Shown: in pieces, positions 1 through 64,000 of the stretch
How the letters are laid out: each line of letters begins with the position of its first letter
Position numbering within the stretch: the first letter of the stretch is position 1
DNA from: Elusimicrobium sp. An273
GTDB taxonomy: Bacteria > Elusimicrobiota > Elusimicrobia > Elusimicrobiales > Elusimicrobiaceae
DNA length: 64,000 nucleotides
Assembly (NCBI RefSeq): GCF_002159705.1
Contig: NZ_NFJD01000002.1
Location: 62,001 to 126,000 of the forward strand
Direction: 5' to 3'
Notes under the pieces: model-generated
Seen by the model: the letters and a program-made list of their open reading frames with translations, nothing else
The model's database searches: none
Told to the model about the DNA's origin: nothing
Made by a program: the position numbers and the translations under genes

Positions 1-1934
1 CCGAAAGGCTGAATGGAGACTACTTTCCCTTTGTAAATTTTGTTTACTTCGGGTTCCGCGGTCATCATTTCAATTTCGGCTTTGGCCTGATCCAAGCGGT
101 CGCTGTTGGCGGCGGCAATGGTTACAATGCCGTCTTCGGCGATGTCAATCTTGGCTTCGGTGGATTCGGTGATGCGTTTGATGTTCTTGCCGCCGGGGCC
201 GATTAAGGCGCCGATTTTGTCCACCGGGATTCTCATTTTGTAGATGATCGGAGCGAAGCGGGAAATGTTCTTTCTCGGTTCGGCGATCGTTTTTTCCATG
301 TGATCCATGATGAACATGCGGCCTTGGGTGGCTTGGGAAATGGCCTGGCGCAAAACGTCCAGCGGGATGCCGGTTTTGAGTTTTACGTCCATCTGGAAGG
401 CCGTAATCCCTTTGCGCGAACCGGTCAGTTTAAAGTCCATATCGCCCAAGTGGTCTTCCAAGCCCATAATATCGGACAGCACTACAAATTTGCCTTCGCC
501 GGAGATGGCGCCCATCGCAATGCCGGAGCAGGCCGATTTCATCGGTACGCCCGCATCAAACAGGGCCAAAGATCCGCCGCAGACGCTGGCCATGGAGGAA
601 GAACCGTTGGATTCCATGATGTCGGACACCACGCGAATCGTGTACGGGAATTCTTCTTCGCTGGGGATAAGCGGCATTAACGCGCGGCGAGCCAGTTCCC
701 CGTGGCCGATTTCGCGGCGGCCCGGAGAGCGATCTGGCTTGCATTCGCCCGTGGCAAAGCCCGGGAAGTTGTAGTGCAGCATAAAGCGTTCGTAGGTGGT
801 GTCGTCCAACCCTTCCACCATTTGCTGGTCATCGGGGGTGCCCAATGTGGCAACCGCCAAAGACTGGGTTTGCCCGCGGGTGAACAAGGCGGAACCGTGG
901 GCGCGGGGCAAGAGGCCGACCATAGAGCTCAAGGGTCTGATTTCGTCGGGTTTGCGGCCGTCCACGCGCACGCCTTCGTGCAGCACCAGGTTGCGGGATT
1001 CTTCATACATGATGTTTTCCAGCGCGATGCCCGCATACACGGCGGCGTTTTCGCCGTAATTCGGGGTCAGCTCTTCGGTAAACGAAGCTTTCAGCTGAGC
1101 TACCTGCGTATCGCGGGTTTGCTTGTCGGAAAACGCATGCAGAATTTTTTTGGCTTCTTCGCGGAATTTGCCGTTGGCCAGATCCGCCACTTCCTGCGGC
1201 AGTTTTTCCACGACGTATTCAAATTTCGGTTTGCCGGCCATTTCGCGCAGTTTCATTTGCGCGGCGCACATTTTGTCAATTTCCGGCTTGGCAATTTCCA
1301 TCGCTTTGATGATGGCTTCTTCTTCTACTTCTTTGGCACCGCCTTCCACCATCAGCAGCCCCTGCGCGGAACCGGCAATGACCAAGTCCATATCGCAGGA
1401 TTCCTGTTCTTTTTTGGTGGGGTTGACGATGTACTGCCCGTCTTTGCGGCCGATGCGCACGGCGGCTACGGGTTCGTTGAAAGGAATGGAAGAAATGACC
1501 AGCGCGGCGGACGAAGCCAGTACGGATAATACATCGGCGTCGTGTTTATCGTCGCTGGAGATAACCATCGCCGTTACGTTGGTTTCGCAGGCGAAACCTT
1601 CCGGGAAAATGGGGCGGATGGTGCGGTCAATAATACGGGAAGACAGCGTTTCTTTCTTGCTGGCGCGGCCTTCGCGTTTGAAAAAACCGCCGGGGATTTT
1701 GCCCGCGGCGTAGGTTCTTTCTTTGTAATTGACGGTAAGAGGCGTAAAATCGGAGATACCCGGTTTTTGCTCTTTCGTGGAAACGGCGGTAGCCAGCACC
1801 ATGGTTTCCCCCAAGGTGGCCACTACAGCCCCGTCGGACTGTTTGGCGATTAAGCCGGTTTCCAGCTTAATGGTTTGTCCGCCGACGGTTACTTCCACAT
1901 TGTGAATATCAAATTTGTGGTTGAAATTTTGCAT
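1..1934 (-). CDS. pnp: Polyribonucleotide nucleotidyltransferase (PNPase), 3' end outside window
   Basis: Phosphorolytic 3'-5' exoribonuclease of mRNA decay. The frame is open from the ATG at 1934 to the window edge (about 644 codons; the family is about 700), so only the end of the C-terminal S1 domain is missing. Visible in order: first RNase PH domain (start MQNFNHKFDIHNVEVTVGGQ), the helical linker, second RNase PH domain with the GHGELARRAL and VCGGSLALFDAGVP segments, the KH domain with its GPGGKNIKRI loop, and the first strand of S1 (KIYKGKVVSIQPFG) at the edge. An AAGGAAAT Shine-Dalgarno lies upstream of the ATG. It starts 6 nt after the rpsO stop, the classical rpsO-pnp order, so the two are very likely cotranscribed. 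Confidence 0.97.
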   Translation of the reverse strand, partial: MQNFNHKFDIHNVEVTVGGQTIKLETGLIAKQSDGAVVATLGETMVLATAVSTKEQKPGISDFTPLTVNYKERTYAAGKIPGGFFKREGRASKKETLSSRIIDRTIRPIFPEGFACETNVTAMVISSDDKHDADVLSVLASSAALVISSIPFNEPVAAVRIGRKDGQYIVNPTKKEQESCDMDLVIAGSAQGLLMVEGGAKEVEEEAIIKAMEIAKPEIDKMCAAQMKLREMAGKPKFEYVVEKLPQEVADLANGKFREEAKKILHAFSDKQTRDTQVAQLKASFTEELTPNYGENAAVYAGIALENIMYEESRNLVLHEGVRVDGRKPDEIRPLSSMVGLLPRAHGSALFTRGQTQSLAVATLGTPDDQQMVEGLDDTTYERFMLHYNFPGFATGECKPDRSPGRREIGHGELARRALMPLIPSEEEFPYTIRVVSDIMESNGSSSMASVCGGSLALFDAGVPMKSACSGIAMGAISGEGKFVVLSDIMGLEDHLGDMDFKLTGSRKGITAFQMDVKLKTGIPLDVLRQAISQATQGRMFIMDHMEKTIAEPRKNISRFAPIIYKMRIPVDKIGALIGPGGKNIKRITESTEAKIDIAEDGIVTIAAANSDRLDQAKAEIEMMTAEPEVNKIYKGKVVSIQPF

Positions 1935-1940
1935 TAGAGG

Positions 1941-2210
1941 TTATTTCCTTAATTTAAGTTCTTGGGTTACTTTTTGGTATTTTTCAAAGTCGGTTCTTTT
2001 GAGGTAGGCGAGCAAGCGTCTTCTTTGGCCGACCAATTTGTTAAGCCCTCTTTCGCCCGCAAAATCTTTCGGGTTGGCTTTGAGGTGGTTGGAAATATAC
2101 TGAATGCGTTCCGTGATGAGCGCAATTTGTACGGCGGCAGAGCCGGTATCATTAGCGCTGGATTGGAATTTGCTGATGATGTCTTTTCTGTCTTGCATCG
2201 AAAGTACCAT
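1941..2210 (-). CDS. rpsO: 30S ribosomal protein S15
   Basis: Primary binder of the central domain of 16S rRNA. From the ATG at 2210 it gives 89 residues, the usual length of S15, with the diagnostic DTGSAAVQIALITERI and LVGQRRRLLAYL segments. A GTG four codons upstream (2222) and an ATG four codons downstream (2198) are possible alternatives; 2210 is chosen on length. No Shine-Dalgarno is obvious; instead a structured leader closes about 14 nt before this ATG. Followed at 6 nt by pnp. Confidence 0.95.
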   Translation of the reverse strand: MVLSMQDRKDIISKFQSSANDTGSAAVQIALITERIQYISNHLKANPKDFAGERGLNKLVGQRRRLLAYLKRTDFEKYQKVTQELKLRK

Positions 2211-2322
2211 TGTTTTGTACACTTAGATTGTATTCTGCCGACCAAGCATTCCTTATCCCAAGGGATACCGAGCCGGAGGCCAATCTTCTCCTATGTTTAA
2301 TTTTTATACTTACTTAAAGTAC
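2211..2322 (-). promoter_or_regulatory. Structured rpsO 5' leader, candidate S15 autoregulatory element
   Basis: On the transcribed strand AGAUUG (2286-2281) can pair with CAAUCU (2230-2225). This encloses a GCC/GGC extension, a small CCG-GCU-CGG hairpin and a perfect UAUCCC-UU-GGGAUA hairpin (2267-2254). A competing fold pairs CCGG with UUGG and gives one long irregular stem. The outer helix ends 14 nt before the start codon, where a ribosome would bind. S15 autogenous control through leader RNAs, often three-way junctions, is known in several phyla. That this leader does the same is inference. Confidence 0.45.
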
Positions 2323-2328
2323 ATATTT

Positions 2329-2334
2329 ATTATA
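2329..2334 (-). promoter_or_regulatory. -10 element of the rpsO-pnp promoter
   Basis: TATAAT on the minus strand with an extended TGG in front, placing the transcription start near 2322 and giving a leader of about 110 nt. No clear -35 hexamer. Confidence 0.55.
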
Positions 2335-2341
2335 CCAAATA

Positions 2342-2380
2342 AAAAGGATAAAGAACACGCCCGGTGCTCTTTATCCTTTC
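2342..2380. terminator. Long AT-rich hairpin, possible second terminator
   Basis: AAAGGATAAAGA and its near-perfect complement flank a GC loop. Read leftwards it ends in TTTTTATTT. It lies between the terminator of the 2495-4450 gene and the rpsO promoter, so it may insulate rpsO from read-through. Confidence 0.5.
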
Positions 2381-2445
2381 TGTTGTTTATACTATAGCAA
2401 ATTTGGAGCGTTTTTTCCTGCTTATCTGACGCCCCCAACACATAA

Positions 2446-2479
2446 AAACGGAGCCCCCGCAAAAGAGGGCTCCGTTTGG
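2446..2479 (-). terminator. Rho-independent terminator after the 2495-4450 gene
   Basis: Leftward reading gives ACGGAGCCC, a loop, GGGCTCCGT and TTTTT, starting about 15 nt past the stop codon. Confidence 0.85.
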
Positions 2480-2494
2480 CGTTCGGTTAAAATG

Positions 2495-4450
2495 TTAGTT
2501 TTTCCCCTGCCCTTTTTTTACCAGGCGCTGCAGCTGGAGTTCCAAAAGGTCAGCCGATACAAGCCCGCTGGCGCGGAGTTCGCTGATTTCTTGCTGCAAT
2601 TCCGCTACCGAGGCGTCCATCCCCCAGCGTTCTCTAAGCGAAGGAATCAGCCTTTCCACAATCAGGTGCCCCTCTTCGTAAAAGTATTCGTTGGGGTGCA
2701 TGCGGCAGTAGGTAAGGAACTTGGCCACATCGTTGTACTTTTTATAGAGCTTGTTAAACGTTTGAATGCGGACGTTTAATTGGGCCGTTTCCCGCGGGGC
2801 CAAGGCTTTAAGCAGCGGGTTTTGAATATCGGTATGAAGCGCTTTTACGTCCGCCTGTTTGATTTCCCCTTTGTCTAAGAGTTGCTTGGCCTCGTCCAAA
2901 CGCTGGGCCGTTTGGCGGAGATAATTTTGCGCCAGCGGCAGCAGAATTTCGTGCGCTTGCCGCGCCGCCGGGCCTTTGGCGTCCAGCGTGCGAAGGGTAT
3001 TGTCAAACAGTACGCCTTCTCTGTACCGGGCAAGCACTTGGGCGTAGTCGGTATTTTCCGTAAGGGTGCGGGGATTCCCGGCCGCGCGGGGCAAAGCGGC
3101 GTTTTTCTGCGCAGCCCACCACTTAAGCATGCTTAAGGTTTGCTGCGGGGTCGCGTTGGCGGTGCCCAACAGATATAAGGTTTGGCCGGTTTTGTCGCTG
3201 GACAATTTGCCGGACAGCCCTTTGCGGATGTCGGCCGCCATGCCGTCAAAAAATGCTTTTTGGGGAGGTTTGTTGTAGTTTAAGAAGATTTTTACCAGTT
3301 CTTCGTCGCTAAAGGTGGCCAGCCATTTGCCGGTGAAATTCGTCCAGGCCGTAAGCGGGATGCTGCCCTGAATGGGTTTGCCAATGGAAAGCACCACTTG
3401 TTTGAGCGGCCGCAAGTGCACGGGGAGCGTATTGCTTTTGGCTTCATCCAGCAAATTGTAAAAATTGATGGCCACTTGCTGTTCCTTGAGCGTTTTGTTG
3501 GCCAGAAAACGGGGCAGCTGACCGTTGTGGGAGGTCATCCATAACTTGGTGTCAATGACGGTCAAGACTTTATCCGTCCCGGTTCGTTCCAAAATGTCCG
3601 TTATATTTCTGATATTGAGCGTAGGATTATCCTGCGCAAATTGTTTGTAGAACATCGTGCTGTAGAGGTGTTCCGTGCGCGGCACCATGTAGCTGGTTTG
3701 TTTGGACGGATTGTAATAAAAGAATTCTTTGTCCAAGTTTTTAAACGTGTTTAGCAAGAGGGCTCTTTCGTTGGGGCTGCAGCGCATGGAGAGGATTTCT
3801 TTATAAGAAGGCATTAAAGATTCCAACGCTTCCATCCCCGTGCGGAAAGAGAACAAATCCTGAATGTCGGGATTTACTTGGTTTTCCGCCATGGCGTCTT
3901 GCTGGAAAATTTGCCGGTTGATGGCGGATTCTACGGCGGACATATTTTGAAAATTCTCTTCAATTTGGGCGTTTTTCATGCGGTTGGGCGCGGGCAAATC
4001 CTGCTGCGTATTTTTCAAAATACGGTCTTCGCCGGTTCTTTTTGTTTTGGGAGTTTTGGGCAGGACGTCCGTGCTGTAAAATTCTTTGACGGATTTTTTC
4101 CACATTTCTTTCGGGGTCAGAAAATACTGATCGTTTTTGTTCGGCACGTTTTCCACCGACTCCAAAATAACCATAGAATTGTCTTGCAGGGCCGCGCCGG
4201 CTGCCGGGGCCGCCGAGGAAGCCGCCGCCGAAGGAGAAACGAGTTTGGACGCTTCCGCCGCCTGTTTTGCGGCTTGGGGAACTACGGCCGGGGGCGCGGG
4301 TTTGGCCATTTTTTCGGCATTTTTGGAGCCAAAGAACCCTTTTAACAATTTGGTAAACGTATTGGCCTGCGCCGGCGCGGCGTTAATGCCCGCCATGCAC
4401 ACAAATAAAGAAATCAATAGAATTTTGGCTGTTTTGCGGCGAGGATTCAT
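2495..4450 (-). CDS. Secreted protein of unknown function, 651 aa
   Basis: Not recognised. The first 30 residues are a clear Sec signal peptide (basic start, ILLISLFVCMAGINA core, AQA cleavage site). An Ala/Pro-rich linker follows (about 45-95), then a long helical region with many charged and Gln residues, consistent with a periplasmic or surface helical-repeat protein. No catalytic motif is visible. Monocistronic: TATAAT at 4500-4495 upstream, weak AGAGG before the ATG, its own terminator. Length and composition resemble the other secreted orphans of this window (39633-40940, 41872-42492), but no shared sequence is evident. Confidence 0.8.
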   Translation of the reverse strand: MNPRRKTAKILLISLFVCMAGINAAPAQANTFTKLLKGFFGSKNAEKMAKPAPPAVVPQAAKQAAEASKLVSPSAAASSAAPAAGAALQDNSMVILESVENVPNKNDQYFLTPKEMWKKSVKEFYSTDVLPKTPKTKRTGEDRILKNTQQDLPAPNRMKNAQIEENFQNMSAVESAINRQIFQQDAMAENQVNPDIQDLFSFRTGMEALESLMPSYKEILSMRCSPNERALLLNTFKNLDKEFFYYNPSKQTSYMVPRTEHLYSTMFYKQFAQDNPTLNIRNITDILERTGTDKVLTVIDTKLWMTSHNGQLPRFLANKTLKEQQVAINFYNLLDEAKSNTLPVHLRPLKQVVLSIGKPIQGSIPLTAWTNFTGKWLATFSDEELVKIFLNYNKPPQKAFFDGMAADIRKGLSGKLSSDKTGQTLYLLGTANATPQQTLSMLKWWAAQKNAALPRAAGNPRTLTENTDYAQVLARYREGVLFDNTLRTLDAKGPAARQAHEILLPLAQNYLRQTAQRLDEAKQLLDKGEIKQADVKALHTDIQNPLLKALAPRETAQLNVRIQTFNKLYKKYNDVAKFLTYCRMHPNEYFYEEGHLIVERLIPSLRERWGMDASVAELQQEISELRASGLVSADLLELQLQRLVKKGQGKN

Positions 4451-4494
4451 ATATTTAGCAACCTCTAATGTTTAATTTATGTCTATACTTCTTT

Positions 4495-4500
4495 ATTATA
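4495..4500 (-). promoter_or_regulatory. -10 element upstream of the 651-aa secreted protein
   Basis: TATAAT about 45 nt before the ATG at 4450; a TTGTAA lies further upstream but at 20 nt, longer than ideal. Confidence 0.4.
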
Positions 4501-4580
4501 ATAAGAATCTTAGTGCTTTGTTACAAGGGTCTAAAGACCTAACTAAGCCTAGGCCTTGCCTGCGTGCCGCTAAAAAGCCA

Positions 4581-4611
4581 TAAAAAACGCCCGCCGGAGA
4601 TATAGCGGGCG
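4581..4611 (-). terminator. Rho-independent terminator after the 56-aa gene
   Basis: CGCCCGC and GCGGGCG stem with a short loop, followed leftwards by TTTTTTA. Confidence 0.8.
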
Positions 4612-4647
4612 AAGGGTGTTCTTGTAGGAGAGATAGAAACACACTTT

Positions 4648-4818
4648 TTAAAAAACATACCCCAAATGAAGCGCAGCGTAACGCTCGGTATTGTAGAGCT
4701 CCAGATCGGATAGGGTGTGGAAATCTCTAAACTCCCGGCTGATCCAAGCAAATTCCCGATCCAGGCGCTGCTTTTTAATCAGCTGGGTGGCTACGGTTTT
4801 TTGTAATGCGGTATTCAT
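4648..4818 (-). CDS. Small protein, 56 aa, unknown function
   Basis: ATG at 4818 is preceded by AAGGAGG at a spacing of 6-7 nt, one of the strongest ribosome-binding sites in the window, and a terminator follows the stop. The product (start MNTALQKTVATQLIKKQRLD) is charged, mostly helical, rich in Arg/Glu/Leu/Tyr, with no signal peptide, membrane segment or Cys. The reading frame extends further upstream to 4905, but that part has no ribosome-binding site. Function unknown; a small cytoplasmic regulator or host-factor protein would fit. Confidence 0.65.
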   Translation of the reverse strand: MNTALQKTVATQLIKKQRLDREFAWISREFRDFHTLSDLELYNTERYAALHLGYVF

Positions 4819-4891
4819 ACAGCGCCTCCTTGCGTTAAATTTGTCCTGCTTGATATTAATAAGATAGCGTTTTCGTCGTAAAAATAACAGG

Positions 4892-5000
4892 GTCGTTGGG
4901 CCCAAGGGCCCAGGAAATTTGGGCCCAGCTTTTTGGGGTTGCTTGTCCCATTTTTATTTTTCCCCCGGGCCCATTCTTTTTTGGGCCTTTGGGCCTATCT
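4892..5000. repeat. GGGCCC-rich low-complexity intergenic segment
   Basis: Several GGGCCC/GGGCC units alternate with poly-T/poly-C runs, including TTGGGCCCAAGGGCCC. A near-copy, TTGGGCCCAAAGGCCC, occurs at 11816-11831 upstream of another small gene. Between the 56-aa gene and hydE nothing else is visible. Confidence 0.4.
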
Positions 5001-5016
5001 TTTTATTTGATATACT
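4989..5016 (+). promoter_or_regulatory. hydE promoter, leaderless arrangement
   Basis: -10 TATACT at 5011-5016, a TTGGGC 16 nt upstream as a weak -35. Only 6 nt separate the -10 from the hydE ATG and there is no Shine-Dalgarno, so the mRNA should start at or next to the start codon. Confidence 0.55.
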
Positions 5017-5022
5017 TCCTAT

Positions 5023-6072
5023 ATGCAAACGCTGGATGATTGGACGCAAAAATATCTCTCCCGCCCGCCGCTCACGCGCGGCGATATTCTGCCGCTTCTT
5101 TCCCTGTCCGACCCGGCCCCTCTGTTTCGGAAGGCCGATTCGATCCGCCGCCGGTTTGTGGGGGACGGCGTGTACCTGCGCGCGCTGATTGAATTTTCCA
5201 ACTATTGCAAAAACGATTGTATGTACTGCGGCATTCGCCGCTCCAACGCCCAAGCCGTGCGCTACCGGATGACGCCGAACGAAATAACCCATACCGCCCG
5301 CCAGGCGGTAGCGGCCGGATATAAAACGGTGGTGCTCCAATCGGGTGAAGACCTTTGGTTTGACGCGGATAAAATGAGCGATATCATCCGCCGCATTAAA
5401 AATTTGGGCGCGGCCGTTACGCTAAGCCTGGGCGAAAAGACGCGCGAAGAATACGCCGCTTACCGCAAAGCCGGTGCCGACCGCTACCTGCTGCGCATTG
5501 AAACGACCGACAAAAACCTCTACGAAAAGTTGGATCCGGCCATGAGCTGGGACAACCGCGTGCGCTGTTTGGAAGATTTAAAAGAACTGGGCTATGAAGT
5601 AGGATCCGGCTCGTTGGTAGGGCTGCCGGGGCAGACCTTGGAAAGCCTGGCGGAAGATTTGCTGTTTTTTAAATCCCTGCCGGTGGACATGGCCGGCATC
5701 GGCCCGTTTATCCCCCACCCGCATACGCCGCTTGCGCAGGAAAAGGCGGACGGCCATTTTGAGCTTTCGCTTAAAATGATGGCCATTATGCGCCTGATGC
5801 TGCCGGACATCAATATCCCGGCCACCACCGCCATGGAAACGCTCCACCCCCAAGGGCGGCTGTTGGCCTTGCAATGCGGGGCCAACGTCATTATGCCAAA
5901 CGTTACGGCGGAAACCTTCTGCAAGAATTACGAACTCTACCCCGGCAAGCCGCACCCGGGCGCCCGCGCCGCCGCGGCCTGGCAGGAGCAGCTGGCCTCC
6001 ATCGGGCGCAGCGTTTCGGCGGGGTACGGCTTTCACGGGGACTACCTCAAAGAACAGCGCGCCGCCCGCTGA
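5023..6072 (+). CDS. hydE: [FeFe]-hydrogenase maturase HydE (radical SAM)
   Basis: Radical SAM enzyme of H-cluster assembly, working with HydF and HydG. The 349-residue length fits the family. The segment IEFSNYCKNDCMYCGIR holds the 4Fe-4S ligands C62, C66 and C69 (CX3CX2C). A GSLVGLPGQT segment and a PFIPHPHTPL segment are typical of HydE rather than of biotin synthase or PylB. Presence of hydE implies an oxygen-sensitive [FeFe]-hydrogenase elsewhere in the genome; hydF, hydG and the hydrogenase are not in this window. Apparently monocistronic. Confidence 0.9.
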   Translation: MQTLDDWTQKYLSRPPLTRGDILPLLSLSDPAPLFRKADSIRRRFVGDGVYLRALIEFSNYCKNDCMYCGIRRSNAQAVRYRMTPNEITHTARQAVAAGYKTVVLQSGEDLWFDADKMSDIIRRIKNLGAAVTLSLGEKTREEYAAYRKAGADRYLLRIETTDKNLYEKLDPAMSWDNRVRCLEDLKELGYEVGSGSLVGLPGQTLESLAEDLLFFKSLPVDMAGIGPFIPHPHTPLAQEKADGHFELSLKMMAIMRLMLPDINIPATTAMETLHPQGRLLALQCGANVIMPNVTAETFCKNYELYPGKPHPGARAAAAWQEQLASIGRSVSAGYGFHGDYLKEQRAAR

Positions 6073-6186
6073 GCTTCCCCCTGCAGAAAAAATTTCCTTT
6101 TCTTTTGGAAATGTATTACAATATAGAGGACAAAACGGACTTTCCGTCCGTTGGGATTATTTTTTGTATTGGAGAGACGACCGCAT

Positions 6187-8982
6187 ATGGTAAAAAAGAC
6201 CGTTAAAAAAGCGGCAAAAACCGCCGCTAAAAAGGCCGTAAAAAAAGCAGTAAAATATGTCTACTCGTTTGGAGCGGGTAAAGCCGAAGGAAACGGCAAA
6301 ATGAAAGAGTTGTTGGGCGGCAAAGGTGCCAACTTAGCCGAAATGGCCGGCCAATTAAAACTCCCCGTCCCCCCCGGATTTACGATTACCACCGAAGTCT
6401 GCACCTATTATTGGAACAACAAACGCACCTATCCCAAAACGTTGAAAGCCGACGTGGAAGCCAACCTCAAGAAAATTGAACGCGAAACCAAAAAACAGTT
6501 CGGTTCCGAAAAGAACCCGCTGTTGGTGTCCGTCCGTTCCGGTGCGCGCGCTTCTATGCCGGGTATGATGGAAACGATTTTAAACATCGGTCTTACCGAA
6601 AAAACCATTCCCGGCATGATTGCCAAAACCGGCGACGCCCGCTTTGTCTACGATGCGTACCGCCGCCTGATTATGATGTATTCCGACGTTGTGATGGAAA
6701 AAGCCGCCGGCATTGAACCCAAAGACGGCGAAGGCATCCGCAAAATTTTGGACGGCATGCTGGAAGAGTTGAAAAACAAACTCGGCGTGTCGGACGATAC
6801 GCACATTCCGGCCGAAGAACTGCAGAAACTGTGCGTGCAGTTTAAAGCCACCGTCAAAAAAGTACTCAAAAAAGACTTTCCGGACGACCCCATGGAACAG
6901 CTCTGGGGCGCCATCGGTGCGGTGTTTGCCTCCTGGAACGGCAAACGCGCCATTGCCTACCGCAACATTGAAAACATCCCGCACGACTGGGGTACCGCCG
7001 TCAACGTACAGACGATGGTATTTGGCAATATGGGCGACACCAGCGCCACGGGCGTGGCATTTACCCGCAACCCCGGCACCGGCGACAGCCACTTCTACGG
7101 CGAATACTTAATCAACGCCCAGGGCGAAGACGTGGTGGCCGGTATCCGCACCCCCTCTCCGATGAACAAATGGTCTGCCAATGCGCATTCCAAACACCTG
7201 CCCACCTTGGAAAAAGTAATGCCCAAAGTGTATAAGGAATTGGACGCCATCCAGAAAAAGCTGGAAAAACATTTCCACGATATGCTGGATATTGAATTTA
7301 CCATTGAAGACCAAAAACTCTGGATGCTGCAGTGCCGCGTAGGCAAGAGAAACGGCACCGCGGCCGTGCAGATGGCGCTGGATATGGTCAAAGAAAGACT
7401 GATCAGCAAAGAAGAAGCCGTCCTGCGCGTAACGCCCACCCAGCTGGGCGAACTGCTGCTGCCGGCCATTGACCCCAAAGCCGAAGCGGGCGTGAAGCCC
7501 ATTGCGCAAGGCTTGCCGGCGGGCCCCGGCGGCGCGGCGGGTAAAATTGTATTTAACTCGTTAGACGCCATTAAACTGCAGGAAGCGGGCCAAAACGCCA
7601 TTTTGGTGCGCGAAGAAACCAACCCCGAAGACATTGAAGGCATGCGCGCGGCGGCGGGTATTTTAACCCAGCGCGGCGGCATGACCTCGCACGCGGCTTT
7701 GGTGGCGCGCGGCTGGGGTAAATGCTGCATTGTGGGCTGCGGCGAATTGGAAATCAATTTGAATGCCAAAACCGTCAAAATGGGCGGCAAAACCTTTAAA
7801 GAAGGCGACGAGCTGACCTTAAACGGTACCAAAGGCTACGTGTATGAAGGCGCGCTGAAGATGTTGGCCGCGGGCGAAGGAAACAAAAACTTGGCGGCTT
7901 TTCTCGCGCTGTGCGATAAAGTGCGCACGATGAAAGTGCGCGCCAACGCCGATACGGAAGAAGACGCCATTAAAGCCCGCAAATTCGGCGCCGAAGGGAT
8001 TGGGCTGTTCCGCATTGAACACATGTTCTACGGCAAAAATTCCGACAAACCCTTGTTCATCCTGCGCAAGATGATTCTTTCCGGCAGCGAAGAAGAACGC
8101 AAAGCCGCCGTGGAAGAACTCTTCCCGTATATGAAAAAGGAAATCAAAGCCACGATGAAGGCCATGGCCGGTTTCGGCGTTACCGTGCGCTTGATGGATC
8201 CGCCGCTGCACGAATTTGTGCCCACTTTGCCCGAAAAACAGGCCGAATTGGCCAAAGCGCTGGGCATCACGATGGACGTATTCAAAGACCGTGCCGCCAG
8301 CCTGCACGAAGTCAACCCGATGATGGGGCACCGCGGCATTCGCTTGGGTGTAACCTATCCGGAAATTACCACCATGCAGTCCCGCGCCATTTTTGAATCC
8401 GCGGCCGAACTGATTAAAGAAGGCGTCAAAGCCCAGCCGGAAGTAATGATTCCGCTGACCTGCGACGTAAACGAAATCATCAGTCAGAAGAAGCTCATCC
8501 GCGCCGCTTACGATGAAGTCGTGGCCAAAACGAAAGTCAAAAAGCTCAACTTCTCCGTGGGGACGATGATTGAAATCCCCCGTGCGGCGGTGTTGGCCTA
8601 TGAGGTGGCCCAGGAAACGGACTTCTTCTCTTTCGGCACCAACGACCTGACGCAGATGACCTTTGGCTTCTCGCGCGACGATATCGGCTCTTTCCTGCCC
8701 GAATACTTAAAACAGGGTATTTTGGAAGCCGATCCGTTCCAAACGCTGGATCAGCGCGGGGTAGGGATGCTCATTGAGCACGCCGTTGCCGAAGGGCGCG
8801 ACGCCAAACCGAACCTAAAAGTAGGTATCTGCGGCGAGCACGGCGGAGACCCCGAAAGCGTGGAATTCTGCCACCGCGAAGGGTTTACGTATGTGTCCTG
8901 CTCGGCGTTCCGCGTGCCGATCGCCCGCTTGGCCGCCGCACAGGCTGCCGCCAAAGACGTGTTGGCTAAAAAACGCAAATAA
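6187..8982 (+). CDS. ppdK: Pyruvate, phosphate dikinase
   Basis: Interconverts ATP + pyruvate + Pi and AMP + PEP + PPi; in anaerobes it is usually the PPi-dependent glycolytic step. The ATG at 6187 follows GGAGAG. The 931-residue product has the ATP-grasp domain (GGKGANLAEMAG, SVRSGARASMPGMM), the phosphohistidine domain with GGMTSHAALVARGWG (catalytic His502), and the C-terminal PEP-binding barrel (GFGVTVRLMDPPLHEF, VGICGEHGGDPESV with the conserved Cys). Odd: about 25 extra residues at the N-terminus are almost only Lys, Ala and Val (KKAAKTAAKKAVKKAVK), like histone-H1 or HU tails. An upstream in-frame ATG at 6151 lacks a ribosome-binding site. Confidence 0.97.
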   Translation: MVKKTVKKAAKTAAKKAVKKAVKYVYSFGAGKAEGNGKMKELLGGKGANLAEMAGQLKLPVPPGFTITTEVCTYYWNNKRTYPKTLKADVEANLKKIERETKKQFGSEKNPLLVSVRSGARASMPGMMETILNIGLTEKTIPGMIAKTGDARFVYDAYRRLIMMYSDVVMEKAAGIEPKDGEGIRKILDGMLEELKNKLGVSDDTHIPAEELQKLCVQFKATVKKVLKKDFPDDPMEQLWGAIGAVFASWNGKRAIAYRNIENIPHDWGTAVNVQTMVFGNMGDTSATGVAFTRNPGTGDSHFYGEYLINAQGEDVVAGIRTPSPMNKWSANAHSKHLPTLEKVMPKVYKELDAIQKKLEKHFHDMLDIEFTIEDQKLWMLQCRVGKRNGTAAVQMALDMVKERLISKEEAVLRVTPTQLGELLLPAIDPKAEAGVKPIAQGLPAGPGGAAGKIVFNSLDAIKLQEAGQNAILVREETNPEDIEGMRAAAGILTQRGGMTSHAALVARGWGKCCIVGCGELEINLNAKTVKMGGKTFKEGDELTLNGTKGYVYEGALKMLAAGEGNKNLAAFLALCDKVRTMKVRANADTEEDAIKARKFGAEGIGLFRIEHMFYGKNSDKPLFILRKMILSGSEEERKAAVEELFPYMKKEIKATMKAMAGFGVTVRLMDPPLHEFVPTLPEKQAELAKALGITMDVFKDRAASLHEVNPMMGHRGIRLGVTYPEITTMQSRAIFESAAELIKEGVKAQPEVMIPLTCDVNEIISQKKLIRAAYDEVVAKTKVKKLNFSVGTMIEIPRAAVLAYEVAQETDFFSFGTNDLTQMTFGFSRDDIGSFLPEYLKQGILEADPFQTLDQRGVGMLIEHAVAEGRDAKPNLKVGICGEHGGDPESVEFCHREGFTYVSCSAFRVPIARLAAAQAAAKDVLAKKRK

Positions 8983-9002
8983 TCAGTTGGTTTAAATCCT
9001 TG

Positions 9003-9032
9003 CCGGGGCCTTTAAAAAGGCCCCGGTTTTTT
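9003..9032 (+). terminator. Rho-independent terminator after ppdK
   Basis: CCGGGGCC/GGCCCCGG stem followed by TTTTTT. Confidence 0.9.
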
Positions 9033-9076
9033 GTTTTCTCTGCCGCCCACGGGCAGGGCGGGATTGTAATTGTTCC

Positions 9077-9105
9077 TTGAAAAATACCACTTTAGATATT
9101 AAAAT
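9077..9105 (+). promoter_or_regulatory. Promoter of the 9190 metalloprotease gene
   Basis: TTGAAA, 17-nt spacer, TAAAAT. The leader that follows holds a perfect 14-bp palindrome GAAAGGATCCTTTC (9127-9140) of unknown role. Confidence 0.65.
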
Positions 9106-9189
9106 ATAAGGGTAAGATAAAAATATGAAAGGATCCTTTCAGTATTTTTAGCTGTTTTTTGTTTTATCATTATTTATAAGGAACAGAAT

Positions 9190-10584
9190 ATGAAAAAAAT
9201 ATTCGTTTTGTTGCTTTTTTGCTTATGTGCCTGTATGCCGGCCCATGCGTGGGTGTTTCTGCAATCGGTGCAGGAGAATAAAAACACCAGCGTGTTGCTG
9301 CCCAAAATTATCAACCGGCAGGCGCACATACGGGTGTGTATGGATCTGTTAGACCAAAACAGCCGACCGAGTTCCAACCCGTCCACCGCCAACGAAAATT
9401 CCGACACCTATCAGAAAATCCGCCCGATTATTGAATCCAGCTATCAAATGTGGATGGATACTTTGCGCAACACCATTCAAAGCTCCGGGCGAAGTGCGGA
9501 ATTTGCGGATGTCCTTTCACTGTTGCCCAAGAAAAAACTTACTTTTGAATTTATTAACCCGGATTTGTCGCCCTGTGTAGACGATAAAGCGCAGGATCTG
9601 TACGTTCGGGTGGTGCCTGGCGTCCAGGCGCCCGGCGCGGCGGCTTATGTGCGCGTGCATAACAATTTGGTCGCCATGACGCTGGACAAGTGGGATGTTT
9701 ATTCTCCGGAGGAACTCCGAGGGCATGTCCTGCACGAAATCGGGCATACTTTTGGTTTGGGCGATATGTATCAGTCCAGCGCCAAAAAGAGCTACAACAG
9801 CCGCACCTACACCACGGCGGACATTCAACCCCTGTGGGAAACCGCCGCCTGTATGAATGACAGCTGCAACGGATATACGAAAAGAGTCCCCTATTCCGAA
9901 ACGCAGGCGGTGTGGGATGAAGCGCGCGGGGGCTTTAGATCCATTTCCAAGTCCCGCTATAAAACGGTTTTTGTAGAAAATTCCGCCGAAAAGCTGACTT
10001 GCGACGATATGGATGGTCTAGTCAACTTGCTGGATTATTATTTCCCTGAAAAAATGTCCAAGCGGCGCACGGAAGGGTGGCTGAGTTTTTGCCGCGACAA
10101 AAACCTGGCGTATGCCTATTCGCTGCCGTTTACGGTAACGCCCGAGGAAAAAGCGGCTTTTGCCCAATTTGTCAAAAAAGGGCGCCTGGGGCTTTCCCCC
10201 TTAATCGGCAAGACGGAATTTTTGGCCAATTATACCAAAAACATTGTAAACGGCACGGCGCCGACGGGATACTCCTTGCGCCGCAAACAGTTGCAGCAGC
10301 AGGCCAAGCAGGAACTTTCTCAAGCCGTAGTAGGAAATCAAAAGCCTGCCGCCGCAGCGCCTACCGTACCCGATGAATGCCCTGTATGCCACAAGCCTTT
10401 GCGGGGAACGGATGCCATCCGTTTGTGCGACCGGGATTCAAAACGCCGTATTCGGGGCGGTTGCGTCTATCTTCACAGAGGCTGCAAAGGCAATTTGGGA
10501 AACCCAGATGCTTTGAAGAGTTTTTTAAAAACGGTGGATCCCAAATATGTAGGCCATTCGGAGAAGACACGTGTTGCTTTCTAA
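9190..10584 (+). CDS. Secreted metzincin-like zinc metalloprotease with C-terminal Cys/His module
   Basis: 464 residues. A signal peptide ends near residue 20 (AHA). The zinc site HEIGHTFGLGD places ligands at H182, H186 and D192 with catalytic E183; Asp in third position is known from snapalysin-type enzymes. No classical Met-turn is evident. The C-terminus carries CPVC (397-400) and CVYLHRGC (425-432), which looks like a small zinc-binding treble-clef/RING-like fold. The same architecture occurs in the 56943-59006 protein. AAGGAAC precedes the ATG, and its own promoter and terminator make it monocistronic. Substrate unknown; a role on host or gut-matrix protein is speculation. Confidence 0.75.
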   Translation: MKKIFVLLLFCLCACMPAHAWVFLQSVQENKNTSVLLPKIINRQAHIRVCMDLLDQNSRPSSNPSTANENSDTYQKIRPIIESSYQMWMDTLRNTIQSSGRSAEFADVLSLLPKKKLTFEFINPDLSPCVDDKAQDLYVRVVPGVQAPGAAAYVRVHNNLVAMTLDKWDVYSPEELRGHVLHEIGHTFGLGDMYQSSAKKSYNSRTYTTADIQPLWETAACMNDSCNGYTKRVPYSETQAVWDEARGGFRSISKSRYKTVFVENSAEKLTCDDMDGLVNLLDYYFPEKMSKRRTEGWLSFCRDKNLAYAYSLPFTVTPEEKAAFAQFVKKGRLGLSPLIGKTEFLANYTKNIVNGTAPTGYSLRRKQLQQQAKQELSQAVVGNQKPAAAAPTVPDECPVCHKPLRGTDAIRLCDRDSKRRIRGGCVYLHRGCKGNLGNPDALKSFLKTVDPKYVGHSEKTRVAF

Positions 10585-10612
10585 AAAACCCCGCTTATGA
10601 AGCGGGGTTTTT
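10583..10612 (+). terminator. Rho-independent terminator after the 9190 gene
   Basis: CCCCGCTT/AAGCGGGG stem followed by TTTTT. Confidence 0.85.
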
Positions 10613-10657
10613 CGTTCGGTCGATTCAGCAGCAAACGGACTGACCGTCTGAAAAGAG

Positions 10658-10687
10658 TTGACAGTACGCCTGCTATTTAAGTAAAGT
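10658..10687 (+). promoter_or_regulatory. Promoter of the 10717 ankyrin gene
   Basis: Consensus TTGACA at 10658-10663, then TAAAGT 18 nt downstream, then the GGGGAGG ribosome-binding site. Confidence 0.55.
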
Positions 10688-10716
10688 AACCCTAGCTTGT
10701 GGGGAGGTGTGTCCTT

Positions 10717-11223
10717 ATGTGTGGGTGGCTTGGTATTTTGCTGGTGGTGGTGATAGCCGCGGGGATTTGGTATTTTTTCCCCCGCCGGCAGGCGTTGTAT
10801 GCCGGGGTAAATCCGCCCATTATTGAATTTTTAACTACCGAGCTAAAGCGTTTTCCTCTGCACCAAGCGGTATTTCAGAATGACGTGGCAGCCGTACAGC
10901 AGCTGTTAAAAGAAGGGCATTCTATTGAAGAAGAAACCGACGACGGCCAAACCGTACTGCATATCGCGGCGGAATGCGGGCTGGAAGAAATGTGCCGGTT
11001 CGTTATCAAACAGGGTGTGAAAGTGGACTCTTTGGACAATTTTGGCGGAACGGCGCTGCATGCTGCGGCGGCCTGCCAAAACGGGGTGGGCGTGATACGC
11101 GTGCTGATAGAAAACGGGGCCGATGCGCATCTGAAAGACGCCGCCGGCATGACGCCGGGTGCACTGGCGGAAAAATACAAACATTTTAAAATTGCGGCTT
11201 ACTTAAAACTGCGCGGCGACTAA
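10717..11223 (+). CDS. Membrane-anchored ankyrin-repeat protein, 168 aa
   Basis: ATG at 10717 is preceded by GGGGAGG; the GTG at 10699 would overlap that site and is rejected. A single hydrophobic segment (about 3-22) anchors the N-terminus. About three ankyrin repeats follow, with the motifs PLHQAVFQNDVAAVQQLL, TVLHIAAECGLEEMCRFVI, TALHAAAACQ and a last MTPGALAEKY unit. The repeats are protein-binding scaffolds; the partner is unknown. A larger relative with the same N-terminal anchor is encoded at 61354-63108. Confidence 0.8.
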   Translation: MCGWLGILLVVVIAAGIWYFFPRRQALYAGVNPPIIEFLTTELKRFPLHQAVFQNDVAAVQQLLKEGHSIEEETDDGQTVLHIAAECGLEEMCRFVIKQGVKVDSLDNFGGTALHAAAACQNGVGVIRVLIENGADAHLKDAAGMTPGALAEKYKHFKIAAYLKLRGD

Positions 11224-11283
11224 ACAGGTACACCCCTGGTAAACAGACAAAATTTTATTGTAATATCTATATTACTCTGTAAA

Positions 11284-11697
11284 TTGGAAGGCGGCAAATA
11301 CAAGGAAGCGCTTTCGTCTTGCTCTAAGGCGTATGAACTTTATCAAAAAAACATGGCCTACGCCAAACAGCATAAGGTAGCCGTTCGCGCGGCGGTGGCG
11401 TCGTCCAATATGCCTTTTATTACCGATCCCATTATTTTGTTCCCGGATCTGCAGGAAGACGTAATTTTTGCCCGCGTGATGAAAGGCGATTTAAAGCTTT
11501 CCCAAGCGTTAAAAGAAAACGCCTCGTTAACCGGGCAGGGCGGCCTGATTGGATTCTTGCGCGGCGCCAACAAACGGATGCCCAATGCGTTTTCGTACGT
11601 GACGGAATCTTTCCGCAACTGGAAAGGCTGTTCAAAAGCTTTGGCGGAAGCCCAATCCGAAGTGGCGGTAGATCCGGCGCAGTTCTGTGTAAAATAA
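11284..11697 (+). CDS. Orphan ORF of 137 aa, possibly 5'-truncated
   Basis: Not recognised. The only start near the frame opening is TTG at 11284, without a Shine-Dalgarno; a later ATG at 11353 also lacks one. The frame runs open upstream to the TAA of the ankyrin gene, 20 codons earlier, in the same frame. The N-terminal part (YKEALSSCSKAYELYQ) resembles one TPR-like helix pair; the rest has no motif and includes two Cys. Codon use matches the neighbours and a good terminator follows. It may be the surviving 3' part of a longer gene, or a real gene with an unusual start. Confidence 0.4.
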   Translation: MEGGKYKEALSSCSKAYELYQKNMAYAKQHKVAVRAAVASSNMPFITDPIILFPDLQEDVIFARVMKGDLKLSQALKENASLTGQGGLIGFLRGANKRMPNAFSYVTESFRNWKGCSKALAEAQSEVAVDPAQFCVK

Positions 11698-11714
11698 TAA
11701 GACCGGTTTATCAC

Positions 11715-11748
11715 AAAAAGCCTTCCCTTGAGCGGGGAAGGCTTTTTT
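11715..11748 (+). terminator. Rho-independent terminator
   Basis: AAAAAGCCTTCCC/GGGAAGGCTTTTTT stem ending in a U-tract, after the 11284-11697 ORF. Confidence 0.85.
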
Positions 11749-11882
11749 ATGGGCTCATTTAGAGAAGAATGGGCCGTTTGGCTCATTTTTTTCTAGGTCT
11801 TTTTTCTGTTCCCCCTTGGGCCCAAAGGCCCTTTTTTTTATTCTCCCAAAGAGCCATACTGTGTATATACAGGAGGCAACTT

Positions 11883-11972
11883 ATGCAACTATCCGCCGAC
11901 AACTTTTTAATTATGAGTATGGAATTTATCGCCGTTTCTTCCCAAGGTTCCCAAGCGCCGTTTTTATCTTAA
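11883..11972 (+). CDS. Micro-ORF of 29 aa
   Basis: ATG at 11883 follows AGGAGG at 6-7 nt, and a CATACT/TATATA promoter-like stretch lies just upstream (11864-11875). The frame encodes 29 residues (start MQLSADNFLIMSMEF) and is followed within about 20 nt by a strong terminator. This makes a compact self-contained unit of roughly 150 nt. It could be a small protein or a small RNA with a decoy ORF. No homologue recognised. Confidence 0.45.
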   Translation: MQLSADNFLIMSMEFIAVSSQGSQAPFLS

Positions 11973-11992
11973 TTCTCGCAGTATCTCCTTTT

Positions 11993-12023
11993 CCGCCTGT
12001 CTTTCAAAGACAGGCGGTTTTTT
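11993..12023 (+). terminator. Rho-independent terminator after the micro-ORF
   Basis: CCGCCTGTCTTT/AAAGACAGGCGG stem followed by TTTTTT. Confidence 0.9.
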
Positions 12024-12070
12024 GCCCAAGGCGCGCAAACAGAAAAAACAGATTTTTAAGCCCTTTTCTC

Positions 12071-12099
12071 TTTACGACTTCGGGATTATTTACTAAAAT
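12071..12099 (+). promoter_or_regulatory. gmk promoter, leaderless arrangement
   Basis: TTTACG, 17 nt, TAAAAT (12094-12099); only 6 nt to the gmk ATG and no Shine-Dalgarno. Confidence 0.6.
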
Positions 12100-12105
12100 A
12101 TAACA

Positions 12106-12699
12106 ATGAAAGCTTTTCCCATAATTGTATCCTCTCCGTCCGGCGCCGGCAAGACGACGATCGTGGACGCGGTGCTCAAGCGCAACAAAACCGTTTCCCG
12201 CGTGATTACCGCCACCACCCGCGCCCCCCGCACCGGGGAAAAAGACGGCGTGGATTATTTATTTTGGAGCATTAAGCAGTTTGAACAGGCCATTAAAAAA
12301 GGTCAAATGCTGGAATGGGCGCAGGTGCATACGCACTACTACGGTATTCCCAAAAAATCGGTGGACAGCCTGATGAAAAAAGGCATTTGCCCGATTTTGG
12401 TGATTGACGTGCAAGGCGCCCGCACCGTAAAAGCGCAATATCCGGACGCGGCAATGGTGTTTATCGTGCCGCCCAGCTTAAAAGAGCTTAAAAAGCGCAT
12501 TTTGGGCCGCAACGACAATACGCAGGATATTGAGCTGCGTTTGGAAACGGCCAAAAAAGAAATGCTGGAGCTGGATCATTACGATTACGCCCTGCTTAAT
12601 GACGATTTGGAAGAAGCCGTAGACAATATGGCCGGCATTATTGCCGCGGAGCAATGCCGTGTAAGCCGGCAGGATTTAAAAATTAAAAACCTGAAGTAA
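12106..12699 (+). CDS. gmk: Guanylate kinase
   Basis: Phosphorylates GMP to GDP. 197 residues, normal length. P-loop SSPSGAGKTT at residues 9-18, GMP-binding TTRAPRTGEKDGVDY, and the lid/adenine region RILGRNDNTQDIELRLETA. First gene of a gmk-rpoZ-udg-priA run with gaps of 3-20 nt, an order common in bacteria for gmk-rpoZ and priA. The -10 is 6 nt from the ATG, so translation is probably from a leaderless message. Confidence 0.97.
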   Translation: MKAFPIIVSSPSGAGKTTIVDAVLKRNKTVSRVITATTRAPRTGEKDGVDYLFWSIKQFEQAIKKGQMLEWAQVHTHYYGIPKKSVDSLMKKGICPILVIDVQGARTVKAQYPDAAMVFIVPPSLKELKKRILGRNDNTQDIELRLETAKKEMLELDHYDYALLNDDLEEAVDNMAGIIAAEQCRVSRQDLKIKNLK

Positions 12700-12719
12700 C
12701 AAAGCGAGGGAGCGAGAAT

Positions 12720-13016
12720 ATGTCCGTAAAAAACGATAAAGAATTTGATGCCAAATTGATGAACTTTGACGGCGACCGCTACGACGTAGTGGTATTGGCG
12801 TCCATTTGGGCCAAGGAACTCAAGAAAAAAGACGAATATAAAAACCAGCCCAATGCGGTAGTCATCAAAGTGGCGTTGGACGATATCTTATCCAACCGCG
12901 TTTCCAAAGACGAAGTGCTTCGCATCAGCAAAGAAAACTTGGAAGCTGAATTAAAAGCCCAGGAAGAAGCCCGCAAAGAAGCGGAACGCAAAGCCAAAGA
13001 ACCGATGAAACTGTAA
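12720..13016 (+). CDS. rpoZ: RNA polymerase omega subunit
   Basis: 98 residues. The DRYDVVVLASIWAKELKK helix, the VIKVALDDILSNRV segment and a charged C-terminal helix match the omega/RPB6 fold, and the position directly after gmk is diagnostic. Omega promotes assembly of the beta' subunit and, in some phyla, ppGpp response. A GCGAGGGAG Shine-Dalgarno precedes the ATG. Confidence 0.85.
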   Translation: MSVKNDKEFDAKLMNFDGDRYDVVVLASIWAKELKKKDEYKNQPNAVVIKVALDDILSNRVSKDEVLRISKENLEAELKAQEEARKEAERKAKEPMKL

Positions 13017-13018
13017 TT

Positions 13019-13909
13019 ATGGCAAACGATTCGCTGCGCCGGCTGGCTGTAGAGTTTAAAAATTTTCTGGCCGCCCAGGACGAGGACGAATTTATTTCGG
13101 CGGCTGCGCCTTCCCGCGCGGCCGCTGTTGCGTCCGGCGCGCCGAAAGAGCCCTTGCCCCGCATGCCGGAAGGCGAAACGCTGACGGTAGAATTTCCGCG
13201 GGCCCAGCAGGCCGCCGCAGCCGTGCAGCCGGAGCCTGTTTCCGTTACCGATGTTTCTGCTTCAGGAAATGTAATGAACACTGCCCAAAAAACGGCTGCC
13301 CTTGCGGAATTGGCCGAAACGATTAAAAACTGTACCCGCTGCCCGCTGGGCAGCACCCGCATTCACGCCGTTCCCGGCGAAGGAAACGTGGACGCCGAGC
13401 TGATGTTTGTGGGCGAAGGCCCCGGATACGACGAAGACCGCCAAGGCCGCCCGTTTGTGGGCCGCGCGGGCCAGCTGTTGGACAAAATGATTGCCGCCAT
13501 GGGCCTTTCGCGCGAGCAGGTGTTTATTGCCAACATTGCCAAATGCCACCCGATGACCGATCCGCTCCACCCCGAAAAACACGGCAACGACCGCGCCCCA
13601 AACGCGGGCGAAATTGCCTGCTGCCGCAAATATATTGAACAGCAAATTGCCATTGTCTGCCCGAAATACGTGGTGGCCTTGGGCGGAGTATCCGCCAAGG
13701 CGCTGATTGCGGATGCCAAGTCGCTGGGCGCGCTGCGCGGCAAATTCTACGATTTACACCTAGACAGCGTAACCCTTCCCCGCCCCGTCCAGATTATAGC
13801 CACCTTCCACCCGGCCGCGCTCTTGCGCAACCCGGGCTGGAAAAAGGACGCTTGGATTGATTTGCAAATGGTCATGGCTAAACTGGGCCTAAAAGCCCCT
13901 CACAAATAA
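13019..13909 (+). CDS. Family 4 uracil-DNA glycosylase (4Fe-4S)
   Basis: Removes uracil from DNA to start base-excision repair. After a poorly conserved Ala/Pro-rich N-terminus (about 1-95) comes the UDG domain: CTRCPLGSTR (two of four cluster Cys), GEGPGYDEDRQGRPFVGRAG (active site), the KCHPM segment, CCRKYIEQQ with a further Cys, and the ATFHPAALLRNP motif near the end. Starts 3 nt after rpoZ and ends 3 nt before priA, so translation is probably coupled. The long flexible N-terminus is also seen in many anaerobe family 4/5 enzymes. Confidence 0.92.
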   Translation: MANDSLRRLAVEFKNFLAAQDEDEFISAAAPSRAAAVASGAPKEPLPRMPEGETLTVEFPRAQQAAAAVQPEPVSVTDVSASGNVMNTAQKTAALAELAETIKNCTRCPLGSTRIHAVPGEGNVDAELMFVGEGPGYDEDRQGRPFVGRAGQLLDKMIAAMGLSREQVFIANIAKCHPMTDPLHPEKHGNDRAPNAGEIACCRKYIEQQIAIVCPKYVVALGGVSAKALIADAKSLGALRGKFYDLHLDSVTLPRPVQIIATFHPAALLRNPGWKKDAWIDLQMVMAKLGLKAPHK

Positions 13910-13912
13910 GTT

Positions 13913-15883
13913 ATGTACTGCAAAGTAGTGTTTGACGTTCCGTTAGACCGCGATTTTGATTACGCCGTTCCGGCAGAATTGGAAAATAAAATAATGCCCG
14001 GGGTGCGCGTAACGGCGCCGTTTGGGCGGGTGCTGACGGGCGGCATGGTAACGTCCGTAAGCGAAATCTGCACCGCGCCAAAGGGTGTGACGCTAAAGGA
14101 AATTGCTTCCGTGGTAGACAAGCGGCCGCTTTTCGGTTCCGATTTATTCCCGCTGATGCGTTTTATGAAAGCCCAATGGGGCGGGCCGATCGGGCAGATT
14201 TTATTTTCGCTCGTTCCCCCTCAGCCCTATTTCAAATTGGATAACGCCCCCACTTCCGTTCATATAGACATCAAAACGCCTTCTATGCGCTTAACTCCCT
14301 GCCAGGAAACAGCCTTGCAAACGGTGCGCGCGTTTGCGGCGTACGAATTTCATCCGGTGCTTTTAAACGGCCCTTCCTATACGGGCAAGACCGAAACGGT
14401 GCTTCGCCTGGCGGGCGAGGTGCTGGCGGGCTACGGCCAAGTGCTTATCACCGTGCCCGACATCGCGGCGGCGCGGCAGTTTATCAGCGAAGCGGAAGAA
14501 CGCTTTGGGGCGGACAATGTGTTTTGCTGGCACAGCCGGATGCTTTTAAGCAAAAAGAAAAAATACTTTTCCGCCGTTTCCAACGGCCTGCCCTGTGTGG
14601 TGATTGCCACGCGCTCCGGTGCGCTGCTGCCGTTTAAAAACCTGCGTTTGGCGGCCGTGTTGGATGAAGGGGACGATAATTATAAACAAGAAGAAAACAA
14701 ACCCTATTATCACTTGCGCGAACTATTGATGTTCCGCGCCAAAATGCACGGGGCGGTGTTGTTGTTCGTGTCGGCTACGCCCAGTTTAGAGCTCTTGCAA
14801 AAAGTGCACCGGCAAGAAGTGGCGCAGCTTTCGTTTACGCAGGCGGTGCCGGGGCATGCGTTTACGCCGCAAATTAAACTGACGGATAAAAAAGGCGAAA
14901 AAAGCCGCTTTCTGTCCGATTTTTTGCTCGCCCAGCTGACGGAGAATTTACAGCGAAAAGAAACCTCCCTTTTAATTTTAAACCGCCGCGGCTATTCCAA
15001 CGCGTATTATTGTTTAAATTGCGGCGCGTACGCCAAGTGCAAAAAATGCGGCGCCATTTTAGCGCGCGAAAATACGCCCGAGCACGGCGACCGCCTGGTC
15101 TGCAAAAAATGCGGCCATACCGAAACGCTGCAGCAGGAGTGCCCGCATTGCCATAACTTGATTTTTAAATCCCGCGGCGGCGGCACGCAAAAAGTGGTTA
15201 CGGAGCTTGCCAAATTCTTTCCCAAAGCGCATTTGCTCCGCCTGGACTCCGATACCCTTAAAACCAAGGCCGGGCAGGGATTTGAAGCGTTAAACGCCCT
15301 TAAAAGCGGGCGGGCGGACATTATTGTGGGCACGCGGCTTGCGTCGGGCGCGTTGCGGGGCGCCAAAATTACGTTGGCGGCGGTGCTGGACGCCGAGTTG
15401 GAACTGGACGGGCCGGATTTCCGCGCTTCGGAAAAATACGGACAGATGCTTTTTGCCCTGCGCGGGCATTTGTCGGGCGTTTCCGACGGGCGGCTTATTA
15501 TCCAGGCGGCCGATAAAGAAGCGTATGACTATGAGCACCTTTTTGCAGGCGATTACAACGCCGCTGCCCAAAGCGAGCTTGCCCTGCGGGAAAGTTTTGC
15601 CTATCCGCCTTACGTACACTTGGCCAAAATGCTGATTAAAGCCAAAGACGCCGATGTGCTGGCAGCCGAAACGGCGCGCATCAAACGCTTGGCGGCGCCG
15701 CTGGTTTGCCAGACGTTGGGGCCGGTGTGGTGCGCCAAAAAGACGGACGTTCTTAAAAAACAGTATTTGCTTTTTAAGACGGACGAAGCCCGCTGGCTGG
15801 AGCTGGTGGCCGCGCTGGACAGTTTTGTCCCGGTCAAAAAAGCGTCGGTCAAACTGTCAGCCGATCCCTATGATTTTTATTAA
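13913..15883 (+). CDS. priA: Primosomal protein N' (PriA helicase)
   Basis: Superfamily 2 helicase that reloads the replisome at stalled forks. 656 residues. N-terminal DNA-binding domain, Walker A (GPSYTGKTETVLR), SATPS motif III, eight zinc-binding Cys in CLNCGAYAKCKKCG and CKKCGHTETLQQECPHC, and the C-terminal GTRLASGALRG helicase part. Odd: the Walker B box reads DEGD (LDEGDDNYKQ) where PriA proteins normally have DEEH. The rest of the protein looks intact, so this is either a lineage variant or loss of full helicase activity. Part of the gmk operon. Confidence 0.95.
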   Translation: MYCKVVFDVPLDRDFDYAVPAELENKIMPGVRVTAPFGRVLTGGMVTSVSEICTAPKGVTLKEIASVVDKRPLFGSDLFPLMRFMKAQWGGPIGQILFSLVPPQPYFKLDNAPTSVHIDIKTPSMRLTPCQETALQTVRAFAAYEFHPVLLNGPSYTGKTETVLRLAGEVLAGYGQVLITVPDIAAARQFISEAEERFGADNVFCWHSRMLLSKKKKYFSAVSNGLPCVVIATRSGALLPFKNLRLAAVLDEGDDNYKQEENKPYYHLRELLMFRAKMHGAVLLFVSATPSLELLQKVHRQEVAQLSFTQAVPGHAFTPQIKLTDKKGEKSRFLSDFLLAQLTENLQRKETSLLILNRRGYSNAYYCLNCGAYAKCKKCGAILARENTPEHGDRLVCKKCGHTETLQQECPHCHNLIFKSRGGGTQKVVTELAKFFPKAHLLRLDSDTLKTKAGQGFEALNALKSGRADIIVGTRLASGALRGAKITLAAVLDAELELDGPDFRASEKYGQMLFALRGHLSGVSDGRLIIQAADKEAYDYEHLFAGDYNAAAQSELALRESFAYPPYVHLAKMLIKAKDADVLAAETARIKRLAAPLVCQTLGPVWCAKKTDVLKKQYLLFKTDEARWLELVAALDSFVPVKKASVKLSADPYDFY

Positions 15884-15892
15884 GGAGAAAAG

Positions 15893-16462
15893 ATGAATTG
15901 GACGGATTTGTTTCGTTTTTCCCCCCGCGCGAGCCGGCAGGAATATGCCTTTGTTTCTTTGTGCACGCAAGGCATTTCGCTTCTTTTTTATGCGCTGCAG
16001 GGGCGCTTTGCCTCGGAGGGCCTTTCGTGGATTCAATTTATTTTGGCCTTGGCGTTTGGCTTTGTATCGGCCGTGTTATTGTGGGCGGTGTTTTGGGTAG
16101 GGCTGGCGGTTTCCTTCCGGCGGATGCATGATATGAATTTGTCCGGCCTGTGGTATGTGGGGTATTACGTGGCGGTGGTGTGCGTCGGAGTCGTATTTTC
16201 GGAAATCTGGTGGGTGGCTACGGTATTGGGCGTAGCGGCGATGCTGTTTTTATGTCTTAAAAAACCGTCTTCCTCCAACCGTTTCGCCGCGGCTGCACCG
16301 GCTTTTATGCCCGGGGTATTTTCCAAACGGGGCGTTTTTGCGGCCGCGGTAGTGGCCTGCATATTGCTGTCCGTCGGGCAAGTGGCGCTTTCGCGTTGGC
16401 AGCTTGCGTCCGCGCAAAAATCCTTCCCCGCCCGGCAAATTCAATCCGTTCCCGCCCGCTAA
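15893..16462 (+). CDS. DUF805 family membrane protein, 189 aa
   Basis: Starts 10 nt after priA with an AAGGAGAAAAG ribosome-binding site. Four to five hydrophobic segments. The FRRMHDMNLSGLW segment is the family hallmark (R-x-HD-N-x-SGW). Longer than the usual 110-150 residues because of an extra C-terminal segment with one more membrane helix. Function of the family is unknown; it is an inner-membrane protein. Confidence 0.75.
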   Translation: MNWTDLFRFSPRASRQEYAFVSLCTQGISLLFYALQGRFASEGLSWIQFILALAFGFVSAVLLWAVFWVGLAVSFRRMHDMNLSGLWYVGYYVAVVCVGVVFSEIWWVATVLGVAAMLFLCLKKPSSSNRFAAAAPAFMPGVFSKRGVFAAAVVACILLSVGQVALSRWQLASAQKSFPARQIQSVPAR

Positions 16463-16497
16463 CCTTTTTTTCCGCACACCAGAGACGGCAGGTTTGC

Positions 16498-16503
16498 TAT
16501 ACT
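16498..16503 (+). promoter_or_regulatory. -10 element of the second DUF805 gene
   Basis: TTGCTATACT, an extended -10, 22 nt before the ATG at 16526, with AAGGGGG as ribosome-binding site. Confidence 0.55.
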
Positions 16504-16525
16504 GTATATACAAAAGGGGGTTCTT

Positions 16526-16852
16526 ATGATAGGAAGAATGGGCCGATTAGGCTATTTTATCCGCTTGTGCATTTTAAGCGTACTGTATGGATTGGGCGTG
16601 CTGTTTTTTACCATGGGTGGAAAGGGGCAATCCCTAAATCCGGTGGCGCTGTTATTCTTGTTTTTGGGAAGCGGCATTTTGCTGGTTTCTTTTTTATCGT
16701 GGCTAAGCGCCACGGTGCGCCGGCTGCATGATATGGATTTTTCCGGCTGGTGGGTGTTGCTGGTGTGTTTGTTTCCCATTTTGGTTTTGGTGCTGTGCCT
16801 GTGGCCCGGCATACAGGGATATAACCGCTTTGGCCCGCCGATCCGGTACTAA
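16526..16852 (+). CDS. DUF805 family membrane protein, 108 aa
   Basis: Three hydrophobic segments and the family motif VRRLHDMDFSGWW, ending in GYNRFGPP as expected for a full-length DUF805 protein. It has its own promoter and is a diverged tandem relative of the 15893 gene. Function unknown. Confidence 0.85.
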   Translation: MIGRMGRLGYFIRLCILSVLYGLGVLFFTMGGKGQSLNPVALLFLFLGSGILLVSFLSWLSATVRRLHDMDFSGWWVLLVCLFPILVLVLCLWPGIQGYNRFGPPIRY

Positions 16853-16870
16853 CAAACAAAATTTGAGCCG

Positions 16871-16899
16871 CCGCCCGCCGAAGAACCGGCGGGCGGTTT
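16871..16899 (+). terminator. GC-rich hairpin after the DUF805 gene
   Basis: CCGCCCGCCG/CGGCGGGCGG stem but only a TTTGG tail, so termination may be partial. Confidence 0.55.
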
Positions 16900-16913
16900 G
16901 GCGTGGTATATGG

Positions 16914-16919
16914 TAAAAT
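16914..16919 (+). promoter_or_regulatory. -10 element of tyrS
   Basis: TAAAAT about 35 nt before the tyrS ATG, whose ribosome-binding site is GGAG. Confidence 0.4.
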
Positions 16920-16953
16920 ATAAAAGATAACCCGTTTCGATGGAGAAAACAAC

Positions 16954-18114
16954 ATGACTGTGGAAGAACAAATTAATTTTTTAACGCGCGGCTGCGTGGA
17001 CGTGGTAACCAAAGCCGACTTGGCCAAAAAACTGGAAAGCGGAAAAACGCTTAAGGTAAAACTCGGCTGCGACCCGACCAGCGCCGACCTGCACCTGGGG
17101 CACAGTGTGGCGCTTTCCCTGCTGCGCCGCTTTCAGGATTTGGGGCATAAAGCCGTGCTGGTCATTGGCGATTTTACCGCCGCCGTGGGCGACCCTTCCG
17201 GCCGCGATTCCACCCGCCCGGTTCTTCCGCGCGAGAAAATTTTGGAGAACGCTAAAACCTATACGGAGCAGGCATTTAAAGTGTTGGATCCGTCCAAAAC
17301 GGAAATCCGTTTTAACAGCGAATGGCTGGAGCCGTTTGTCTCCGGCAAGGAATTGATGCAAACCCTGCAGAAAGTAACGGTGGCGCAGGTGTTGGAACGA
17401 GATGATTTTAAAAAACGGATGGCGGCCGGAAACCCGATCAGCATGCTGGAAGTGCTCTACAGCTTGTTTCAGGGGCAGGATTCCGTGGCGCTGGAAGCGG
17501 ATGTGGAATTGGGCGGAACAGACCAAATTTTCAATTTGTTGGTAGGCCGCCAGCTGCAGAAAAACCACGGGCAGGAACCGCAGGTAGCCATTACGGTGCC
17601 GCTGTTGGTGGGATTGGACGGCGTGAAAAAGATGTCCAAGTCCTACGGCAACTATGTGGGATTAAACGACGAGCCGGGCGATATGTTTGGCAAGCTGATG
17701 TCTATTCCGGATGAACTGATGCCGATGTACTACGAACTGTTGACCTCGGAAAATATGCAGGACATAAAAGCCATGCACCCCATGGCCGCCAAGAAGAAAC
17801 TGGCCGGCCTGTTGGTAACGCGTTTTCACGGGGAAGAAGCGGCGCGGGCGGCGTTGGAAAATTTTGAAAAAGTATTTTCCAAAAAAGAACTCCCCACCGA
17901 TATGCCGGAATTTAAGCCCGAAGCCGGGGCGATGCTCTCGGCGGTCATTTTCGCGGCGGGTGCGGCACAAAGCAAAAATAAAGCCCGCGGGCTGATTGAA
18001 CAGGGCGCTGTGCGGTTAAAAGGCGAAAAAGTAAGTGCGGACGGGCCTTTGTCCTTTGAACCGGGCGATGTGCTGCAGGTGGGCAAGCGCCACTTTTTTA
18101 AACTGGTAAAATAA
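16954..18114 (+). CDS. tyrS: Tyrosyl-tRNA synthetase
   Basis: Charges tRNA-Tyr. 386 residues. Class I signature in CDPTSADLHLGH (HIGH equivalent), GDFTAAVGDPSGRD, the Tyr-binding EADVELGGTDQIFN, KMSKSYGN, and a C-terminal S4 RNA-binding domain (ARGLIEQGAVRLKGEK). The sequence is of the shorter TyrZ/TyrRS-II type rather than the E. coli type. Followed after 7 nt by mltG. Confidence 0.96.
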   Translation: MTVEEQINFLTRGCVDVVTKADLAKKLESGKTLKVKLGCDPTSADLHLGHSVALSLLRRFQDLGHKAVLVIGDFTAAVGDPSGRDSTRPVLPREKILENAKTYTEQAFKVLDPSKTEIRFNSEWLEPFVSGKELMQTLQKVTVAQVLERDDFKKRMAAGNPISMLEVLYSLFQGQDSVALEADVELGGTDQIFNLLVGRQLQKNHGQEPQVAITVPLLVGLDGVKKMSKSYGNYVGLNDEPGDMFGKLMSIPDELMPMYYELLTSENMQDIKAMHPMAAKKKLAGLLVTRFHGEEAARAALENFEKVFSKKELPTDMPEFKPEAGAMLSAVIFAAGAAQSKNKARGLIEQGAVRLKGEKVSADGPLSFEPGDVLQVGKRHFFKLVK

Positions 18115-18121
18115 AAACGGA

Positions 18122-19087
18122 ATGAAAAAATTTATCCTTTTGCTTTGCGTTTGCGTGTGTTTGCTGGCCGGAGGCTGCTGGGCGGTAAAGGCTTGCTTTT
18201 TTAGCAAGGGGCCGCTGGTAGTGGTGAAGATTGAGCCGGGCCAAAGCGGCAGCGAAGTGGCGCATATGCTAAAGGAAAAGGGAATTATCCGCAGTGAGCT
18301 GTTGTTTAAGGCTTTGCTGCGGCTGACGTCTTCCGCACGCGATTTAAAAGCCGGCCGGTTTGATTTGCGCAAAAATACGTCCGCCTTTGAAGTGATTAAC
18401 TGCATCAAAAGCGGCAAGTGCACGCATTACGAAAAAGTTACCTTTTTAGAGGGCTGGCGGAGCGAAGAAATTTCCGAACTGCTGGCGGAAAAAGGAATTA
18501 CGGACGCCCGCGCATTTTTGGATATTGTGCGCGAGAAAAACCTGGAAGGATATCTTTTCCCCTCCACGTATTTGTTTGCCGAAAATACGCCTGCGCAAAA
18601 AGTGGTGGATGAAATGCTGGCGCAGTACCGCAAAAATATCGCGCCGCTGTTTCGCAAATATCCGACGAATTTGACCGAAAGACAAGTGCTTACCGTCGCT
18701 TCCATTGTGGAGCGGGAAGCCGTCGTGCATGACGAGCGGCCCAAAATTGCGGCGGTGTATTTGAACCGTTTCCGCATCGGCAAACGTTTGGAGGCCGATC
18801 CGACCGTTCAATATGCGCTGGGATTTAATTTAAAGGAAAACCGCTACTGGAAAAAAGGCCTTACCTACAAAGACCTGCGCATTAATTCTCCCTACAACAC
18901 CTACCGCAACGCCGGCCTGCCGCCGGGGCCGATTTGCAACCCCAGCCGGGAATCGGTGTTGGGCGTGCTGAACCCGGAGAAAAATTTTGACGCGCTCTAT
19001 TTCGTGGCCGACCGCGGCGGAAGGCATGTATTTTCCAAAACGTTTGACGAGCACCGCCAAAACATCCGCCGCATACGAAGCCGCTGA
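18122..19087 (+). CDS. mltG: Endolytic murein transglycosylase MltG (YceG)
   Basis: Cuts nascent glycan strands and so sets their length. 321 residues. An N-terminal membrane anchor (about 3-22), a LysM-like stretch (VVKIEPGQSGSEVAHMLKEK) and the catalytic YceG domain with ASIVEREA (catalytic Glu), LEADPTVQYALG and the SPYNTYRNAGLPPGPICNPS segment. Short spacing to tyrS suggests cotranscription. Confidence 0.93.
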   Translation: MKKFILLLCVCVCLLAGGCWAVKACFFSKGPLVVVKIEPGQSGSEVAHMLKEKGIIRSELLFKALLRLTSSARDLKAGRFDLRKNTSAFEVINCIKSGKCTHYEKVTFLEGWRSEEISELLAEKGITDARAFLDIVREKNLEGYLFPSTYLFAENTPAQKVVDEMLAQYRKNIAPLFRKYPTNLTERQVLTVASIVEREAVVHDERPKIAAVYLNRFRIGKRLEADPTVQYALGFNLKENRYWKKGLTYKDLRINSPYNTYRNAGLPPGPICNPSRESVLGVLNPEKNFDALYFVADRGGRHVFSKTFDEHRQNIRRIRSR

Positions 19088-19096
19088 GTACCATTT

Positions 19097-19128
19097 AAAA
19101 TCCCGCCGTTTCCGGCGGGATTTTTTTA
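19097..19128. terminator. Bidirectional terminator between mltG and the metal ATPase
   Basis: AAAATCCCGCC/GGCGGGATTTTTTT serves two convergent genes. Confidence 0.85.
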
Positions 19129-19132
19129 TGGG

Positions 19133-21049
19133 CTATTCTTTAAAGTATAACGGCCTTAGCGAGTTGGCCACCGCCAAAAGCGATACGCCCACATCCGCAA
19201 ATACCGCGGCCCACATATTGGCCATTCCCATTACGCCCAAGGCCAATACGCCTGCTTTTACCGCCAGCGCAAATACCACGTTTTGCTTGATAATGCGCAG
19301 GGTTTTGCGGGAAATCCGTATCCCGGCGGCAATTTTTTGGATTTCGTCTGTCATCAGCACTACGTCGGCGGCTTCGATGGCGGCGTCCGAGCCCAATGCT
19401 CCCATCGCCAGGGCCAAGTCGGCCCGGGCCAGCACCGGCGCGTCGTTGATGCCGTCTCCCGCAAAAGCCGTTACGGCGCCTTTGGGGGCATTGGCAATAA
19501 GTTCTTCCACCTTCTCCACCTTGCCGGCCGGCAAAAGCCCGCCGTAAGCTTTTGTAATGCCCAATTCCTGGGCGGTTTTTTCAACGGCGGAGGGTTGATC
19601 CCCACTTAAAATAACAAGCTCTTTAACCAGCTTTTTTAATTGTTTTACGGCTTCCTTGGCCCCGGGTTTAGGCATATCCCCCAGTTCCAAACGGCCTTTG
19701 TAAACGCCGTTCTGCGCTACATATACACACGTGCCGCTCCCGGCTTGCATTCCTTCCACGCCAAACCGTTCCAATAAGCGGGCGTTCCCGGCCAAAATAA
19801 CGTCTTGTCCCTGCTTATACTCAATTCCTTCTCCGGCACGTTCCAGCACGCTTTCCCCTTCTGTTAAGGGGCGTTTTTGGGCTTTGGCCGCATGCAAAAT
19901 GGCTTTGGCCACCGGGTGGTTGGAATGGCCTTCTGCCCGGGCCGCCAGCTCCAGCACTTCTTGCGCTTGAACTCCGTCCGCCGGTACCACCGCCGTTACT
20001 TCAAACACGCCTTGTGTTAAGGTTCCTGTTTTATCCAATGCCAGCGTATAGATGTGCGCCAAACGTTCCAGATAAGAGCCGCCTTTAATTAAAATGCCGT
20101 TTTTGGCAGCCCCCCCAATTCCGCCAAAAAAACCCAGCGGAACCGATAACACCAGCGCACACGGGCACGAAATGACTAAAAAGATAAGCGCCCGGTAAAA
20201 CCACGTTTTAAACGACGCGTCCGCCCAAACCAGCGGCGGAATCACCGCCACCAATACTGCCACCGCCACCACGGCGGGCGTATAGATGCGGGCAAAACGG
20301 GTGATAAATTTTTCGGCAGAAGATTTTTTGCTGGCGGCATGTTCGGCCAGTTCCAAAATTTTGGCTACCGCCGAATGGGCATACGTCTTTTGCGTACGGA
20401 TGTGCAGCGTGCCGTCCACGCTAATACAGCCGGCCAGCACTTCTTGCCCGGCTTTTGCGCCGACCGGGCGCGATTCGCCGGTAAGGGCCGACGTATCAAT
20501 ATGCCCGGAGCCCGACAGAATGACTCCGTCCAAAGCCACCCGCTCCCCCGGAAGGACGAGTGTCGTTTCGCCAATTTGCACGTCCTGCGGGGAGACTTTT
20601 TCTTCTTTTCCGTTGCGAATAACGCGTGCAAAGTCCGGCCGCAAGTCCATTAATTTGACAATACTGCTGCGCGATTTTCCGGCGGCAGCTTCCTGCAGCA
20701 TTTCCCCAATTTGGTAAAACAGCATCACAGCCGCCGCTTCAGGGTATTCCCCAATTGCAAACGCGCCAAAGGTGGCAATAGTCATTAAAAAGTTTTCGTC
20801 AAAAAATTTTCCCTGGCGGATATTTTGAAGCGATTTAACCAGCACTTCCCCCCCGCTGATCAGGTAGGAAAGAATATAGAGCGGCAGTTTTACCCACCCT
20901 TCGGCTGGCAATAACAGCGCGGCCGCAAATAATACTGCCGCCAAAGCCAATTTTTTCCATCCGTTTTCTTCCGGGTGCGTTTCCTGGCCGTGTGCCGCGG
21001 CGCAGGCGCTGCAGTCGTGGCATGGGGTTTGTTTGCAATCCTGACTCAT
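19133..21049 (-). CDS. zntA: P1B-type Zn2+/Cd2+/Pb2+-exporting ATPase
   Basis: Inner-membrane metal efflux pump, 638 residues. The N-terminus has no ferredoxin-like heavy-metal domain but a short Cys/His-rich tail (CxxxxCxxCxxC, then His). Then follow the membrane helices with the transport-site CPC motif (SCPCALVLS), the phosphorylation site DKTGTLT (Asp339), the HP motif (GHSNHPVAKAI) and the GDGINDAPVLARADLALA hinge. The start overlaps the repressor stop (ATGA) with GGGAGG in front, so the two are one operon. Adjacent SmtB-type zinc sensor argues for Zn/Cd over Cu. Could equally be named cadA. Confidence 0.93.
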   Translation of the reverse strand: MSQDCKQTPCHDCSACAAAHGQETHPEENGWKKLALAAVLFAAALLLPAEGWVKLPLYILSYLISGGEVLVKSLQNIRQGKFFDENFLMTIATFGAFAIGEYPEAAAVMLFYQIGEMLQEAAAGKSRSSIVKLMDLRPDFARVIRNGKEEKVSPQDVQIGETTLVLPGERVALDGVILSGSGHIDTSALTGESRPVGAKAGQEVLAGCISVDGTLHIRTQKTYAHSAVAKILELAEHAASKKSSAEKFITRFARIYTPAVVAVAVLVAVIPPLVWADASFKTWFYRALIFLVISCPCALVLSVPLGFFGGIGGAAKNGILIKGGSYLERLAHIYTLALDKTGTLTQGVFEVTAVVPADGVQAQEVLELAARAEGHSNHPVAKAILHAAKAQKRPLTEGESVLERAGEGIEYKQGQDVILAGNARLLERFGVEGMQAGSGTCVYVAQNGVYKGRLELGDMPKPGAKEAVKQLKKLVKELVILSGDQPSAVEKTAQELGITKAYGGLLPAGKVEKVEELIANAPKGAVTAFAGDGINDAPVLARADLALAMGALGSDAAIEAADVVLMTDEIQKIAAGIRISRKTLRIIKQNVVFALAVKAGVLALGVMGMANMWAAVFADVGVSLLAVANSLRPLYFKE

Positions 21050-21387
21050 AATTCCTCCCGCACGTGTTCCAACCCTTGGTTGAAAATCCGTTTTACGTGT
21101 TCATCCGCCAGCGAATAAAAAATTGTCTTGCCCTGGCGGCGGTTTTTGACCAATTTGTTTTGTTTTAAAAAGCGCAGTTGGTGGGAAATGGCCGAATGCG
21201 TCATCCCCAGCTCATCGGCAATGTGCTGCACGCATTGCTCGCAGTCAAAAAGCGCGCACAAAATGCGCAGGCGGGTGCTGTCTCCAAACACTTTAAAAAG
21301 ATCCGCCAAATCATACAAGGTTTCTTCCGGCAGCTCGAGCGAAGGCTTGCACACGTGCGCAGTCGAAAGTTTTGTTTTCTTATTCAT
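21046..21387 (-). CDS. SmtB/CadC-type ArsR family metal-sensing repressor
   Basis: 113 residues from the ATG at 21387 (AAAGGAT upstream); the frame reaches up to 21429 but that would read through the operator. Winged helix-turn-helix core (RLRILCALF, MTHSAISHQLRFLKQNKLV, RRQGKTIFYSL). The C-terminal helix has D95, H97, H108 and E111, i.e. D-x-H-x10-H-x2-E, the same four ligands as the alpha5 zinc site of SmtB. A CEQC pair at 49-52 near the alpha3 position could add a soft-metal site. It should release the operator just upstream when zinc or cadmium binds. Confidence 0.9.
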   Translation of the reverse strand: MNKKTKLSTAHVCKPSLELPEETLYDLADLFKVFGDSTRLRILCALFDCEQCVQHIADELGMTHSAISHQLRFLKQNKLVKNRRQGKTIFYSLADEHVKRIFNQGLEHVREEL

Positions 21388-21411
21388 AGCAAATATCCTT
21401 TTTATTATTAC

Positions 21412-21431
21412 ATATGAACATATGTTCATAT
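21412..21431. promoter_or_regulatory. Operator of the metal-efflux operon
   Basis: Perfect 20-bp palindrome ATATGAACATATGTTCATAT, matching the TGAACA-N2-TGTTCA type bound by SmtB/ZiaR-like repressors. It lies 25 nt ahead of the repressor ATG, where a promoter would be. Confidence 0.85.
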
Positions 21432-21479
21432 ATTATTATAATAATTGTTTTTAATTTTTTCAAGCATTTTATTTTTATC

Positions 21480-21507
21480 TTGAGCCGGGAAAGAAAAATT
21501 GTATACT
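21480..21507 (+). promoter_or_regulatory. Promoter of the 21540 pilin gene
   Basis: TTGAGC, 16-nt spacer, TATACT. Confidence 0.6.
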
Positions 21508-21539
21508 ATTTGGGTAGCAACTTACAGAAAGGAGTGTAT

Positions 21540-22019
21540 ATGAACAAACAGGGCTTTACGTTAATTGAAATACTGGTAGTCGTATTGATTATCGGTATTC
21601 TGTCGGCCATTGCGCTGCCGCAGTATGAATCGGCGGTGGAAAAATCCCGCATGTCGGAGGCTTTAATTAATTTAAAAGCAATCACGGATGCCAGCCAGCG
21701 CTATTTTCAGGCAAATCCGAACGAAGGCATTATTGATCATAAAAACAAAATTGCCGACGTGGATTTAAGAGGCGGTACGTGGGACAACTCGGGAAAGGTC
21801 TATACGACTGACTTATTTAGATATGAATTGGGAACCGCCAGCTTGGGCAGAACGGTGGCGTACCGCTCGGATAATTTGGCCAACGCCAAAAATTCCTATA
21901 TCTATTATGTATGGCAATTGCCGGACTTAGGACAAGGGGGCACGCTGAAAGGTTGTTCCGTTGGCAGAGAAGACCCGGAAATAGGCGAACAAATGTGCAA
22001 ATTCTTCTTGGGTATGTAA
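21540..22019 (+). CDS. Type IV pilin-like (type II pseudopilin) protein, 159 aa
   Basis: ATG at 21540 follows AAAGGAG. A four-residue leader MNKQ is followed by the prepilin peptidase site G-FTLIEIL, then the hydrophobic N-terminal helix (LVVVLIIGILSAIALPQYE), with Glu5 of the mature protein conserved. The globular part is short, as in pseudopilins, with a C-terminal Cys pair (CSVGREDPEIGEQMC) that could form a disulfide loop. Elusimicrobia encode many such stand-alone pilin-like proteins. Likely role: surface fibre or secretion pseudopilus. Monocistronic. Confidence 0.9.
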   Translation: MNKQGFTLIEILVVVLIIGILSAIALPQYESAVEKSRMSEALINLKAITDASQRYFQANPNEGIIDHKNKIADVDLRGGTWDNSGKVYTTDLFRYELGTASLGRTVAYRSDNLANAKNSYIYYVWQLPDLGQGGTLKGCSVGREDPEIGEQMCKFFLGM

Positions 22020-22032
22020 GTATTTCGCAAAA

Positions 22033-22063
22033 TAAAAGCCCGGTCAGCTGACCGGGCTTTTTT
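22033..22063. terminator. Bidirectional terminator between pilin and murG
   Basis: AAAAGCCCGGTCAG/CTGACCGGGCTTTTTT, ending two convergent units. Confidence 0.9.
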
Positions 22064-22069
22064 AATGGA

Positions 22070-23158
22070 CTAGAGATTTTTAAGACGTCTTACAATTTCC
22101 TTGGCGGCCGTCATCGGATTGGGAATGCGCAGGCGGGAATAGGCCGAACGCATATAATAGAGGTCGCGGTTTTTCCCGGTAAGCCGCTCAAACACCTGTG
22201 CCAAATGCGGGGCCAGGTTTTTATCTTCCGGCACCAAGCGGGCACAGCGGGCATTGGCCAAAATTTTGGCGTTATAAAACTGATGGTTCGCCGCGGCATG
22301 TGGAAAGGGCACCAAAATAGCCGGCAGGTGGCAATACATCAGCTCCGCCAGCGTGCTGGCGCCGCTTCGGCATACGGCCAAATCCGCCACATGCATAAGG
22401 GCATAAATTTCGTGCGAATACGGCATCACGGACACATTGGAAAACCCGGTATATTCCTGCCGTATCACGCCAAACCAGCGTTCCCCGGTAATATGAATAA
22501 ACTGCCAAGAAGCCAGTTTGGGTGCCAATTTGCGGATAATTTGCGCGCAGGCGGCGTTTAGCCCTTTGGCGCCTTGGCTGCCGCCAAAAATAAGCGCCGT
22601 CCGCTTTTGAGGATCCAGCCCCAAGCCTTCCAAAACGGCGTTGCGGTCGGGCTTTTCGGCAAATTCCCGGCGAATAGGCGTGCTGGTAAGCACGGCATTT
22701 TTGATTTTCTTTTTGACGGGAAGCCCCAGCATAAACAAATCGGCAAATTTGCCGCATACTTTATTGGCTAATCCCAGCCGGGCGTTGGAATCGTGTACGG
22801 CGGTTTTAATTCCCATAAAATGCGCCGTAAAAATCAGCGGGAACGAAATGTATCCCCCCGTTCCAATGGCGGCGTCCGGGCGGAAATCTTTGATGATGCG
22901 GCGGGTTTCCAGCAAAGACTTAAAAAATTTGTATACAAAGCGGATGTGCCGCAGCGGGTTTACGGAGCGGGGCAGGCCGGTAAAATCAATTTCCCGGTAG
23001 CGCAGTTTGTGCGTTTCCAAAATTTGGGCGGCGGGATCGTTCTTGCGTACGATAAAAAGCACCGCCAGCCCTTGGCGCCTGAGCTCTTTGCCCAAGGCCA
23101 ACCCCGGATAAAAATGTCCCCCCGTTCCGCCGGAGGCAATTAAGAATCGTCTGTTCAT
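22070..23158 (-). CDS. murG: UDP-GlcNAc:lipid I N-acetylglucosaminyltransferase MurG
   Basis: Makes lipid II from lipid I on the inner face of the membrane. 362 residues. ASGGTGGHFYPGLALG at the N-terminus, GTGGYISFP and the GGSQGAKGLNAA loop between the two Rossmann domains, and RSGASTLAELMYCHLPAILVPFPHAAANHQ for UDP-GlcNAc. Last gene of the minus-strand division/cell-wall run, 3 nt after ftsW, closed by a terminator. Confidence 0.97.
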   Translation of the reverse strand: MNRRFLIASGGTGGHFYPGLALGKELRRQGLAVLFIVRKNDPAAQILETHKLRYREIDFTGLPRSVNPLRHIRFVYKFFKSLLETRRIIKDFRPDAAIGTGGYISFPLIFTAHFMGIKTAVHDSNARLGLANKVCGKFADLFMLGLPVKKKIKNAVLTSTPIRREFAEKPDRNAVLEGLGLDPQKRTALIFGGSQGAKGLNAACAQIIRKLAPKLASWQFIHITGERWFGVIRQEYTGFSNVSVMPYSHEIYALMHVADLAVCRSGASTLAELMYCHLPAILVPFPHAAANHQFYNAKILANARCARLVPEDKNLAPHLAQVFERLTGKNRDLYYMRSAYSRLRIPNPMTAAKEIVRRLKNL

Positions 23159-23161
23159 AGT

Positions 23162-24412
23162 TTATTTATTCCTGTTTTTGTAATTGGTAATATCTTCGCG
23201 CAGGTTGTTTTGGGTGTTGTCCACTGCGGCTAAGTTTAAAATAATACCCATCATCACCAGCGTCATGATGACGGAAGATCCGCCATACGAGAAAAACGGC
23301 AGTGCAATCCCTTTGGTGGGCAGCAAGCCGATGGCCATGGCCATATTAAAAAAGGCCTGCATACAAATAGTAATCGTCAGCCCGAAGATCACCAGACCGT
23401 TAAACTGCGTCTTGGCCACGCGCGCCAAACTGATGCCGCGGATGAGCAGCCAGCAGAAAAACACCAAAATCACCACCACGCGCACCAGTCCCAGTTCTTC
23501 GCACATGATGGAAAAGATAAAGTCCGTATGGGCGGCGGGCAGGTATTCCAGTTTCAGCTCGCTGTTGCCCAGGCCTTTTCCAAACCAGCCGCCGGAACCC
23601 ACCGCCAAGAACGACTGCACCAGCTGATAGCCGCTGCTGCCGGCGGTGGCGAAAGGATCCAGAAAGGAAAAAATGCGTTCCCTTCGGTAACTGACAAAAA
23701 ATAACTGCTGTATAGCAAGCGGCGCAAGCACCACGGCCGGCACCGCCAAGTGCTTCAGCCGGGCCCCGGCCACCAGGAGCATAAACACAAACACCGCCCC
23801 CATTAAAGTAGGCGTGCCGATGTCTTTCTCGGCTAAAATAAGCCCCAGCGTAATGCCGGCTACCGCCATGGGTTTAATAAGCAGTCTCCAGTTTTTGGTT
23901 AGTTTGCCCGATACGCCGTTTAAATAATCCGCTATATAGATGACCAGCGTTACCTTGGCAATTTCGGACGGCTGTAATTTGAAAAATCCAAAATCAATCC
24001 AGCGGTGCACATTGGCCTGGGCGCGGGTAAATAATACCACAATCAGCAATACCCAGGTAACGTACATCAGATTCATGGGCGAAAAAATTTTCAGTTTTTG
24101 CAGTTTGTCATACGTCTGGGACAAGAACAACGCCGCCGCAATGCCCAGCGTGTCAAACAAAATTTGGCGTTTAAAATAAGCGGTAGAATCAAACGCGCTG
24201 GAAGAATACGTAAAAATCAGCCCGAACAATACAAACGCAAACGTGATAAACGCAATGCGCTTATCCAGCTGCAAGGGCTGCCAACCGCCGCGCGCGGGAG
24301 CCGGCTTGGTGCCGCTTGGGCGGAAGGACGCCCCCCGGCCTTTGTACTCAGCCGGCGCCTTGCGTATGAAGTTATTGCGCCGCTTGGGCGCTTTGTTAAA
24401 TAGCCGAACCAT
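23162..24412 (-). CDS. ftsW: Septal peptidoglycan polymerase FtsW (SEDS family)
   Basis: Glycosyltransferase partner of FtsI in septal wall synthesis. 416 residues with about ten membrane helices. The SEDS signatures are FKLQPSEIAKV, the loop with GWFGKGLGNSELKLEYLPAAHTDFI (in parts), and GLLPTKGIALPFFSYGGSS. An unusual basic, Pro/Gly/Arg-rich cytoplasmic tail of about 50 residues precedes the first helix. Normally murD sits between mraY and ftsW; here only 3 nt do. Confidence 0.95.
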   Translation of the reverse strand: MVRLFNKAPKRRNNFIRKAPAEYKGRGASFRPSGTKPAPARGGWQPLQLDKRIAFITFAFVLFGLIFTYSSSAFDSTAYFKRQILFDTLGIAAALFLSQTYDKLQKLKIFSPMNLMYVTWVLLIVVLFTRAQANVHRWIDFGFFKLQPSEIAKVTLVIYIADYLNGVSGKLTKNWRLLIKPMAVAGITLGLILAEKDIGTPTLMGAVFVFMLLVAGARLKHLAVPAVVLAPLAIQQLFFVSYRRERIFSFLDPFATAGSSGYQLVQSFLAVGSGGWFGKGLGNSELKLEYLPAAHTDFIFSIMCEELGLVRVVVILVFFCWLLIRGISLARVAKTQFNGLVIFGLTITICMQAFFNMAMAIGLLPTKGIALPFFSYGGSSVIMTLVMMGIILNLAAVDNTQNNLREDITNYKNRNK

Positions 24413-24415
24413 AGT

Positions 24416-25501
24416 TTACCTGATTTTTAACGACGCCAACGCCAACAGCATCAGCATAGCCCCCACAATCCAAAAGCGTACGATGACTTTCGGTTCCGGC
24501 ACGCCTAAAAGTTCAAAATGATGGTGTATGGGCGCCATTTTAAAGAGCCGTTTGCCGTGGGTGAGTTTAAAGTATCCCATCTGCAGCATGACCGAAAGCG
24601 TTTCCAACACGAAAATTCCGCCGGCAATGGGCAGCAACAGCTCTTGCTTGACGCACAGCGCCGCCGTTCCGATAACACCGCCCAAAAACAGCGAGCTCGT
24701 ATCCCCCATAAACACTTGCGCCGGATAGGCGTTAAACCACAAGAACCCCAAGCACGCGCCGATCAGCGCCCCCATAAATACGGTAATTTCCCCCGCGCCG
24801 GGCACGTAAATAATTTTCAAATAATCGGCAAAATTCACGTTGCCCGCCAAATAGGCAAAAATGGCATACGTGGCCGCCGTAAATACCATGCATCCGCTGG
24901 CCAGCCCGTCCAGTCCGTCCGTCAGGTTTGTGGCGTTGGAAGAGCCCACAATCACCAGCATGGCAAACGCAAAATAAAAGACGGACAAATCCACAAACAT
25001 CTTGCTCATATACGGAATAATCAGCGAAGTGGTGTAGTTGCCGTTGGGCGGATTAAGCGCCAGGTAGCCCACCACCACTACGGCCGTAAAGAGCTGGATG
25101 GCCAGCTTGATGGAAGATTTCATCCCTTCCGGATTCTTTTTTACCAGTTTGGTGTAATCGTCCATTACGCCCGCAATGCCCAGCGTAACGGTGGTAAAGA
25201 GGAGCAGCCAAATATAATTGCTGTCCCACCGCGCCCACAACAGGACGCTGACCACCAAGCTGAGAAAAATCAAGATTCCCCCCATCGTAGGCGTGCCGCT
25301 TTTAGAAAGGTGCGAGGCCGGGCCGTATTCGCGTTCAATCTGCTGAATCTTGTACGAGCGCAGTTTGGCCACCACTTTTGGCCCGATCAGGAGCGTCAGC
25401 AAAAAAGACGTAACAATCGCCGCGCCGGTGCGAAAGGTAATATAGCTAAAGATATTTAAAAAGCTAATGTCGCCTGTAAATAACGAAAGATAGTATAACA
25501 T
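24416..25501 (-). CDS. mraY: Phospho-N-acetylmuramoyl-pentapeptide transferase MraY
   Basis: Transfers phospho-MurNAc-pentapeptide to undecaprenyl phosphate, giving lipid I. 361 residues, ten membrane helices. Conserved cytoplasmic motifs: KSGTPTMGGI, DDYTKL, NATNLTDGLDGLA, FLWFNAYPAQVFMGDTSSL and MAPIHHHFELLG. It lies 5 nt after murF and 3 nt before ftsW. Confidence 0.97.
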   Translation of the reverse strand: MLYYLSLFTGDISFLNIFSYITFRTGAAIVTSFLLTLLIGPKVVAKLRSYKIQQIEREYGPASHLSKSGTPTMGGILIFLSLVVSVLLWARWDSNYIWLLLFTTVTLGIAGVMDDYTKLVKKNPEGMKSSIKLAIQLFTAVVVVGYLALNPPNGNYTTSLIIPYMSKMFVDLSVFYFAFAMLVIVGSSNATNLTDGLDGLASGCMVFTAATYAIFAYLAGNVNFADYLKIIYVPGAGEITVFMGALIGACLGFLWFNAYPAQVFMGDTSSLFLGGVIGTAALCVKQELLLPIAGGIFVLETLSVMLQMGYFKLTHGKRLFKMAPIHHHFELLGVPEPKVIVRFWIVGAMLMLLALASLKIR

Positions 25502-25506
25502 CGGGT

Positions 25507-26850
25507 TTAAATCTCCTTAAGTATATTTTCAAAATTCATCGCACGGGACGCTTTTACCAGGCACGTGCCGCCTTTTTTAAGCGCGGCGGAAAGTTCCTTC
25601 GTCCAGCCGCTGGGGGTGAGCGAGTAGAACGCGTGAATGCCGGGGACGTCTTTTAATTTGTCATACGCATACTTCATTTCCGGCCCGGCCAAAAACGCAT
25701 ATTCCACCCCGTTGTCCTGCAGTTGGCGGGCAATCAGGCGGTGGTATTCTTTGGAAGTTTCCCCCAGTTCTTTCATATCACCCAGCACGGCAATGCGCGG
25801 GGTGGCGGTTTCCCGTCCCAAAATTTCCAGCGCGTTTTGCATACTGGCGGGGTTGGCGTTGTAGCAGTCCAAAATAAATTCTACTCCGTCTTTTTGCAAT
25901 CTTTCCATACGCATGGGCATAGGGGTATAGGAAAGGAGGCCTTTTTTGACGTTGTCCATATACAGCCCCAGCGCAATGGCGGCCGCCGCGGCGGCGGCGG
26001 CGTTTAGCTTATCGTGGCGCTGCAGCATAATGTCCAGCACGTAGGCTTCGCCTTTGTAAGTAAAGGAAAATTTTTCCGTTTCCAAAATTTGCAAATCCGC
26101 CCCCGGATGAAACCCGAACGAAAGGCTTTTTCCCTTGTATTGGGTTTTTAAGCGGGCGAGCAGGGGGTCGTCTGCGTTATACACTAGCGTCCCGCCGCTG
26201 TTGAGGCATTCGGCAATTTCGGTTTTGGTTTTGTAGACGGTTTCCAAATCGTGGAAAAACTCTAAATGCGCCGCCGACACATTGGTAATCACCGCCACGT
26301 CCGGCACCGCCAGCGAAGCAATTTCGCGGATATCGCCGGGATGGGAAGCCCCCAGCTCAAAAACGCCGTACTGGTGTTTGGGCTGAATTTCCAAGAGCGA
26401 AAACGGCACCCCGAACTGATTGTTAAAATTGCCCATATTGGCAATGGTTTCCCCCGCCGTTTCGCAAATGGCGCGCAACATTTGCTTGGTGGTGCTTTTG
26501 CCGTTAGATCCGGTAATGGCGGCCACTTTGAGGGTGCTGTTTAAGCGGTGGTATTTGGCTAGTGCCTGCAGGGCTTTTAACGAATCGTCCACCAGTATAA
26601 AAGAGACGTCTGAACCGGCGGGAAGGGCAAACCCTTTTTCGGCCAGTACTACGCTGGCCCCTTTTTGCAAGACTTGGGGAATAAATTGGCGGGCGTCGTG
26701 ATTTTTGCCTTTCAGCGCGAGGAACGCATCGCCGGGGCGGATGACGCGGGAATCCGTTACAAACGACGTAACAACGGCCTGGGGATGGGAAGACACCAGC
26801 TCCGCATGGGTAATTTGGGCAATTTTACTGACGGTTAAATTAAGCTTCAT
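25507..26850 (-). CDS. murF: UDP-MurNAc-tripeptide:D-Ala-D-Ala ligase MurF
   Basis: Adds D-Ala-D-Ala to complete the pentapeptide stem. 447 residues. N-terminal domain (TDSRVIRPGDAFLALKG), ATP-binding AITGSNGKSTTKQML, central NVSAAHLEFF, and C-terminal DCYNANPASM and VLGDMKELG. MurE, which usually precedes MurF, is absent here; the gap to ftsI is 46 nt with an AAGGAG ribosome-binding site for murF. Confidence 0.96.
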   Translation of the reverse strand: MKLNLTVSKIAQITHAELVSSHPQAVVTSFVTDSRVIRPGDAFLALKGKNHDARQFIPQVLQKGASVVLAEKGFALPAGSDVSFILVDDSLKALQALAKYHRLNSTLKVAAITGSNGKSTTKQMLRAICETAGETIANMGNFNNQFGVPFSLLEIQPKHQYGVFELGASHPGDIREIASLAVPDVAVITNVSAAHLEFFHDLETVYKTKTEIAECLNSGGTLVYNADDPLLARLKTQYKGKSLSFGFHPGADLQILETEKFSFTYKGEAYVLDIMLQRHDKLNAAAAAAAAIALGLYMDNVKKGLLSYTPMPMRMERLQKDGVEFILDCYNANPASMQNALEILGRETATPRIAVLGDMKELGETSKEYHRLIARQLQDNGVEYAFLAGPEMKYAYDKLKDVPGIHAFYSLTPSGWTKELSAALKKGGTCLVKASRAMNFENILKEI

Positions 26851-26896
26851 ACATACTCCTTACAAAAATCAAATGCATACGCCCTTACGGGAAACA

Positions 26897-28591
26897 TCAA
26901 AAATCGGTTTGATCCGGCGCCACGCCTTTCATGGCCAGCATCCGTTCCATAATTTCTTTAAATACGGGCGCCGCCGTGCTGCTGCCGAAAGAATACTTTT
27001 CCGGGTTATCCAGCACCACCAGCACCGTAAACTGCGGGTCGGACACGGGGGCAAACCCGCAGAACGACACAATATGCTGCCGCTTGGCATAGCCGCCTTC
27101 TTTGCTCAGTTTTTCGGCGGTTCCGGTTTTCCCCGCCACATTGTAGCCTTTAATTTGCGCCCGCTTGCCGGAACCCACTTCCACCACGCTTTGCAGGGCT
27201 TTTTTCATTACTTCGGTGGTTTCTTCTTTTAGCACGCGGCGGATTTTAACGGGCTTTGATTTCACGTCCACTTTTCCGCCCGCGTATTCAATGCGGTCAA
27301 TGATGTGCGGCTGCATCAAAATACCGCCGTTGGCAATGGCCGAATAGGCGTTAATCAGCTGGATAGGCGTTACCGCCACGCCGTAGCCGTAGCCTTTGCT
27401 GGCGGTGTCCACCACCGTCCAGCGGCTGTACGGGGGCACATTGCCTTTGGATTCGCCGTTAAAGTTGATGTCCGTCTTGGTGCCAAAGCCAAAGGCCTTG
27501 AGATAATAAAATAAATTTTTGGCGCCCAGTTCCAGTGCAATTTTCCCCGCGCCGATGTTGGAGGAAAGCTGCAAAATTTCCGGAATGGTCAGGAAGTCTT
27601 TTTTATGCTGGTTGTCTCTTATCACCACGCCGCGGGCCACTTCCCACTTGCGGTCGGACATATCAATCTGGTCGGTAATGTGCACGACGCCCGCGTCCAG
27701 CGCCGAGGAAATGGCAATGCTTTTAAAGGTGGAGCCCGGCTCGTACGTAAACTGGAACGCCAGCGACTGCCCGTCTTTGGCCGGGTAGGAGGCCGCCGCC
27801 AGAATTTTGCCCGTTTTGGGCTCTTGCACAATGGCAATGCCATGCTTGGCGCCGATGGCTTCCACTTCTTTTTTAAGGGCGCTTTCGGCGTAGAACTGGG
27901 CCACGGCGTCAATGGTTAAATAAACATTGGCTACGGAAAGTTCTTCTTTTAATTTGCGGTCGTAAATAATTTCGCCGCGGCGGGCGCGTTTGGCGCGTTT
28001 TTTGCTGATGTCTTGGCTCAGCTCGCGGTTGTACATTTGCTCAATGCCCGACAGACCGAAATTTTTGGAATTGGACGCCCCGATTAAATCAATGGCGCTG
28101 CTTCCGTACGGGTGGATGCGTTCGTATTCGGGGGTCAACTCCAGCCCTTGCCCCAGCCGGGTGCGCAAAATTTGGGAAATTTTGATGTATTTATCCGGTT
28201 TAATTTTCTTGGCCACAAAGAAGAAATTAGACGCGCGGTTCCATTTTTCCAAAATGCGCCGTTTGGGCATTTCCAGCGTTTCGGCCAAAAACGCCACCGT
28301 TTTGTTTTTATCCTGCACGTAGCGTTTGTTTACCCCGCAGGAATGGGTGCGGACGGACTCGGCCAGTTCGCGGCCGTTTACGTCCAGAATTTTGCCGCGC
28401 AGGCGGTCTTCCGCCAAATAGTTGTAAATGGCGCGCTCGGCCTTGGAAGAAAATTCTTCATACAAAAAAGTCTGCATATAAAACAGCCGCACAAAAATGC
28501 ACAGCGGCGCCAGCAAAATGACCAGGCCCGCCACGCGCATGCGGTTTTTGACGTTGAACACAAAGGGAGAACCAGACTTTCTTTTAAACAT
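26897..28591 (-). CDS. ftsI: Septal penicillin-binding protein FtsI (PBP3, D,D-transpeptidase)
   Basis: Crosslinks septal peptidoglycan with FtsW. 564 residues. N-terminal cytoplasmic tail and one membrane helix (about 18-38), the dimerisation domain (YNYLAEDRLRGKILDVNG), then the transpeptidase motifs STFK (active-site Ser), SSN (LQLSSNIGAG) and KTG (GKTGTAEK). No PASTA domains. Follows ftsL by 2 nt. Confidence 0.95.
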   Translation of the reverse strand: MFKRKSGSPFVFNVKNRMRVAGLVILLAPLCIFVRLFYMQTFLYEEFSSKAERAIYNYLAEDRLRGKILDVNGRELAESVRTHSCGVNKRYVQDKNKTVAFLAETLEMPKRRILEKWNRASNFFFVAKKIKPDKYIKISQILRTRLGQGLELTPEYERIHPYGSSAIDLIGASNSKNFGLSGIEQMYNRELSQDISKKRAKRARRGEIIYDRKLKEELSVANVYLTIDAVAQFYAESALKKEVEAIGAKHGIAIVQEPKTGKILAAASYPAKDGQSLAFQFTYEPGSTFKSIAISSALDAGVVHITDQIDMSDRKWEVARGVVIRDNQHKKDFLTIPEILQLSSNIGAGKIALELGAKNLFYYLKAFGFGTKTDINFNGESKGNVPPYSRWTVVDTASKGYGYGVAVTPIQLINAYSAIANGGILMQPHIIDRIEYAGGKVDVKSKPVKIRRVLKEETTEVMKKALQSVVEVGSGKRAQIKGYNVAGKTGTAEKLSKEGGYAKRQHIVSFCGFAPVSDPQFTVLVVLDNPEKYSFGSSTAAPVFKEIMERMLAMKGVAPDQTDF

Positions 28592-28593
28592 AT

Positions 28594-28851
28594 TTATTTT
28601 TCTTCCAGTACTACAATTTCATGCGGTTTGGCCGGCACCATGCCCAGTTTTTCTTCCGCCAGGCGCGTAATGCTGCCCGGCCCGGACATGCGGGAAATTT
28701 CCAGCTGCAAGTATTGGTTGCGCGCTTCTTTAATTTCCACTTCATTTTGCAGTTGGCTGATCGTGCGGCCCGAGCGGTTGATTTCAATGCGCATCACCGC
28801 CACGCCAAAGAGAAATAACGCCAACACAAATACCATGCCGAAAATTTTCAT
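28594..28851 (-). CDS. ftsL: Cell-division protein FtsL
   Basis: 85 residues: one membrane helix (about 3-20), a short coiled coil (SQLQNEVEIKEARNQYLQLE) and a terminal EKLGMVPA segment, the usual FtsL layout. It bridges FtsB and FtsWI in the divisome. Identified mainly by topology and by position between rsmH (4-nt overlap) and ftsI. Confidence 0.85.
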   Translation of the reverse strand: MKIFGMVFVLALFLFGVAVMRIEINRSGRTISQLQNEVEIKEARNQYLQLEISRMSGPGSITRLAEEKLGMVPAKPHEIVVLEEK

Positions 28852-29738
28852 AATTTAATCCTTTCAATTACCCGCAGTTTGGCGCTTCGGGCCCGCCGGT
28901 TTTGGCGTACCTCTTCGTACGGCGCGGAAATGGCGTGTTTGTTGACAAGCAGCCACTCCCCGCTGCGGGCCAATTCTTTAAAACGGGTTTTGACCAACCG
29001 GTCTTCCAGCGAGTGGAATGTAAGAATGGCCGCCCGTCCGCCGGGTTTTACAATATCCCCCAGCGCGCCCAAGGCGCTTTCCACCGTTTCCAATTCCCGG
29101 TTGCAGGCAATGCGCAGGGCTTGGAAGGTTTGGGTGGCGGGGTGTGTTTTGCCGCGTTTGCCGCCGTAGACTTCTTCCACCAGTTTGGCCAGCTGAGCGG
29201 TAGTTTGCAGGGGCTGCTGGCGGCGGGCCTTCATAATGGCCAGCGCAATGGCCGTGGCGTTGCGCTCTTCGCCGTATTCTTTTAAAATCCGTTCCAGCTC
29301 ATCCATCGGCCAGGTGTTGACGATTACCTGCGCACTCAGCGGGTTTTGGCGGTCAAAACGCATATCAAGCGGCCCGTCGTGCACAATGCTAAAGCCCCGT
29401 TGGGGATTGTCCAGCTGGTAGGAACTGAGGCCCAAATCAAACAAGGCGCCGTCCGCCCCCGCAAGGCCCAGTTTGTGCAGTTCCTGCGGGGCTTGGGTAT
29501 AGCTGGCGTGAAAAGCAATCAAGCGGGGGTCGTTTACGCGCTGGCGCGCCATTTGCAGGGCTTCTTCGTCCTTATCAAAGCCCAAAATGCGGGCCTGCGG
29601 CCCCAAGCGGCTTAAGAAAAATTTAGTATGCCCCCCCAGCCCCAGCGTGCCGTCTACATACACGCCTTGGGGGTTGGTTAACAAAAAATCCGCAATCAGC
29701 GGCGCCATAATGGGAATGTGAACCCAGTTTTCGCTCAT
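28848..29738 (-). CDS. rsmH: 16S rRNA m4C1402 methyltransferase RsmH (MraW)
   Basis: SAM-dependent rRNA methylase. 296 residues. GTLGLGGHTKFFLSRL (motif I), LFDLGLSSYQLD, RGFSIVHDGPLDMRFD, ATQTFQALRIACNRELE and AILTFHSLEDRLVK are all present. Starts inside the stop of the upstream peptidase gene (TGATGA) behind GGGAGG. No mraZ precedes it. Confidence 0.97.
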   Translation of the reverse strand: MSENWVHIPIMAPLIADFLLTNPQGVYVDGTLGLGGHTKFFLSRLGPQARILGFDKDEEALQMARQRVNDPRLIAFHASYTQAPQELHKLGLAGADGALFDLGLSSYQLDNPQRGFSIVHDGPLDMRFDRQNPLSAQVIVNTWPMDELERILKEYGEERNATAIALAIMKARRQQPLQTTAQLAKLVEEVYGGKRGKTHPATQTFQALRIACNRELETVESALGALGDIVKPGGRAAILTFHSLEDRLVKTRFKELARSGEWLLVNKHAISAPYEEVRQNRRARSAKLRVIERIKL

Positions 29739-31087
29739 CAGTTAAAACCTCCCTTATAGGAGTTGGTGGGCACCATTTGCAGTTTATTAATTTTGGTTTT
29801 CTGCGGGGCCGGTTGGCTGGATTTCTGGACGGCCGGCCGTGCGGGCGCCGGGTTGGAAACCGGCTTGCCGGCTGCTTGCGCTGCGGCCGGGCGTTGGGCG
29901 GGCGCGGAGGCTTTTTTCGCGTCCGACTGCAAAATTTTTCCTTCCTCGTACGCTTTTTGCAAATCGTGCCGCCAGACGTTTTCCAGCACGCTGATGCGGT
30001 TAAACGGCATGCCATAAGCGCGGTAGAGCGCCTGGTGCAAGGGCGTCTTGGCCTTCAGTTCGTTGCAGAAACGGTAAAATTCATCCCGGCTGCGGGTTTT
30101 AAGCAGATAGGAAACTACGCTGTAGGCTTGCGTGTACCAGAGCTCGGCCTGAGAGGTGCTGTAAGCGTCCAGCGTTTCCAACACGGTCATTTCCTCAAAC
30201 GGAATAATTTCTCCTTTTAAAATGCGGCGCAGGCTGCGGTCTACCCAGCTGGGTTTTTGTTTGGTGGTGTTAATTTGCATATATACCGCCATCCCTTCCG
30301 ACAGCCACAGCGGCGAGATCGTAGGCAGGAAATATCCGTCAAAATACAAGTGCGTCAATTCGTGCACGGACAGCGGGTAAAAACTGTCCCCCTCAATCAC
30401 ATACATCGTGTCCGCCCGCAAATCGGACGACGCCCCCGACCACGCCGGGCGTTTGGTAAAAGCCATATAGCTGTTCTTCTGGCCAAACAGCATGACCAAA
30501 ATTTTGTTGGGTTTAATGATGATCGTAAACGGGGTTAAATCCAGCATCAAATTGCCGTGTATATTGTCCAGCACGGTTTTAATGGTGGGCGTAACCGGGT
30601 TTTTTTCGCGGTAAATCAGATAGTTGAACGTATCCGCCGTCAAAAAACCGGGCGGCGGCGGCATCCAGCGCACTTTTTGGGCGGAATCGGCGGGGCGGAA
30701 GACTTGCGCCGGCAAATCTTCTATGCTGTCTTCGGGCGCGATGGTCACGATTTTTTCCAGACCCGAAATCATTTCGTCAAATTGTTTCTGATCGGCTTGG
30801 TTGGAAGGCGCGTTTGGCGTACGCGGCTCCGGCATGGGCGGGAGGGAAATTTCCGGCCGCAGTTCCCGCGCGCGGCCGCGTTCGTCTTCTTGGGGGGCCG
30901 CCGCCGGCTCCAGCGGAACCGGTTTGACGCTGGCCGGTTTAACGGGCTCTATCACGTCCGGCCGCGGAGCAGGCGCAAAAAGGTCTTTCACCATTTCCTT
31001 TGGACTTAGCCCAAACGAACGCAGCAGCGGCGGTGCTACCAGCACCGCAGCCAAAATCCACAGGAAAATGACGAGTTTCTTAATCAT
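29738..31087 (-). CDS. Membrane-anchored gluzincin, peptidase MA-like
   Basis: 449 residues. An N-terminal signal anchor (about 4-22), a long Pro/Glu-rich spacer to about 150, then a zinc protease domain: HELTH (H242, E243, H246) and a downstream LWLSEGMAVY whose Glu264 is the expected third ligand. This spacing fits the peptidase MA family. C-terminal tail rich in Pro/Ala/Gln. It is translationally coupled to rsmH and sits between rsmG and the division genes, so a role in envelope maturation is suggested by context only. Not a standard member of division clusters. Confidence 0.75.
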   Translation of the reverse strand: MIKKLVIFLWILAAVLVAPPLLRSFGLSPKEMVKDLFAPAPRPDVIEPVKPASVKPVPLEPAAAPQEDERGRARELRPEISLPPMPEPRTPNAPSNQADQKQFDEMISGLEKIVTIAPEDSIEDLPAQVFRPADSAQKVRWMPPPPGFLTADTFNYLIYREKNPVTPTIKTVLDNIHGNLMLDLTPFTIIIKPNKILVMLFGQKNSYMAFTKRPAWSGASSDLRADTMYVIEGDSFYPLSVHELTHLYFDGYFLPTISPLWLSEGMAVYMQINTTKQKPSWVDRSLRRILKGEIIPFEEMTVLETLDAYSTSQAELWYTQAYSVVSYLLKTRSRDEFYRFCNELKAKTPLHQALYRAYGMPFNRISVLENVWRHDLQKAYEEGKILQSDAKKASAPAQRPAAAQAAGKPVSNPAPARPAVQKSSQPAPQKTKINKLQMVPTNSYKGGFN

Positions 31088-31090
31088 ATT

Positions 31091-31741
31091 TTATGCTTCG
31101 CGTTTTTCAAACAGCGCCAAATGGCGTTTTTTATCGTCGCACGGCAAACTGTAGCGTTCTACGCCCAAGAGTACCGCGCCGCAGGCGTGCGGGTCGCACA
31201 CGTCCGTCTGCGGGTGTTCCCCCTGAAAAGCGATAAACACGCCCCCCGGCTTAACGGCGCTTAAACAAGCCGCCAAAATATCGGGCAGCTGGCCCATGGC
31301 GCGCTCGGTTAAAAAATCAAAGGCGAATTTCGTTCCCTGCCCCAGCCGCACTTTTTTTACTTTGGCGTTTGAAAGGCCCAGCTGCAAGAGGGCCCAGTTC
31401 ATAAACGAACAGCGTTTTTCCAGGCTTTCAATCAGCGTTACCTGCGCCTGCGGCAAGGCAACGGCCAGCGTAATGCCGATATATCCCGCCCCGGCCCCGG
31501 CATCCGCCGCGTGGCAGGAAGAAAGATTTTTAATATGCGCCATGGCATAAATTTTGGCGGCGGCGGTCAGCCCGTCGCAAATATGGCGGGAGAGAATTTC
31601 TTCCAAGCTGGAGGCACTGGTTAAATTTAAAAAATCTTTTTTTTCCCACACCAGCTTGGCATATTGCACCAGCCGGTCGGCTTGCTCGGCGGAAAGAGGC
31701 AGGCCCGCCCGGGCCGCAAAATCAATGAGCTGCTTTTGCAT
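31091..31741 (-). CDS. rsmG: 16S rRNA m7G527 methyltransferase RsmG (GidB)
   Basis: 216 residues from ATG 31741, chosen because TTTAGGAGG lies 7 nt ahead; an upstream in-frame ATG at 31765 has no such site. Contains EKKDFLNLTSASSLEEILSRHICDGLT and the SAM motif ADAGAGAGYIGITLAV. Overlaps the end of mnmG by 20 nt, as expected for the mnmE-mnmG-rsmG order. Confidence 0.95.
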   Translation of the reverse strand: MQKQLIDFAARAGLPLSAEQADRLVQYAKLVWEKKDFLNLTSASSLEEILSRHICDGLTAAAKIYAMAHIKNLSSCHAADAGAGAGYIGITLAVALPQAQVTLIESLEKRCSFMNWALLQLGLSNAKVKKVRLGQGTKFAFDFLTERAMGQLPDILAACLSAVKPGGVFIAFQGEHPQTDVCDPHACGAVLLGVERYSLPCDDKKRHLALFEKREA

Positions 31742-33515
31742 TTTTAAGCCTCCTAAAGCGTTCAATATGCACGGCCAAAAGCTGCAAATCCGCCGGCGTT
31801 ACGCCCGGAATACGGCCGGCTTGGCCCAAGGTTTGCGGTTTAACCGCCGCCAGCTTTTGGGCACTTTCAAACAACAGGCCGCGCACGGAGGACGGGTCAA
31901 ACCCTTCGGGAATTTTGACGCTGTCCATTTCGGCCAGCCGCTCGGCGTCTTTTTTGTTGCGCTCGTAATAGCCGGCGTATTTGTGATAAATATCCGCATG
32001 GGTGCGGGCTTTTTGCACCGTCCAGGGGAAGAGTTCCGTTTCGTCCTCATCCGCCGGGGCGTTGGGGTGGTCAATCAGTTTTTGGCACAGCGCTTTGTAT
32101 TTTTCAAAGGGCGCCTGGTATTTTTTGTCCAGCATGCCCAGTTTAAAGGCGTGCGGCATAAGGCGCAGGTCTGCATTGTCGTTGCGCAACAGAATGCGGT
32201 ACTCCGCACGGGAGGTAAACATCCGGTACGGCTCGTTGACGCCTTTGTTGATTAAATCGTCAATCAGCACGCCGATGTAGGCTTCGTCGCGCCGCAGGAC
32301 AAAAGGCTCCTTGCCCTGCACCTTCAGCGCGGCGTTGATGCCCGCCATAATCCCCTGCCCGCCGGCCTCTTCGTAGCCGGTGGTGCCGTTAATCTGCCCC
32401 GCCATAAACAGCCCGGGGATCCGTTTGCTTTCCAGCGAAGGGAACAAATCGCGCGGGTCGGAAAAATCGTACTCAATGGCATATCCGGGCCGCGTAATGG
32501 TGGCTTTTTCCATGCCCGGGACGGATTTAATCAGCGCGCGCTGAACGTCTTCGGGCATGCTGGTGGAAAAGCCTTGTATATAAAATTCTTCGGTGTGAAA
32601 GCCTTCCGGCTCCAAAAAGAGCGGGTGGCTGGTAACGTCCGGAAATTTTTTGATTTTATCTTCCACCGACGGACAATACCGCGGCCCCAAGCTGTGAATG
32701 TTGCCGCTGTACATGGCGGAGCGTTGGAAATTGCTGCGCAGGATTTTGTCCGTTTCCAGGGTGGTGCGGGTAATGTAGCAGCTTAAAAAAGTGCGTTTGG
32801 ACTGTTCGGTTACGTCCGTAAAATGCGAAATGGGCTGGAGCGGATTGTCGGACGGCTGGAGACGGAATTTGGAATAATCCAGCCCGCGGGCGTTAATGCG
32901 CATCGGCGTGCCCGTTTTAAAGCGCAGGATATTTAGTTTCAGCTCTTCCCGCAGGTTTTTGGCCAGCCCGTCCGAAGGCATATCGTTGTAGCGGCCGCCG
33001 CGGAACATTTCCGTGCCGATGTGAATCGTCCCCGCCAAAAAAGTGCCCGTAGTCAAGATCACGCTTTTGGTGTGATAAAACGTGTTGCGAAGCGTCAGCA
33101 CGCCGTCTACCGCGTTGTCGGAGACCGAAATTTTGACGGCTTCGTCCTGCATGATATCCAGGTTGGGCTGGAGTTCCAGAAAATGCTTGAAGGTAAATTG
33201 ATAGACTTTTTTGTCGCACTGCACGCGCGGGGAATGCACCGCCGGGCCTTTGCCGGTGTTGAGCATATGGTAATGCAGGGCGGCGTGATCGGTTACGCGC
33301 CCCATGGCTCCGCCCAGCGCGTCAATTTCGCGCACGATTTGGCCTTTGGCAATGCCGCCGATAGAGGGATTGCACGACATTTGAGCAACCGTATCTAAGC
33401 TTTGGCTAAGCAGCAGGGTCTTGGCGCCCAGTTTGGCAGCCGCCAGCGCGGCTTCGCAGCCGGCATGCCCGCCCCCAATCACAATGACATCATACTGATC
33501 TTCACAAACAAACAT
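31722..33515 (-). CDS. mnmG: tRNA uridine-34 carboxymethylaminomethyl-modifying enzyme MnmG (GidA)
   Basis: FAD-dependent partner of MnmE in wobble-uridine modification. 597 residues. FAD motif VIGGGHAGCEAALAAAKLG near the start, SCNPSIGGIAKG, CP-rich segments RYCPSVEDKIKKFPD and GQINGTTGYEEAGGQGIMAG, and the helical C-terminus. Starts immediately after the mnmE stop. Confidence 0.97.
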   Translation of the reverse strand: MFVCEDQYDVIVIGGGHAGCEAALAAAKLGAKTLLLSQSLDTVAQMSCNPSIGGIAKGQIVREIDALGGAMGRVTDHAALHYHMLNTGKGPAVHSPRVQCDKKVYQFTFKHFLELQPNLDIMQDEAVKISVSDNAVDGVLTLRNTFYHTKSVILTTGTFLAGTIHIGTEMFRGGRYNDMPSDGLAKNLREELKLNILRFKTGTPMRINARGLDYSKFRLQPSDNPLQPISHFTDVTEQSKRTFLSCYITRTTLETDKILRSNFQRSAMYSGNIHSLGPRYCPSVEDKIKKFPDVTSHPLFLEPEGFHTEEFYIQGFSTSMPEDVQRALIKSVPGMEKATITRPGYAIEYDFSDPRDLFPSLESKRIPGLFMAGQINGTTGYEEAGGQGIMAGINAALKVQGKEPFVLRRDEAYIGVLIDDLINKGVNEPYRMFTSRAEYRILLRNDNADLRLMPHAFKLGMLDKKYQAPFEKYKALCQKLIDHPNAPADEDETELFPWTVQKARTHADIYHKYAGYYERNKKDAERLAEMDSVKIPEGFDPSSVRGLLFESAQKLAAVKPQTLGQAGRIPGVTPADLQLLAVHIERFRRLKNAKAAH

Positions 33516-34865
33516 TTATTTCCCCATACAAAACTTCGAGAAGATAATCCCCAGCACGTCATCGGGGGTAACTTCTCCGATTAAATCTTGCAAATCATTC
33601 AACGCCCGGCGCAGATGTTCGGCGTAAATTTCCCCGCCGGCGTGCGATTCCAAGCGAATCAGCGCGCTTTCCAGCTCCGTTTGGGCCCGCAGCAGCGCTT
33701 CGTAATGGCGCAGGTTGGAAATCATCAGTCCGTCCGCCGTCTGCGCTTCGGTTACGTCGGCCGTAATCAAATCTTTCAGCGCGTTTAACCCGTCCCCCGT
33801 TTTGCACGAAACCGAGACGGACGGATATTGCTCCTGCGCTTGCAGCGTGGGGCGGCTAGCGGATAAATCGCTCTTGTTCCACACCAGCACGGTGCGTTTG
33901 TTTTGGCGGCGGATGTCCTGCCATAATTCCTGTTCTTCCGGCGTAAGCGGGCGGGACGCATCCAGCACGAATAAAATCAAATCCGCCGCTTCCATTGCGC
34001 GGTGGCTGCGGCGCATGCCTTCTTTTTCCGCCGGATCCAAGGCGTGTTCGCGAATGCCGGCGGTATCGGTTAAAATAATTTTTTGGCCGTTTATTTCCAG
34101 CGTTTCTTCCACGGTGTCGCGCGTCGTGCCGCTTTGGTCGGACACGATGGCCCGGTCAAACCCCACCAGCGCATTAAGCAGGCTGGATTTGCCGCTGTTG
34201 GGCGCGCCCACGATGGCGGTTTTTAATCCGTCTTTAATGTATTTGCCGACGGAAAAAGTATCCGCGAGCGCTTTAATGTGCCCCAAAACGGCGCTGAGTT
34301 CCCCCCGCACAAAATCGTCCGACAGGGGCGTCATTTCCTCGTCCACATCATCCAGGCGCACCTCAATCTGCGCCAGCAATTCGGAAAGGCGTTTTTTGAT
34401 TTCTTCCAGCCGCGCCGACAGTTTTCCGTCCAGCGAGTCCATCGCCAATTTGTGCGCGGCTTTGTTGCCCGAGGCAATTAAATCGCACAATCCCTGCGCT
34501 TCCACCAAGTCCATTTTCCCGTTTAAAAAAGCCCGCTGGGAAAATTCCCCCCGCTTGGCCATCACCGCGCCGTTTTGGCACAACAGCTCCAGCAGCCGGC
34601 CTTTGATGTAGGGCGAGGCGTGAACGGCAAACTCCGCCACGTCTTCTCCGGTAAAAGAATGCGGGGCCTGAAAATACGTAACAAGGGCTTTATCCAAAAC
34701 CGCGTCTCCGTCGTAAATCGTGCGAAGCGCCTGCTTGCGCGGTTCGGGCGGTTGCGGGCGGCGAGTAAGCACCGCGAGCAGACGGCAAACTTCCGGGCCG
34801 GACAGCCGCACCAAAGCGACCGCCCCGCCAGCTCCCGTAGCCAAAGCGCAGATGGTATGTTGCAT
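33516..34865 (-). CDS. mnmE: tRNA modification GTPase MnmE (TrmE)
   Basis: 449 residues. N-terminal folate-binding domain (TICALATGAGGAVALVRLSG), P-loop GAPNSGKSSLLNAL, SGTTRDTVEE (K-loop/switch I), DTAGIREH, NKSDL, and the terminal FCMGK with the active-site Cys. First gene of the long minus-strand run that ends with murG. Its promoter -10 lies 6 nt before the ATG. Confidence 0.97.
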   Translation of the reverse strand: MQHTICALATGAGGAVALVRLSGPEVCRLLAVLTRRPQPPEPRKQALRTIYDGDAVLDKALVTYFQAPHSFTGEDVAEFAVHASPYIKGRLLELLCQNGAVMAKRGEFSQRAFLNGKMDLVEAQGLCDLIASGNKAAHKLAMDSLDGKLSARLEEIKKRLSELLAQIEVRLDDVDEEMTPLSDDFVRGELSAVLGHIKALADTFSVGKYIKDGLKTAIVGAPNSGKSSLLNALVGFDRAIVSDQSGTTRDTVEETLEINGQKIILTDTAGIREHALDPAEKEGMRRSHRAMEAADLILFVLDASRPLTPEEQELWQDIRRQNKRTVLVWNKSDLSASRPTLQAQEQYPSVSVSCKTGDGLNALKDLITADVTEAQTADGLMISNLRHYEALLRAQTELESALIRLESHAGGEIYAEHLRRALNDLQDLIGEVTPDDVLGIIFSKFCMGK

Positions 34866-34871
34866 AGGTAT

Positions 34872-34877
34872 ATTTTA
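34872..34877 (-). promoter_or_regulatory. mnmE -10 element, leaderless arrangement
   Basis: TAAAAT six nucleotides before the mnmE ATG; no Shine-Dalgarno. Confidence 0.5.
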
Positions 34878-34898
34878 TCACTTTTTGGGGCTGTTTTT

Positions 34899-34934
34899 GG
34901 GCGGTTTTTTCTCCTCGTAAAAACCGCCTTTTTC
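34899..34934 (+). terminator. Hairpin between mnmE and the flavoprotein gene
   Basis: GGCGGTTTTT/AAAAACCGCC stem followed by TTTTT. No upstream plus-strand gene ends here, so its purpose is unclear; it may block antisense transcription. Confidence 0.4.
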
Positions 34935-34963
34935 CGACCCGCGCAAAAAAGAATAAAAAAAGC

Positions 34964-34969
34964 TATACT
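34964..34969 (+). promoter_or_regulatory. -10 element of the 35056 flavoprotein gene
   Basis: TATACT, followed by an 80-nt GC-rich leader with short inverted repeats and a GAGGAG ribosome-binding site. Confidence 0.5.
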
Positions 34970-35055
34970 TGTACTAGGAAAACGCCGCAGCGTTTCCCGC
35001 TCCGTGCGGCCCGCGCCTAAGCGGAGGGATAGGGTTTTGATGAGGAGATTTTGAT

Positions 35056-35610
35056 ATGGCTAAAAAAGTATTGGTTTTAACCGGCAGTCCGCGCCAGCTG
35101 GGCAACAGCGCCCTCTTGGCCGATGCTTTTATACAGGGCGTGAAAGCCGCCGGGCATACGGCCCAAGTGTTTGAAACCGCTTTTCATCCGGTTTTGCCCT
35201 GCAAAGCCTGCGACAAATGCTGGACGACCGGCAAACCGTGCGTTTTTAAGGACGATTTTGAAAAACTGGCCCCGATGCTGGAAGAAGCCGACGTGCTGGT
35301 GTTGTGCACGCCGCTGTATTGGTTTAATATGACGGCCCAGCTTAAAGCCGCGGTGGACAAGCTCTACGCCTATATGAAGCCCAACGCGCCGCGGAAACTG
35401 AAAATTAAAGAATGCGTGCTGCTTTCCGCCGCCGAAGGCAATGAACAGGACGGCGATTATGAAGGCTTGAAAGCCACCTACAAGGCCATTGCCGATTATT
35501 TAAAATGGACAGACCGCGGCATGATTTTGGCCGGCGGCACCTGGGACGCGGGCGACGTGATTAAAACCGGCAAGCTAAAAGAAGCCCTGGAGCTGGGCCG
35601 CACCCTTTAA
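35056..35610 (+). CDS. NAD(P)H-dependent FMN reductase / iron-sulfur flavoprotein-like
   Basis: 184 residues with a flavodoxin-like fold: GSPRQLGNSALLADAF binds the FMN phosphate, and TPLYWFNMTAQLKAAVDKLY is the family signature. CKACDKCWTTGKPC has four Cys (C-x2-C-x2-C-x6-C) of the kind that holds an Fe-S cluster in archaeal-type Isf proteins. Likely a redox enzyme of anaerobic metabolism or oxygen defence. It interrupts the otherwise conserved jag-mnmE junction, on the opposite strand. Confidence 0.85.
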   Translation: MAKKVLVLTGSPRQLGNSALLADAFIQGVKAAGHTAQVFETAFHPVLPCKACDKCWTTGKPCVFKDDFEKLAPMLEEADVLVLCTPLYWFNMTAQLKAAVDKLYAYMKPNAPRKLKIKECVLLSAAEGNEQDGDYEGLKATYKAIADYLKWTDRGMILAGGTWDAGDVIKTGKLKEALELGRTL

Positions 35611-35634
35611 ACGCAAGTTGGCTTTTTATGACAT

Positions 35635-35665
35635 AAAAAACCCCGGCTTTTTAGGCCGGGGTTTT
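35635..35665. terminator. Bidirectional terminator
   Basis: AAAAAACCCCGGC/GCCGGGGTTTTT between the convergent flavoprotein and jag genes. Confidence 0.9.
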
Positions 35666-35678
35666 TGGTTGGTGCAAA

Positions 35679-36956
35679 TTATTTGTTTTCCGTTTTGGGC
35701 TGTTCGGCCGGCGCGTCAAAGAGCGGGCCGCAGCTGCAAGCCGGTTTTTCTTCGGCCTTCGGGGCCGGTTCGGCGGCAGGCTGCTGCACCGGGGTAACAG
35801 TCAGCGTTTCCTGCACGGTAATGGTTTCGTGCACCGTTACGGTTTCCTGCACCGGGGTTTGCGCCGCTTGCACAGGGGCCGGTTGGGCCGCTTCCTGGGC
35901 GGGCGTTTCCGCCTCGCCTGCACAGCAGGAGCAGGATTCGTGGTATTCGTTTAATTCTTTTTCTTTTTCCGCTTCGGCTACGGCTTCTTGGGCGGGCGTT
36001 TGTTCGGGAATGTCTTCCCCGATGACGCCGGGCACAAAATCCGCCGGGGCAGTGTGGGCGTGCGCCAGCTCAAGGGCTTTTTCGGTGGGGCGCAGGGTTA
36101 CTTTGCGCCATTTGCCTTCCCCTTCCGAGGCGGTGGTAACAAATTCGTTGCCTTCCACGGCGCGGTGGATGTAGCGGCGCAGCTGGGCACTCATCGGGCG
36201 GAAGCGGAAGACGCTGTTGCCGCGTTTAATCATATCAATGCCTTTGGCAATTTCGGCGTCAATTTTGTCTTCGGCTTTTCTCCAGTAGTTCTGCGTGTCG
36301 GTAATGACGGAGATCGGCTTGTCAAAATGGCGGCTTAAGGCCAACGTGCACAAGTATTGAATGGCTTCCAGCGTTTTGCCTTCTTTTCCAATTACAATAG
36401 CCGGGTGGTCGCAGTCAAACGTAAGTAAAATGCGCTGTTGTTTTTCGTCCCACCAGACGTTCAAATTTTCCACTTTCACGCCCATATGCGTAAGCACTTT
36501 TTCCAAGTATTCTTTGGCTTCCTGCATGGGAGCTTTTAAATTTTCCGGAATGACGGCATTTTGAATGGCCTCGCTCGGCAGCAATTGCGGCTCGTTGGCT
36601 TTGGGCTGTTTTTCGCGGGCTTCACGCGGCTGCGTGTTGGTATATTCGCTCTTGCGGGAGTTTCTGCGTCCGCCGCGGGATTCGGAGCGGTCTTTGCGGC
36701 CGCGGCCGCCGCGGGAAGACTTGGAGGAACGTTTTTTCGGCACGTCCATATAGATTTGGGAATCCAAATCCGCCGTGCTCCAGCGTTTTTGGCGCAGTTC
36801 CACCACCGCCGGGCGGGCCCCAATGCCCAAAAAGCCTTTTTTGGGGTTTTCCAATACGGTTACTTCCACTTGGTCTCTTCTTAATCCTAATTCTTTTAGC
36901 CCTTTTGCAATGGCTTCGGATACTTCTCTTGCTTGTACTTTAATTTTGCTTGGCAT
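35679..36956 (-). CDS. jag: Jag/KhpB RNA-binding protein with unusual C-terminal tail
   Basis: 425 residues, twice the usual length. Jag-N domain (1-52, NPKKGFLGIGARPA), an Arg/Ser/Gly-rich basic linker (75-105), KH domain (155-225, IGKEGKTLEAIQYL) and R3H domain (230-290, PMSAQLRRYIHRAVEG). A further 130 residues follow that normal Jag proteins lack: acidic, Ala/Pro/Glu-rich, with CSCC (342-345), a Thr/Val/Glu repeat (372-388) and CSCG (407-410). KhpB binds small RNAs and mRNAs. It follows yidC by 14 nt. Confidence 0.9.
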   Translation of the reverse strand: MPSKIKVQAREVSEAIAKGLKELGLRRDQVEVTVLENPKKGFLGIGARPAVVELRQKRWSTADLDSQIYMDVPKKRSSKSSRGGRGRKDRSESRGGRRNSRKSEYTNTQPREAREKQPKANEPQLLPSEAIQNAVIPENLKAPMQEAKEYLEKVLTHMGVKVENLNVWWDEKQQRILLTFDCDHPAIVIGKEGKTLEAIQYLCTLALSRHFDKPISVITDTQNYWRKAEDKIDAEIAKGIDMIKRGNSVFRFRPMSAQLRRYIHRAVEGNEFVTTASEGEGKWRKVTLRPTEKALELAHAHTAPADFVPGVIGEDIPEQTPAQEAVAEAEKEKELNEYHESCSCCAGEAETPAQEAAQPAPVQAAQTPVQETVTVHETITVQETLTVTPVQQPAAEPAPKAEEKPACSCGPLFDAPAEQPKTENK

Positions 36957-36970
36957 AACAAATTGGCTCC

Positions 36971-38575
36971 TTAATTCGCTTTCGCGATTTTTTTATTAAC
37001 AAAGGTTTGAATTCCGAACGTGAGCAGGCTGTTGGTCAGCCAGTACAGCACCAACCCCGAAGGGAAATTCATAAACAACAAGGTAAAAATAAGCGGCATA
37101 TATTTAAACATGGCAGCCTGCGCCGGATCCGTCCCGGCGGGGATGTTGCCTTTTTGCTGGAAATACATCACCGCACCCATTAAAATGGGCAGTAAATAGT
37201 ACGGATCTTTAGACGACAAATCCGTAATCCAGAACACAAACTTCGCCCCGTGCAAAGACCACGACGTCCGCAGGGCGTTGTACAACGCCAGGAAAATAGG
37301 CAGCTGAATGAGCATCGGCAGGCAGCCCGCCAGCGGGTTGACTTTGTATTTGCGGTACAAGGCCAGCGTTTCGCGGTTGAGGGATTCCGGATTGCCTTTG
37401 TATTTATCCTGGATGCGTTTCATTTCGGGTTGGATTTTGCGCATTTGAGCGGCCGATTTAAGCTGCATCAGCGTAAATTTAAACAAGATTGCCTGCAGCA
37501 AAACGGTAATCATAATAATGGCTACGCCGTAGTTGCCCGTCCAGCCGTAGAACATTTCCAAGATGTTGCGGGCAATTTTACCCAGCGCACCAAAGAAACC
37601 GAACGCGATGGAACGGTCTAAATGATACGGCAGGGTTAAGAACTGCTTATAATCTTTCGGCCCGAAATAAAAATCCGATTTATACGTTTCTTTGGATTTG
37701 GCTTCCACCGTTACGCCCGGCACGCCGACGGAAAACTGCGGCCCTTCCAACGTACCTTCGCCGGCAAGGCCCCACAACCGTTTTTGCGTACCGATTTTTT
37801 CTTTAGAAGCGGCCAAATCGCCCGGCTTCCAGCCTTGCGGAATCAGCACCGCCAGGAAGTAGCGGTTTTCAATGCCGGCCCACAACCAGGGCAGTTCGGG
37901 CTGTTTGTCGCCTTTGGCAAAGACTTCCAAGGTCGGTTTTTTCTTATTTTTCTCCTGCACCAAATACACCGCTTTCGACTCGCGCTCGTTGTCGTTCATT
38001 TCGCTTTTGACGGTGGCGAGCCCCGGGCCGAAATTCCAATTCCACGGCGATACGGCCAGCGCCTGAGCGGTGTTGTTTTCAAACGTAACGGACACATTGT
38101 TAATGCCGTTATCGTTAAAACGGTACTCTTTATATACGCTGAACCCGGGGACGATATCCCCCACAAACGTAATGGAATTTTTGGTGCGGGCAAATTCCGC
38201 AAAGTCTACCTGCGGCAAGGTGGCAAAGTACCCCTCTCCTTTGTAAGGGGTTAAATCCACATCTTCAATGGTATCTTTAAACAGGTAGGTTTTGATACCC
38301 GCCCCTTTGGAAGAAAAAGTAACATCGGCCTGAGGAAGGCTGAGGGTAAAGAATTCTTCGGGTTTGGGAGCGGAAGCGGTTTCTTTGCTGACGGGAGAGG
38401 CACTGGCCAAGACGGCTTGTGCGGCCGTTTGGCGCTGGGATTCTTGTTCGGCTTTTTTCAGCTGGGCCTCGGCGGCTTGCTGCGCCGCGCGGGCTCGCGG
38501 AATGGTTACAAACTGGTTGTAACCCGTAATTATCAGCAAGAACAACATTGCCGTAATTAGAAACTGTCTGTTCAT
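36971..38575 (-). CDS. yidC: Membrane protein insertase YidC
   Basis: 534 residues, Gram-negative type. One N-terminal helix, a large periplasmic domain (about 75-330), then the conserved five-helix insertase core (YGWTGNYGVAIIMITVL, MRKIQPEMKRIQDKYKGN with the functional Arg region, NPLAGCLPMLIQLPIF, MKYMPLIFTLLFMNFPSGL). Its AGAGGAG ribosome-binding site is in the 3' arm of a strong hairpin (38582-38629). Confidence 0.97.
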   Translation of the reverse strand: MNRQFLITAMLFLLIITGYNQFVTIPRARAAQQAAEAQLKKAEQESQRQTAAQAVLASASPVSKETASAPKPEEFFTLSLPQADVTFSSKGAGIKTYLFKDTIEDVDLTPYKGEGYFATLPQVDFAEFARTKNSITFVGDIVPGFSVYKEYRFNDNGINNVSVTFENNTAQALAVSPWNWNFGPGLATVKSEMNDNERESKAVYLVQEKNKKKPTLEVFAKGDKQPELPWLWAGIENRYFLAVLIPQGWKPGDLAASKEKIGTQKRLWGLAGEGTLEGPQFSVGVPGVTVEAKSKETYKSDFYFGPKDYKQFLTLPYHLDRSIAFGFFGALGKIARNILEMFYGWTGNYGVAIIMITVLLQAILFKFTLMQLKSAAQMRKIQPEMKRIQDKYKGNPESLNRETLALYRKYKVNPLAGCLPMLIQLPIFLALYNALRTSWSLHGAKFVFWITDLSSKDPYYLLPILMGAVMYFQQKGNIPAGTDPAQAAMFKYMPLIFTLLFMNFPSGLVLYWLTNSLLTFGIQTFVNKKIAKAN

Positions 38576-38581
38576 AAAACT

Positions 38582-38629
38582 CCTCTTATTTCAGCGCCGC
38601 ATGCGTCCGGCGATGCAGCGTCTAAGAGG
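38582..38629 (-). promoter_or_regulatory. Hairpin sequestering the yidC ribosome-binding site
   Basis: On the transcript CCTCTTA (38629-38623) pairs perfectly with TAAGAGG (38588-38582), and inside it CGCTGCAT pairs with ATGCGGCG. The 3' arm is the Shine-Dalgarno of yidC, so initiation would need this stem opened. Confidence 0.5.
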
Positions 38630-38658
38630 AAACTTCCCGCTAGACAGAAAAAACAGTA

Positions 38659-38895
38659 CTAGGGCACCGGGTCATATCCGCCCGGATGCAAAGGGTGGCA
38701 TTTTAACACCCGCACCAGCGCGAGCCATCCCCCTTTAAACGCGCCGTGTTTGGTGATCGCTTGCTTTGCGTATTGGCTGCATGTCGGCTCAAAGCGGCAC
38801 ACGCCCCTGGGCCCCAAAAAAGGGCGAACCAGCAACATAAAGATGTTGAGAAGCAAAAGCAACAAATCCTTTAATAAAAGCGAAAGTCTGTTCAT
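38659..38895 (-). CDS. yidD: Membrane protein insertion efficiency factor YidD
   Basis: 78 residues. Family core [17 protein letters not shown] and [17 protein letters not shown] with its three conserved Cys, preceded by a hydrophobic or amphipathic helix. Aids YidC-dependent insertion. Between rnpA (21 nt) and yidC (83 nt) in the standard order. Confidence 0.95.
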
Positions 38896-38916
38896 ATTCC
38901 CTTCAATAATATGCGG

Positions 38917-39294
38917 TTAAGACTTATTTTCTGAAGAGTGTTTTAATAAAGCGGCTTTGCCGCACAGTGTCTTGAGCGCTTCCTGCGCTGCGTGCACATG
39001 GGTTATTTTTTCGCTTTCCCGGGGGCTGAAAACAAGGTCAGTCCCTTCTTTTATATTTTTTCTGTTCAGTCTGAAAGCTTCTCTTAAAAGTCTTTTGGCG
39101 CGGTTGCGTACAACCGCCGGGCCCAGTTTTCTGGACACCACTACCGCAAAACGGGCCGGCCGGGTATTCTCCGGGCCGGACCGCCACCACAGTATAACGC
39201 CGTTATACTGCAGTTTGGCACCGCCATGGATGACCTGCTGAAAATCTTTCTTGAGGTGCAGGCGGCTACTTCGCGGCAGACCGTAAGACGGCAT
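38917..39294 (-). CDS. rnpA: Ribonuclease P protein component
   Basis: 125 residues. LHLKKDFQQVIHGGAK at the N-terminus and the RNR motif (VVRNRAKRLLREAFR), which contacts the RNA subunit in 5' processing of tRNA precursors. Starts 4 nt after the rpmH stop. The RNA subunit gene rnpB is not recognised in this window. Confidence 0.96.
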   Translation of the reverse strand: MPSYGLPRSSRLHLKKDFQQVIHGGAKLQYNGVILWWRSGPENTRPARFAVVVSRKLGPAVVRNRAKRLLREAFRLNRKNIKEGTDLVFSPRESEKITHVHAAQEALKTLCGKAALLKHSSENKS

Positions 39295-39298
39295 ATCA

Positions 39299-39436
39299 TT
39301 AAGCTCTGATCAATTCGTGGCGGCCTTTGGCTCTTCTGGCGCTGAGTACTTTTCTCCCGCCGGCGGTAGCCATTCTGGCTCTGAATCCGATATGTTTGGC
39401 ACGTCTTCTTTTGTTAGGTCTGTAGGTCGGTAACAT
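39299..39436 (-). CDS. rpmH: 50S ribosomal protein L34
   Basis: 45 residues, start [20 protein letters not shown], with the typical [22 protein letters not shown] end; nearly every third residue is basic. It directly precedes rnpA, the universal order. The ATG is preceded by AAGAGAA. Confidence 0.97.
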
Positions 39437-39532
39437 GTTTCTCTTATACGTTAATTCTGGCCCGGAAACCGGACTGGAAAGAACGTATCTCCTGTATTAA
39501 TTTAAAATGGTTTCTGTGTGAAACGTACTGAT

Positions 39533-39562
39533 ATTATATCTTTTCTGCGGGGCATTTGCCAA
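39533..39562 (-). promoter_or_regulatory. Promoter of the rpmH-rnpA-yidD-yidC-jag operon
   Basis: TTGGCA, 18-nt spacer, TATAAT, with a leader of about 90 nt. No DnaA-box cluster is visible near it. Confidence 0.65.
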
Positions 39563-39592
39563 GCATTTTGCGCGAAAGCATTTCAAGCAAAT

Positions 39593-39616
39593 CCCGCCTT
39601 CCGAAAAGAAGGCGGG
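39593..39616 (-). terminator. Weak terminator after the 39633 gene
   Basis: CCCGCCTTC/GAAGGCGGG hairpin with a poor ATTTG tail. Confidence 0.5.
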
Positions 39617-39632
39617 AGAGGAAAAAAACGGT

Positions 39633-40940
39633 TTATTTGACGGGCGTGGCAAAAACGGGCTTGTCTAATAAGCTGCGGTCAATAATCTGCCCGCTGTTGC
39701 TGGACGGGAAGTAAATAATCACTTTCTTTTGAGGATTCAACAATTCCTCGGCTCTGCCCGCCGGATGATACACAATCCCGGCCGGAATTTCATATACGAT
39801 AAAATCCCCCATCAACAGGCTGGTATAGGGTTTTCCTTGCCCCTTAAAAGCCTGGTGCAAATCGCGGGCCAAATCGGCTTGGCCGTCATAAAACCGCTTG
39901 GGGGCGGGTTCCATGGAGAGCTCGCCCGAAAGAGAGATTGAAATAGGAGTCGCGCGTTTGGGCGTAAGCGAAGCAATTTTGTCTTGCAAGACGGGCGGCA
40001 CCCAGTCGGCCGGGTGCACGTCAAACGAACCGTCCGCGTAGCGCACCGCCATGCTGTCATAGCGCAGCAGGCCAATGCCTTCTACCCTCGCCGGGCTCGA
40101 GAGCACAATTACCTGCACCGGCTGCCCGTTTATCGGATGTGCCGGCAAATCATATACGCGGCCGAACCCCAAAGACGGGTCAAACAGCGAAGCCAAAGAC
40201 TTTAACTCCTGGATTTTATAAGAGGCACCGGCCCGTTCAAACGAAATATCAAAAAACGGAGAAGGATTATTTTGCGCGTAGGCCTTTTCATACGTTTCCG
40301 CAAAGTTTTTGGGGGCCTGCTCAGGCGTTAAGAATTCCGCTTTTCCATCTTCGTGGAGAATTAAATAGCTGCCCGCCGGGCACGCTTGTTCTACATCGGA
40401 AAAATAGCGCAGGCGGTCGTTTTTGACCACAATAATTTGTTTGCCCGTTTTTTGGCTGACCAAACGCACCGGTTTGGGCGTCGTTTTCATCAAATAGCGA
40501 ATGGTAGCCTTTAACTGATGGGTCTTTTTAAAATGTTTGGCTTCCAAACGCACGAGGCGCGCCGTTTCGCCGGAAGGAAGCTGATGAACTTCTTGCAAAG
40601 AGGCGGGCGGAGGCAGCTGGCGGGCCACTTGCTGCGCTACCCGTTGCGAAAGGGCCTTGTCCAGCGGGGCGCTTTCGGTTTCAAATGGAATTTCCAGCTG
40701 GACGGGATCCCCCGGAAAGCGAATGGTAAGCTGGCGGCCCGCCGCTTGAGCCGCGGCGGAGGATACCGCCGGCAGGCGGCCGAGATTTTGGGAAGCGCCT
40801 TTAAGCAAAGTTTTCTCGGAAGACTGGGTGGCCGCTTTGACGACCGTAGTCAGTTTTTTCCCCCCTTGTGCATAGGCGGAACAAACACAGCCGGCACTGC
40901 ATAACAAAGTTAACAAAATGCGCATTTTGCGGTAAAACAT
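39633..40940 (-). CDS. Secreted protein of unknown function, 435 aa
   Basis: Not recognised. ATG at 40940 is preceded by AGGAG. A Sec signal peptide ends at AYA (about 24). An Ala/Gln/Ser-rich stretch (30-70) leads to a mixed alpha/beta region with many short hydrophobic strands and several Pro-rich turns; no membrane helix, no catalytic motif, one Cys after the signal (about 190). Probably periplasmic or surface-exposed. Monocistronic. Confidence 0.75.
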   Translation of the reverse strand: MFYRKMRILLTLLCSAGCVCSAYAQGGKKLTTVVKAATQSSEKTLLKGASQNLGRLPAVSSAAAQAAGRQLTIRFPGDPVQLEIPFETESAPLDKALSQRVAQQVARQLPPPASLQEVHQLPSGETARLVRLEAKHFKKTHQLKATIRYLMKTTPKPVRLVSQKTGKQIIVVKNDRLRYFSDVEQACPAGSYLILHEDGKAEFLTPEQAPKNFAETYEKAYAQNNPSPFFDISFERAGASYKIQELKSLASLFDPSLGFGRVYDLPAHPINGQPVQVIVLSSPARVEGIGLLRYDSMAVRYADGSFDVHPADWVPPVLQDKIASLTPKRATPISISLSGELSMEPAPKRFYDGQADLARDLHQAFKGQGKPYTSLLMGDFIVYEIPAGIVYHPAGRAEELLNPQKKVIIYFPSSNSGQIIDRSLLDKPVFATPVK

Positions 40941-41077
40941 ATCTGTCGTTCTCCTGTTTCTAATTTCTAAACCTCTTTTATTATTATTTCAAATTCGCAG
41001 GGTGCAAACAAGGAGCAAAAGACCCATTTGGGCGTGGGTCTTGCGGGTAGGTCTTTCTCGGATATTTCAAAATTTGC

Positions 41078-41083
41078 TATTCT
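41078..41083 (+). promoter_or_regulatory. recO -10 element, leaderless arrangement
   Basis: TTGCTATTCT, an extended -10, 7 nt before the ATG at 41091. Confidence 0.45.
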
Positions 41084-41090
41084 TTTACTA

Positions 41091-41801
41091 ATGATATTTA
41101 CCGACTCGGGAATTATTCTTTTGCGGCAGGATTTCCGTGAAGCCGACCGGATGGTTTCGCTCTATACGCGCGAACACGGGCGGATTCACGTGCGCCTGCC
41201 CGGGGTGGCGCGCGCGGCGGGCAAATTAAAAGCCTTAAGCGAGCCCTTTGTCTATGCCGATTACCGTATTTATGTGCGCCGCGGCGGCGTGGTGGGAACG
41301 GTTACCGGCGGCAAACTGCACCAGGTATTTCCGACCATCCGCAAAGATTTAAAAAGAACGGCGCTTGCGTTTCATTTTTGCGAGCTGTTCCAGCGGCTGA
41401 CCCCGCTCCACCAACCCAGCGAAGAAAAATTTGAACTGCTTTTGGCCTCGCTTACGGAACTGGAATACGGCGAGCCCAACCCCGCCTTTGCCGCCGCATT
41501 TACCCTGCGGCTGATGATGCTGGCCGGGTTTGGCTTAGACCACCCGGTGCTTCAAATTTCCCCGGAATTTTGGCGGCGCATGCACGAGGATAAACTTTCC
41601 TCTTTGGTGTTTACCGACGCGGAAGATTTGCTTTCTTTAGCCAAATGCAACAGCGTATGCCGCCGCTTTTTAAACCGCTATTTGTCTTACCCCCTTCACA
41701 CGCTCAAGAGCTTTGGCCTGGAAGATACGGAAGACCTACATCAAGAGCATGAAATGCCCCTGCCGGACTGGGCCCCGCTGGAAACGGCTTCCGCCCATTA
41801 A
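41091..41801 (+). CDS. recO: DNA repair protein RecO
   Basis: 236 residues. OB fold at the N-terminus (TDSGIILLRQDFREADRMVS, YTREHGRIHVRLPG), then the helical domain. It mediates RecA loading onto SSB-coated single strands with RecR. The four-Cys zinc motif found in many RecO proteins is absent; only scattered Cys remain. ATG 41091 chosen because RecO alignments begin here; the frame opens at 41028 but that part would include the promoter. Confidence 0.88.
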   Translation: MIFTDSGIILLRQDFREADRMVSLYTREHGRIHVRLPGVARAAGKLKALSEPFVYADYRIYVRRGGVVGTVTGGKLHQVFPTIRKDLKRTALAFHFCELFQRLTPLHQPSEEKFELLLASLTELEYGEPNPAFAAAFTLRLMMLAGFGLDHPVLQISPEFWRRMHEDKLSSLVFTDAEDLLSLAKCNSVCRRFLNRYLSYPLHTLKSFGLEDTEDLHQEHEMPLPDWAPLETASAH

Positions 41802-41871
41802 GGTTGGCATTTTTTTCGGGCCCGTTTCGCTTTTAAAATAATAAGAGATAAATACAGGAGGATGTTGATTC

Positions 41872-42492
41872 GTGAATAAATGGATGAAAACCGTACTCGT
41901 TTTAGCCGCCTTGGCTATGCCAATATACCCTGCCCAAGCCGGCGGATTTTTTGGGAAAAAGCCCCAAGTTCTTTCGTGGCAGGAAGCCCTGACCAACGCC
42001 AACCGAAAAGTGGACAATGAAGGAGCCGCCTCCGTTTTGGGCGTGCGGGTGGGCGAGCACGTGCGCCGCATCGGGCTGCACGCCACGCTGCACAAGCATA
42101 TGCAGGATTTCTTTCAATCTTTGCGCCGCACCGGAAGCACTGAAGCGGCGGCGCGCAAATGCCAAGCCAATTATGAGCTTATCAAACAAACCGCTTTACG
42201 CAACCCGTTGTTTGCCCATTACGAGCTGACGGCGCTTGTCCCGGGCGACTTTTGCACGCTTTCCGCCCAAGAATTAACCCGTATTCGGCGGTTTTTCCAA
42301 GGCGTCCAACCGCTTGAGCAGGCCCTGGCCTACCAAAAAGTGTTTCTGCTTACCTTAAAAGAAGGAACCGCGCGGATGTGGTTTGTGGTGAACCCGCAGG
42401 ATAAAACCCTCACGTTTAACTACAACGACCCGCGGGATTTGGAGACCCTGGACGAACTGAAAACGGATTGGAAACCCCTCTTGGTTAAATAA
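41872..42492 (+). CDS. Secreted protein of unknown function, 206 aa
   Basis: GTG at 41872 is preceded by AGGAGG at 10 nt; the ATG at 41884 is too far from that site. A signal peptide ends at AQA (about 23). The mature part is basic and helical in its first half, with two Cys that could pair, and ends in a small beta-rich region (RMWFVVNPQDKTLTFNYND). No family recognised. Confidence 0.75.
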   Translation: MNKWMKTVLVLAALAMPIYPAQAGGFFGKKPQVLSWQEALTNANRKVDNEGAASVLGVRVGEHVRRIGLHATLHKHMQDFFQSLRRTGSTEAAARKCQANYELIKQTALRNPLFAHYELTALVPGDFCTLSAQELTRIRRFFQGVQPLEQALAYQKVFLLTLKEGTARMWFVVNPQDKTLTFNYNDPRDLETLDELKTDWKPLLVK

Positions 42493-42493
42493 C

Positions 42494-42522
42494 AAAAGCC
42501 CCGGCCAAAACCGGGGCTTTTT
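42494..42522. terminator. Bidirectional terminator
   Basis: AAAAGCCCCGG/CCGGGGCTTTTT between the convergent 41872 and HAD genes. Confidence 0.9.
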
Positions 42523-42538
42523 ATCGCGTGTAAACGGG

Positions 42539-43198
42539 TTAGGCCAGCAACTCGTCCATATCCGGGTAAATGTCTTCCAGCGAATGATAGATTTTAAAGG
42601 CGTTTTCCCGCACGAATTGGGTGGGTTTTTTGATTTGCGGCACCACGCAGGTGCGCATGCGGGCGGAAATGGCCGCCGTAGCCCCGGCGACGGAATCTTC
42701 AAACACCAAACATTCCGACACGTCCACCCCCAACTTTTGGGCGGTTTTCAAATACACTTCCGGATCGGGTTTGGGGCGGAATACATCGTCGGACGTGGTA
42801 ACCGAGGAAAAATACTTTTTAATTCCTTTCTTTTCCAGCAAAAACATCACCCAGCGCGTAATGTTGGAGGAGGCCAGCGCCACCTTCAGCCCCCGGTTAT
42901 AAAAAAACTCCACCGCTTGTTTGGCGCCGGGGCGAAAGCGGATTTCTCCGTCGTTGGCCAGGTATTCTTCAAAAATTTCCCCCGTCCGCACGTGCAGTTT
43001 CTGCATATCGGTCTGCGGGCCAAAATGCTGCAAAATAAAGCGGGCCGCCTCCTCCCGGCTGATGCCTACGCACGATTCAAACAGTTCATACGTAAAATTT
43101 AATCCGTCTTCGGCGGCGGCTTTCTTGTAGCATTCAAAATAAATCGGTTCGGTGTCGAACAACAAGCCGTCCATATCAAAAATAACCGTCGTAATCAT
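42539..43198 (-). CDS. HAD-superfamily phosphatase/phosphomutase (PgmB-like)
   Basis: 219 residues. Motif I DMDGLLFDTEP with the nucleophile Asp, a helical cap (about 15-85), motif II in VALASSNITRW, motif III Lys in KPDPEVYLK and motif IV FEDSVAGATAA. This is the beta-phosphoglucomutase-like subgroup acting on small sugar phosphates; the exact substrate cannot be told. Divergent from glyQ, leaderless-type promoter. Confidence 0.88.
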   Translation of the reverse strand: MITTVIFDMDGLLFDTEPIYFECYKKAAAEDGLNFTYELFESCVGISREEAARFILQHFGPQTDMQKLHVRTGEIFEEYLANDGEIRFRPGAKQAVEFFYNRGLKVALASSNITRWVMFLLEKKGIKKYFSSVTTSDDVFRPKPDPEVYLKTAQKLGVDVSECLVFEDSVAGATAAISARMRTCVVPQIKKPTQFVRENAFKIYHSLEDIYPDMDELLA

Positions 43199-43206
43199 AT
43201 AGGGGT

Positions 43207-43264
43207 ATTATAGCAGTTTTTGCGCGGGCAAACTTCTGCGCCGAAGGTTTGTATTTTATATAAT
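43207..43264. promoter_or_regulatory. Divergent promoters of the HAD gene and glyQ
   Basis: Minus strand: TGCTATAAT (hexamer 43212-43207), 8 nt before the HAD ATG. Plus strand: TATAAT at 43259-43264, 10 nt before the preferred glyQ ATG. Neither gene has a Shine-Dalgarno. Confidence 0.5.
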
Positions 43265-43274
43265 GTATGTAATT

Positions 43275-44162
43275 ATGAAATACGGTATGAATTTTCAGGA
43301 TATGATATCCGCCCTAAACACCTATTGGACTAAACAAGGCTGCGTCCTCGTTCAGCCCTATGACGTTGAAAAAGGCGCCGGCACCTATAACCCGGAAACC
43401 TTTTTCGGCTCTTTGACCACCAAACCCGTCAAGCGCGCCTACGTGGAACCCTGCCGCCGCCCGGCGGACGGCCGCTACGGCGAAAACCCCAACCGCTTGG
43501 GCAAATACTATCAGTATCAAGTCATTATGAAACCCGCCCCGGCCAACATTCAGGAAATCTATTTAAACTCTTTAAAAGCCATCGGCCTAGACCCCAAACA
43601 GCACGACGTCCGCTGGATTGAAGACGACTGGCAGTCCCCCACGTTAGGGGCGTCCGGCGTCGGCTGGGAAATTTGGCTGGACGGAATGGAAATTACCCAA
43701 TTTACCTATTTCCAAAATATGGCGGGCTACGCGCTGCACCCCATTACGGTGGAAATTACCTACGGCTTGGAACGCATTGCCATGTATTGCCAGAAAGTGG
43801 ACAATGTTTTTGACATCCGCTGGAACGACGAAATTACCTACCGCGACGTCCACCACGAAGGCGAGCGGCAGTTTTCGCATTATTATTTTGAAGAATCCAA
43901 CGTAGACCACCTGCGCCGCTATATTCAGGAATGCGAAGAAGAATGCATGGCCTTGTGCAAAAAAGGCCTGTATCTGCCGGCGTATGACAACGCGATGAAA
44001 CTTTCGCACTATTTTAATATGTTGGAAGCGCGCGGGGCGATTTCCGTGTCCGACCGCACCAATAACATCACCAAAATCCGCAACTTGGCCAAAGCCTGCG
44101 CCAAAACCTATGTGGAAAGCGTAGAAAAACAAGAACACCAAAACGAGGAGGCCGCCAAATGA
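43275..44162 (+). CDS. glyQ: Glycyl-tRNA synthetase alpha subunit
   Basis: Catalytic subunit of the alpha2-beta2 bacterial enzyme. 295 residues from 43275. [43 protein letters not shown] and [18 protein letters not shown] are class II landmarks. ATGs at 43263 and 43287 are also possible; 43263 would sit in the -10 hexamer. Its stop overlaps the glyS start (ATGA). Confidence 0.96.
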
Positions 44163-46237
44163 ATGCTTTGCTGGAAATCGGCGTAGAACACTTGCCCGCC
44201 CGCTTTATGGCGCCTGCCTTAAAGCAACTGGAAACGTTAACCGCCCAACTGTTGGACGAAAAAAGAATTGCTTATAAATCGGTGGAATCTTTCGGCACGT
44301 ACCGCCGCTTAGTCGTGTATATAGAAGACTTGGCCGAAAAATCGGCCGACGTGCAAAAAGAAGTTAAAGGGCCGCCTGCCAAACTGTTAAAAGACGCCAA
44401 CGGCCATTTTACCCCCCAAAGCGCCGGGTTTGCGCAAAAGAACGGCATCGCTCCCGAAAAATTGACCGTCGTGGAAACGGAAAAAGGCCCCTTTATCTAT
44501 GCGGTAGTCAAAATCAAAGGCGAAAAAACGGCCAAACTCCTGCCGGAAATTTTTACCCGCATCGTTACCGGGTTGGAATTTGCCAAAAATATGGTGTGGG
44601 AAGAATCGGGCCTGCGCTACGGCCGCCCGATCCGCTCGCTCATCGGGCTTTACGGCAGCAAGGTGGTCAAATTTACGGTAGCCGGCGTAACCTCCAACCG
44701 CAACACCTATCCGCTTTCTTCCTTCGGCCGCAAGCCGATTAAAGTGGAAAAGGCCGACAAAGCCTATTATGTGGATTTGCTCCGCTCCCAGCCGCAGCCC
44801 ATTTTGGTACTGCCGCAGGAACGCAAAGAAGCGTTGATTAAGACCGTTTCCAACGAAGCCAAGGTGCGCGGCTACCAAGCCGATTTAGACCCGGAATTAA
44901 TTGAAGAAACCGTCTGGTTTACCGAACACCCCGTGGCCGTAGGCGGCGATTTTGAAATTAAATTTTTAACCCTGCCCAAAGAATTGGTTACCACGGTGCT
45001 TAAGAAACAAATCAAAATGTTCCCCGTCCTAAACGACAAGGGCGAACTGCAGCCGTATTTCATCGCCGTGCGCGACGGAATTTCCGTCAACCAAAACGAA
45101 GTGCGCGACGGGTTTAAAAAAGTGATGTCCGCCCGCCTCTCGGACGCGGTGTTCTTCTTTGAAAACGACAAAAAAGACGGACTGGAAACGTTTAAAGAAA
45201 AACTCAAAAACGTGCAATTTCTGGAAGGGCTTGGATCCATGTACGAAAAATCGGCCCGCACCGAGAAATTGGCGGATTGGCTGTGCGATAAGCTGGGCCA
45301 GTCTTCTCTGCGTGATACCGTGGACTATGCGGCCTCGCACGCCTATGCCGATTTGGCCAGCCACGTCGTGTACGAATTCCCCGAATTGCAAGGCTATATG
45401 GGCGGGCAATATGCCGCCTTGGAAGGCCGCCAAGACGCCGCCAAAGCGATGGAAGAATTTTACTATCCGCTCACTTCGTCTTCCCAATTGCCGGAAACCA
45501 AAGACGCCTGCATCGTATCGCTGTCCGGTAAAATTGATACGTTGGTAGGCAACTTTTTAATCGGCCAAATTCCGACGGGAAGCGAAGATCCTTTCGCCCT
45601 GCGCCGCCAAGCCTTTGGCGCGGTGCGCATCCTGCTGGAAGGAAAAATGAATGTGTCGCTTAAAGAATTGGTGGAAAAATCGGCTTCTTTGTATCCGGCC
45701 GGTACGCCGGATAAAGGCTTAAAAGAACTGCCGGGCTTTCTGTATCAGCGTTTGTCCTTGGTATTGGAACAGCGCGGCCATACGCCTGCGGCCTTAAATG
45801 CGGTTATTAATTGGTACGAAATGCCGCTTACGCAAGTAGAGGCGTTGGTGAGCGCGCTGGACACGGTTAAAACGGGCGAAGATTTTGCCCAGCTGTTGGA
45901 ACCGGCCAAACGCGTGTGCAACCTCCTTAAAAAGGCGGACAACGTAACCGAAACGGTGGATGAAAAATTGTTTGAACTGCCGGCGGAAAAAGCGTTGTAC
46001 GACAAAATCCACGAGGTGGACGGCCAACTGGGCTGTGCGGTACACACCGCCTGCACGCAGGAAGAATACCTGCGCATTCTTAAGACCTACGGCGCGTTTA
46101 GAGAGCCTTTGGAAATGTTCTTTAAAGACGTCATGGTCAACGTGCCGGATGCGGCCGTGCGGCAAAACCGCCTGGCGCTGTTGGCGCGGGTGCGCCGTTA
46201 CCTGACGCAGACGGTGGCGGACATTACCAAACTGTAA
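44159..46237 (+). CDS. glyS: Glycyl-tRNA synthetase beta subunit
   Basis: tRNA-binding subunit, 692 residues, normal length. [14 protein letters not shown] at the N-terminus, [33 protein letters not shown], the HD-like region with [27 protein letters not shown] in parts, [21 protein letters not shown], and a C-terminal anticodon-binding domain. GAGGAG precedes the overlapping ATG. Confidence 0.97.
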
Positions 46238-46251
46238 GTTATTACATCCAT

Positions 46252-46282
46252 AAAAAACCCGGCTGCTTGAGCCGGGTTTTTT
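46252..46282. terminator. Bidirectional terminator
   Basis: AAAAAACCCGGCT/AGCCGGGTTTTTT between convergent glyS and the pilin gene. Confidence 0.9.
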
Positions 46283-46285
46283 ATT

Positions 46286-46777
46286 TTAAAACTCCCAAAC
46301 CGTTTCATCCGTGCTGGAACTTAATTTTTTGCCCCCCAAAGAAGAACAGAGAGATTTTCCTTTGTCATCTCTTCCAATGCAAATTCGTTTATTTAAACGG
46401 GCTTGCGTTCCCCCGTAGCTTGGGCCTACTAATTGAATGACGTAAGAGGTGCATCCTCCGCGAATCGGGCACACATACGGATTTCGAATTCCTTCATCAA
46501 AATTGTAAAAATAGTATTTTCCCGTACATTCCAAACCGTCCACACAGTCCAAGCTGTTTAATCCTATGGACAAATCATCCAAAGTACAGGTGTCGCTCTC
46601 TCCTTTTTCCAGCTCACATACGGCAGCAGCATTTTGAATGGTCTTCAACAAAGAAAGCGCCTCTGCCGCACGGGATTTTTCTACCGCTTTTTCATACTGG
46701 GGCAGCGCCACCGCGGATAAAATGCCAATAATTAATACTACAACCAATAATTCTATCAACGTGAAGCCTTGTTGCAT
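46286..46777 (-). CDS. Type IV pilin-like protein, 163 aa
   Basis: ATG at 46777 follows AAGGAG. Leader MQQ, then the prepilin site G-FTLIELL and helix LVVVLIIGILSAVALPQYE, almost identical to the 21540 pilin over the first 35 residues. The globular part differs entirely and holds eight Cys (e.g. CVDGLEC, CPIRGGC), suggesting a disulfide-stabilised head. Divergent from the RNA gene at 46893. Confidence 0.9.
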   Translation of the reverse strand: MQQGFTLIELLVVVLIIGILSAVALPQYEKAVEKSRAAEALSLLKTIQNAAAVCELEKGESDTCTLDDLSIGLNSLDCVDGLECTGKYYFYNFDEGIRNPYVCPIRGGCTSYVIQLVGPSYGGTQARLNKRICIGRDDKGKSLCSSLGGKKLSSSTDETVWEF

Positions 46778-46858
46778 AGAAATTCTCCTTTTCAAGAACT
46801 ATATATACTATATCAAAAAAATTCTATTAAGCCCTCTCTCCGACGGTAAAATTACCCC

Positions 46859-46886
46859 TTGAAAAGTTTTAAATTCCGCCTATACT
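46859..46886 (+). promoter_or_regulatory. Promoter of the noncoding RNA
   Basis: TTGAAA (46859-46864), 16-nt spacer, TATACT (46881-46886); predicted start near 46893. Confidence 0.65.
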
Positions 46887-46892
46887 ATCCAT

Positions 46893-47368
46893 ACAGGAAG
46901 TAAGTCCGTAGGCCCTGCCGGGGGCTGCTTGGTAAGCGGACAAAAGCGGTGACGTGAGGCAGTGTTGCTGTTGTTGTAAAGGTGCCGAGCCGGAAGAAGT
47001 TGGCCTGTGCGCTAGGGAGAGCCAGGATGGTTGGGTTACGTAACTGTCCGGGAGCTTGGTAAGGCATGGGGCCGGACGTATCTGGCCGCGGACGGGGCAG
47101 GGCGCTAAGTGTTGTTCCGTCTGGAAGTTAGGGCGCCGACGCGGAGACGTAAAGCGGTGTAGTGCGGCAAGAGGGTTACGTCGTACAAAGTCGTGTATAG
47201 CGGGTTTCCGGCGGTTGATGTAATTGCTTCGGCCGAGTGGAAACGAGAAGCGGCATAAGTCCCGGTGTAAGTTGGTTGGGCCTATCCTGAGAGCAGTAGA
47301 TAAAGCAGTGAAGGAGTGAGAATGGAGACGTCAAGATGAACCCCTCGGTTTGAATAACCGGGGGGTTC
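46893..47368 (+). ncRNA. Unassigned large structured RNA, about 475 nt
   Basis: A 630-nt gap between two protein genes holds no plausible CDS but has a promoter, dense perfect helices and a terminator-like end. Helices seen: GTCCG/CGGAC 46904-08/46937-41 enclosing GCCCT/GGGGC; GTCCG/CGGAC 47046-50/47089-93 enclosing GGCCGGA/TCTGGCC; GGCGC/GCGCC 47101-05/47133-37 with TTCC/GGAA inside; GACGTAA/TTACGTC 47146-52/47176-82; GCTTC/GAAGC 47226-30/47247-51; terminal hairpin 47338-47367. I looked for RNase P conserved regions, the tmRNA acceptor end and tag, the SRP GGAAGCAG loop and a 6S bubble and found none. It could be a strongly diverged RNase P RNA or a new RNA class. Confidence 0.7.
47338..47367 (+). 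terminator. 3' hairpin of the noncoding RNA
   Basis: GAACCCC-CGGTT/AACCG-GGGGTTC stem with a TGAA loop; the tail (CCGCTTTATA) is U-poor, so the next hairpin may do the actual termination. Confidence 0.55.
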
Positions 47369-47382
47369 CGCTTTATATCCTT

Positions 47383-47413
47383 AAAAACCCAGTGCCTTGG
47401 CACCGGGTTTTTT
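47383..47413. terminator. Bidirectional terminator
   Basis: AAAAACCCAGTGCC/GGCACCGGGTTTTTT between the RNA gene and the convergent lipoprotein gene. Confidence 0.88.
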
Positions 47414-47421
47414 GTAAGAAA

Positions 47422-47766
47422 TTATTCCAATACGCTGGGCGGCGGCAGGAAGGTGGTTTCGGTAGGCGCGCTCTGGGCGGAAGATTCGCCGGAGTCGTTT
47501 TCGGTTTCCTCATCCTGCAAAGGGGTTAAAATCATTTCTTCGTAGCTTTCGTCCGGCAGGGGCGCAATATCCACTTCCTGCGGAATATAGACTTCCTGCT
47601 GGGCGGGCGTTCTCATTTCCACCCGGCCGGAAGTTTCCGAACGGGAAGACTCGGCCGCAGTGCCCGACGAATAAGCATTGCCGGGGTTCCACCACGCAGG
47701 CGGATTTCCGGCACAGGCGGCCGCCAGCACCGCTACGGCCGCTAAGAAAAATATATTTTTCTTCAT
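47422..47766 (-). CDS. Small lipoprotein of unknown function, 114 aa
   Basis: Lipobox LAAAC with Cys18 after a signal peptide (start MKKNIFFLAAVAVLAA). The mature part is low complexity, rich in Ser, Glu, Pro and Thr, and probably unfolded. Promoter TATAAT is 6 nt before the ATG. Separated by 25 nt from the end of lipA on the same strand. Confidence 0.75.
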   Translation of the reverse strand: MKKNIFFLAAVAVLAAACAGNPPAWWNPGNAYSSGTAAESSRSETSGRVEMRTPAQQEVYIPQEVDIAPLPDESYEEMILTPLQDEETENDSGESSAQSAPTETTFLPPPSVLE

Positions 47767-47772
47767 ACTTGT

Positions 47773-47778
47773 ATTATA
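47773..47778 (-). promoter_or_regulatory. -10 element of the 47422 lipoprotein, leaderless arrangement
   Basis: TTGCTATAATAC, an extended -10, hexamer 6 nt before the ATG. It lies within the 25-nt gap to lipA. Confidence 0.55.
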
Positions 47779-47791
47779 GCAATATCGCTTC

Positions 47792-48685
47792 CTATTTGGA
47801 CACGCCGCCGCTGACCGCCCGTGCGTACAGCGCCCCGGCCCGGTAGCTGCTGCGCACCAAAGGCCCGCTGGCTACTCCTTTAAATCCGATGGACAGGGCA
47901 TATTCTTCCCACGCGCGGTATTCGGCCGGCTCGGGGTAGCGCGCCACCGGATAATGCGCCGCGGACGGCGTCAAATACTGCCCGATGGTCAATAAATCCA
48001 CCCCCGCCGCGCGCAAATCGCGCATCAAGGCCCGAATTTGCCCGTCGCTTTCCCCCAGCCCCACCATAAAGCCGGTTTTGGTAAAAATATGCGGCGCCAG
48101 TTTTTTGGAATTTTCCAACAGCGTAAGCGTCTGTTTATAATCGGCCCCTATGCGCACGGCCGCATATAAGTCGGGCACCGTTTCCACATTGTGCGCCAGC
48201 ACATCCGGGCGGGCCTGCAAAACGGTTTGCAGGGCGGATACATCACCGCGCAAATCCGAAATCAGCGGTTCCACCTTTACCTGCGGCGTAAGCGTTTTAA
48301 TGGCCCTAATCACGCGCGCAAAATGCGCGGCGCCGCCGTCATTCAAATCATCCCGCGTGGGCATGGTTAATACCGCATAGCGGATGCCCCACTCTTTCAC
48401 GGCCTGCGCCACTCGTTCGGGTTCGTTTTCATCGGGCGGCAGCGGGCGCGCTTTGGTCACCGCGCAAAAGCGGCAGCCGCGCGTGCAAATATCGCCCAAC
48501 ACCATAAATGTAGCATCGCCGCAATTAAAGCACTCCCCCCGGTTGGGGCAGCGGGCGGCATGGCAGACGGTATGCAGCAAGTGTTGGTCAATGGACTGCT
48601 GTGCGTGCAAAGCCGCGCTGGAACGCAAGGCCGCTTTGTTGCGGCCCACTAAATCTTTAAGCCACTGGGGCATAGGTGTAGTCAT
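47792..48685 (-). CDS. lipA: Lipoyl synthase
   Basis: Radical SAM enzyme inserting two sulfurs into octanoyl groups on lipoate-dependent enzymes. 297 residues. Auxiliary cluster CX4CX5C at C41, C46, C52 and radical SAM CX3CX2C at C67, C71, C74 (CTRGCRFC), plus the terminal RSSYRAG with the cluster-binding Ser. Implies lipoylated complexes such as glycine cleavage or a 2-oxoacid dehydrogenase. -10 hexamer 7 nt before the ATG. Confidence 0.96.
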   Translation of the reverse strand: MTTPMPQWLKDLVGRNKAALRSSAALHAQQSIDQHLLHTVCHAARCPNRGECFNCGDATFMVLGDICTRGCRFCAVTKARPLPPDENEPERVAQAVKEWGIRYAVLTMPTRDDLNDGGAAHFARVIRAIKTLTPQVKVEPLISDLRGDVSALQTVLQARPDVLAHNVETVPDLYAAVRIGADYKQTLTLLENSKKLAPHIFTKTGFMVGLGESDGQIRALMRDLRAAGVDLLTIGQYLTPSAAHYPVARYPEPAEYRAWEEYALSIGFKGVASGPLVRSSYRAGALYARAVSGGVSK

Positions 48686-48692
48686 GATTAGT

Positions 48693-48698
48693 ATTATA
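48693..48698 (-). promoter_or_regulatory. lipA -10 element, leaderless arrangement
   Basis: TTGCTATAATAC, the same 12 bases as ahead of the neighbouring lipoprotein gene, hexamer 7 nt before the ATG. Confidence 0.55.
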
Positions 48699-48769
48699 GC
48701 AAAAGCGCTTCCGTGGCGACGAGGGCGATATGATATAATAAAAAAGAAATCTTATTCGGAGAAACGGGT

Positions 48770-50872
48770 GTGAAACATTTTTTGGTTTTTATCGCGCTGC
48801 TTGCCGCGTGCGCCTTTCCGGCCGCCGCGAATACGCCTGCCGCCCAAACGGAAGAACAGCGTTTGCAGGAAGCGGGCGACTTGTATTTTGCGTATAAACA
48901 AGACGACGCGCTGGAAGCCTATATCGCCCTTTCCAAAGATACCGGCAACCGCCAGGCGTTTTTAAACGCGGCCTTTATCGCCATGGAGCAGAACAATCCC
49001 AAACAAGCGGTAGACATTATGTCCGCCGCGTACAAGCTTCATCCGCAAGACCGGGAAGTCATCGAAATGGCGGCCGAAGCGTATCTGGCGGACGGACAAT
49101 ATATCACGGCCGAAAAATTCCTTTCCCTCTTGCCCGAAGACCCCCGCCGGGCCGGATTTTTTCATATCAATCTGGCGCGGGCACAAATGGGATTAGGCGA
49201 AAAAAAGCTGGCCAAATATAACCTAAAAATGGCGGCGCGCGCGGGCACGCATCCGGCGCTGGCCAATTACCTGTTGGGCATTTTGTACGAAGAAGAAAAA
49301 GACTATAAAAAAGCGGCGGATGCGTTTCGCAAGGCCACCGTATACGATCACCAATTTATTGAAGCCAAAAAACATTACGCCGCCGCACTGGAAAAATTGG
49401 GCAATTACAATGAATCCTACCGCCAGTACCGAATGATTTATTCCTCGGAAAAGAATCTAAAAGACGTCAACGCCGCTTTGGCCCGCCTTAAACCGCGCCT
49501 GACCCGCCCGGAAAAAGAAATTACCGGCGGAAAAGAAATCATCAAACATACCTTTGTAAAGCCGCTTCTCCCGCCGGAAAACGTAAAAACCAAACAAATT
49601 AAAATAGGCCTGGGTATGCGCTCCAACGGCCGCCCGTCCGCGCGGAATACCGTGCATTTTATTCCCTCGCATGATTTTACCGTTACGGACGCCCAAACCG
49701 GGCGCGTCTTGGCCCGCGGCAAAGCCAAAGAAAGCTGGGTGGCCGTCCTTAAAGACGGCAAGGCCCACCTGTTAACGCCGGCCAACAAAAAGATTTTTTT
49801 CAAAAAATCCGTCATTGTTACCCCCCGCTCCAACACGCAGGGCGAAGGCCACACCATTATTGTGAAAAACGTAATGAGCGGCGCCGGAATGACCTGGGCC
49901 AGCGTGGACGATAAAGAATACCGCGGCCAACTGCAAATTACTCACAACACCACGCTTAACACCCTCATTCCCATTAATATCGTAAATATAGAAGAATACC
50001 TGCAAGGCGTCATCGCTTCCGAAATGCCCACCCAATTTCCGATGGACGCCCTGCGCGCGCAAGCCGTGTTGGCGCGCACCTATGCGCTTAAGCACTTGGG
50101 CAAACACAAATACTACGGCTACGACCTGTGCGACACGCAAAACTGCCAGGTGTACGGGGGCGTTACGTCCGAAAGCGAACGCGGAAACGCGGCGGTGGAA
50201 TCCACCATGGGTGAAATTTTGACCTATGAAAATAAACCCATAGAAAGCGTATTTTCGGCCAATTGCGGCGGGGTAACCCAAAGCGCCAAAGAAGCCGGCT
50301 GGTATGATACGCCGTATTTGCAGCCCGCATCGGATTATAAAGATTTTGATTTTGACCAACTTCAGCCTTACCACTTTAAAGAGCTGCTGCAATATCCGCA
50401 CGACGCCTACAGCCGCTACGACAAAAACGTCAGCTTGGCGGCCTTCCGCTGGACACGCGTCGTGGACGAAGAAGACCTGAGCCAACTGATTAAACGCCAG
50501 AAAAAAGACATCGGCCGCATCACCGCCCTTATTCCGCAGCGCCGGGGCCGCTCGGGCTACGTAAGCCGATTGCTGGTAAAAGGAACCAAAGGCAATTTAA
50601 CGCTGAATAAAGAAAACGTCATTCGCAATAATTTAAGCCTGGGCATGCTGCGAAGCAGTTACTTTATCGTGGAGCCCAATTACCAAGACCGCGAATTAAA
50701 ATTTTTTGTGTTCTACGGCGGAGGCTGGGGCCACGGCGTGGGGTTTGACCAAACCGGCGCCGCCGGACGCGCCGAAGACGGGCAAGGCTATAAAGAAATT
50801 TTGCAGCACTATTTCCCGCTGGCCACGTTTGAGTCCCCCTCGCAAAAAAGCGCCCAACCCGCAAAAAAATAA
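48770..50872 (+). CDS. Secreted TPR plus SpoIID/LytB-domain protein
   Basis: GTG at 48770 with GGAGAAACGG in front. 700 residues: signal peptide (ends AAA, about 20), five to six TPR units (about 30-235), then an amidase-enhancer SpoIID/LytB domain: VNIEEYLQGVIASEMPTQFP, LRAQAVLARTYAL, CQVYGGVTSE, FSANCGGVTQ and GGGWGHGVGFDQTGA. SpoIID of spore formers is a lytic transglycosylase; relatives in non-spore-formers act in wall remodelling. The TPR part suggests binding within an envelope complex. TATAAT lies at 48733-48738. Confidence 0.88.
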   Translation: MKHFLVFIALLAACAFPAAANTPAAQTEEQRLQEAGDLYFAYKQDDALEAYIALSKDTGNRQAFLNAAFIAMEQNNPKQAVDIMSAAYKLHPQDREVIEMAAEAYLADGQYITAEKFLSLLPEDPRRAGFFHINLARAQMGLGEKKLAKYNLKMAARAGTHPALANYLLGILYEEEKDYKKAADAFRKATVYDHQFIEAKKHYAAALEKLGNYNESYRQYRMIYSSEKNLKDVNAALARLKPRLTRPEKEITGGKEIIKHTFVKPLLPPENVKTKQIKIGLGMRSNGRPSARNTVHFIPSHDFTVTDAQTGRVLARGKAKESWVAVLKDGKAHLLTPANKKIFFKKSVIVTPRSNTQGEGHTIIVKNVMSGAGMTWASVDDKEYRGQLQITHNTTLNTLIPINIVNIEEYLQGVIASEMPTQFPMDALRAQAVLARTYALKHLGKHKYYGYDLCDTQNCQVYGGVTSESERGNAAVESTMGEILTYENKPIESVFSANCGGVTQSAKEAGWYDTPYLQPASDYKDFDFDQLQPYHFKELLQYPHDAYSRYDKNVSLAAFRWTRVVDEEDLSQLIKRQKKDIGRITALIPQRRGRSGYVSRLLVKGTKGNLTLNKENVIRNNLSLGMLRSSYFIVEPNYQDRELKFFVFYGGGWGHGVGFDQTGAAGRAEDGQGYKEILQHYFPLATFESPSQKSAQPAKK

Positions 50873-50888
50873 TTTTTATTCCGCCCGT

Positions 50889-50922
50889 AAAAAAACGCCC
50901 CGATGATATATCGGGGCGTTTT
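50889..50922. terminator. Bidirectional terminator
   Basis: AAAAAACGCCCCGAT/ATCGGGGCGTTTT between convergent genes. Confidence 0.9.
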
Positions 50923-50936
50923 GGCAGTTAACAGAT

Positions 50937-52715
50937 TTATTGACCGGCCAATTTTTGCTGTGCCGAAGCTTGGATTTGCTGGATTTGTTTTTGTTTCTCC
51001 GCCTCCGGCAGATCCGACGCCACCACCTCATTTACCTTTTCATACATCTCCCGCAACACAGGGCGGGCTCTTTCCTGCAGGGCGGCTTTTTGCTCGGCCG
51101 AGGCGCCGCGCAAGCCAGGGTCTTTCATAATTTGCGCCAACGAACTGTCCACTTGGCGGTTTAAGCGGGCTTCCTGCATTTGTGGATCGTTTTGAATTTG
51201 TTCCAACTGTTTGTTTACATCCTGGCGCAGCTTCATGGAAGCTTGCTGTTTATCCGTTTTGGACGAATCGGGGTTTTGCCAAATTTTCATATATTCGTCG
51301 TAGTATTTTTGGTATACCGCATCAATGCGGCGGGCGCCGTCCTCGCCGTACACCATGCCGGCCGTTTGCAGTTTTTCCTGGCGTTCCTGGCTAAGGGACT
51401 TGTCAATCGCCGCCAGCTCCTTTTCGCCCGCTTTGTAGCTGCGCGCCAGCGTTTTTCCTTCTTCTTCATCTTTCAGGCGTTGGGCCACTTCCTGCTTTTC
51501 CACTTCATCTTCCGCTTCCATTAAGCCCTTGGTGGATTTGCCGCTTTTGGCAATTAAGTCTTCCAACGCTTTGCGGCGTTCGCTTTGGTTGGCCAGCTGC
51601 TGCTCGTAATACTGTTCCGGCGGCAAGCCTTGGCGGGCCAGCAGCATATCCTTCTCGCGGAATTCGTCAATCTTGGCTCCCGCCTGCGCGGCCAAATCTT
51701 CCCCGTACTGCTTAGAAATTTCCTGCTTTAATAAATTGTCCTTTTCAATGCGTTCCTGTTCAAACTTTTTAAATCCGTTGTCTTCCGACATTTTTTGCAG
51801 TTTCTGCTCGTACTTTTGAGCCACTTGCTGTACTTTTTCGGCAATTTGCTCAGAGGTTTGCCCCGGCGCATTGACGACGGCGGCCATTTCGCTTTGGAAC
51901 GAATCCATTACTTTAGACGCTTCCTGCGCGGCCTCTTGCCCAAACGCCTGCCCCATGCTGTGCACCACCCCCGCCTTTTGGGCGGACACTTGCTCCAGCA
52001 CCGGCGCAAACGGCCCGGCATGGGCCGCTTCCGGCGAGGCATGACGCTGGAGGTATTTTTCTATATTAGCGTCTTTTTTGCTTTTGGGAAGCAACGCCTT
52101 GGCCACGGCGCGGTTAATCCCGCTGGAAAGCCCTTTTAACTGCATTTGCAGCCGTTTTTGCTGTTCTTTGGGAACACTGGCCATAAACGGCGCAAAGGAG
52201 CGTTCCCGCTCGGCCTGCATTTGCTCCTGCACGGACGGGCGATAAACCCCCGCCTGCTGGCCGTCAGCTCCCCCCGTATACGAACCGGAAGAAGAGCCAT
52301 ACCGGCCGTAATCGGCGGCAGAAAGCCCTTTGGGGCGGTAGGAAGAAACTGCGGACGACTGCGCCCCAAAAGAACCGCGCACCCCCTTTTGCGGGCGGGC
52401 ATAAGGTCGGGCGGAAAAAGCGTCCGCCTCGGCATGCCCCGGCCGTCTGATAGACAAATCCGGCCTTCTGGCATACCACTGCACCGCCAGGGCGCGTTTT
52501 TCTTCTTTACTGAGGGATTGCTGCGGATCAATGCCCAAAATTTCTTCAGCCTTTAAGTCTGCAATAACACGGCGCTGCTCCTGCCGGATTTGATTGGCCG
52601 CCCCGGCCGGAGACACCTGCTGATGATAAGCCGAAATACGCAGCCACGCCAATCCAATGGCGAGTAAAGCAATAATTAAAATTCCCAGCTGAAACAGCCG
52701 CTTATTGTTATTCAT
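50937..52715 (-). CDS. Membrane-anchored coiled-coil protein, 592 aa
   Basis: Not recognised. One membrane helix near the N-terminus (about 9-27), a Gly/Ser/Tyr-rich low-complexity linker (about 95-165), then about 400 residues of Gln/Lys/Glu-rich heptad-like sequence. The whole C-terminal part is predicted helical and extracytoplasmic. Follows the 52719 lipoprotein by 3 nt, so the two are cotranscribed and may assemble together. No enzymatic motif. Confidence 0.75.
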   Translation of the reverse strand: MNNNKRLFQLGILIIALLAIGLAWLRISAYHQQVSPAGAANQIRQEQRRVIADLKAEEILGIDPQQSLSKEEKRALAVQWYARRPDLSIRRPGHAEADAFSARPYARPQKGVRGSFGAQSSAVSSYRPKGLSAADYGRYGSSSGSYTGGADGQQAGVYRPSVQEQMQAERERSFAPFMASVPKEQQKRLQMQLKGLSSGINRAVAKALLPKSKKDANIEKYLQRHASPEAAHAGPFAPVLEQVSAQKAGVVHSMGQAFGQEAAQEASKVMDSFQSEMAAVVNAPGQTSEQIAEKVQQVAQKYEQKLQKMSEDNGFKKFEQERIEKDNLLKQEISKQYGEDLAAQAGAKIDEFREKDMLLARQGLPPEQYYEQQLANQSERRKALEDLIAKSGKSTKGLMEAEDEVEKQEVAQRLKDEEEGKTLARSYKAGEKELAAIDKSLSQERQEKLQTAGMVYGEDGARRIDAVYQKYYDEYMKIWQNPDSSKTDKQQASMKLRQDVNKQLEQIQNDPQMQEARLNRQVDSSLAQIMKDPGLRGASAEQKAALQERARPVLREMYEKVNEVVASDLPEAEKQKQIQQIQASAQQKLAGQ

Positions 52716-52718
52716 ATG

Positions 52719-53780
52719 TTATTTCCTTGCCACCGAAACCGGAATTCCCCTCACTTCCGCCGCGCGGCGTTCCAAACTTTCATTTAACGCCACTTGCAGG
52801 GCCGCCATTTCTTTGCGGTAGGTTTCGCCGGCTTGGTTTAATTCATTTTGCATTTGGCTCAGGCGTGCCGCCCGGCGGACGATTTGATCCGCCGCGTCTT
52901 TGTAGCGCTCAAAAATGTCGCGCGTTTTCAGCACCGCTTCTTTGCCGTACAATTTATCAAATTGGTTTTCAATTTGCTGATGCGCCGCAATCAGCCGCGC
53001 CCGCAGCGAAGCCGCTTGGTCATCCGACACCGTAACCACCGGGTCTCCATACGCGGCCACCACGCCGCGGAAGGCTTCATCGGCTTCGTCGCCCACCCGC
53101 GTCAGTTCCTGCTCCATTTCCTGCGGATCGGAAACGGACGAGAGCGCCAGCCAATAATCATCTGCCGCCTTATGCAGCACCGGCTGAGCTTTTTGCGCGC
53201 AGACGCTTCCGTAATCCCGCTCAATGCCTTCCGTTAATCCGTCTACGGCATCCTGCAGGGTTTGGCGGGAAAGGAGGCTCTGCTCCTCATCCGGCAAGGC
53301 CCACGAAGCCGCTTGCTGGTTTTTGGAAAAAGCCGCTATTTTTTGCGAATACAAAGCTGTTGTTTCGTCCAGCTTTGTCGCCAGTTCCTGCGGGGTTTGC
53401 GCCGTCAGCGCGGCGGCCATGGCTTCTTCGCGAAATTGAGCCAACAATTCCCCCGTTTCTTGGGCTGCCCGGCGGGCGTGCGCCTGGCGCACTTCATTTT
53501 GAAGGGCGTTTTTCTGGGCAAAAATTTGAGAAGAAATCCGCAAGTCCGGCATTTGCGGCAAAAATTCTTTTAAAACGTCTGCGTCCACCAGCGGGCCTTG
53601 CACGATAGCTTTCGAGCGTGCTTGCGCCATGGCGCGGTGATGCTGGGCCTTGTTCATATAGCGCTGCAAATTATCGGCCCGGGCCGAGCGGCGTTTGGGG
53701 TGCACTTCGTCTTCCGGCGGAGTGCAGGCAACAAATCCGAAGCAAACCAACAAAGCAATTAGGAAGCGAGATGTTTTCAT
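52719..53780 (-). CDS. Coiled-coil lipoprotein, 353 aa
   Basis: ATG 53780 gives a lipoprotein signal peptide ending FGFVAC with Cys19; a longer frame up to 53915 would read through the promoter and is rejected. The mature part is almost wholly helical, Ala/Gln/Glu-rich, with repeated heptad-like stretches and a second Cys near the middle. Partner of the membrane coiled-coil gene 3 nt downstream. Leaderless-type promoter. Confidence 0.75.
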   Translation of the reverse strand: MKTSRFLIALLVCFGFVACTPPEDEVHPKRRSARADNLQRYMNKAQHHRAMAQARSKAIVQGPLVDADVLKEFLPQMPDLRISSQIFAQKNALQNEVRQAHARRAAQETGELLAQFREEAMAAALTAQTPQELATKLDETTALYSQKIAAFSKNQQAASWALPDEEQSLLSRQTLQDAVDGLTEGIERDYGSVCAQKAQPVLHKAADDYWLALSSVSDPQEMEQELTRVGDEADEAFRGVVAAYGDPVVTVSDDQAASLRARLIAAHQQIENQFDKLYGKEAVLKTRDIFERYKDAADQIVRRAARLSQMQNELNQAGETYRKEMAALQVALNESLERRAAEVRGIPVSVARK

Positions 53781-53786
53781 ATTTTC

Positions 53787-53792
53787 ATTATA
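53787..53792 (-). promoter_or_regulatory. -10 element of the coiled-coil lipoprotein operon, leaderless arrangement
   Basis: TATAAT six nucleotides before the ATG at 53780. Confidence 0.5.
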
Positions 53793-53863
53793 CTTCAAAA
53801 AGGCCCTTTTGTCAGGCCCTTTTCCGAACGCGCGCGTACTGCAAAAACGCTTAAACGCCCGAT

Positions 53864-53890
53864 AAAAAACCCCGCCGAAGCGGGGTTTTA
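53864..53890 (-). terminator. Rho-independent terminator after aspS
   Basis: Leftward CCCCGCTTCGGCGGGG followed by TTTTTTA. Confidence 0.88.
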
Positions 53891-53895
53891 AAACT

Positions 53896-55644
53896 TTATT
53901 CTTTGCTGATTTCAATGCCCAGTTCTTTCAGCTGGATGTCATCTACCACATTGGGCGAATCCGTCAGCGGGCAGACGGCCTGAGCCGTCTTAGGGAAGGC
54001 AATGACCTCGCGGATGGACTCTTCGCCGGCCAGCAGGGCGGTAATGCGGTCTAACCCCAGGCCGATCCCTCCGTGAGGAGGCGCCCCCGCTTCCAGCGCG
54101 TTTAACAGCATGCCGAAACGGCGGGCGGATTCTTCTTTGGAGTGTTTCATCAAGGCCAAAATCCGTTCCTGCACTTCGCGGCGGCAGTTGCGCACCGAAC
54201 CGGAGGCCAGCTCGTTGCCGTTTAACACCAAGTCAAACTGATAGGAGCGGACGGAGCCGGGATCCTTTTCCAAGTTGGGCAGGTCTTCTTCCACCGGGGC
54301 CGTAAAGGGGTTGTGTGCGGCGTCCCAGCGGTCTTCTTCCGGGATATATTCCAACAGCGGGAAGTTGGTAATCCACGCAAAAGCCCATTCGCTTTGGCGG
54401 GGCAATTCTTTAACCAATTCTTTGCGCAGCGCGCCCATAAACGTTTGGCAGGTGTGCAGGTTGGCGTCGCTTCCTACCAAAATAATATCGCCGTCCAGCG
54501 CACTCACGGCTTCTTTTAAAGCGCTCATTTCCTGCGGCGTAAAGAACTTGGCAGAAGGGCCTTCCAGCGCGCCGTCTTTTACTTTCAGCCACACCAATCC
54601 TTTCGCGCCGTTCTTTTTGGCCAGTTCCGTCAGTTTATCCAAATGTCCGCGCGAATAGGCGGCGCCTTTTTCGCCGCGCAGCGCACGGATGGCTCCGCCG
54701 GCAGCCAAGACTTCTTTAAACACTTTAAACCCGGTGTTCTTGAAAACGTCGTTGACGTTTTTCATTTCCAGGCTGTAGCGCAAATCCGGCTTGTCCGAGC
54801 CGTATTTTTCCATAGCGTCATGGTAAGAAAGCTTGGGGAACGGAACGGAAATGTCTTTGCCGGCCGTTTTAAAAATTTCTTTCATCAGCCCTTCCACCAC
54901 CTCGTGGATATCGTCAATCGTTACGAACGACATTTCCATATCAATCTGCGTATGTTCGGGCTGGCGGTCGGCGCGGAGGTCTTCGTCGCGGAAGCAGCGC
55001 GCCAGCTGGAAGTAGCGGTCAATGCCGCTGGCCATCAGCGTTTGCTTGAACATTTGCGGGCTTTGCGGCAAGGCGTAAAATTCGCCGTGGTGCACGCGGG
55101 AAGGAACCAAATAGTCGCGTGCGCCTTCCGGGGTGGAGCGCGTCAAAATAGGGGTTTCCACTTCCAGAAATCCTTGCCCGTCCAGATAGCGGCGGGCGGC
55201 CTGCATAATGCGGTGGCGCAGCAGTAAATTGGCATACATGTGCGGGTTGCGCAAGTCCAGGTACCGGTATTTTAAACGGATTTCTTCGGCTACCGAGAGG
55301 GATTTGTCCACGTCAAACGGGAGCGGAATGGAGGTGTTTAACACTTTAAATTCTTCCGCCACCACTTCAATTTCGCCGGTTTTCATATTTTTGTTTACGG
55401 CGCCTTCAATGCGGCGGTTTACGGTGCCCGTTACTTCCACCACGTATTCATTGCGCACGGCGGAAGCTTCGGCAAAGAACGGCTTAGACGGCTCTACCAC
55501 CACTTGGCAGATGCCGCTTCTGTCCCGCACGTCGATAAACAGCACGCCCCCGTGGTTGCGGTAACTGTTTACCCATCCGCACAGGGTTTGTTTGGTGCCC
55601 AGCAGGGAAGCGGTAATGTCCCCGCAATAGTTTGTTCGTTTCAT
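53896..55644 (-). CDS. aspS: Aspartyl-tRNA synthetase
   Basis: 582 residues, bacterial type. OB-fold anticodon domain (LCGWVNSYRNHGGVLFIDVRD), class II motif 2 (FQLARCFRDEDLRADRQPEHTQ in parts), the bacterial GAD insertion (about 290-420) and motif 3 GIGLGLDRITALL. With asnS present at 59916, whether this enzyme is Asp-specific or non-discriminating depends on GatCAB, not seen here. Overlaps hisS by 4 nt. Confidence 0.97.
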   Translation of the reverse strand: MKRTNYCGDITASLLGTKQTLCGWVNSYRNHGGVLFIDVRDRSGICQVVVEPSKPFFAEASAVRNEYVVEVTGTVNRRIEGAVNKNMKTGEIEVVAEEFKVLNTSIPLPFDVDKSLSVAEEIRLKYRYLDLRNPHMYANLLLRHRIMQAARRYLDGQGFLEVETPILTRSTPEGARDYLVPSRVHHGEFYALPQSPQMFKQTLMASGIDRYFQLARCFRDEDLRADRQPEHTQIDMEMSFVTIDDIHEVVEGLMKEIFKTAGKDISVPFPKLSYHDAMEKYGSDKPDLRYSLEMKNVNDVFKNTGFKVFKEVLAAGGAIRALRGEKGAAYSRGHLDKLTELAKKNGAKGLVWLKVKDGALEGPSAKFFTPQEMSALKEAVSALDGDIILVGSDANLHTCQTFMGALRKELVKELPRQSEWAFAWITNFPLLEYIPEEDRWDAAHNPFTAPVEEDLPNLEKDPGSVRSYQFDLVLNGNELASGSVRNCRREVQERILALMKHSKEESARRFGMLLNALEAGAPPHGGIGLGLDRITALLAGEESIREVIAFPKTAQAVCPLTDSPNVVDDIQLKELGIEISKE

Positions 55645-56870
55645 ACCAGTTTTTTTACCTCATCAGTTAAAGCTTCAAATGGAATTTGTTTTTGTTCGCC
55701 CGTCGTTAAATCCTTGAGCGTAACCGCCTGTTTGGCCAGTTCGTCTTCGCCCAAAATAAGCGCGTACGACGCGCCGCAGCGGTCGGATTGTTTCATTTGG
55801 CCTTTGACGTTTTTGTCAAACAAGCCCCCTTCCGTGCGGATGCCCGCGTGGCGAAGGGTTTGCATCAGGTTAAAGGCCGTTTCGTTGCAGGTTTTGTCCA
55901 GCGAAACCACATATACGCTTTTTTGTTTGGCGGGCACGGTTTCGCCGCGGGCCATAATCACGCGTTCGGCACCCATCGCCCAGCCGATGGCCGGCGTGGC
56001 GGGGCCGCCCATGTGTTTCACCAAAGTATCGTAGCGCCCCCCCGCCGCAATGGCGTTTTGAGAGGCATCCCCCGCCTGAAATTCAAATACCGTGCGGGAA
56101 TAATAATCCAGCCCGCGCACGAGCATGGGGTCTACTTCAAAATCAATTTTCCCTTTCAGCAGGGCTTGCACTTCGTCAAAATGCGCCTGACATTCGGGGC
56201 AAAGCTTCATCGTAGGCACGCGGCCCGCAAAACGGGAGCCGTCTATCTTGCAGTCCAACACGCGCAAGGGGTTTTTCTCCAAGCGGGTTTGGCAATTTTC
56301 GCAAAGGGTATCTTTTTCGGCGGAGAGGAAATCAATTAATTCCTGGCGGTAGAGCGGGCGGCATTTGTCACAGCCCAAGCTGTTAATTTTGACCTTATAA
56401 TTTTTGGCGCCGAATTTGGCCACAATGTCTTTTAACATCAAAATCACTTCGGCATCCGCCGCCGGAGCCGAGTTGCCTATATACTCCGCCCCGATTTGTT
56501 CAAACTCGCGGTAGCGGCCCGCCTGCGGGCGTTCGGCGCGGAACATATTGCCGATGTAATAAAACTTCTGAACCGGCGCGTTTTGCGTGAAATTATTTTC
56601 CAGATAGGCACGCACCACGCCGGGGGTGCCTTCGGGGCGGATGGCCAATTGGCGGTGCCCCGCATCTTCAAAGGCGTACATCTCTTTTTGGACGATATCG
56701 GTAGTTTCGCCGGTGGATTTAATAAACAGCTCTTTAAGTTCCACGGTGGGCAGGCGCAATTCGCCAAACCCATAGAGGGAAAATACGCCGCGGGCGCAAT
56801 TTTCCAATTCGGTAAAATTTTTGGATTGGGGTTCAAAAATATCTCTGAACCCGCGTACTAGTTTAGACAT
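55641..56870 (-). CDS. hisS: Histidyl-tRNA synthetase
   Basis: 409 residues. RGFRDIFEPQSKNF start, motif 2 region IGNMFRAERPQAGRYREFEQIGAEYIG, HisA box LVRGLDYYSRTVFEF, and the GGRYDTLVKHMGG loop. It contains a CDKC...CENC...CPEC set (about 160-225) seen in some bacterial HisRS. Leaderless-type promoter; the hisS-aspS order is common. Confidence 0.97.
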   Translation of the reverse strand: MSKLVRGFRDIFEPQSKNFTELENCARGVFSLYGFGELRLPTVELKELFIKSTGETTDIVQKEMYAFEDAGHRQLAIRPEGTPGVVRAYLENNFTQNAPVQKFYYIGNMFRAERPQAGRYREFEQIGAEYIGNSAPAADAEVILMLKDIVAKFGAKNYKVKINSLGCDKCRPLYRQELIDFLSAEKDTLCENCQTRLEKNPLRVLDCKIDGSRFAGRVPTMKLCPECQAHFDEVQALLKGKIDFEVDPMLVRGLDYYSRTVFEFQAGDASQNAIAAGGRYDTLVKHMGGPATPAIGWAMGAERVIMARGETVPAKQKSVYVVSLDKTCNETAFNLMQTLRHAGIRTEGGLFDKNVKGQMKQSDRCGASYALILGEDELAKQAVTLKDLTTGEQKQIPFEALTDEVKKLV

Positions 56871-56877
56871 ATAGTTA

Positions 56878-56883
56878 ATTTTA
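56878..56883 (-). promoter_or_regulatory. hisS -10 element, leaderless arrangement
   Basis: TAAAAT seven nucleotides before the hisS ATG; no Shine-Dalgarno. Confidence 0.5.
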
Positions 56884-56908
56884 GCATTTTATGTTTCTGC
56901 GGGATAGT

Positions 56909-56936
56909 CATAAAAAGGCCTCCTTGCGGAGGCCTG
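56909..56936 (-). terminator. Rho-independent terminator after the 56943 gene
   Basis: Leftward AGGCCTCC-GCAA-GGAGGCCT then TTTTTA. Confidence 0.88.
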
Positions 56937-56942
56937 TGAAAA

Positions 56943-59006
56943 TTATTTTTCTTGTTCTTGGCAATACTGGGTAAGCTCGTAGTTCTTATAGAGTTGGCTG
57001 TAATTTTGTTTGACAAGCCGCTCTTTTTTGGAAAGCACGCGCCCGCCCTTTTCTTTCTTGCTGATTTGCTGAAGAACTTCTTTGTTTTCTTGCGCGTAGC
57101 GGGAAAGATCGTCCTTTGTTACCACCATATAGAAACCGCATTTTTCCTGCTTTTTGGCGCGGGCTTCTTCCTGCTGTTTCGTTTCCCGGAACTGGGCTTG
57201 AATCTGCTCTTGCTGCGCCTTTTTGGCGGCGGCTTCCTGCGCGGCATAGCGGCGGACGTCTTTAATCGTAAGTCCTAAATTCTTTAAATTTTCCCGCGCC
57301 TGCACGACATCCTGCGGCATATGCAGGAAGTAGAAATCTTCATAGCGGGCCAAGCTGGCATCATCCGTGGCGTGATACTGGGCAAAGGCCCGGTAAGCGC
57401 ACAGGGAATTTTTATGTACGTGGCGGCTTTGCGAAAATGAATAATACTCGCCTTCTTCCAGTTCTTTGCCGCAAATATAGCATTTTTTAACCGGTTTCTT
57501 TACTTCGGCAACCGGAGGCACGGCACCGGCTTTGGCCACGCCAGCTGGCGAGCCTTCTTCCACCGCTTGAGGAGCGCGTTTTGCAAAAGACTTAGGCTGC
57601 AACTGCGGAGGCGTCGGCGTTTTGACCGGTATTTTTTGTACAAAACCGGTGCTGGGAGTCAAGCCGCCGCTTAAAGGGGCCGGGCGAGCCGCCGTACGCT
57701 GGGCAACAGGTTGATTCAGCACAGAAGGAGCTTTTTCCGCCGTGCTAGACTCTTCCGCCGCAGCCACCGTTCTTTCTGTTGTGGCAACCGGTACGGCAAC
57801 CGCAACAGGGGTTTCTGCACTGGCCGATTGGTTAAAACCCTGCCGGGTAACCGGTTTACCGGGGATTTCCGGCAACGTCGTGGTAGACGGGGTTGCCATT
57901 TCTTTCAACGCGGCTAACGCAGGCGATACGGGCGGTTGCTCTTTCCAAGTTTTTAACAAGGATTGAATCCGGTTCCGAACTTCCTGCTCTTCCTTGCTGT
58001 GCTTAAGCGGAACGCAAACTTCCTTCTTGGCACGCTGGTTGTGATACCAACAAACCAACGTGGCTAAGCGAAGGCCGTCTTCCGAGCTGGGACGAACAAC
58101 GCCTTGTCCACCAATAATGGAAGGATGCATAATAGAACTTTTGTCGTTAATATGCACTAATCCAAACAAGTGTCCCACTTCGTGGGTAACGACGTATTGA
58201 TGATAATCCGCCCAAGGGCCTTTGCTTTTCCATTCCGCAACCGGAATTTTAGAAAGCATATTAAAGAAGCGTTTGGAATCGTCACTTAAATAGGAATCCC
58301 AGTCCTTCCCGATAGAACTGGGAGAGGAAAAATAACTTTCCCCCGCCAGTTGGGCACTGGCAGCTTTTTTGTATTCTTTGGCGGCGATGGCTTGTTCTTC
58401 TTCCGATTTATTTAACGAATTTAACCACCCCATCCATTCTTCTTCCATAAAAAATTGGATTTGCCCAAATCCGTTACCGTCATCCGTAAAATACGGAATA
58501 GCACGGCCGCGGACAGAATCGGAACCAATCTTACCCGTAGTGATTTCCAAAGTAAGGTTTAAAGCTTTGGGATTATAGTGAACGTTGCGGGCCATACGGG
58601 CCTTATAGATATCTTTTAACGTAAACTTAAGTTCCGGCAGATAGTATTTTTCGGGCAGCCACGCATTGGCTTTATCCCGCCAATCTTTCCAAGCCTGTTC
58701 CAGATATGGGGCAATTTCTGTTACACCCCGCCAATAACTGGGGTTGTTCTCCAAATATCCGGTCAGTTCATTCGCGGTGGCCAGTCTGGGGATATTAACA
58801 GAAGCCCAAACAACCACTTCTTTTTTCTGCTTGGGGAATATGATATTGGAAAGAAAAAATTCATAATTTCTGATTTTTTGCAAACGCAATACGGACGAAT
58901 TCCCGGCAGAAAGCTGCTCGTGAGAGGAGTCGTCCCACACGGCAGATCCCCACGAAAAACCCGTGGAAACAAATAACACAAACAGAATAGATAATAAACG
59001 TTTCAT
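56943..59006 (-). CDS. Secreted metzincin zinc metalloprotease with C-terminal Cys/His module
   Basis: 687 residues, ATG preceded by AAGGAG at 6 nt. Signal peptide to about 22. Catalytic site HEVGHLFGLVH (H275, E276, H279, H285) and the Met-turn SIMHP (Met293) make it a textbook metzincin of the matrixin/M10-like type. Then a Pro/Thr/Ala linker (about 370-490) and a Cys/His module with CYIC (509-512) and HVHKNSLC (529-536), followed by a Lys/Gln coiled tail. Same plan as the 9190 protein, with a longer linker and tail. Propeptide or Cys switch not evident. Substrate unknown. Confidence 0.82.
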   Translation of the reverse strand: MKRLLSILFVLFVSTGFSWGSAVWDDSSHEQLSAGNSSVLRLQKIRNYEFFLSNIIFPKQKKEVVVWASVNIPRLATANELTGYLENNPSYWRGVTEIAPYLEQAWKDWRDKANAWLPEKYYLPELKFTLKDIYKARMARNVHYNPKALNLTLEITTGKIGSDSVRGRAIPYFTDDGNGFGQIQFFMEEEWMGWLNSLNKSEEEQAIAAKEYKKAASAQLAGESYFSSPSSIGKDWDSYLSDDSKRFFNMLSKIPVAEWKSKGPWADYHQYVVTHEVGHLFGLVHINDKSSIMHPSIIGGQGVVRPSSEDGLRLATLVCWYHNQRAKKEVCVPLKHSKEEQEVRNRIQSLLKTWKEQPPVSPALAALKEMATPSTTTLPEIPGKPVTRQGFNQSASAETPVAVAVPVATTERTVAAAEESSTAEKAPSVLNQPVAQRTAARPAPLSGGLTPSTGFVQKIPVKTPTPPQLQPKSFAKRAPQAVEEGSPAGVAKAGAVPPVAEVKKPVKKCYICGKELEEGEYYSFSQSRHVHKNSLCAYRAFAQYHATDDASLARYEDFYFLHMPQDVVQARENLKNLGLTIKDVRRYAAQEAAAKKAQQEQIQAQFRETKQQEEARAKKQEKCGFYMVVTKDDLSRYAQENKEVLQQISKKEKGGRVLSKKERLVKQNYSQLYKNYELTQYCQEQEK

Positions 59007-59161
59007 ATGTTCTCCTTGTAGGAGTCTTTTTTAAAAGTATAATTTTAAAAAACAGATTTTCAATGTATACTTTAGCAAAAAATACGCTACAAAACGAGGG
59101 CCTTTAGTCCTACATCCACATAGGCCTGGAAATGGAGATATATGCCGGCTGGATGATTCTC

Positions 59162-59560
59162 TAAAACAAGAAAACCGCGTCTAAACGTGGTTTTTAGCTA
59201 AATGGTGGACGTGATCGGGACCCGCCCGACGACCTCCTCCGCTCACTTCGGAAGCGGCTGCGCCTCGTTAGTTTATCCCCTAAAACAAGAAAACCGCGTC
59301 TAAACGTGGTTTTTAGCTAAATGGTGGACGTGATCGGGACCCGCCCGACGACCTCCTCCGCTCACTTCGGAAGCGAAACGCGCCTCGTTAGTTTATCCCC
59401 TAAAACAAGAAAACCACGCCTAAGCGTGGTTTTAGCTAAATGGTGGACGTGATCGGGATCGAACCGACGACCTCCTCCGCTCACGTCGGAAGCGAAACGC
59501 GCCTCGTTCGTTTCTTTGTCCGTAAACAAGAAAACCACGCCTAAGCGTGGTTTTAGCTAA
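59162..59560 (-). repeat. Tandem array of tRNA-Ala 3'-half plus terminator units
   Basis: Three head-to-tail units of 119, 120 and 122 bp (59162-59280, 59281-59400, 59401-59522) downstream of the intact tRNA; the tRNA's own terminator starts a fourth (59523). Each holds the acceptor 3' strand with CCA, the T-arm region and a CCACG-type terminator hairpin. Unit 3 matches the real tRNA for 37 nt without change (59441-59477 against 59562-59598). Units 1 and 2 differ from each other in only a few bases and share an altered T-arm. The 5' half of the tRNA is missing in all three, replaced by about 40 nt with a CGCTTCCGA-type hairpin. Confidence 0.85.
59523..59556 (-). terminator. Terminator of the tRNA-Ala gene
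   Basis: AAAACCACGC-CTAA-GCGTGGTTTT hairpin about 6 nt past the CCA end; near-copies recur in each repeat unit downstream. Confidence 0.75.
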
Positions 59561-59561
59561 A

Positions 59562-59637
59562 TGGTGGACGTGATCGGGATCGAACCGACGACCTCCTCGT
59601 TGCGAACGAGGCGCTCTCCCAGCTGAGCTACACGCCC
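59562..59637 (-). tRNA. tRNA-Ala (anticodon CGC)
   Basis: 76 nt. Acceptor GGGCGTG pairs with CACGTCC and contains the G3-U70 wobble that defines alanine tRNAs. D-arm GCTC...GAGC, anticodon stem CCTCG/CGAGG with loop TTCGCAA (anticodon CGC, codon GCG), T-arm GTCGG-TTCGATC-CCGAT, discriminator A and an encoded CCA. All stems pair. Confidence 0.95.
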
Positions 59638-59681
59638 GAAAAATCGTTTTCGTAAGGACTGGGCCTTCTTGCAACATATTT

Positions 59682-59687
59682 ATTATA
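59682..59687 (-). promoter_or_regulatory. -10 element of tRNA-Ala
   Basis: TGCTATAAT, an extended -10, about 45 nt before the tRNA 5' end. Confidence 0.55.
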
Positions 59688-59915
59688 GCATATCCGAATT
59701 TAAAAAGAAAAATAATTTTATTTTTTCACGTCGTACAAAGTAGTCCTGCGCCACACGGCGCCAATGCGGAAAAGGTCTTGCACTTCTTTTCCGTGCCGCT
59801 TTCCTGCGCGCCTGAGGCGTGCCCCTTTTGCGCGGGCGCACACGGCAAAGTGATTTTATTTTCTTGTCTCAAAAAGCTACAATATACATATACTTTTTAT
59901 TTTGTAGAGGAAATT

Positions 59916-61214
59916 ATGTCTAGCAAATATCGCGTCAAAGACGTGGGCCAGTACTTGGGCCAAGAAATTACCTTAAAGGGCTGGCTGTACAACAAACGCT
60001 CCAGCGGCAAGCTGCATTTCCTGCAGCTGCGCGACGGAAGCGGCATCATCCAATGCGTGATGTTTAAAGGAGACGTTTCTCCGGAACAGTTTGAACTGGG
60101 CGATAAAGTAACCCAAGAATCTTCCATTATCGTAACCGGTACCGTGCGGGAAGACAAACGCTCCCCCTTGGGCTATGAGCTGGGCGTAAAGAATTTAGAA
60201 GTGCTGCAAATGGCCAAAGACTACCCGATTTCCCCCAAAGAACACGGGCCCGAATTTTTGATGAATTACCGCCATTTGTGGCTGAGATCGGCCAAGCAGA
60301 CCGCTATTTTGCGCATCCGCGACGAAATTATTTTTGCCATTCGCGAATACTTGCATAAAAACGGCTTTGTATTGGCGGACTCCCCCATTTTAACCCCCGC
60401 CGCGTGTGAAGGCACCAGCACGCTGTTCGAAACCGATTATTTCGGCGAAAAGGCATTTCTCTCTCAAAGCGGGCAGCTGTATGCCGAGGCCTCTGCCATG
60501 GCGCTGGGCCGCACGTATTGTTTCGGCCCCACTTTCCGCGCCGAAAAAAGCAAAACCCGCCGCCATTTAACGGAGTTCTGGATGGTGGAACCCGAAGTGG
60601 CCTATAACGATTTGGACGATAATATGGATTTGGCGGAAGACTTTATTAAATACATCATCCGCCAAGTGCTTACCAACCGGGCGGCCGACTTGAAAACTTT
60701 GGAGCGTGATACGTCCAAACTGCAAGCCACGGTGGAAAAGAAATTCCCCCGTATTGATTATACGGACGCCATTGAAATTTTGCATAAAAAAGGCAATAAC
60801 ACCCCCTGGGGCGGCGATATCGGCGGCGACGAAGAAACCCTGCTGGGCGAAGATTACGACACCCCGATTATGATTCACCGCTACCCGGCCGCCATTAAGG
60901 CTTTCTATATGAAACGCGACCCCAAAAACCCCAAAGTGGTCTTGGCGGTGGACGTGATTGGCCCGGAAGGTGCCGGAGAAATTATCGGCGGCAGCGAAAG
61001 AGAGGCCGATTACGACGCCTTGCTCGCCCGTTTGAAAGAACAGGGCTTAGACCCCAAAGGCTACGAGTGGTACCTGGATTTGCGCCGCTACGGCAGCGTG
61101 CCCCACTCCGGGTTTGGTATGGGCATTGAACGCATGGTGCGCTGGATTTGCGGTTTGCAGCACGTGCGTGAAACCATTCCGTTCCCGCGCATGATGGACA
61201 AAATCCATCCGTAA
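59916..61214 (+). CDS. asnS: Asparaginyl-tRNA synthetase
   Basis: 432 residues from ATG 59916 (AGAGGAAATT in front); a frame opening at 59778 is upstream noise. OB fold ([21 protein letters not shown]), class II motif 2 [21 protein letters not shown] and motif 3 [16 protein letters not shown]; the MVEPE and LTEFWM residues separate it from AspRS. Its presence means direct Asn-tRNA charging. 278 nt upstream hold a TATACT at 59888-59893 and otherwise nothing I can support. Confidence 0.95.
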
Positions 61215-61231
61215 TTCATACAACAGCATTT

Positions 61232-61262
61232 AAAAACCCCGTGGCAGCCCACGGGGTTTTTT
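61232..61262 (+). terminator. Rho-independent terminator after asnS
   Basis: AAAAACCCCGTGG/CCACGGGGTTTTTT. Confidence 0.9.
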
Positions 61263-61300
61263 ATATTCTAAAAATCCTTTTGTAATTCCTTCTTGCCCAC

Positions 61301-61334
61301 AAAAAACCGGCCCCGCCTGAACTGGCGGAGCCGG
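61301..61334 (-). terminator. Rho-independent terminator after the large ankyrin gene
   Basis: Leftward CCGGCTCCGCC/GGCGGGGCCGG stem then TTTTTTG. Confidence 0.88.
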
Positions 61335-61353
61335 TTAACAAAGGGGCACTTCG

Positions 61354-63108
61354 TCAGCGCCGTTTGGCGGCAGAACGCGTCAGCGTTTTGGCCTGCGCCG
61401 GTTTGGCTTTGCATTCCTGCATTAAATCGGCCGGCGTTTTATAGCCCAAGATGTTAGGCTTTTTGCTCAGTCCGCCGTCTTTGGCACCCACCGATACCAA
61501 GTAATCGTAAATTTCTTTGTTGCACAGCAAGGCCGCATAGCCAAGCGGCGTCATGGATTGGGCATTCTTCTGCGGCGCGGCGCGGTATTCCAGCATCATG
61601 GCCAAGCGCCCTTCTTTGCGCGCCAGACTGACCAAATGTTTGAGCATTTCCAAATTTTGCGTGTTTACCGCCACATGGAAGACGTTTCCCTGCGGGGACG
61701 ATTCAAACAGGCGCGCCATATTGTCCACCAAATAGGTAACCATTTCGATTTGCCCGTTTTGCACCGCAATAAACAAGGGCGTATAGCCGGCCTTGTTCTT
61801 TTTAAATACGGCCGCTTTATTGGACGCAATCACTTTCTTGGCCAGTTCCATATCCCCCGTCTGTGCCGCCGTGAAAATATCATCTTCCGTAACGGGTTTT
61901 GTTTGGTTTTTTTGGCCCGCCAGTTCCGGCAGTTCGCGGCCTTCGGCTTTGGCCTGGGCAATCAGCGCGGCATTATCCTGTTCAATTACGCTGTTTTTAA
62001 CTTCCCGAATGTCTTTATTAAACCATTCCAGCACTTGCCCGCGTTTATTTTTGCGGGCGATCATATACGGAATCAATCCGTCTTTGGCGGCGATGGTCGG
62101 GTCGGCGTCGGCTGCCAGCAGGCGGCGCACCACTTCTTCATACCCTTTGGCCGCCCCCCAGTACAAAGCGGTTTGCCCCTGTTTGTTTTGCATATTTACG
62201 TCCAGCGGGGCTTGCATCGTCTGCGGTTTTAAAAGCTCGCGGATAATTTCCGGATGATTATAGCGCGCCGCATAAATAAGGGAGGTGTTGCCGTCGTTAT
62301 TGGCGGCGTTTACATCGGCCCGGTAGGCCATAAGCGCCTGTACGCTTTCCACATCCCCCAGCGAAGCCGAAATAATAAGCGGCGTGTTTCCTTTTTCATT
62401 CTTTACGTTCGGATCCACGCCCCCCTTGAGCATAGCCAACACGCCCATCGGGTTCTTTTTGGCGCTGGCGCGGAAAAGATTGTCGGAATTTAATCCTTCT
62501 TTTACGCCGCTGGTAAGGAACAAGTCAATAAATTCGGGCAGTTTCTTCTCCAAGGCCAAATACATGGGAGAATGGTTATAATTGTTCTTGGCATTAATAT
62601 CCGCCCCGGAATACACCAGCAGGCGGGTAATCTCCGGGAAATTGCCATACAGGCTGCGCAGAAGGGCCGTGTCTTTGTTAAAGGCGTTTGCCTTATTGAC
62701 GTCCGCCCCGTTTAAAATAAGCTGCTGTACGGCTTCCAAATTGCCCATGGTGGCCGCCATTACAATCAGCGGGTCGCCTTTGCTGTTGACGATGTTGGGG
62801 TTATTTTTGGTTTGGGTATTTAAAATATCGGTAAACGTTTGTGTATCTTTTTTTTGCAGCGCGTCGGTGGCCTCGTCGGCAATTTCGGTAGGCGTTTTGA
62901 CGATGACGATATCGTCAAACTTGGTATTTTTGGAATTGGGGGTGTAGCCGCTTTTAAAGGTGAATGCCAGCATCAAAATTACCGGCAGCGCCGCCACAAT
63001 GGCAAGCGTTACCAGCGGTTTTTTGGTAAGCACGGACAAGGCTTCCGGCAGTTTCCTCTCCGACGACGGAACACTGACTTTCGCAGAGTCCTTCTTATGC
63101 GGAAGCAT
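61354..63108 (-). CDS. Membrane-anchored ankyrin-repeat protein, 584 aa
   Basis: ATG 63108 is chosen because AAGGAGG lies 6 nt ahead; the GTG at 63114 is in that site's spacer. A basic N-terminus, one membrane helix (about 32-50), then at least nine ankyrin repeats in two blocks (about 105-340 and 400-560), e.g. GDPLIVMAATMGNLEAVQQLI, GNTPLIISASLGDVESVQAL, GQTALYWGAAKGYEEVVRRLL. The blocks are split by a charged helical linker. The repeats are probably extracytoplasmic. Ends 11 nt downstream of rnc. Confidence 0.9.
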   Translation of the reverse strand: MLPHKKDSAKVSVPSSERKLPEALSVLTKKPLVTLAIVAALPVILMLAFTFKSGYTPNSKNTKFDDIVIVKTPTEIADEATDALQKKDTQTFTDILNTQTKNNPNIVNSKGDPLIVMAATMGNLEAVQQLILNGADVNKANAFNKDTALLRSLYGNFPEITRLLVYSGADINAKNNYNHSPMYLALEKKLPEFIDLFLTSGVKEGLNSDNLFRASAKKNPMGVLAMLKGGVDPNVKNEKGNTPLIISASLGDVESVQALMAYRADVNAANNDGNTSLIYAARYNHPEIIRELLKPQTMQAPLDVNMQNKQGQTALYWGAAKGYEEVVRRLLAADADPTIAAKDGLIPYMIARKNKRGQVLEWFNKDIREVKNSVIEQDNAALIAQAKAEGRELPELAGQKNQTKPVTEDDIFTAAQTGDMELAKKVIASNKAAVFKKNKAGYTPLFIAVQNGQIEMVTYLVDNMARLFESSPQGNVFHVAVNTQNLEMLKHLVSLARKEGRLAMMLEYRAAPQKNAQSMTPLGYAALLCNKEIYDYLVSVGAKDGGLSKKPNILGYKTPADLMQECKAKPAQAKTLTRSAAKRR

Positions 63109-63119
63109 AGGCACCCTCC

Positions 63120-63788
63120 TTATTTCTTTTTCAACTGCTCCAACGCCGCATGCGCAGCGGATTGTTCGGCCAATTTTTTATTTCGGCCTTTTCCGACTCC
63201 CAACTCTTTCTCCCCCAGGCTCACGCGCACGGTAAACGTTTTGTCGTGCTCCGGGCCCACGGTTTGAATCACTTCGTACACGGGCGTATGCTGGCCGCGT
63301 TTTTGCAGAAATTCCTGCAGTACACTCTTAAAATCTTGGGCGTCCTGCGTAAGGGCTTGGGTTTTTACCCAAGGCAAAATCATCGCTTCGGCCGCCGGGT
63401 AACCGCCGTCTATATACACGGCGCCAATCACCGCTTCCACCGCGTTGGAGATGATACTGTCGCGCTCTCTGCCGCCGGTGGCCAGCTCGCCGTGGCCCAA
63501 GCTCATATAACGGCCCAAGTCCATTTGTTTGCCCCAAAGATACAGGTTGCGTCTGGAAACTAAGTTAGACTTAATTTTAGAAAGCACTCCCTCTTCTACA
63601 TGAGGGCATTGGTTGTAGATATAATCCGCAACAATAGCGCCTAATATACTGTCCCCCAGGAACTCCAAGCGCTCGTTGTGTTTGGCGCTGCGGTGCTCCC
63701 CGGCAAAGGACTTGTGAGTGAGTGCTTCCTTTAAAACGGCCTTATCTTTAAAGCAATATCCAATGATATGCTCTATATCCGTATACAC
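63120..63788 (-). CDS. rnc: Ribonuclease III
   Basis: 222 residues. RNase III signature NERLEFLGDSIL with the catalytic acidic residues, VEAVIGAVYIDGG with the second set, and a C-terminal double-stranded RNA-binding domain (DFKSVLQEFLQKRG, GKGRNKKLAEQSAAHAALEQL). Cuts double-stranded RNA in rRNA processing. Start is GTG 2 nt past the acpP stop with no clear ribosome-binding site, so translational coupling to acpP is likely. The acpP-rnc neighbourhood is common. Confidence 0.96.
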   Translation of the reverse strand: MYTDIEHIIGYCFKDKAVLKEALTHKSFAGEHRSAKHNERLEFLGDSILGAIVADYIYNQCPHVEEGVLSKIKSNLVSRRNLYLWGKQMDLGRYMSLGHGELATGGRERDSIISNAVEAVIGAVYIDGGYPAAEAMILPWVKTQALTQDAQDFKSVLQEFLQKRGQHTPVYEVIQTVGPEHDKTFTVRVSLGEKELGVGKGRNKKLAEQSAAHAALEQLKKK

Positions 63789-63790
63789 AA

Positions 63791-64000
63791 TTATTTTTTG
63801 GCGTTTTGTTCAATGTATTCAATCGCTTCGCCAACCGTTTTGATCTTTTCGGCTTTTTCGTCCGGAATTTCGATGTTGAATTCTTCTTCCAGCGTCATGA
63901 TCAGTTCTACCGTATCCAAGGAATCGGCGCCCAAATCATTCACGAACTGGGCTTCGGGTTTCACCTGGTCGGCTTCCACACCCAACTGATCCACAATGAT
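63791..64000 (-). CDS. acpP: Acyl carrier protein, 5' end outside window
   Basis: 69 codons visible, open at the right edge; about 8-10 residues are missing. Contains [20 protein letters not shown] with the Ser that takes phosphopantetheine, then [20 protein letters not shown]. Carries acyl chains in fatty-acid synthesis. A GTG at 63994 is internal (residues IIVDQLGVE), not the start. Confidence 0.97.

Follow-up and report, generated by a model that had tools for sequence, protein, structure and literature searches.

The window analysed here (the whole stretch of 64,000 nucleotides) contains a gap of 626 nt (46796–47421) in which a promoter is followed by G-rich sequence that holds no credible coding frame and then by an intrinsic terminator, and the question was what kind of gene occupies it. 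In an earlier note on this DNA the gap had been read as an independently transcribed, highly structured RNA of about 475 nt that was either a strongly diverged RNase P RNA or a new large RNA class.

Extent and neighbourhood of the RNA gene

The gene was delimited by the following features:

46859–46886, + strand: sigma-70-type promoter TTGAAA-16-TATACT, recognised from the sequence and from column conservation over 58 loci
46893–47368, + strand: structured RNA of about 476 nt (start predicted at about 46893) that runs through the terminator stem, with full-length homologs and without an Rfam match
47338–47368, + strand: intrinsic terminator with a 13-pair stem that starts inside the stop codon of a mini-ORF

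Over the 58 loci, the columns of the −35 element TTGA and of the −10 element TATACT came near 2 bits, as against about 0.2–1 bit in most flanking columns, and the promoter named in the earlier note was thus found in place. The terminator hairpins that it listed were upheld in part: the stem at 47338–47368 ends the RNA, and the second hairpin (about 47386–47413) sits where the convergent lipoprotein gene ends and shows no conservation together with the RNA, so that the RNA proper is taken to run from about 46893 to 47368 plus a U tail. The absence of a credible CDS was confirmed with an alignment of 12 close homologs, in which 93 of 94 indels were not a multiple of three; they break any frame, and a protein-coding gene on either strand was ruled out. 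Stop-free frames of 108–146 codons (stop to stop) are seen in the close homologs on the minus strand of 46893–47372. These are noncoding because of the same indels; they stem from the composition of the RNA, and automatic gene callers may annotate them. Judged by its sequence, 46893–47368 (+) is an RNA gene that stands alone, with a sigma-70-type promoter and a terminator of its own and without a long ORF, and its predicted length of about 476 nt agrees with the length first proposed.

The usual gene order (glyS, RNA, convergent lipoprotein gene, lipA) was kept down to about 47% glyS identity. At five loci (L114, L116, L117, L119, and L125) the RNA was inverted within the same interval between glyS and the lipoprotein gene, which indicates that the RNA gene was flipped in situ during evolution. 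Since it is convergent with or inverted relative to its neighbours, it has no constant downstream gene and is to be regarded as a gene of its own. The type IV pilin-like gene (N_methyl motif; 46286–46795, − strand) separates glyS from the RNA only in some species, and this patchy occurrence suggests repeated insertion or loss. The description of the RNA as flanked by pilin and lipoprotein genes and not by phage genes was accordingly adjusted: the pilin gene is incidental, the lipoprotein gene (with lipA) and glyS are the conserved neighbours, and the lack of a phage connection stands, a signature pattern of the RNA (see below) being absent from IMG/VR.

Known families, consensus fold and distribution

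The search against all of Rfam that had been proposed was run with Rfam 15. The window RNA gave no match at the gathering thresholds and matches at chance level only at a permissive threshold, and five further loci (distant homologs or members of a second family described below) gave no Rfam match. The RNase P RNA of the genome (RF00010, one gene per genome) was found on another contig (G000:C1:127836–128180, 209 bits, E = 1.3e-68), which refutes the proposal of a strongly diverged RNase P RNA in the window. The tmRNA gene (RF00023) was likewise found on another contig (C1:238881–239227), and no tRNA or tmRNA was called by ARAGORN at the window locus, which gave no tRNA-like domain. For 6S RNA (RF00013), a long hairpin of about 180 nt with a central bubble as against the multi-branched fold of about 476 nt in the window, no match was obtained in the genome at E up to 10. 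No covariance-model match above the gathering score was obtained for OLE, ROOL, GOLLD or the rest of Rfam 15. It is thus highly improbable that the window RNA is a diverged RNase P, tmRNA, SRP or 6S RNA. The size range would fit such a molecule, and a 6S match to Rfam is missing genome-wide, but high-scoring RNase P and tmRNA genes exist elsewhere, the window RNA found no Rfam partner even at permissive thresholds, and it is too large and too differently built for 6S or SRP RNA. The comparison with OLE, ROOL and GOLLD RNAs in the earlier note is valid for size and structuredness alone.

When folded as a single sequence, the stretch of 521 nt reached −209 kcal/mol (z = −3.4 against dinucleotide shuffles) and was more stable than all 100 dinucleotide shuffles on either strand, a result that by itself is weak evidence; the decisive evidence is comparative, drawn from aligned sequences rather than from a single folding energy. 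A consensus fold was computed with RNAalifold from the 13 closest sequences. It is multi-branched, with a closing helix P1 that joins the 5' and 3' ends, a long helix P2 and several hairpins, and includes the following elements:

46908–46914, + strand: 5' strand of the closing helix P1 (GUAGGCC), pairing with 47279–47285 (RNAalifold consensus, 13 homologs)
46916–46930, + strand: 5' strand of P2, pairing with 47248–47254 and 47260–47267, with several two-sided changes
47203–47244, + strand: signature hairpin domain, in which a covarying outer helix (47203–47209 with 47239–47244) surrounds the conserved GGUUGAUGUAAUUGCUUCGGCC (47213–47234)
47279–47285, + strand: 3' strand of P1 (GGCCUAU; RNAalifold consensus, 13 homologs)

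Over the 109 body pairs of this alignment, 97.7% of the cells were paired, and the value fell to 34–48% when the partners were slid by 1–3 columns. Two-sided changes were counted in 27 pairs (shuffle mean 8.4 ± 1.9, maximum 16) and in 54 cells (13.8 ± 3.8, maximum 25; 300 shuffles). P1 is nearly invariant within the group of 13 homologs, so that covariation there speaks neither for nor against it. In an alignment of 55 rows the covariation score of the 3' domain was 0.418, compared with 0.162 ± 0.009 after shuffling and at most 0.119 after sliding, an effect size that is somewhat flattered because the rows were aligned by fitting them to the model itself and one of them is false (a reverse-strand terminator match). 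In the signature hairpin, UUGA and UUCG are kept around a short loop, and the outer helix changes freely. Covariation strongly supports the predicted fold, and the claim of a highly structured RNA with several helices was borne out.

Homologs were collected by a DNA search of 100 related genomes, which returned 11 full-length relatives (80–98% identity) and several short matches; most of the latter proved to be diverged copies of the same gene (350–530 nt), all of which have a terminator and a TTGA(C)-TATACT promoter. Homolog length, estimated automatically, ranged from 213 to 536 nt (median 429), with a folded body of about 290–480 nt. Two covariance models were used: R1, comprising the 3' 155 nt, and R2, a second model without the terminator. 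Matches of R1 that covered the terminator only, together with L122–L124 and L126–L128, were discarded on inspection. R2 detected the RNA in 54 of the 341 Elusimicrobiota genomes (E ≤ 5e-4), with one match in each and all of them in the window's own genus, and three more genus members (G003, G027, and G059) were recognised by eye; by R2 and inspection together, a homolog is present in at least 57 of the 66 genomes of this Elusimicrobiaceae genus. The 275 other Elusimicrobiota genomes gave no match. Outside the genus the best R2 matches (E of about 0.002–0.007 over 235 genomes) corresponded to chance expectation, and the glyS-flanking regions of other genera carried no mini-ORF tail. The signature loop pattern GGTTGATGTAN{1,2}TGSTTCGGCC matched 33 stretches of the GTDB genome collection, 29 of which were Elusimicrobiota or gut metagenome contigs; the four matches in other phyla showed nothing convincing in the RNA model and look like chance. 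The pattern was not found in IMG/VR, by which a phage origin was ruled out. On this comparative evidence the RNA forms a new class that has been detected in one gut-dwelling Elusimicrobiaceae genus only; the second of the two initial proposals, a new large RNA class, is supported by the lack of an Rfam match for the window RNA and the distant homologs tested and with the strong covariation.

The mini-ORF tail and a second RNA that carries it

The terminator of the RNA tail had been named in the earlier note, and the mini-ORF directly before it (47322–47339) had been overlooked. The tail comprises:

47311–47316, + strand: Shine–Dalgarno sequence AAGGAG, complementary to GGATCACCTCCTTT, the canonical 3' end of 16S rRNA in this genome
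47322–47339, + strand: mini-ORF AUG GAG ACG UCA AGA UGA (M-E-T-S-R), whose frame, start and stop are kept in 43 distinct versions

Every homolog with a readable tail has a Shine–Dalgarno sequence, an AUG, a few codons, a stop and a terminator stem, and in nearly all of them the distance between the last base of the stop and the start of the stem is about −2 to +3 nt. The 43 distinct versions have five codons (36 versions), six (4), eight (2) or four (1) and end in TGA (28), TAA (8) or TAG (7). None contains an internal in-frame stop, as against 25 versions with stops in the +1 frame and 17 with stops in the +2 frame. The 43 versions encode 40 peptides that share no residue beyond Met. Changes were counted by parsimony on a glyS and lipA tree that was built from 53 rows by a quick method and has many weak forks: the identity of the stop codon changed at least 10 times, always to another stop, the length changed at least three times, in all cases by whole codons, and residues 2–5 underwent at least 68 changes. 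T occupies 10 of 181 second codon positions versus 41 of 181 third positions, and its rarity at second positions is a reading-frame signature that makes the peptides hydrophilic. The predicted unpaired fraction was 0.60 for the Shine–Dalgarno sequence, 0.58 for the AUG and 0.59 for the ORF, versus 0.34 for the body; the tail is accordingly predicted to be single-stranded, purine-rich and more open than the body. In the versions that encode METSR, an overlapping ATGA frame runs into the terminator and is not conserved. Translation of the mini-ORF, as inferred from these patterns, is supported as strongly as comparison alone allows, short of demonstration.

The genome was scanned for tails of the same design (Shine–Dalgarno sequence, AUG, 3 to 9 codons, stop, terminator) over contigs C1–C5, about 1.49 of 1.50 Mb. 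Three sites were returned: the window RNA, C3:159071 and the tail of another terminator. The third scan hit, at C5:20378, resembled a mini-ORF but was rejected as a conserved hairpin. The site at C3:159071 is the tail of a different RNA of about 400 nt, which has its own promoter, the mini-ORF MEESTR and a terminator:

G000:C3:158685–159110 (about 1261–1690 of L183): second RNA gene with a tail of Shine–Dalgarno sequence, AUG, 6 codons, stop and terminator, with an HTH_3 protein gene upstream of it

A DNA search of 101 genomes gave matches to this second family in 16 (among them 15 further members of the genus), covariation was present, and the mini-ORF mostly has six codons. Its body showed no clear similarity by eye to that of the glyS-linked RNA, and its comparison with Rfam gave sub-threshold matches only. 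Its mini-ORF and that of the short glyS-linked versions have AGAGUCGAC in common, a hint that the tails descend from one ancestor. A further conserved RNA was observed at G000:C5:20321–20534 (− strand; L272); it measures about 150 nt, has a promoter and a terminator and is present in 44 of 49 genomes of the genus (74–100% identity). It has no Rfam match and may be either the 6S RNA not found otherwise or yet another new class. For the window RNA, we conclude from the comparisons above that it represents a new RNA class with an obligatory, apparently translated mini-gene.

Possible functions and comparison with known systems

The reading that we tentatively prefer, at somewhat less than even confidence, is that of an independently transcribed, structured RNA acting in trans, in which translation of the mini-ORF places or holds the folded body at the ribosome. 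Ribosomes would initiate on the mini-ORF at the 3' end of the RNA. Counted from the A of the AUG, the terminator stem of the five-codon versions begins at about +16 to +21, which is the leading edge of an initiating ribosome, and a stem at this position would permit loading and then force elongation into the hairpin. The loaded ribosome would elongate straight into the stable terminator hairpin and end translation at the foot of it; peptidyl-tRNAs tend to drop off the ribosome at an early stage (PMC10192219). The act of translation rather than the peptide would be the purpose: the free sequence of the peptide argues against a peptide function, and ribosome engagement is favoured because the peptide varies freely at fixed length and position. 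The folded body might thereby be placed or held at the mRNA-exit side of the small subunit, and an RNA tethered in this way could serve as a regulator or as a ribosome-sequestering element. The two eight-codon versions and the mostly six-codon second family indicate that the distance to the AUG can vary, and what stays constant may be the adjacency of stop and hairpin. Put more generally, and about as tentatively, such large RNAs may be obligate clients of the ribosome, in which a five-codon decoy gene and a terminator roadblock dock a ribosome on the 3' end, the body acts on or from the translating ribosome, and at least two separate families of this one genome share the tail.

Alternatively, the folded body alone could act (as a protein scaffold, as an RNA–RNA regulator or in an assembly like those of OLE, ROOL or GOLLD), with the mini-ORF serving for nothing but control of the RNA: a ribosome on its 3' end would shield it from 3' exonucleases or tune its decay. 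This is rather unlikely. The large covarying body, with its fast-evolving length (213–536 nt, median 429), and the position of the mini-ORF exactly at the 3' end, where decay starts, speak for it; however, ordinary terminator hairpins already protect 3' ends, and, the second RNA excepted, essentially no other terminator of the genome carries such an ORF. A regulator that pairs with specific mRNAs or with rRNA as an antisense RNA is improbable. It would be compatible with a stand-alone structured RNA acting in trans, but exact complementarities of at least 14 nt in the genome numbered five, versus 3–6 for the shuffled RNA, and complementarity to rRNA never exceeded 10 nt (exact matches; short imperfect seeds lie outside this test).

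In a further reading the pentapeptide itself would be the product, for example a formylated signalling peptide, with the RNA as its regulated mRNA; the strong Shine–Dalgarno sequence, hydrophilic peptides that vary from species to species in the manner of signals, and the HTH_3 regulator gene adjoining the second RNA would suit this idea. It is nevertheless quite improbable, given 40 peptides in 43 versions with only Met shared, a glyS-linked RNA without a neighbouring exporter or receptor, and a covarying body of 430 nt that a five-codon message does not need. A cis-regulatory leader or attenuator with leader peptide and terminator would have the classical arrangement of a leader ORF and then a terminator, but the probability is very small: in the window and in most homologs the following gene runs convergently, the five inverted loci contradict it by synteny, and the reading was rejected since the required co-directional downstream gene is missing.

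OLE, ROOL and GOLLD are large, intricately folded, stand-alone bacterial RNAs, the function of ROOL and GOLLD being unknown (PMC12286853). The window RNA resembles them in all three respects and differs in being chromosomal and syntenic beside glyS rather than phage-linked, and in having no Rfam match. To our knowledge, no OLE, ROOL or GOLLD RNA ends in a conserved mini-ORF. With tmRNA it shares the design of a structured, stable RNA bearing a very short ORF that is, in the window RNA, presumably translated; in contrast to tmRNA, its ORF has its own Shine–Dalgarno sequence and AUG and stands at the extreme 3' end before the terminator, and ARAGORN finds no tRNA-like domain. Dual-function sRNAs (RNAIII, SgrS, VcdRP) are likewise regulatory RNAs that also carry an ORF, and their proteins are tens of residues long (29 aa for VcdRP; PMC8672173), whereas the window RNA has five codons of free sequence in a fixed place. 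Of the characters by which such sRNAs are judged, promoter, structure and comparative evidence of translation are present, and regulatory targets were not found in the complementarity search. Pentapeptide minigenes (the E-peptide ORF of 23S rRNA, the lambda bar minigenes) also have few codons between start and stop; their short peptidyl-tRNAs are prone to drop-off, E-peptides favour hydrophobic residues, and these minigenes are not conserved parts of a dedicated structured RNA. The window mini-ORF is similarly short but encodes hydrophilic peptides and lies inside such an RNA. Leader-peptide attenuators share the short ORF followed by a terminator, but the window RNA lacks a downstream gene in the same direction and exists in inverted copies.

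Large structured RNAs and dual-function RNAs are each an already known kind. Searches of the open-access literature (most subscription papers were outside their scope) gave no description of an RNA such as this one in Elusimicrobia or elsewhere, and a large RNA class is hereby added to a phylum for which these searches gave none. We regard the RNA as a new kind because the class has no detected relative and because we know of no precedent for an obligatory mini-gene in a structured RNA. Bacterial 'noncoding' RNAs are usually kept apart from messages; here, the translation of a few codons is itself a candidate functional part of an RNA machine, because the mini-gene has a near-constant length, a free sequence and a fixed place in nearly all members of the genus and in two RNA families. 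The arrangement of RNA and mini-ORF suggests ribosome engagement as the working mode.
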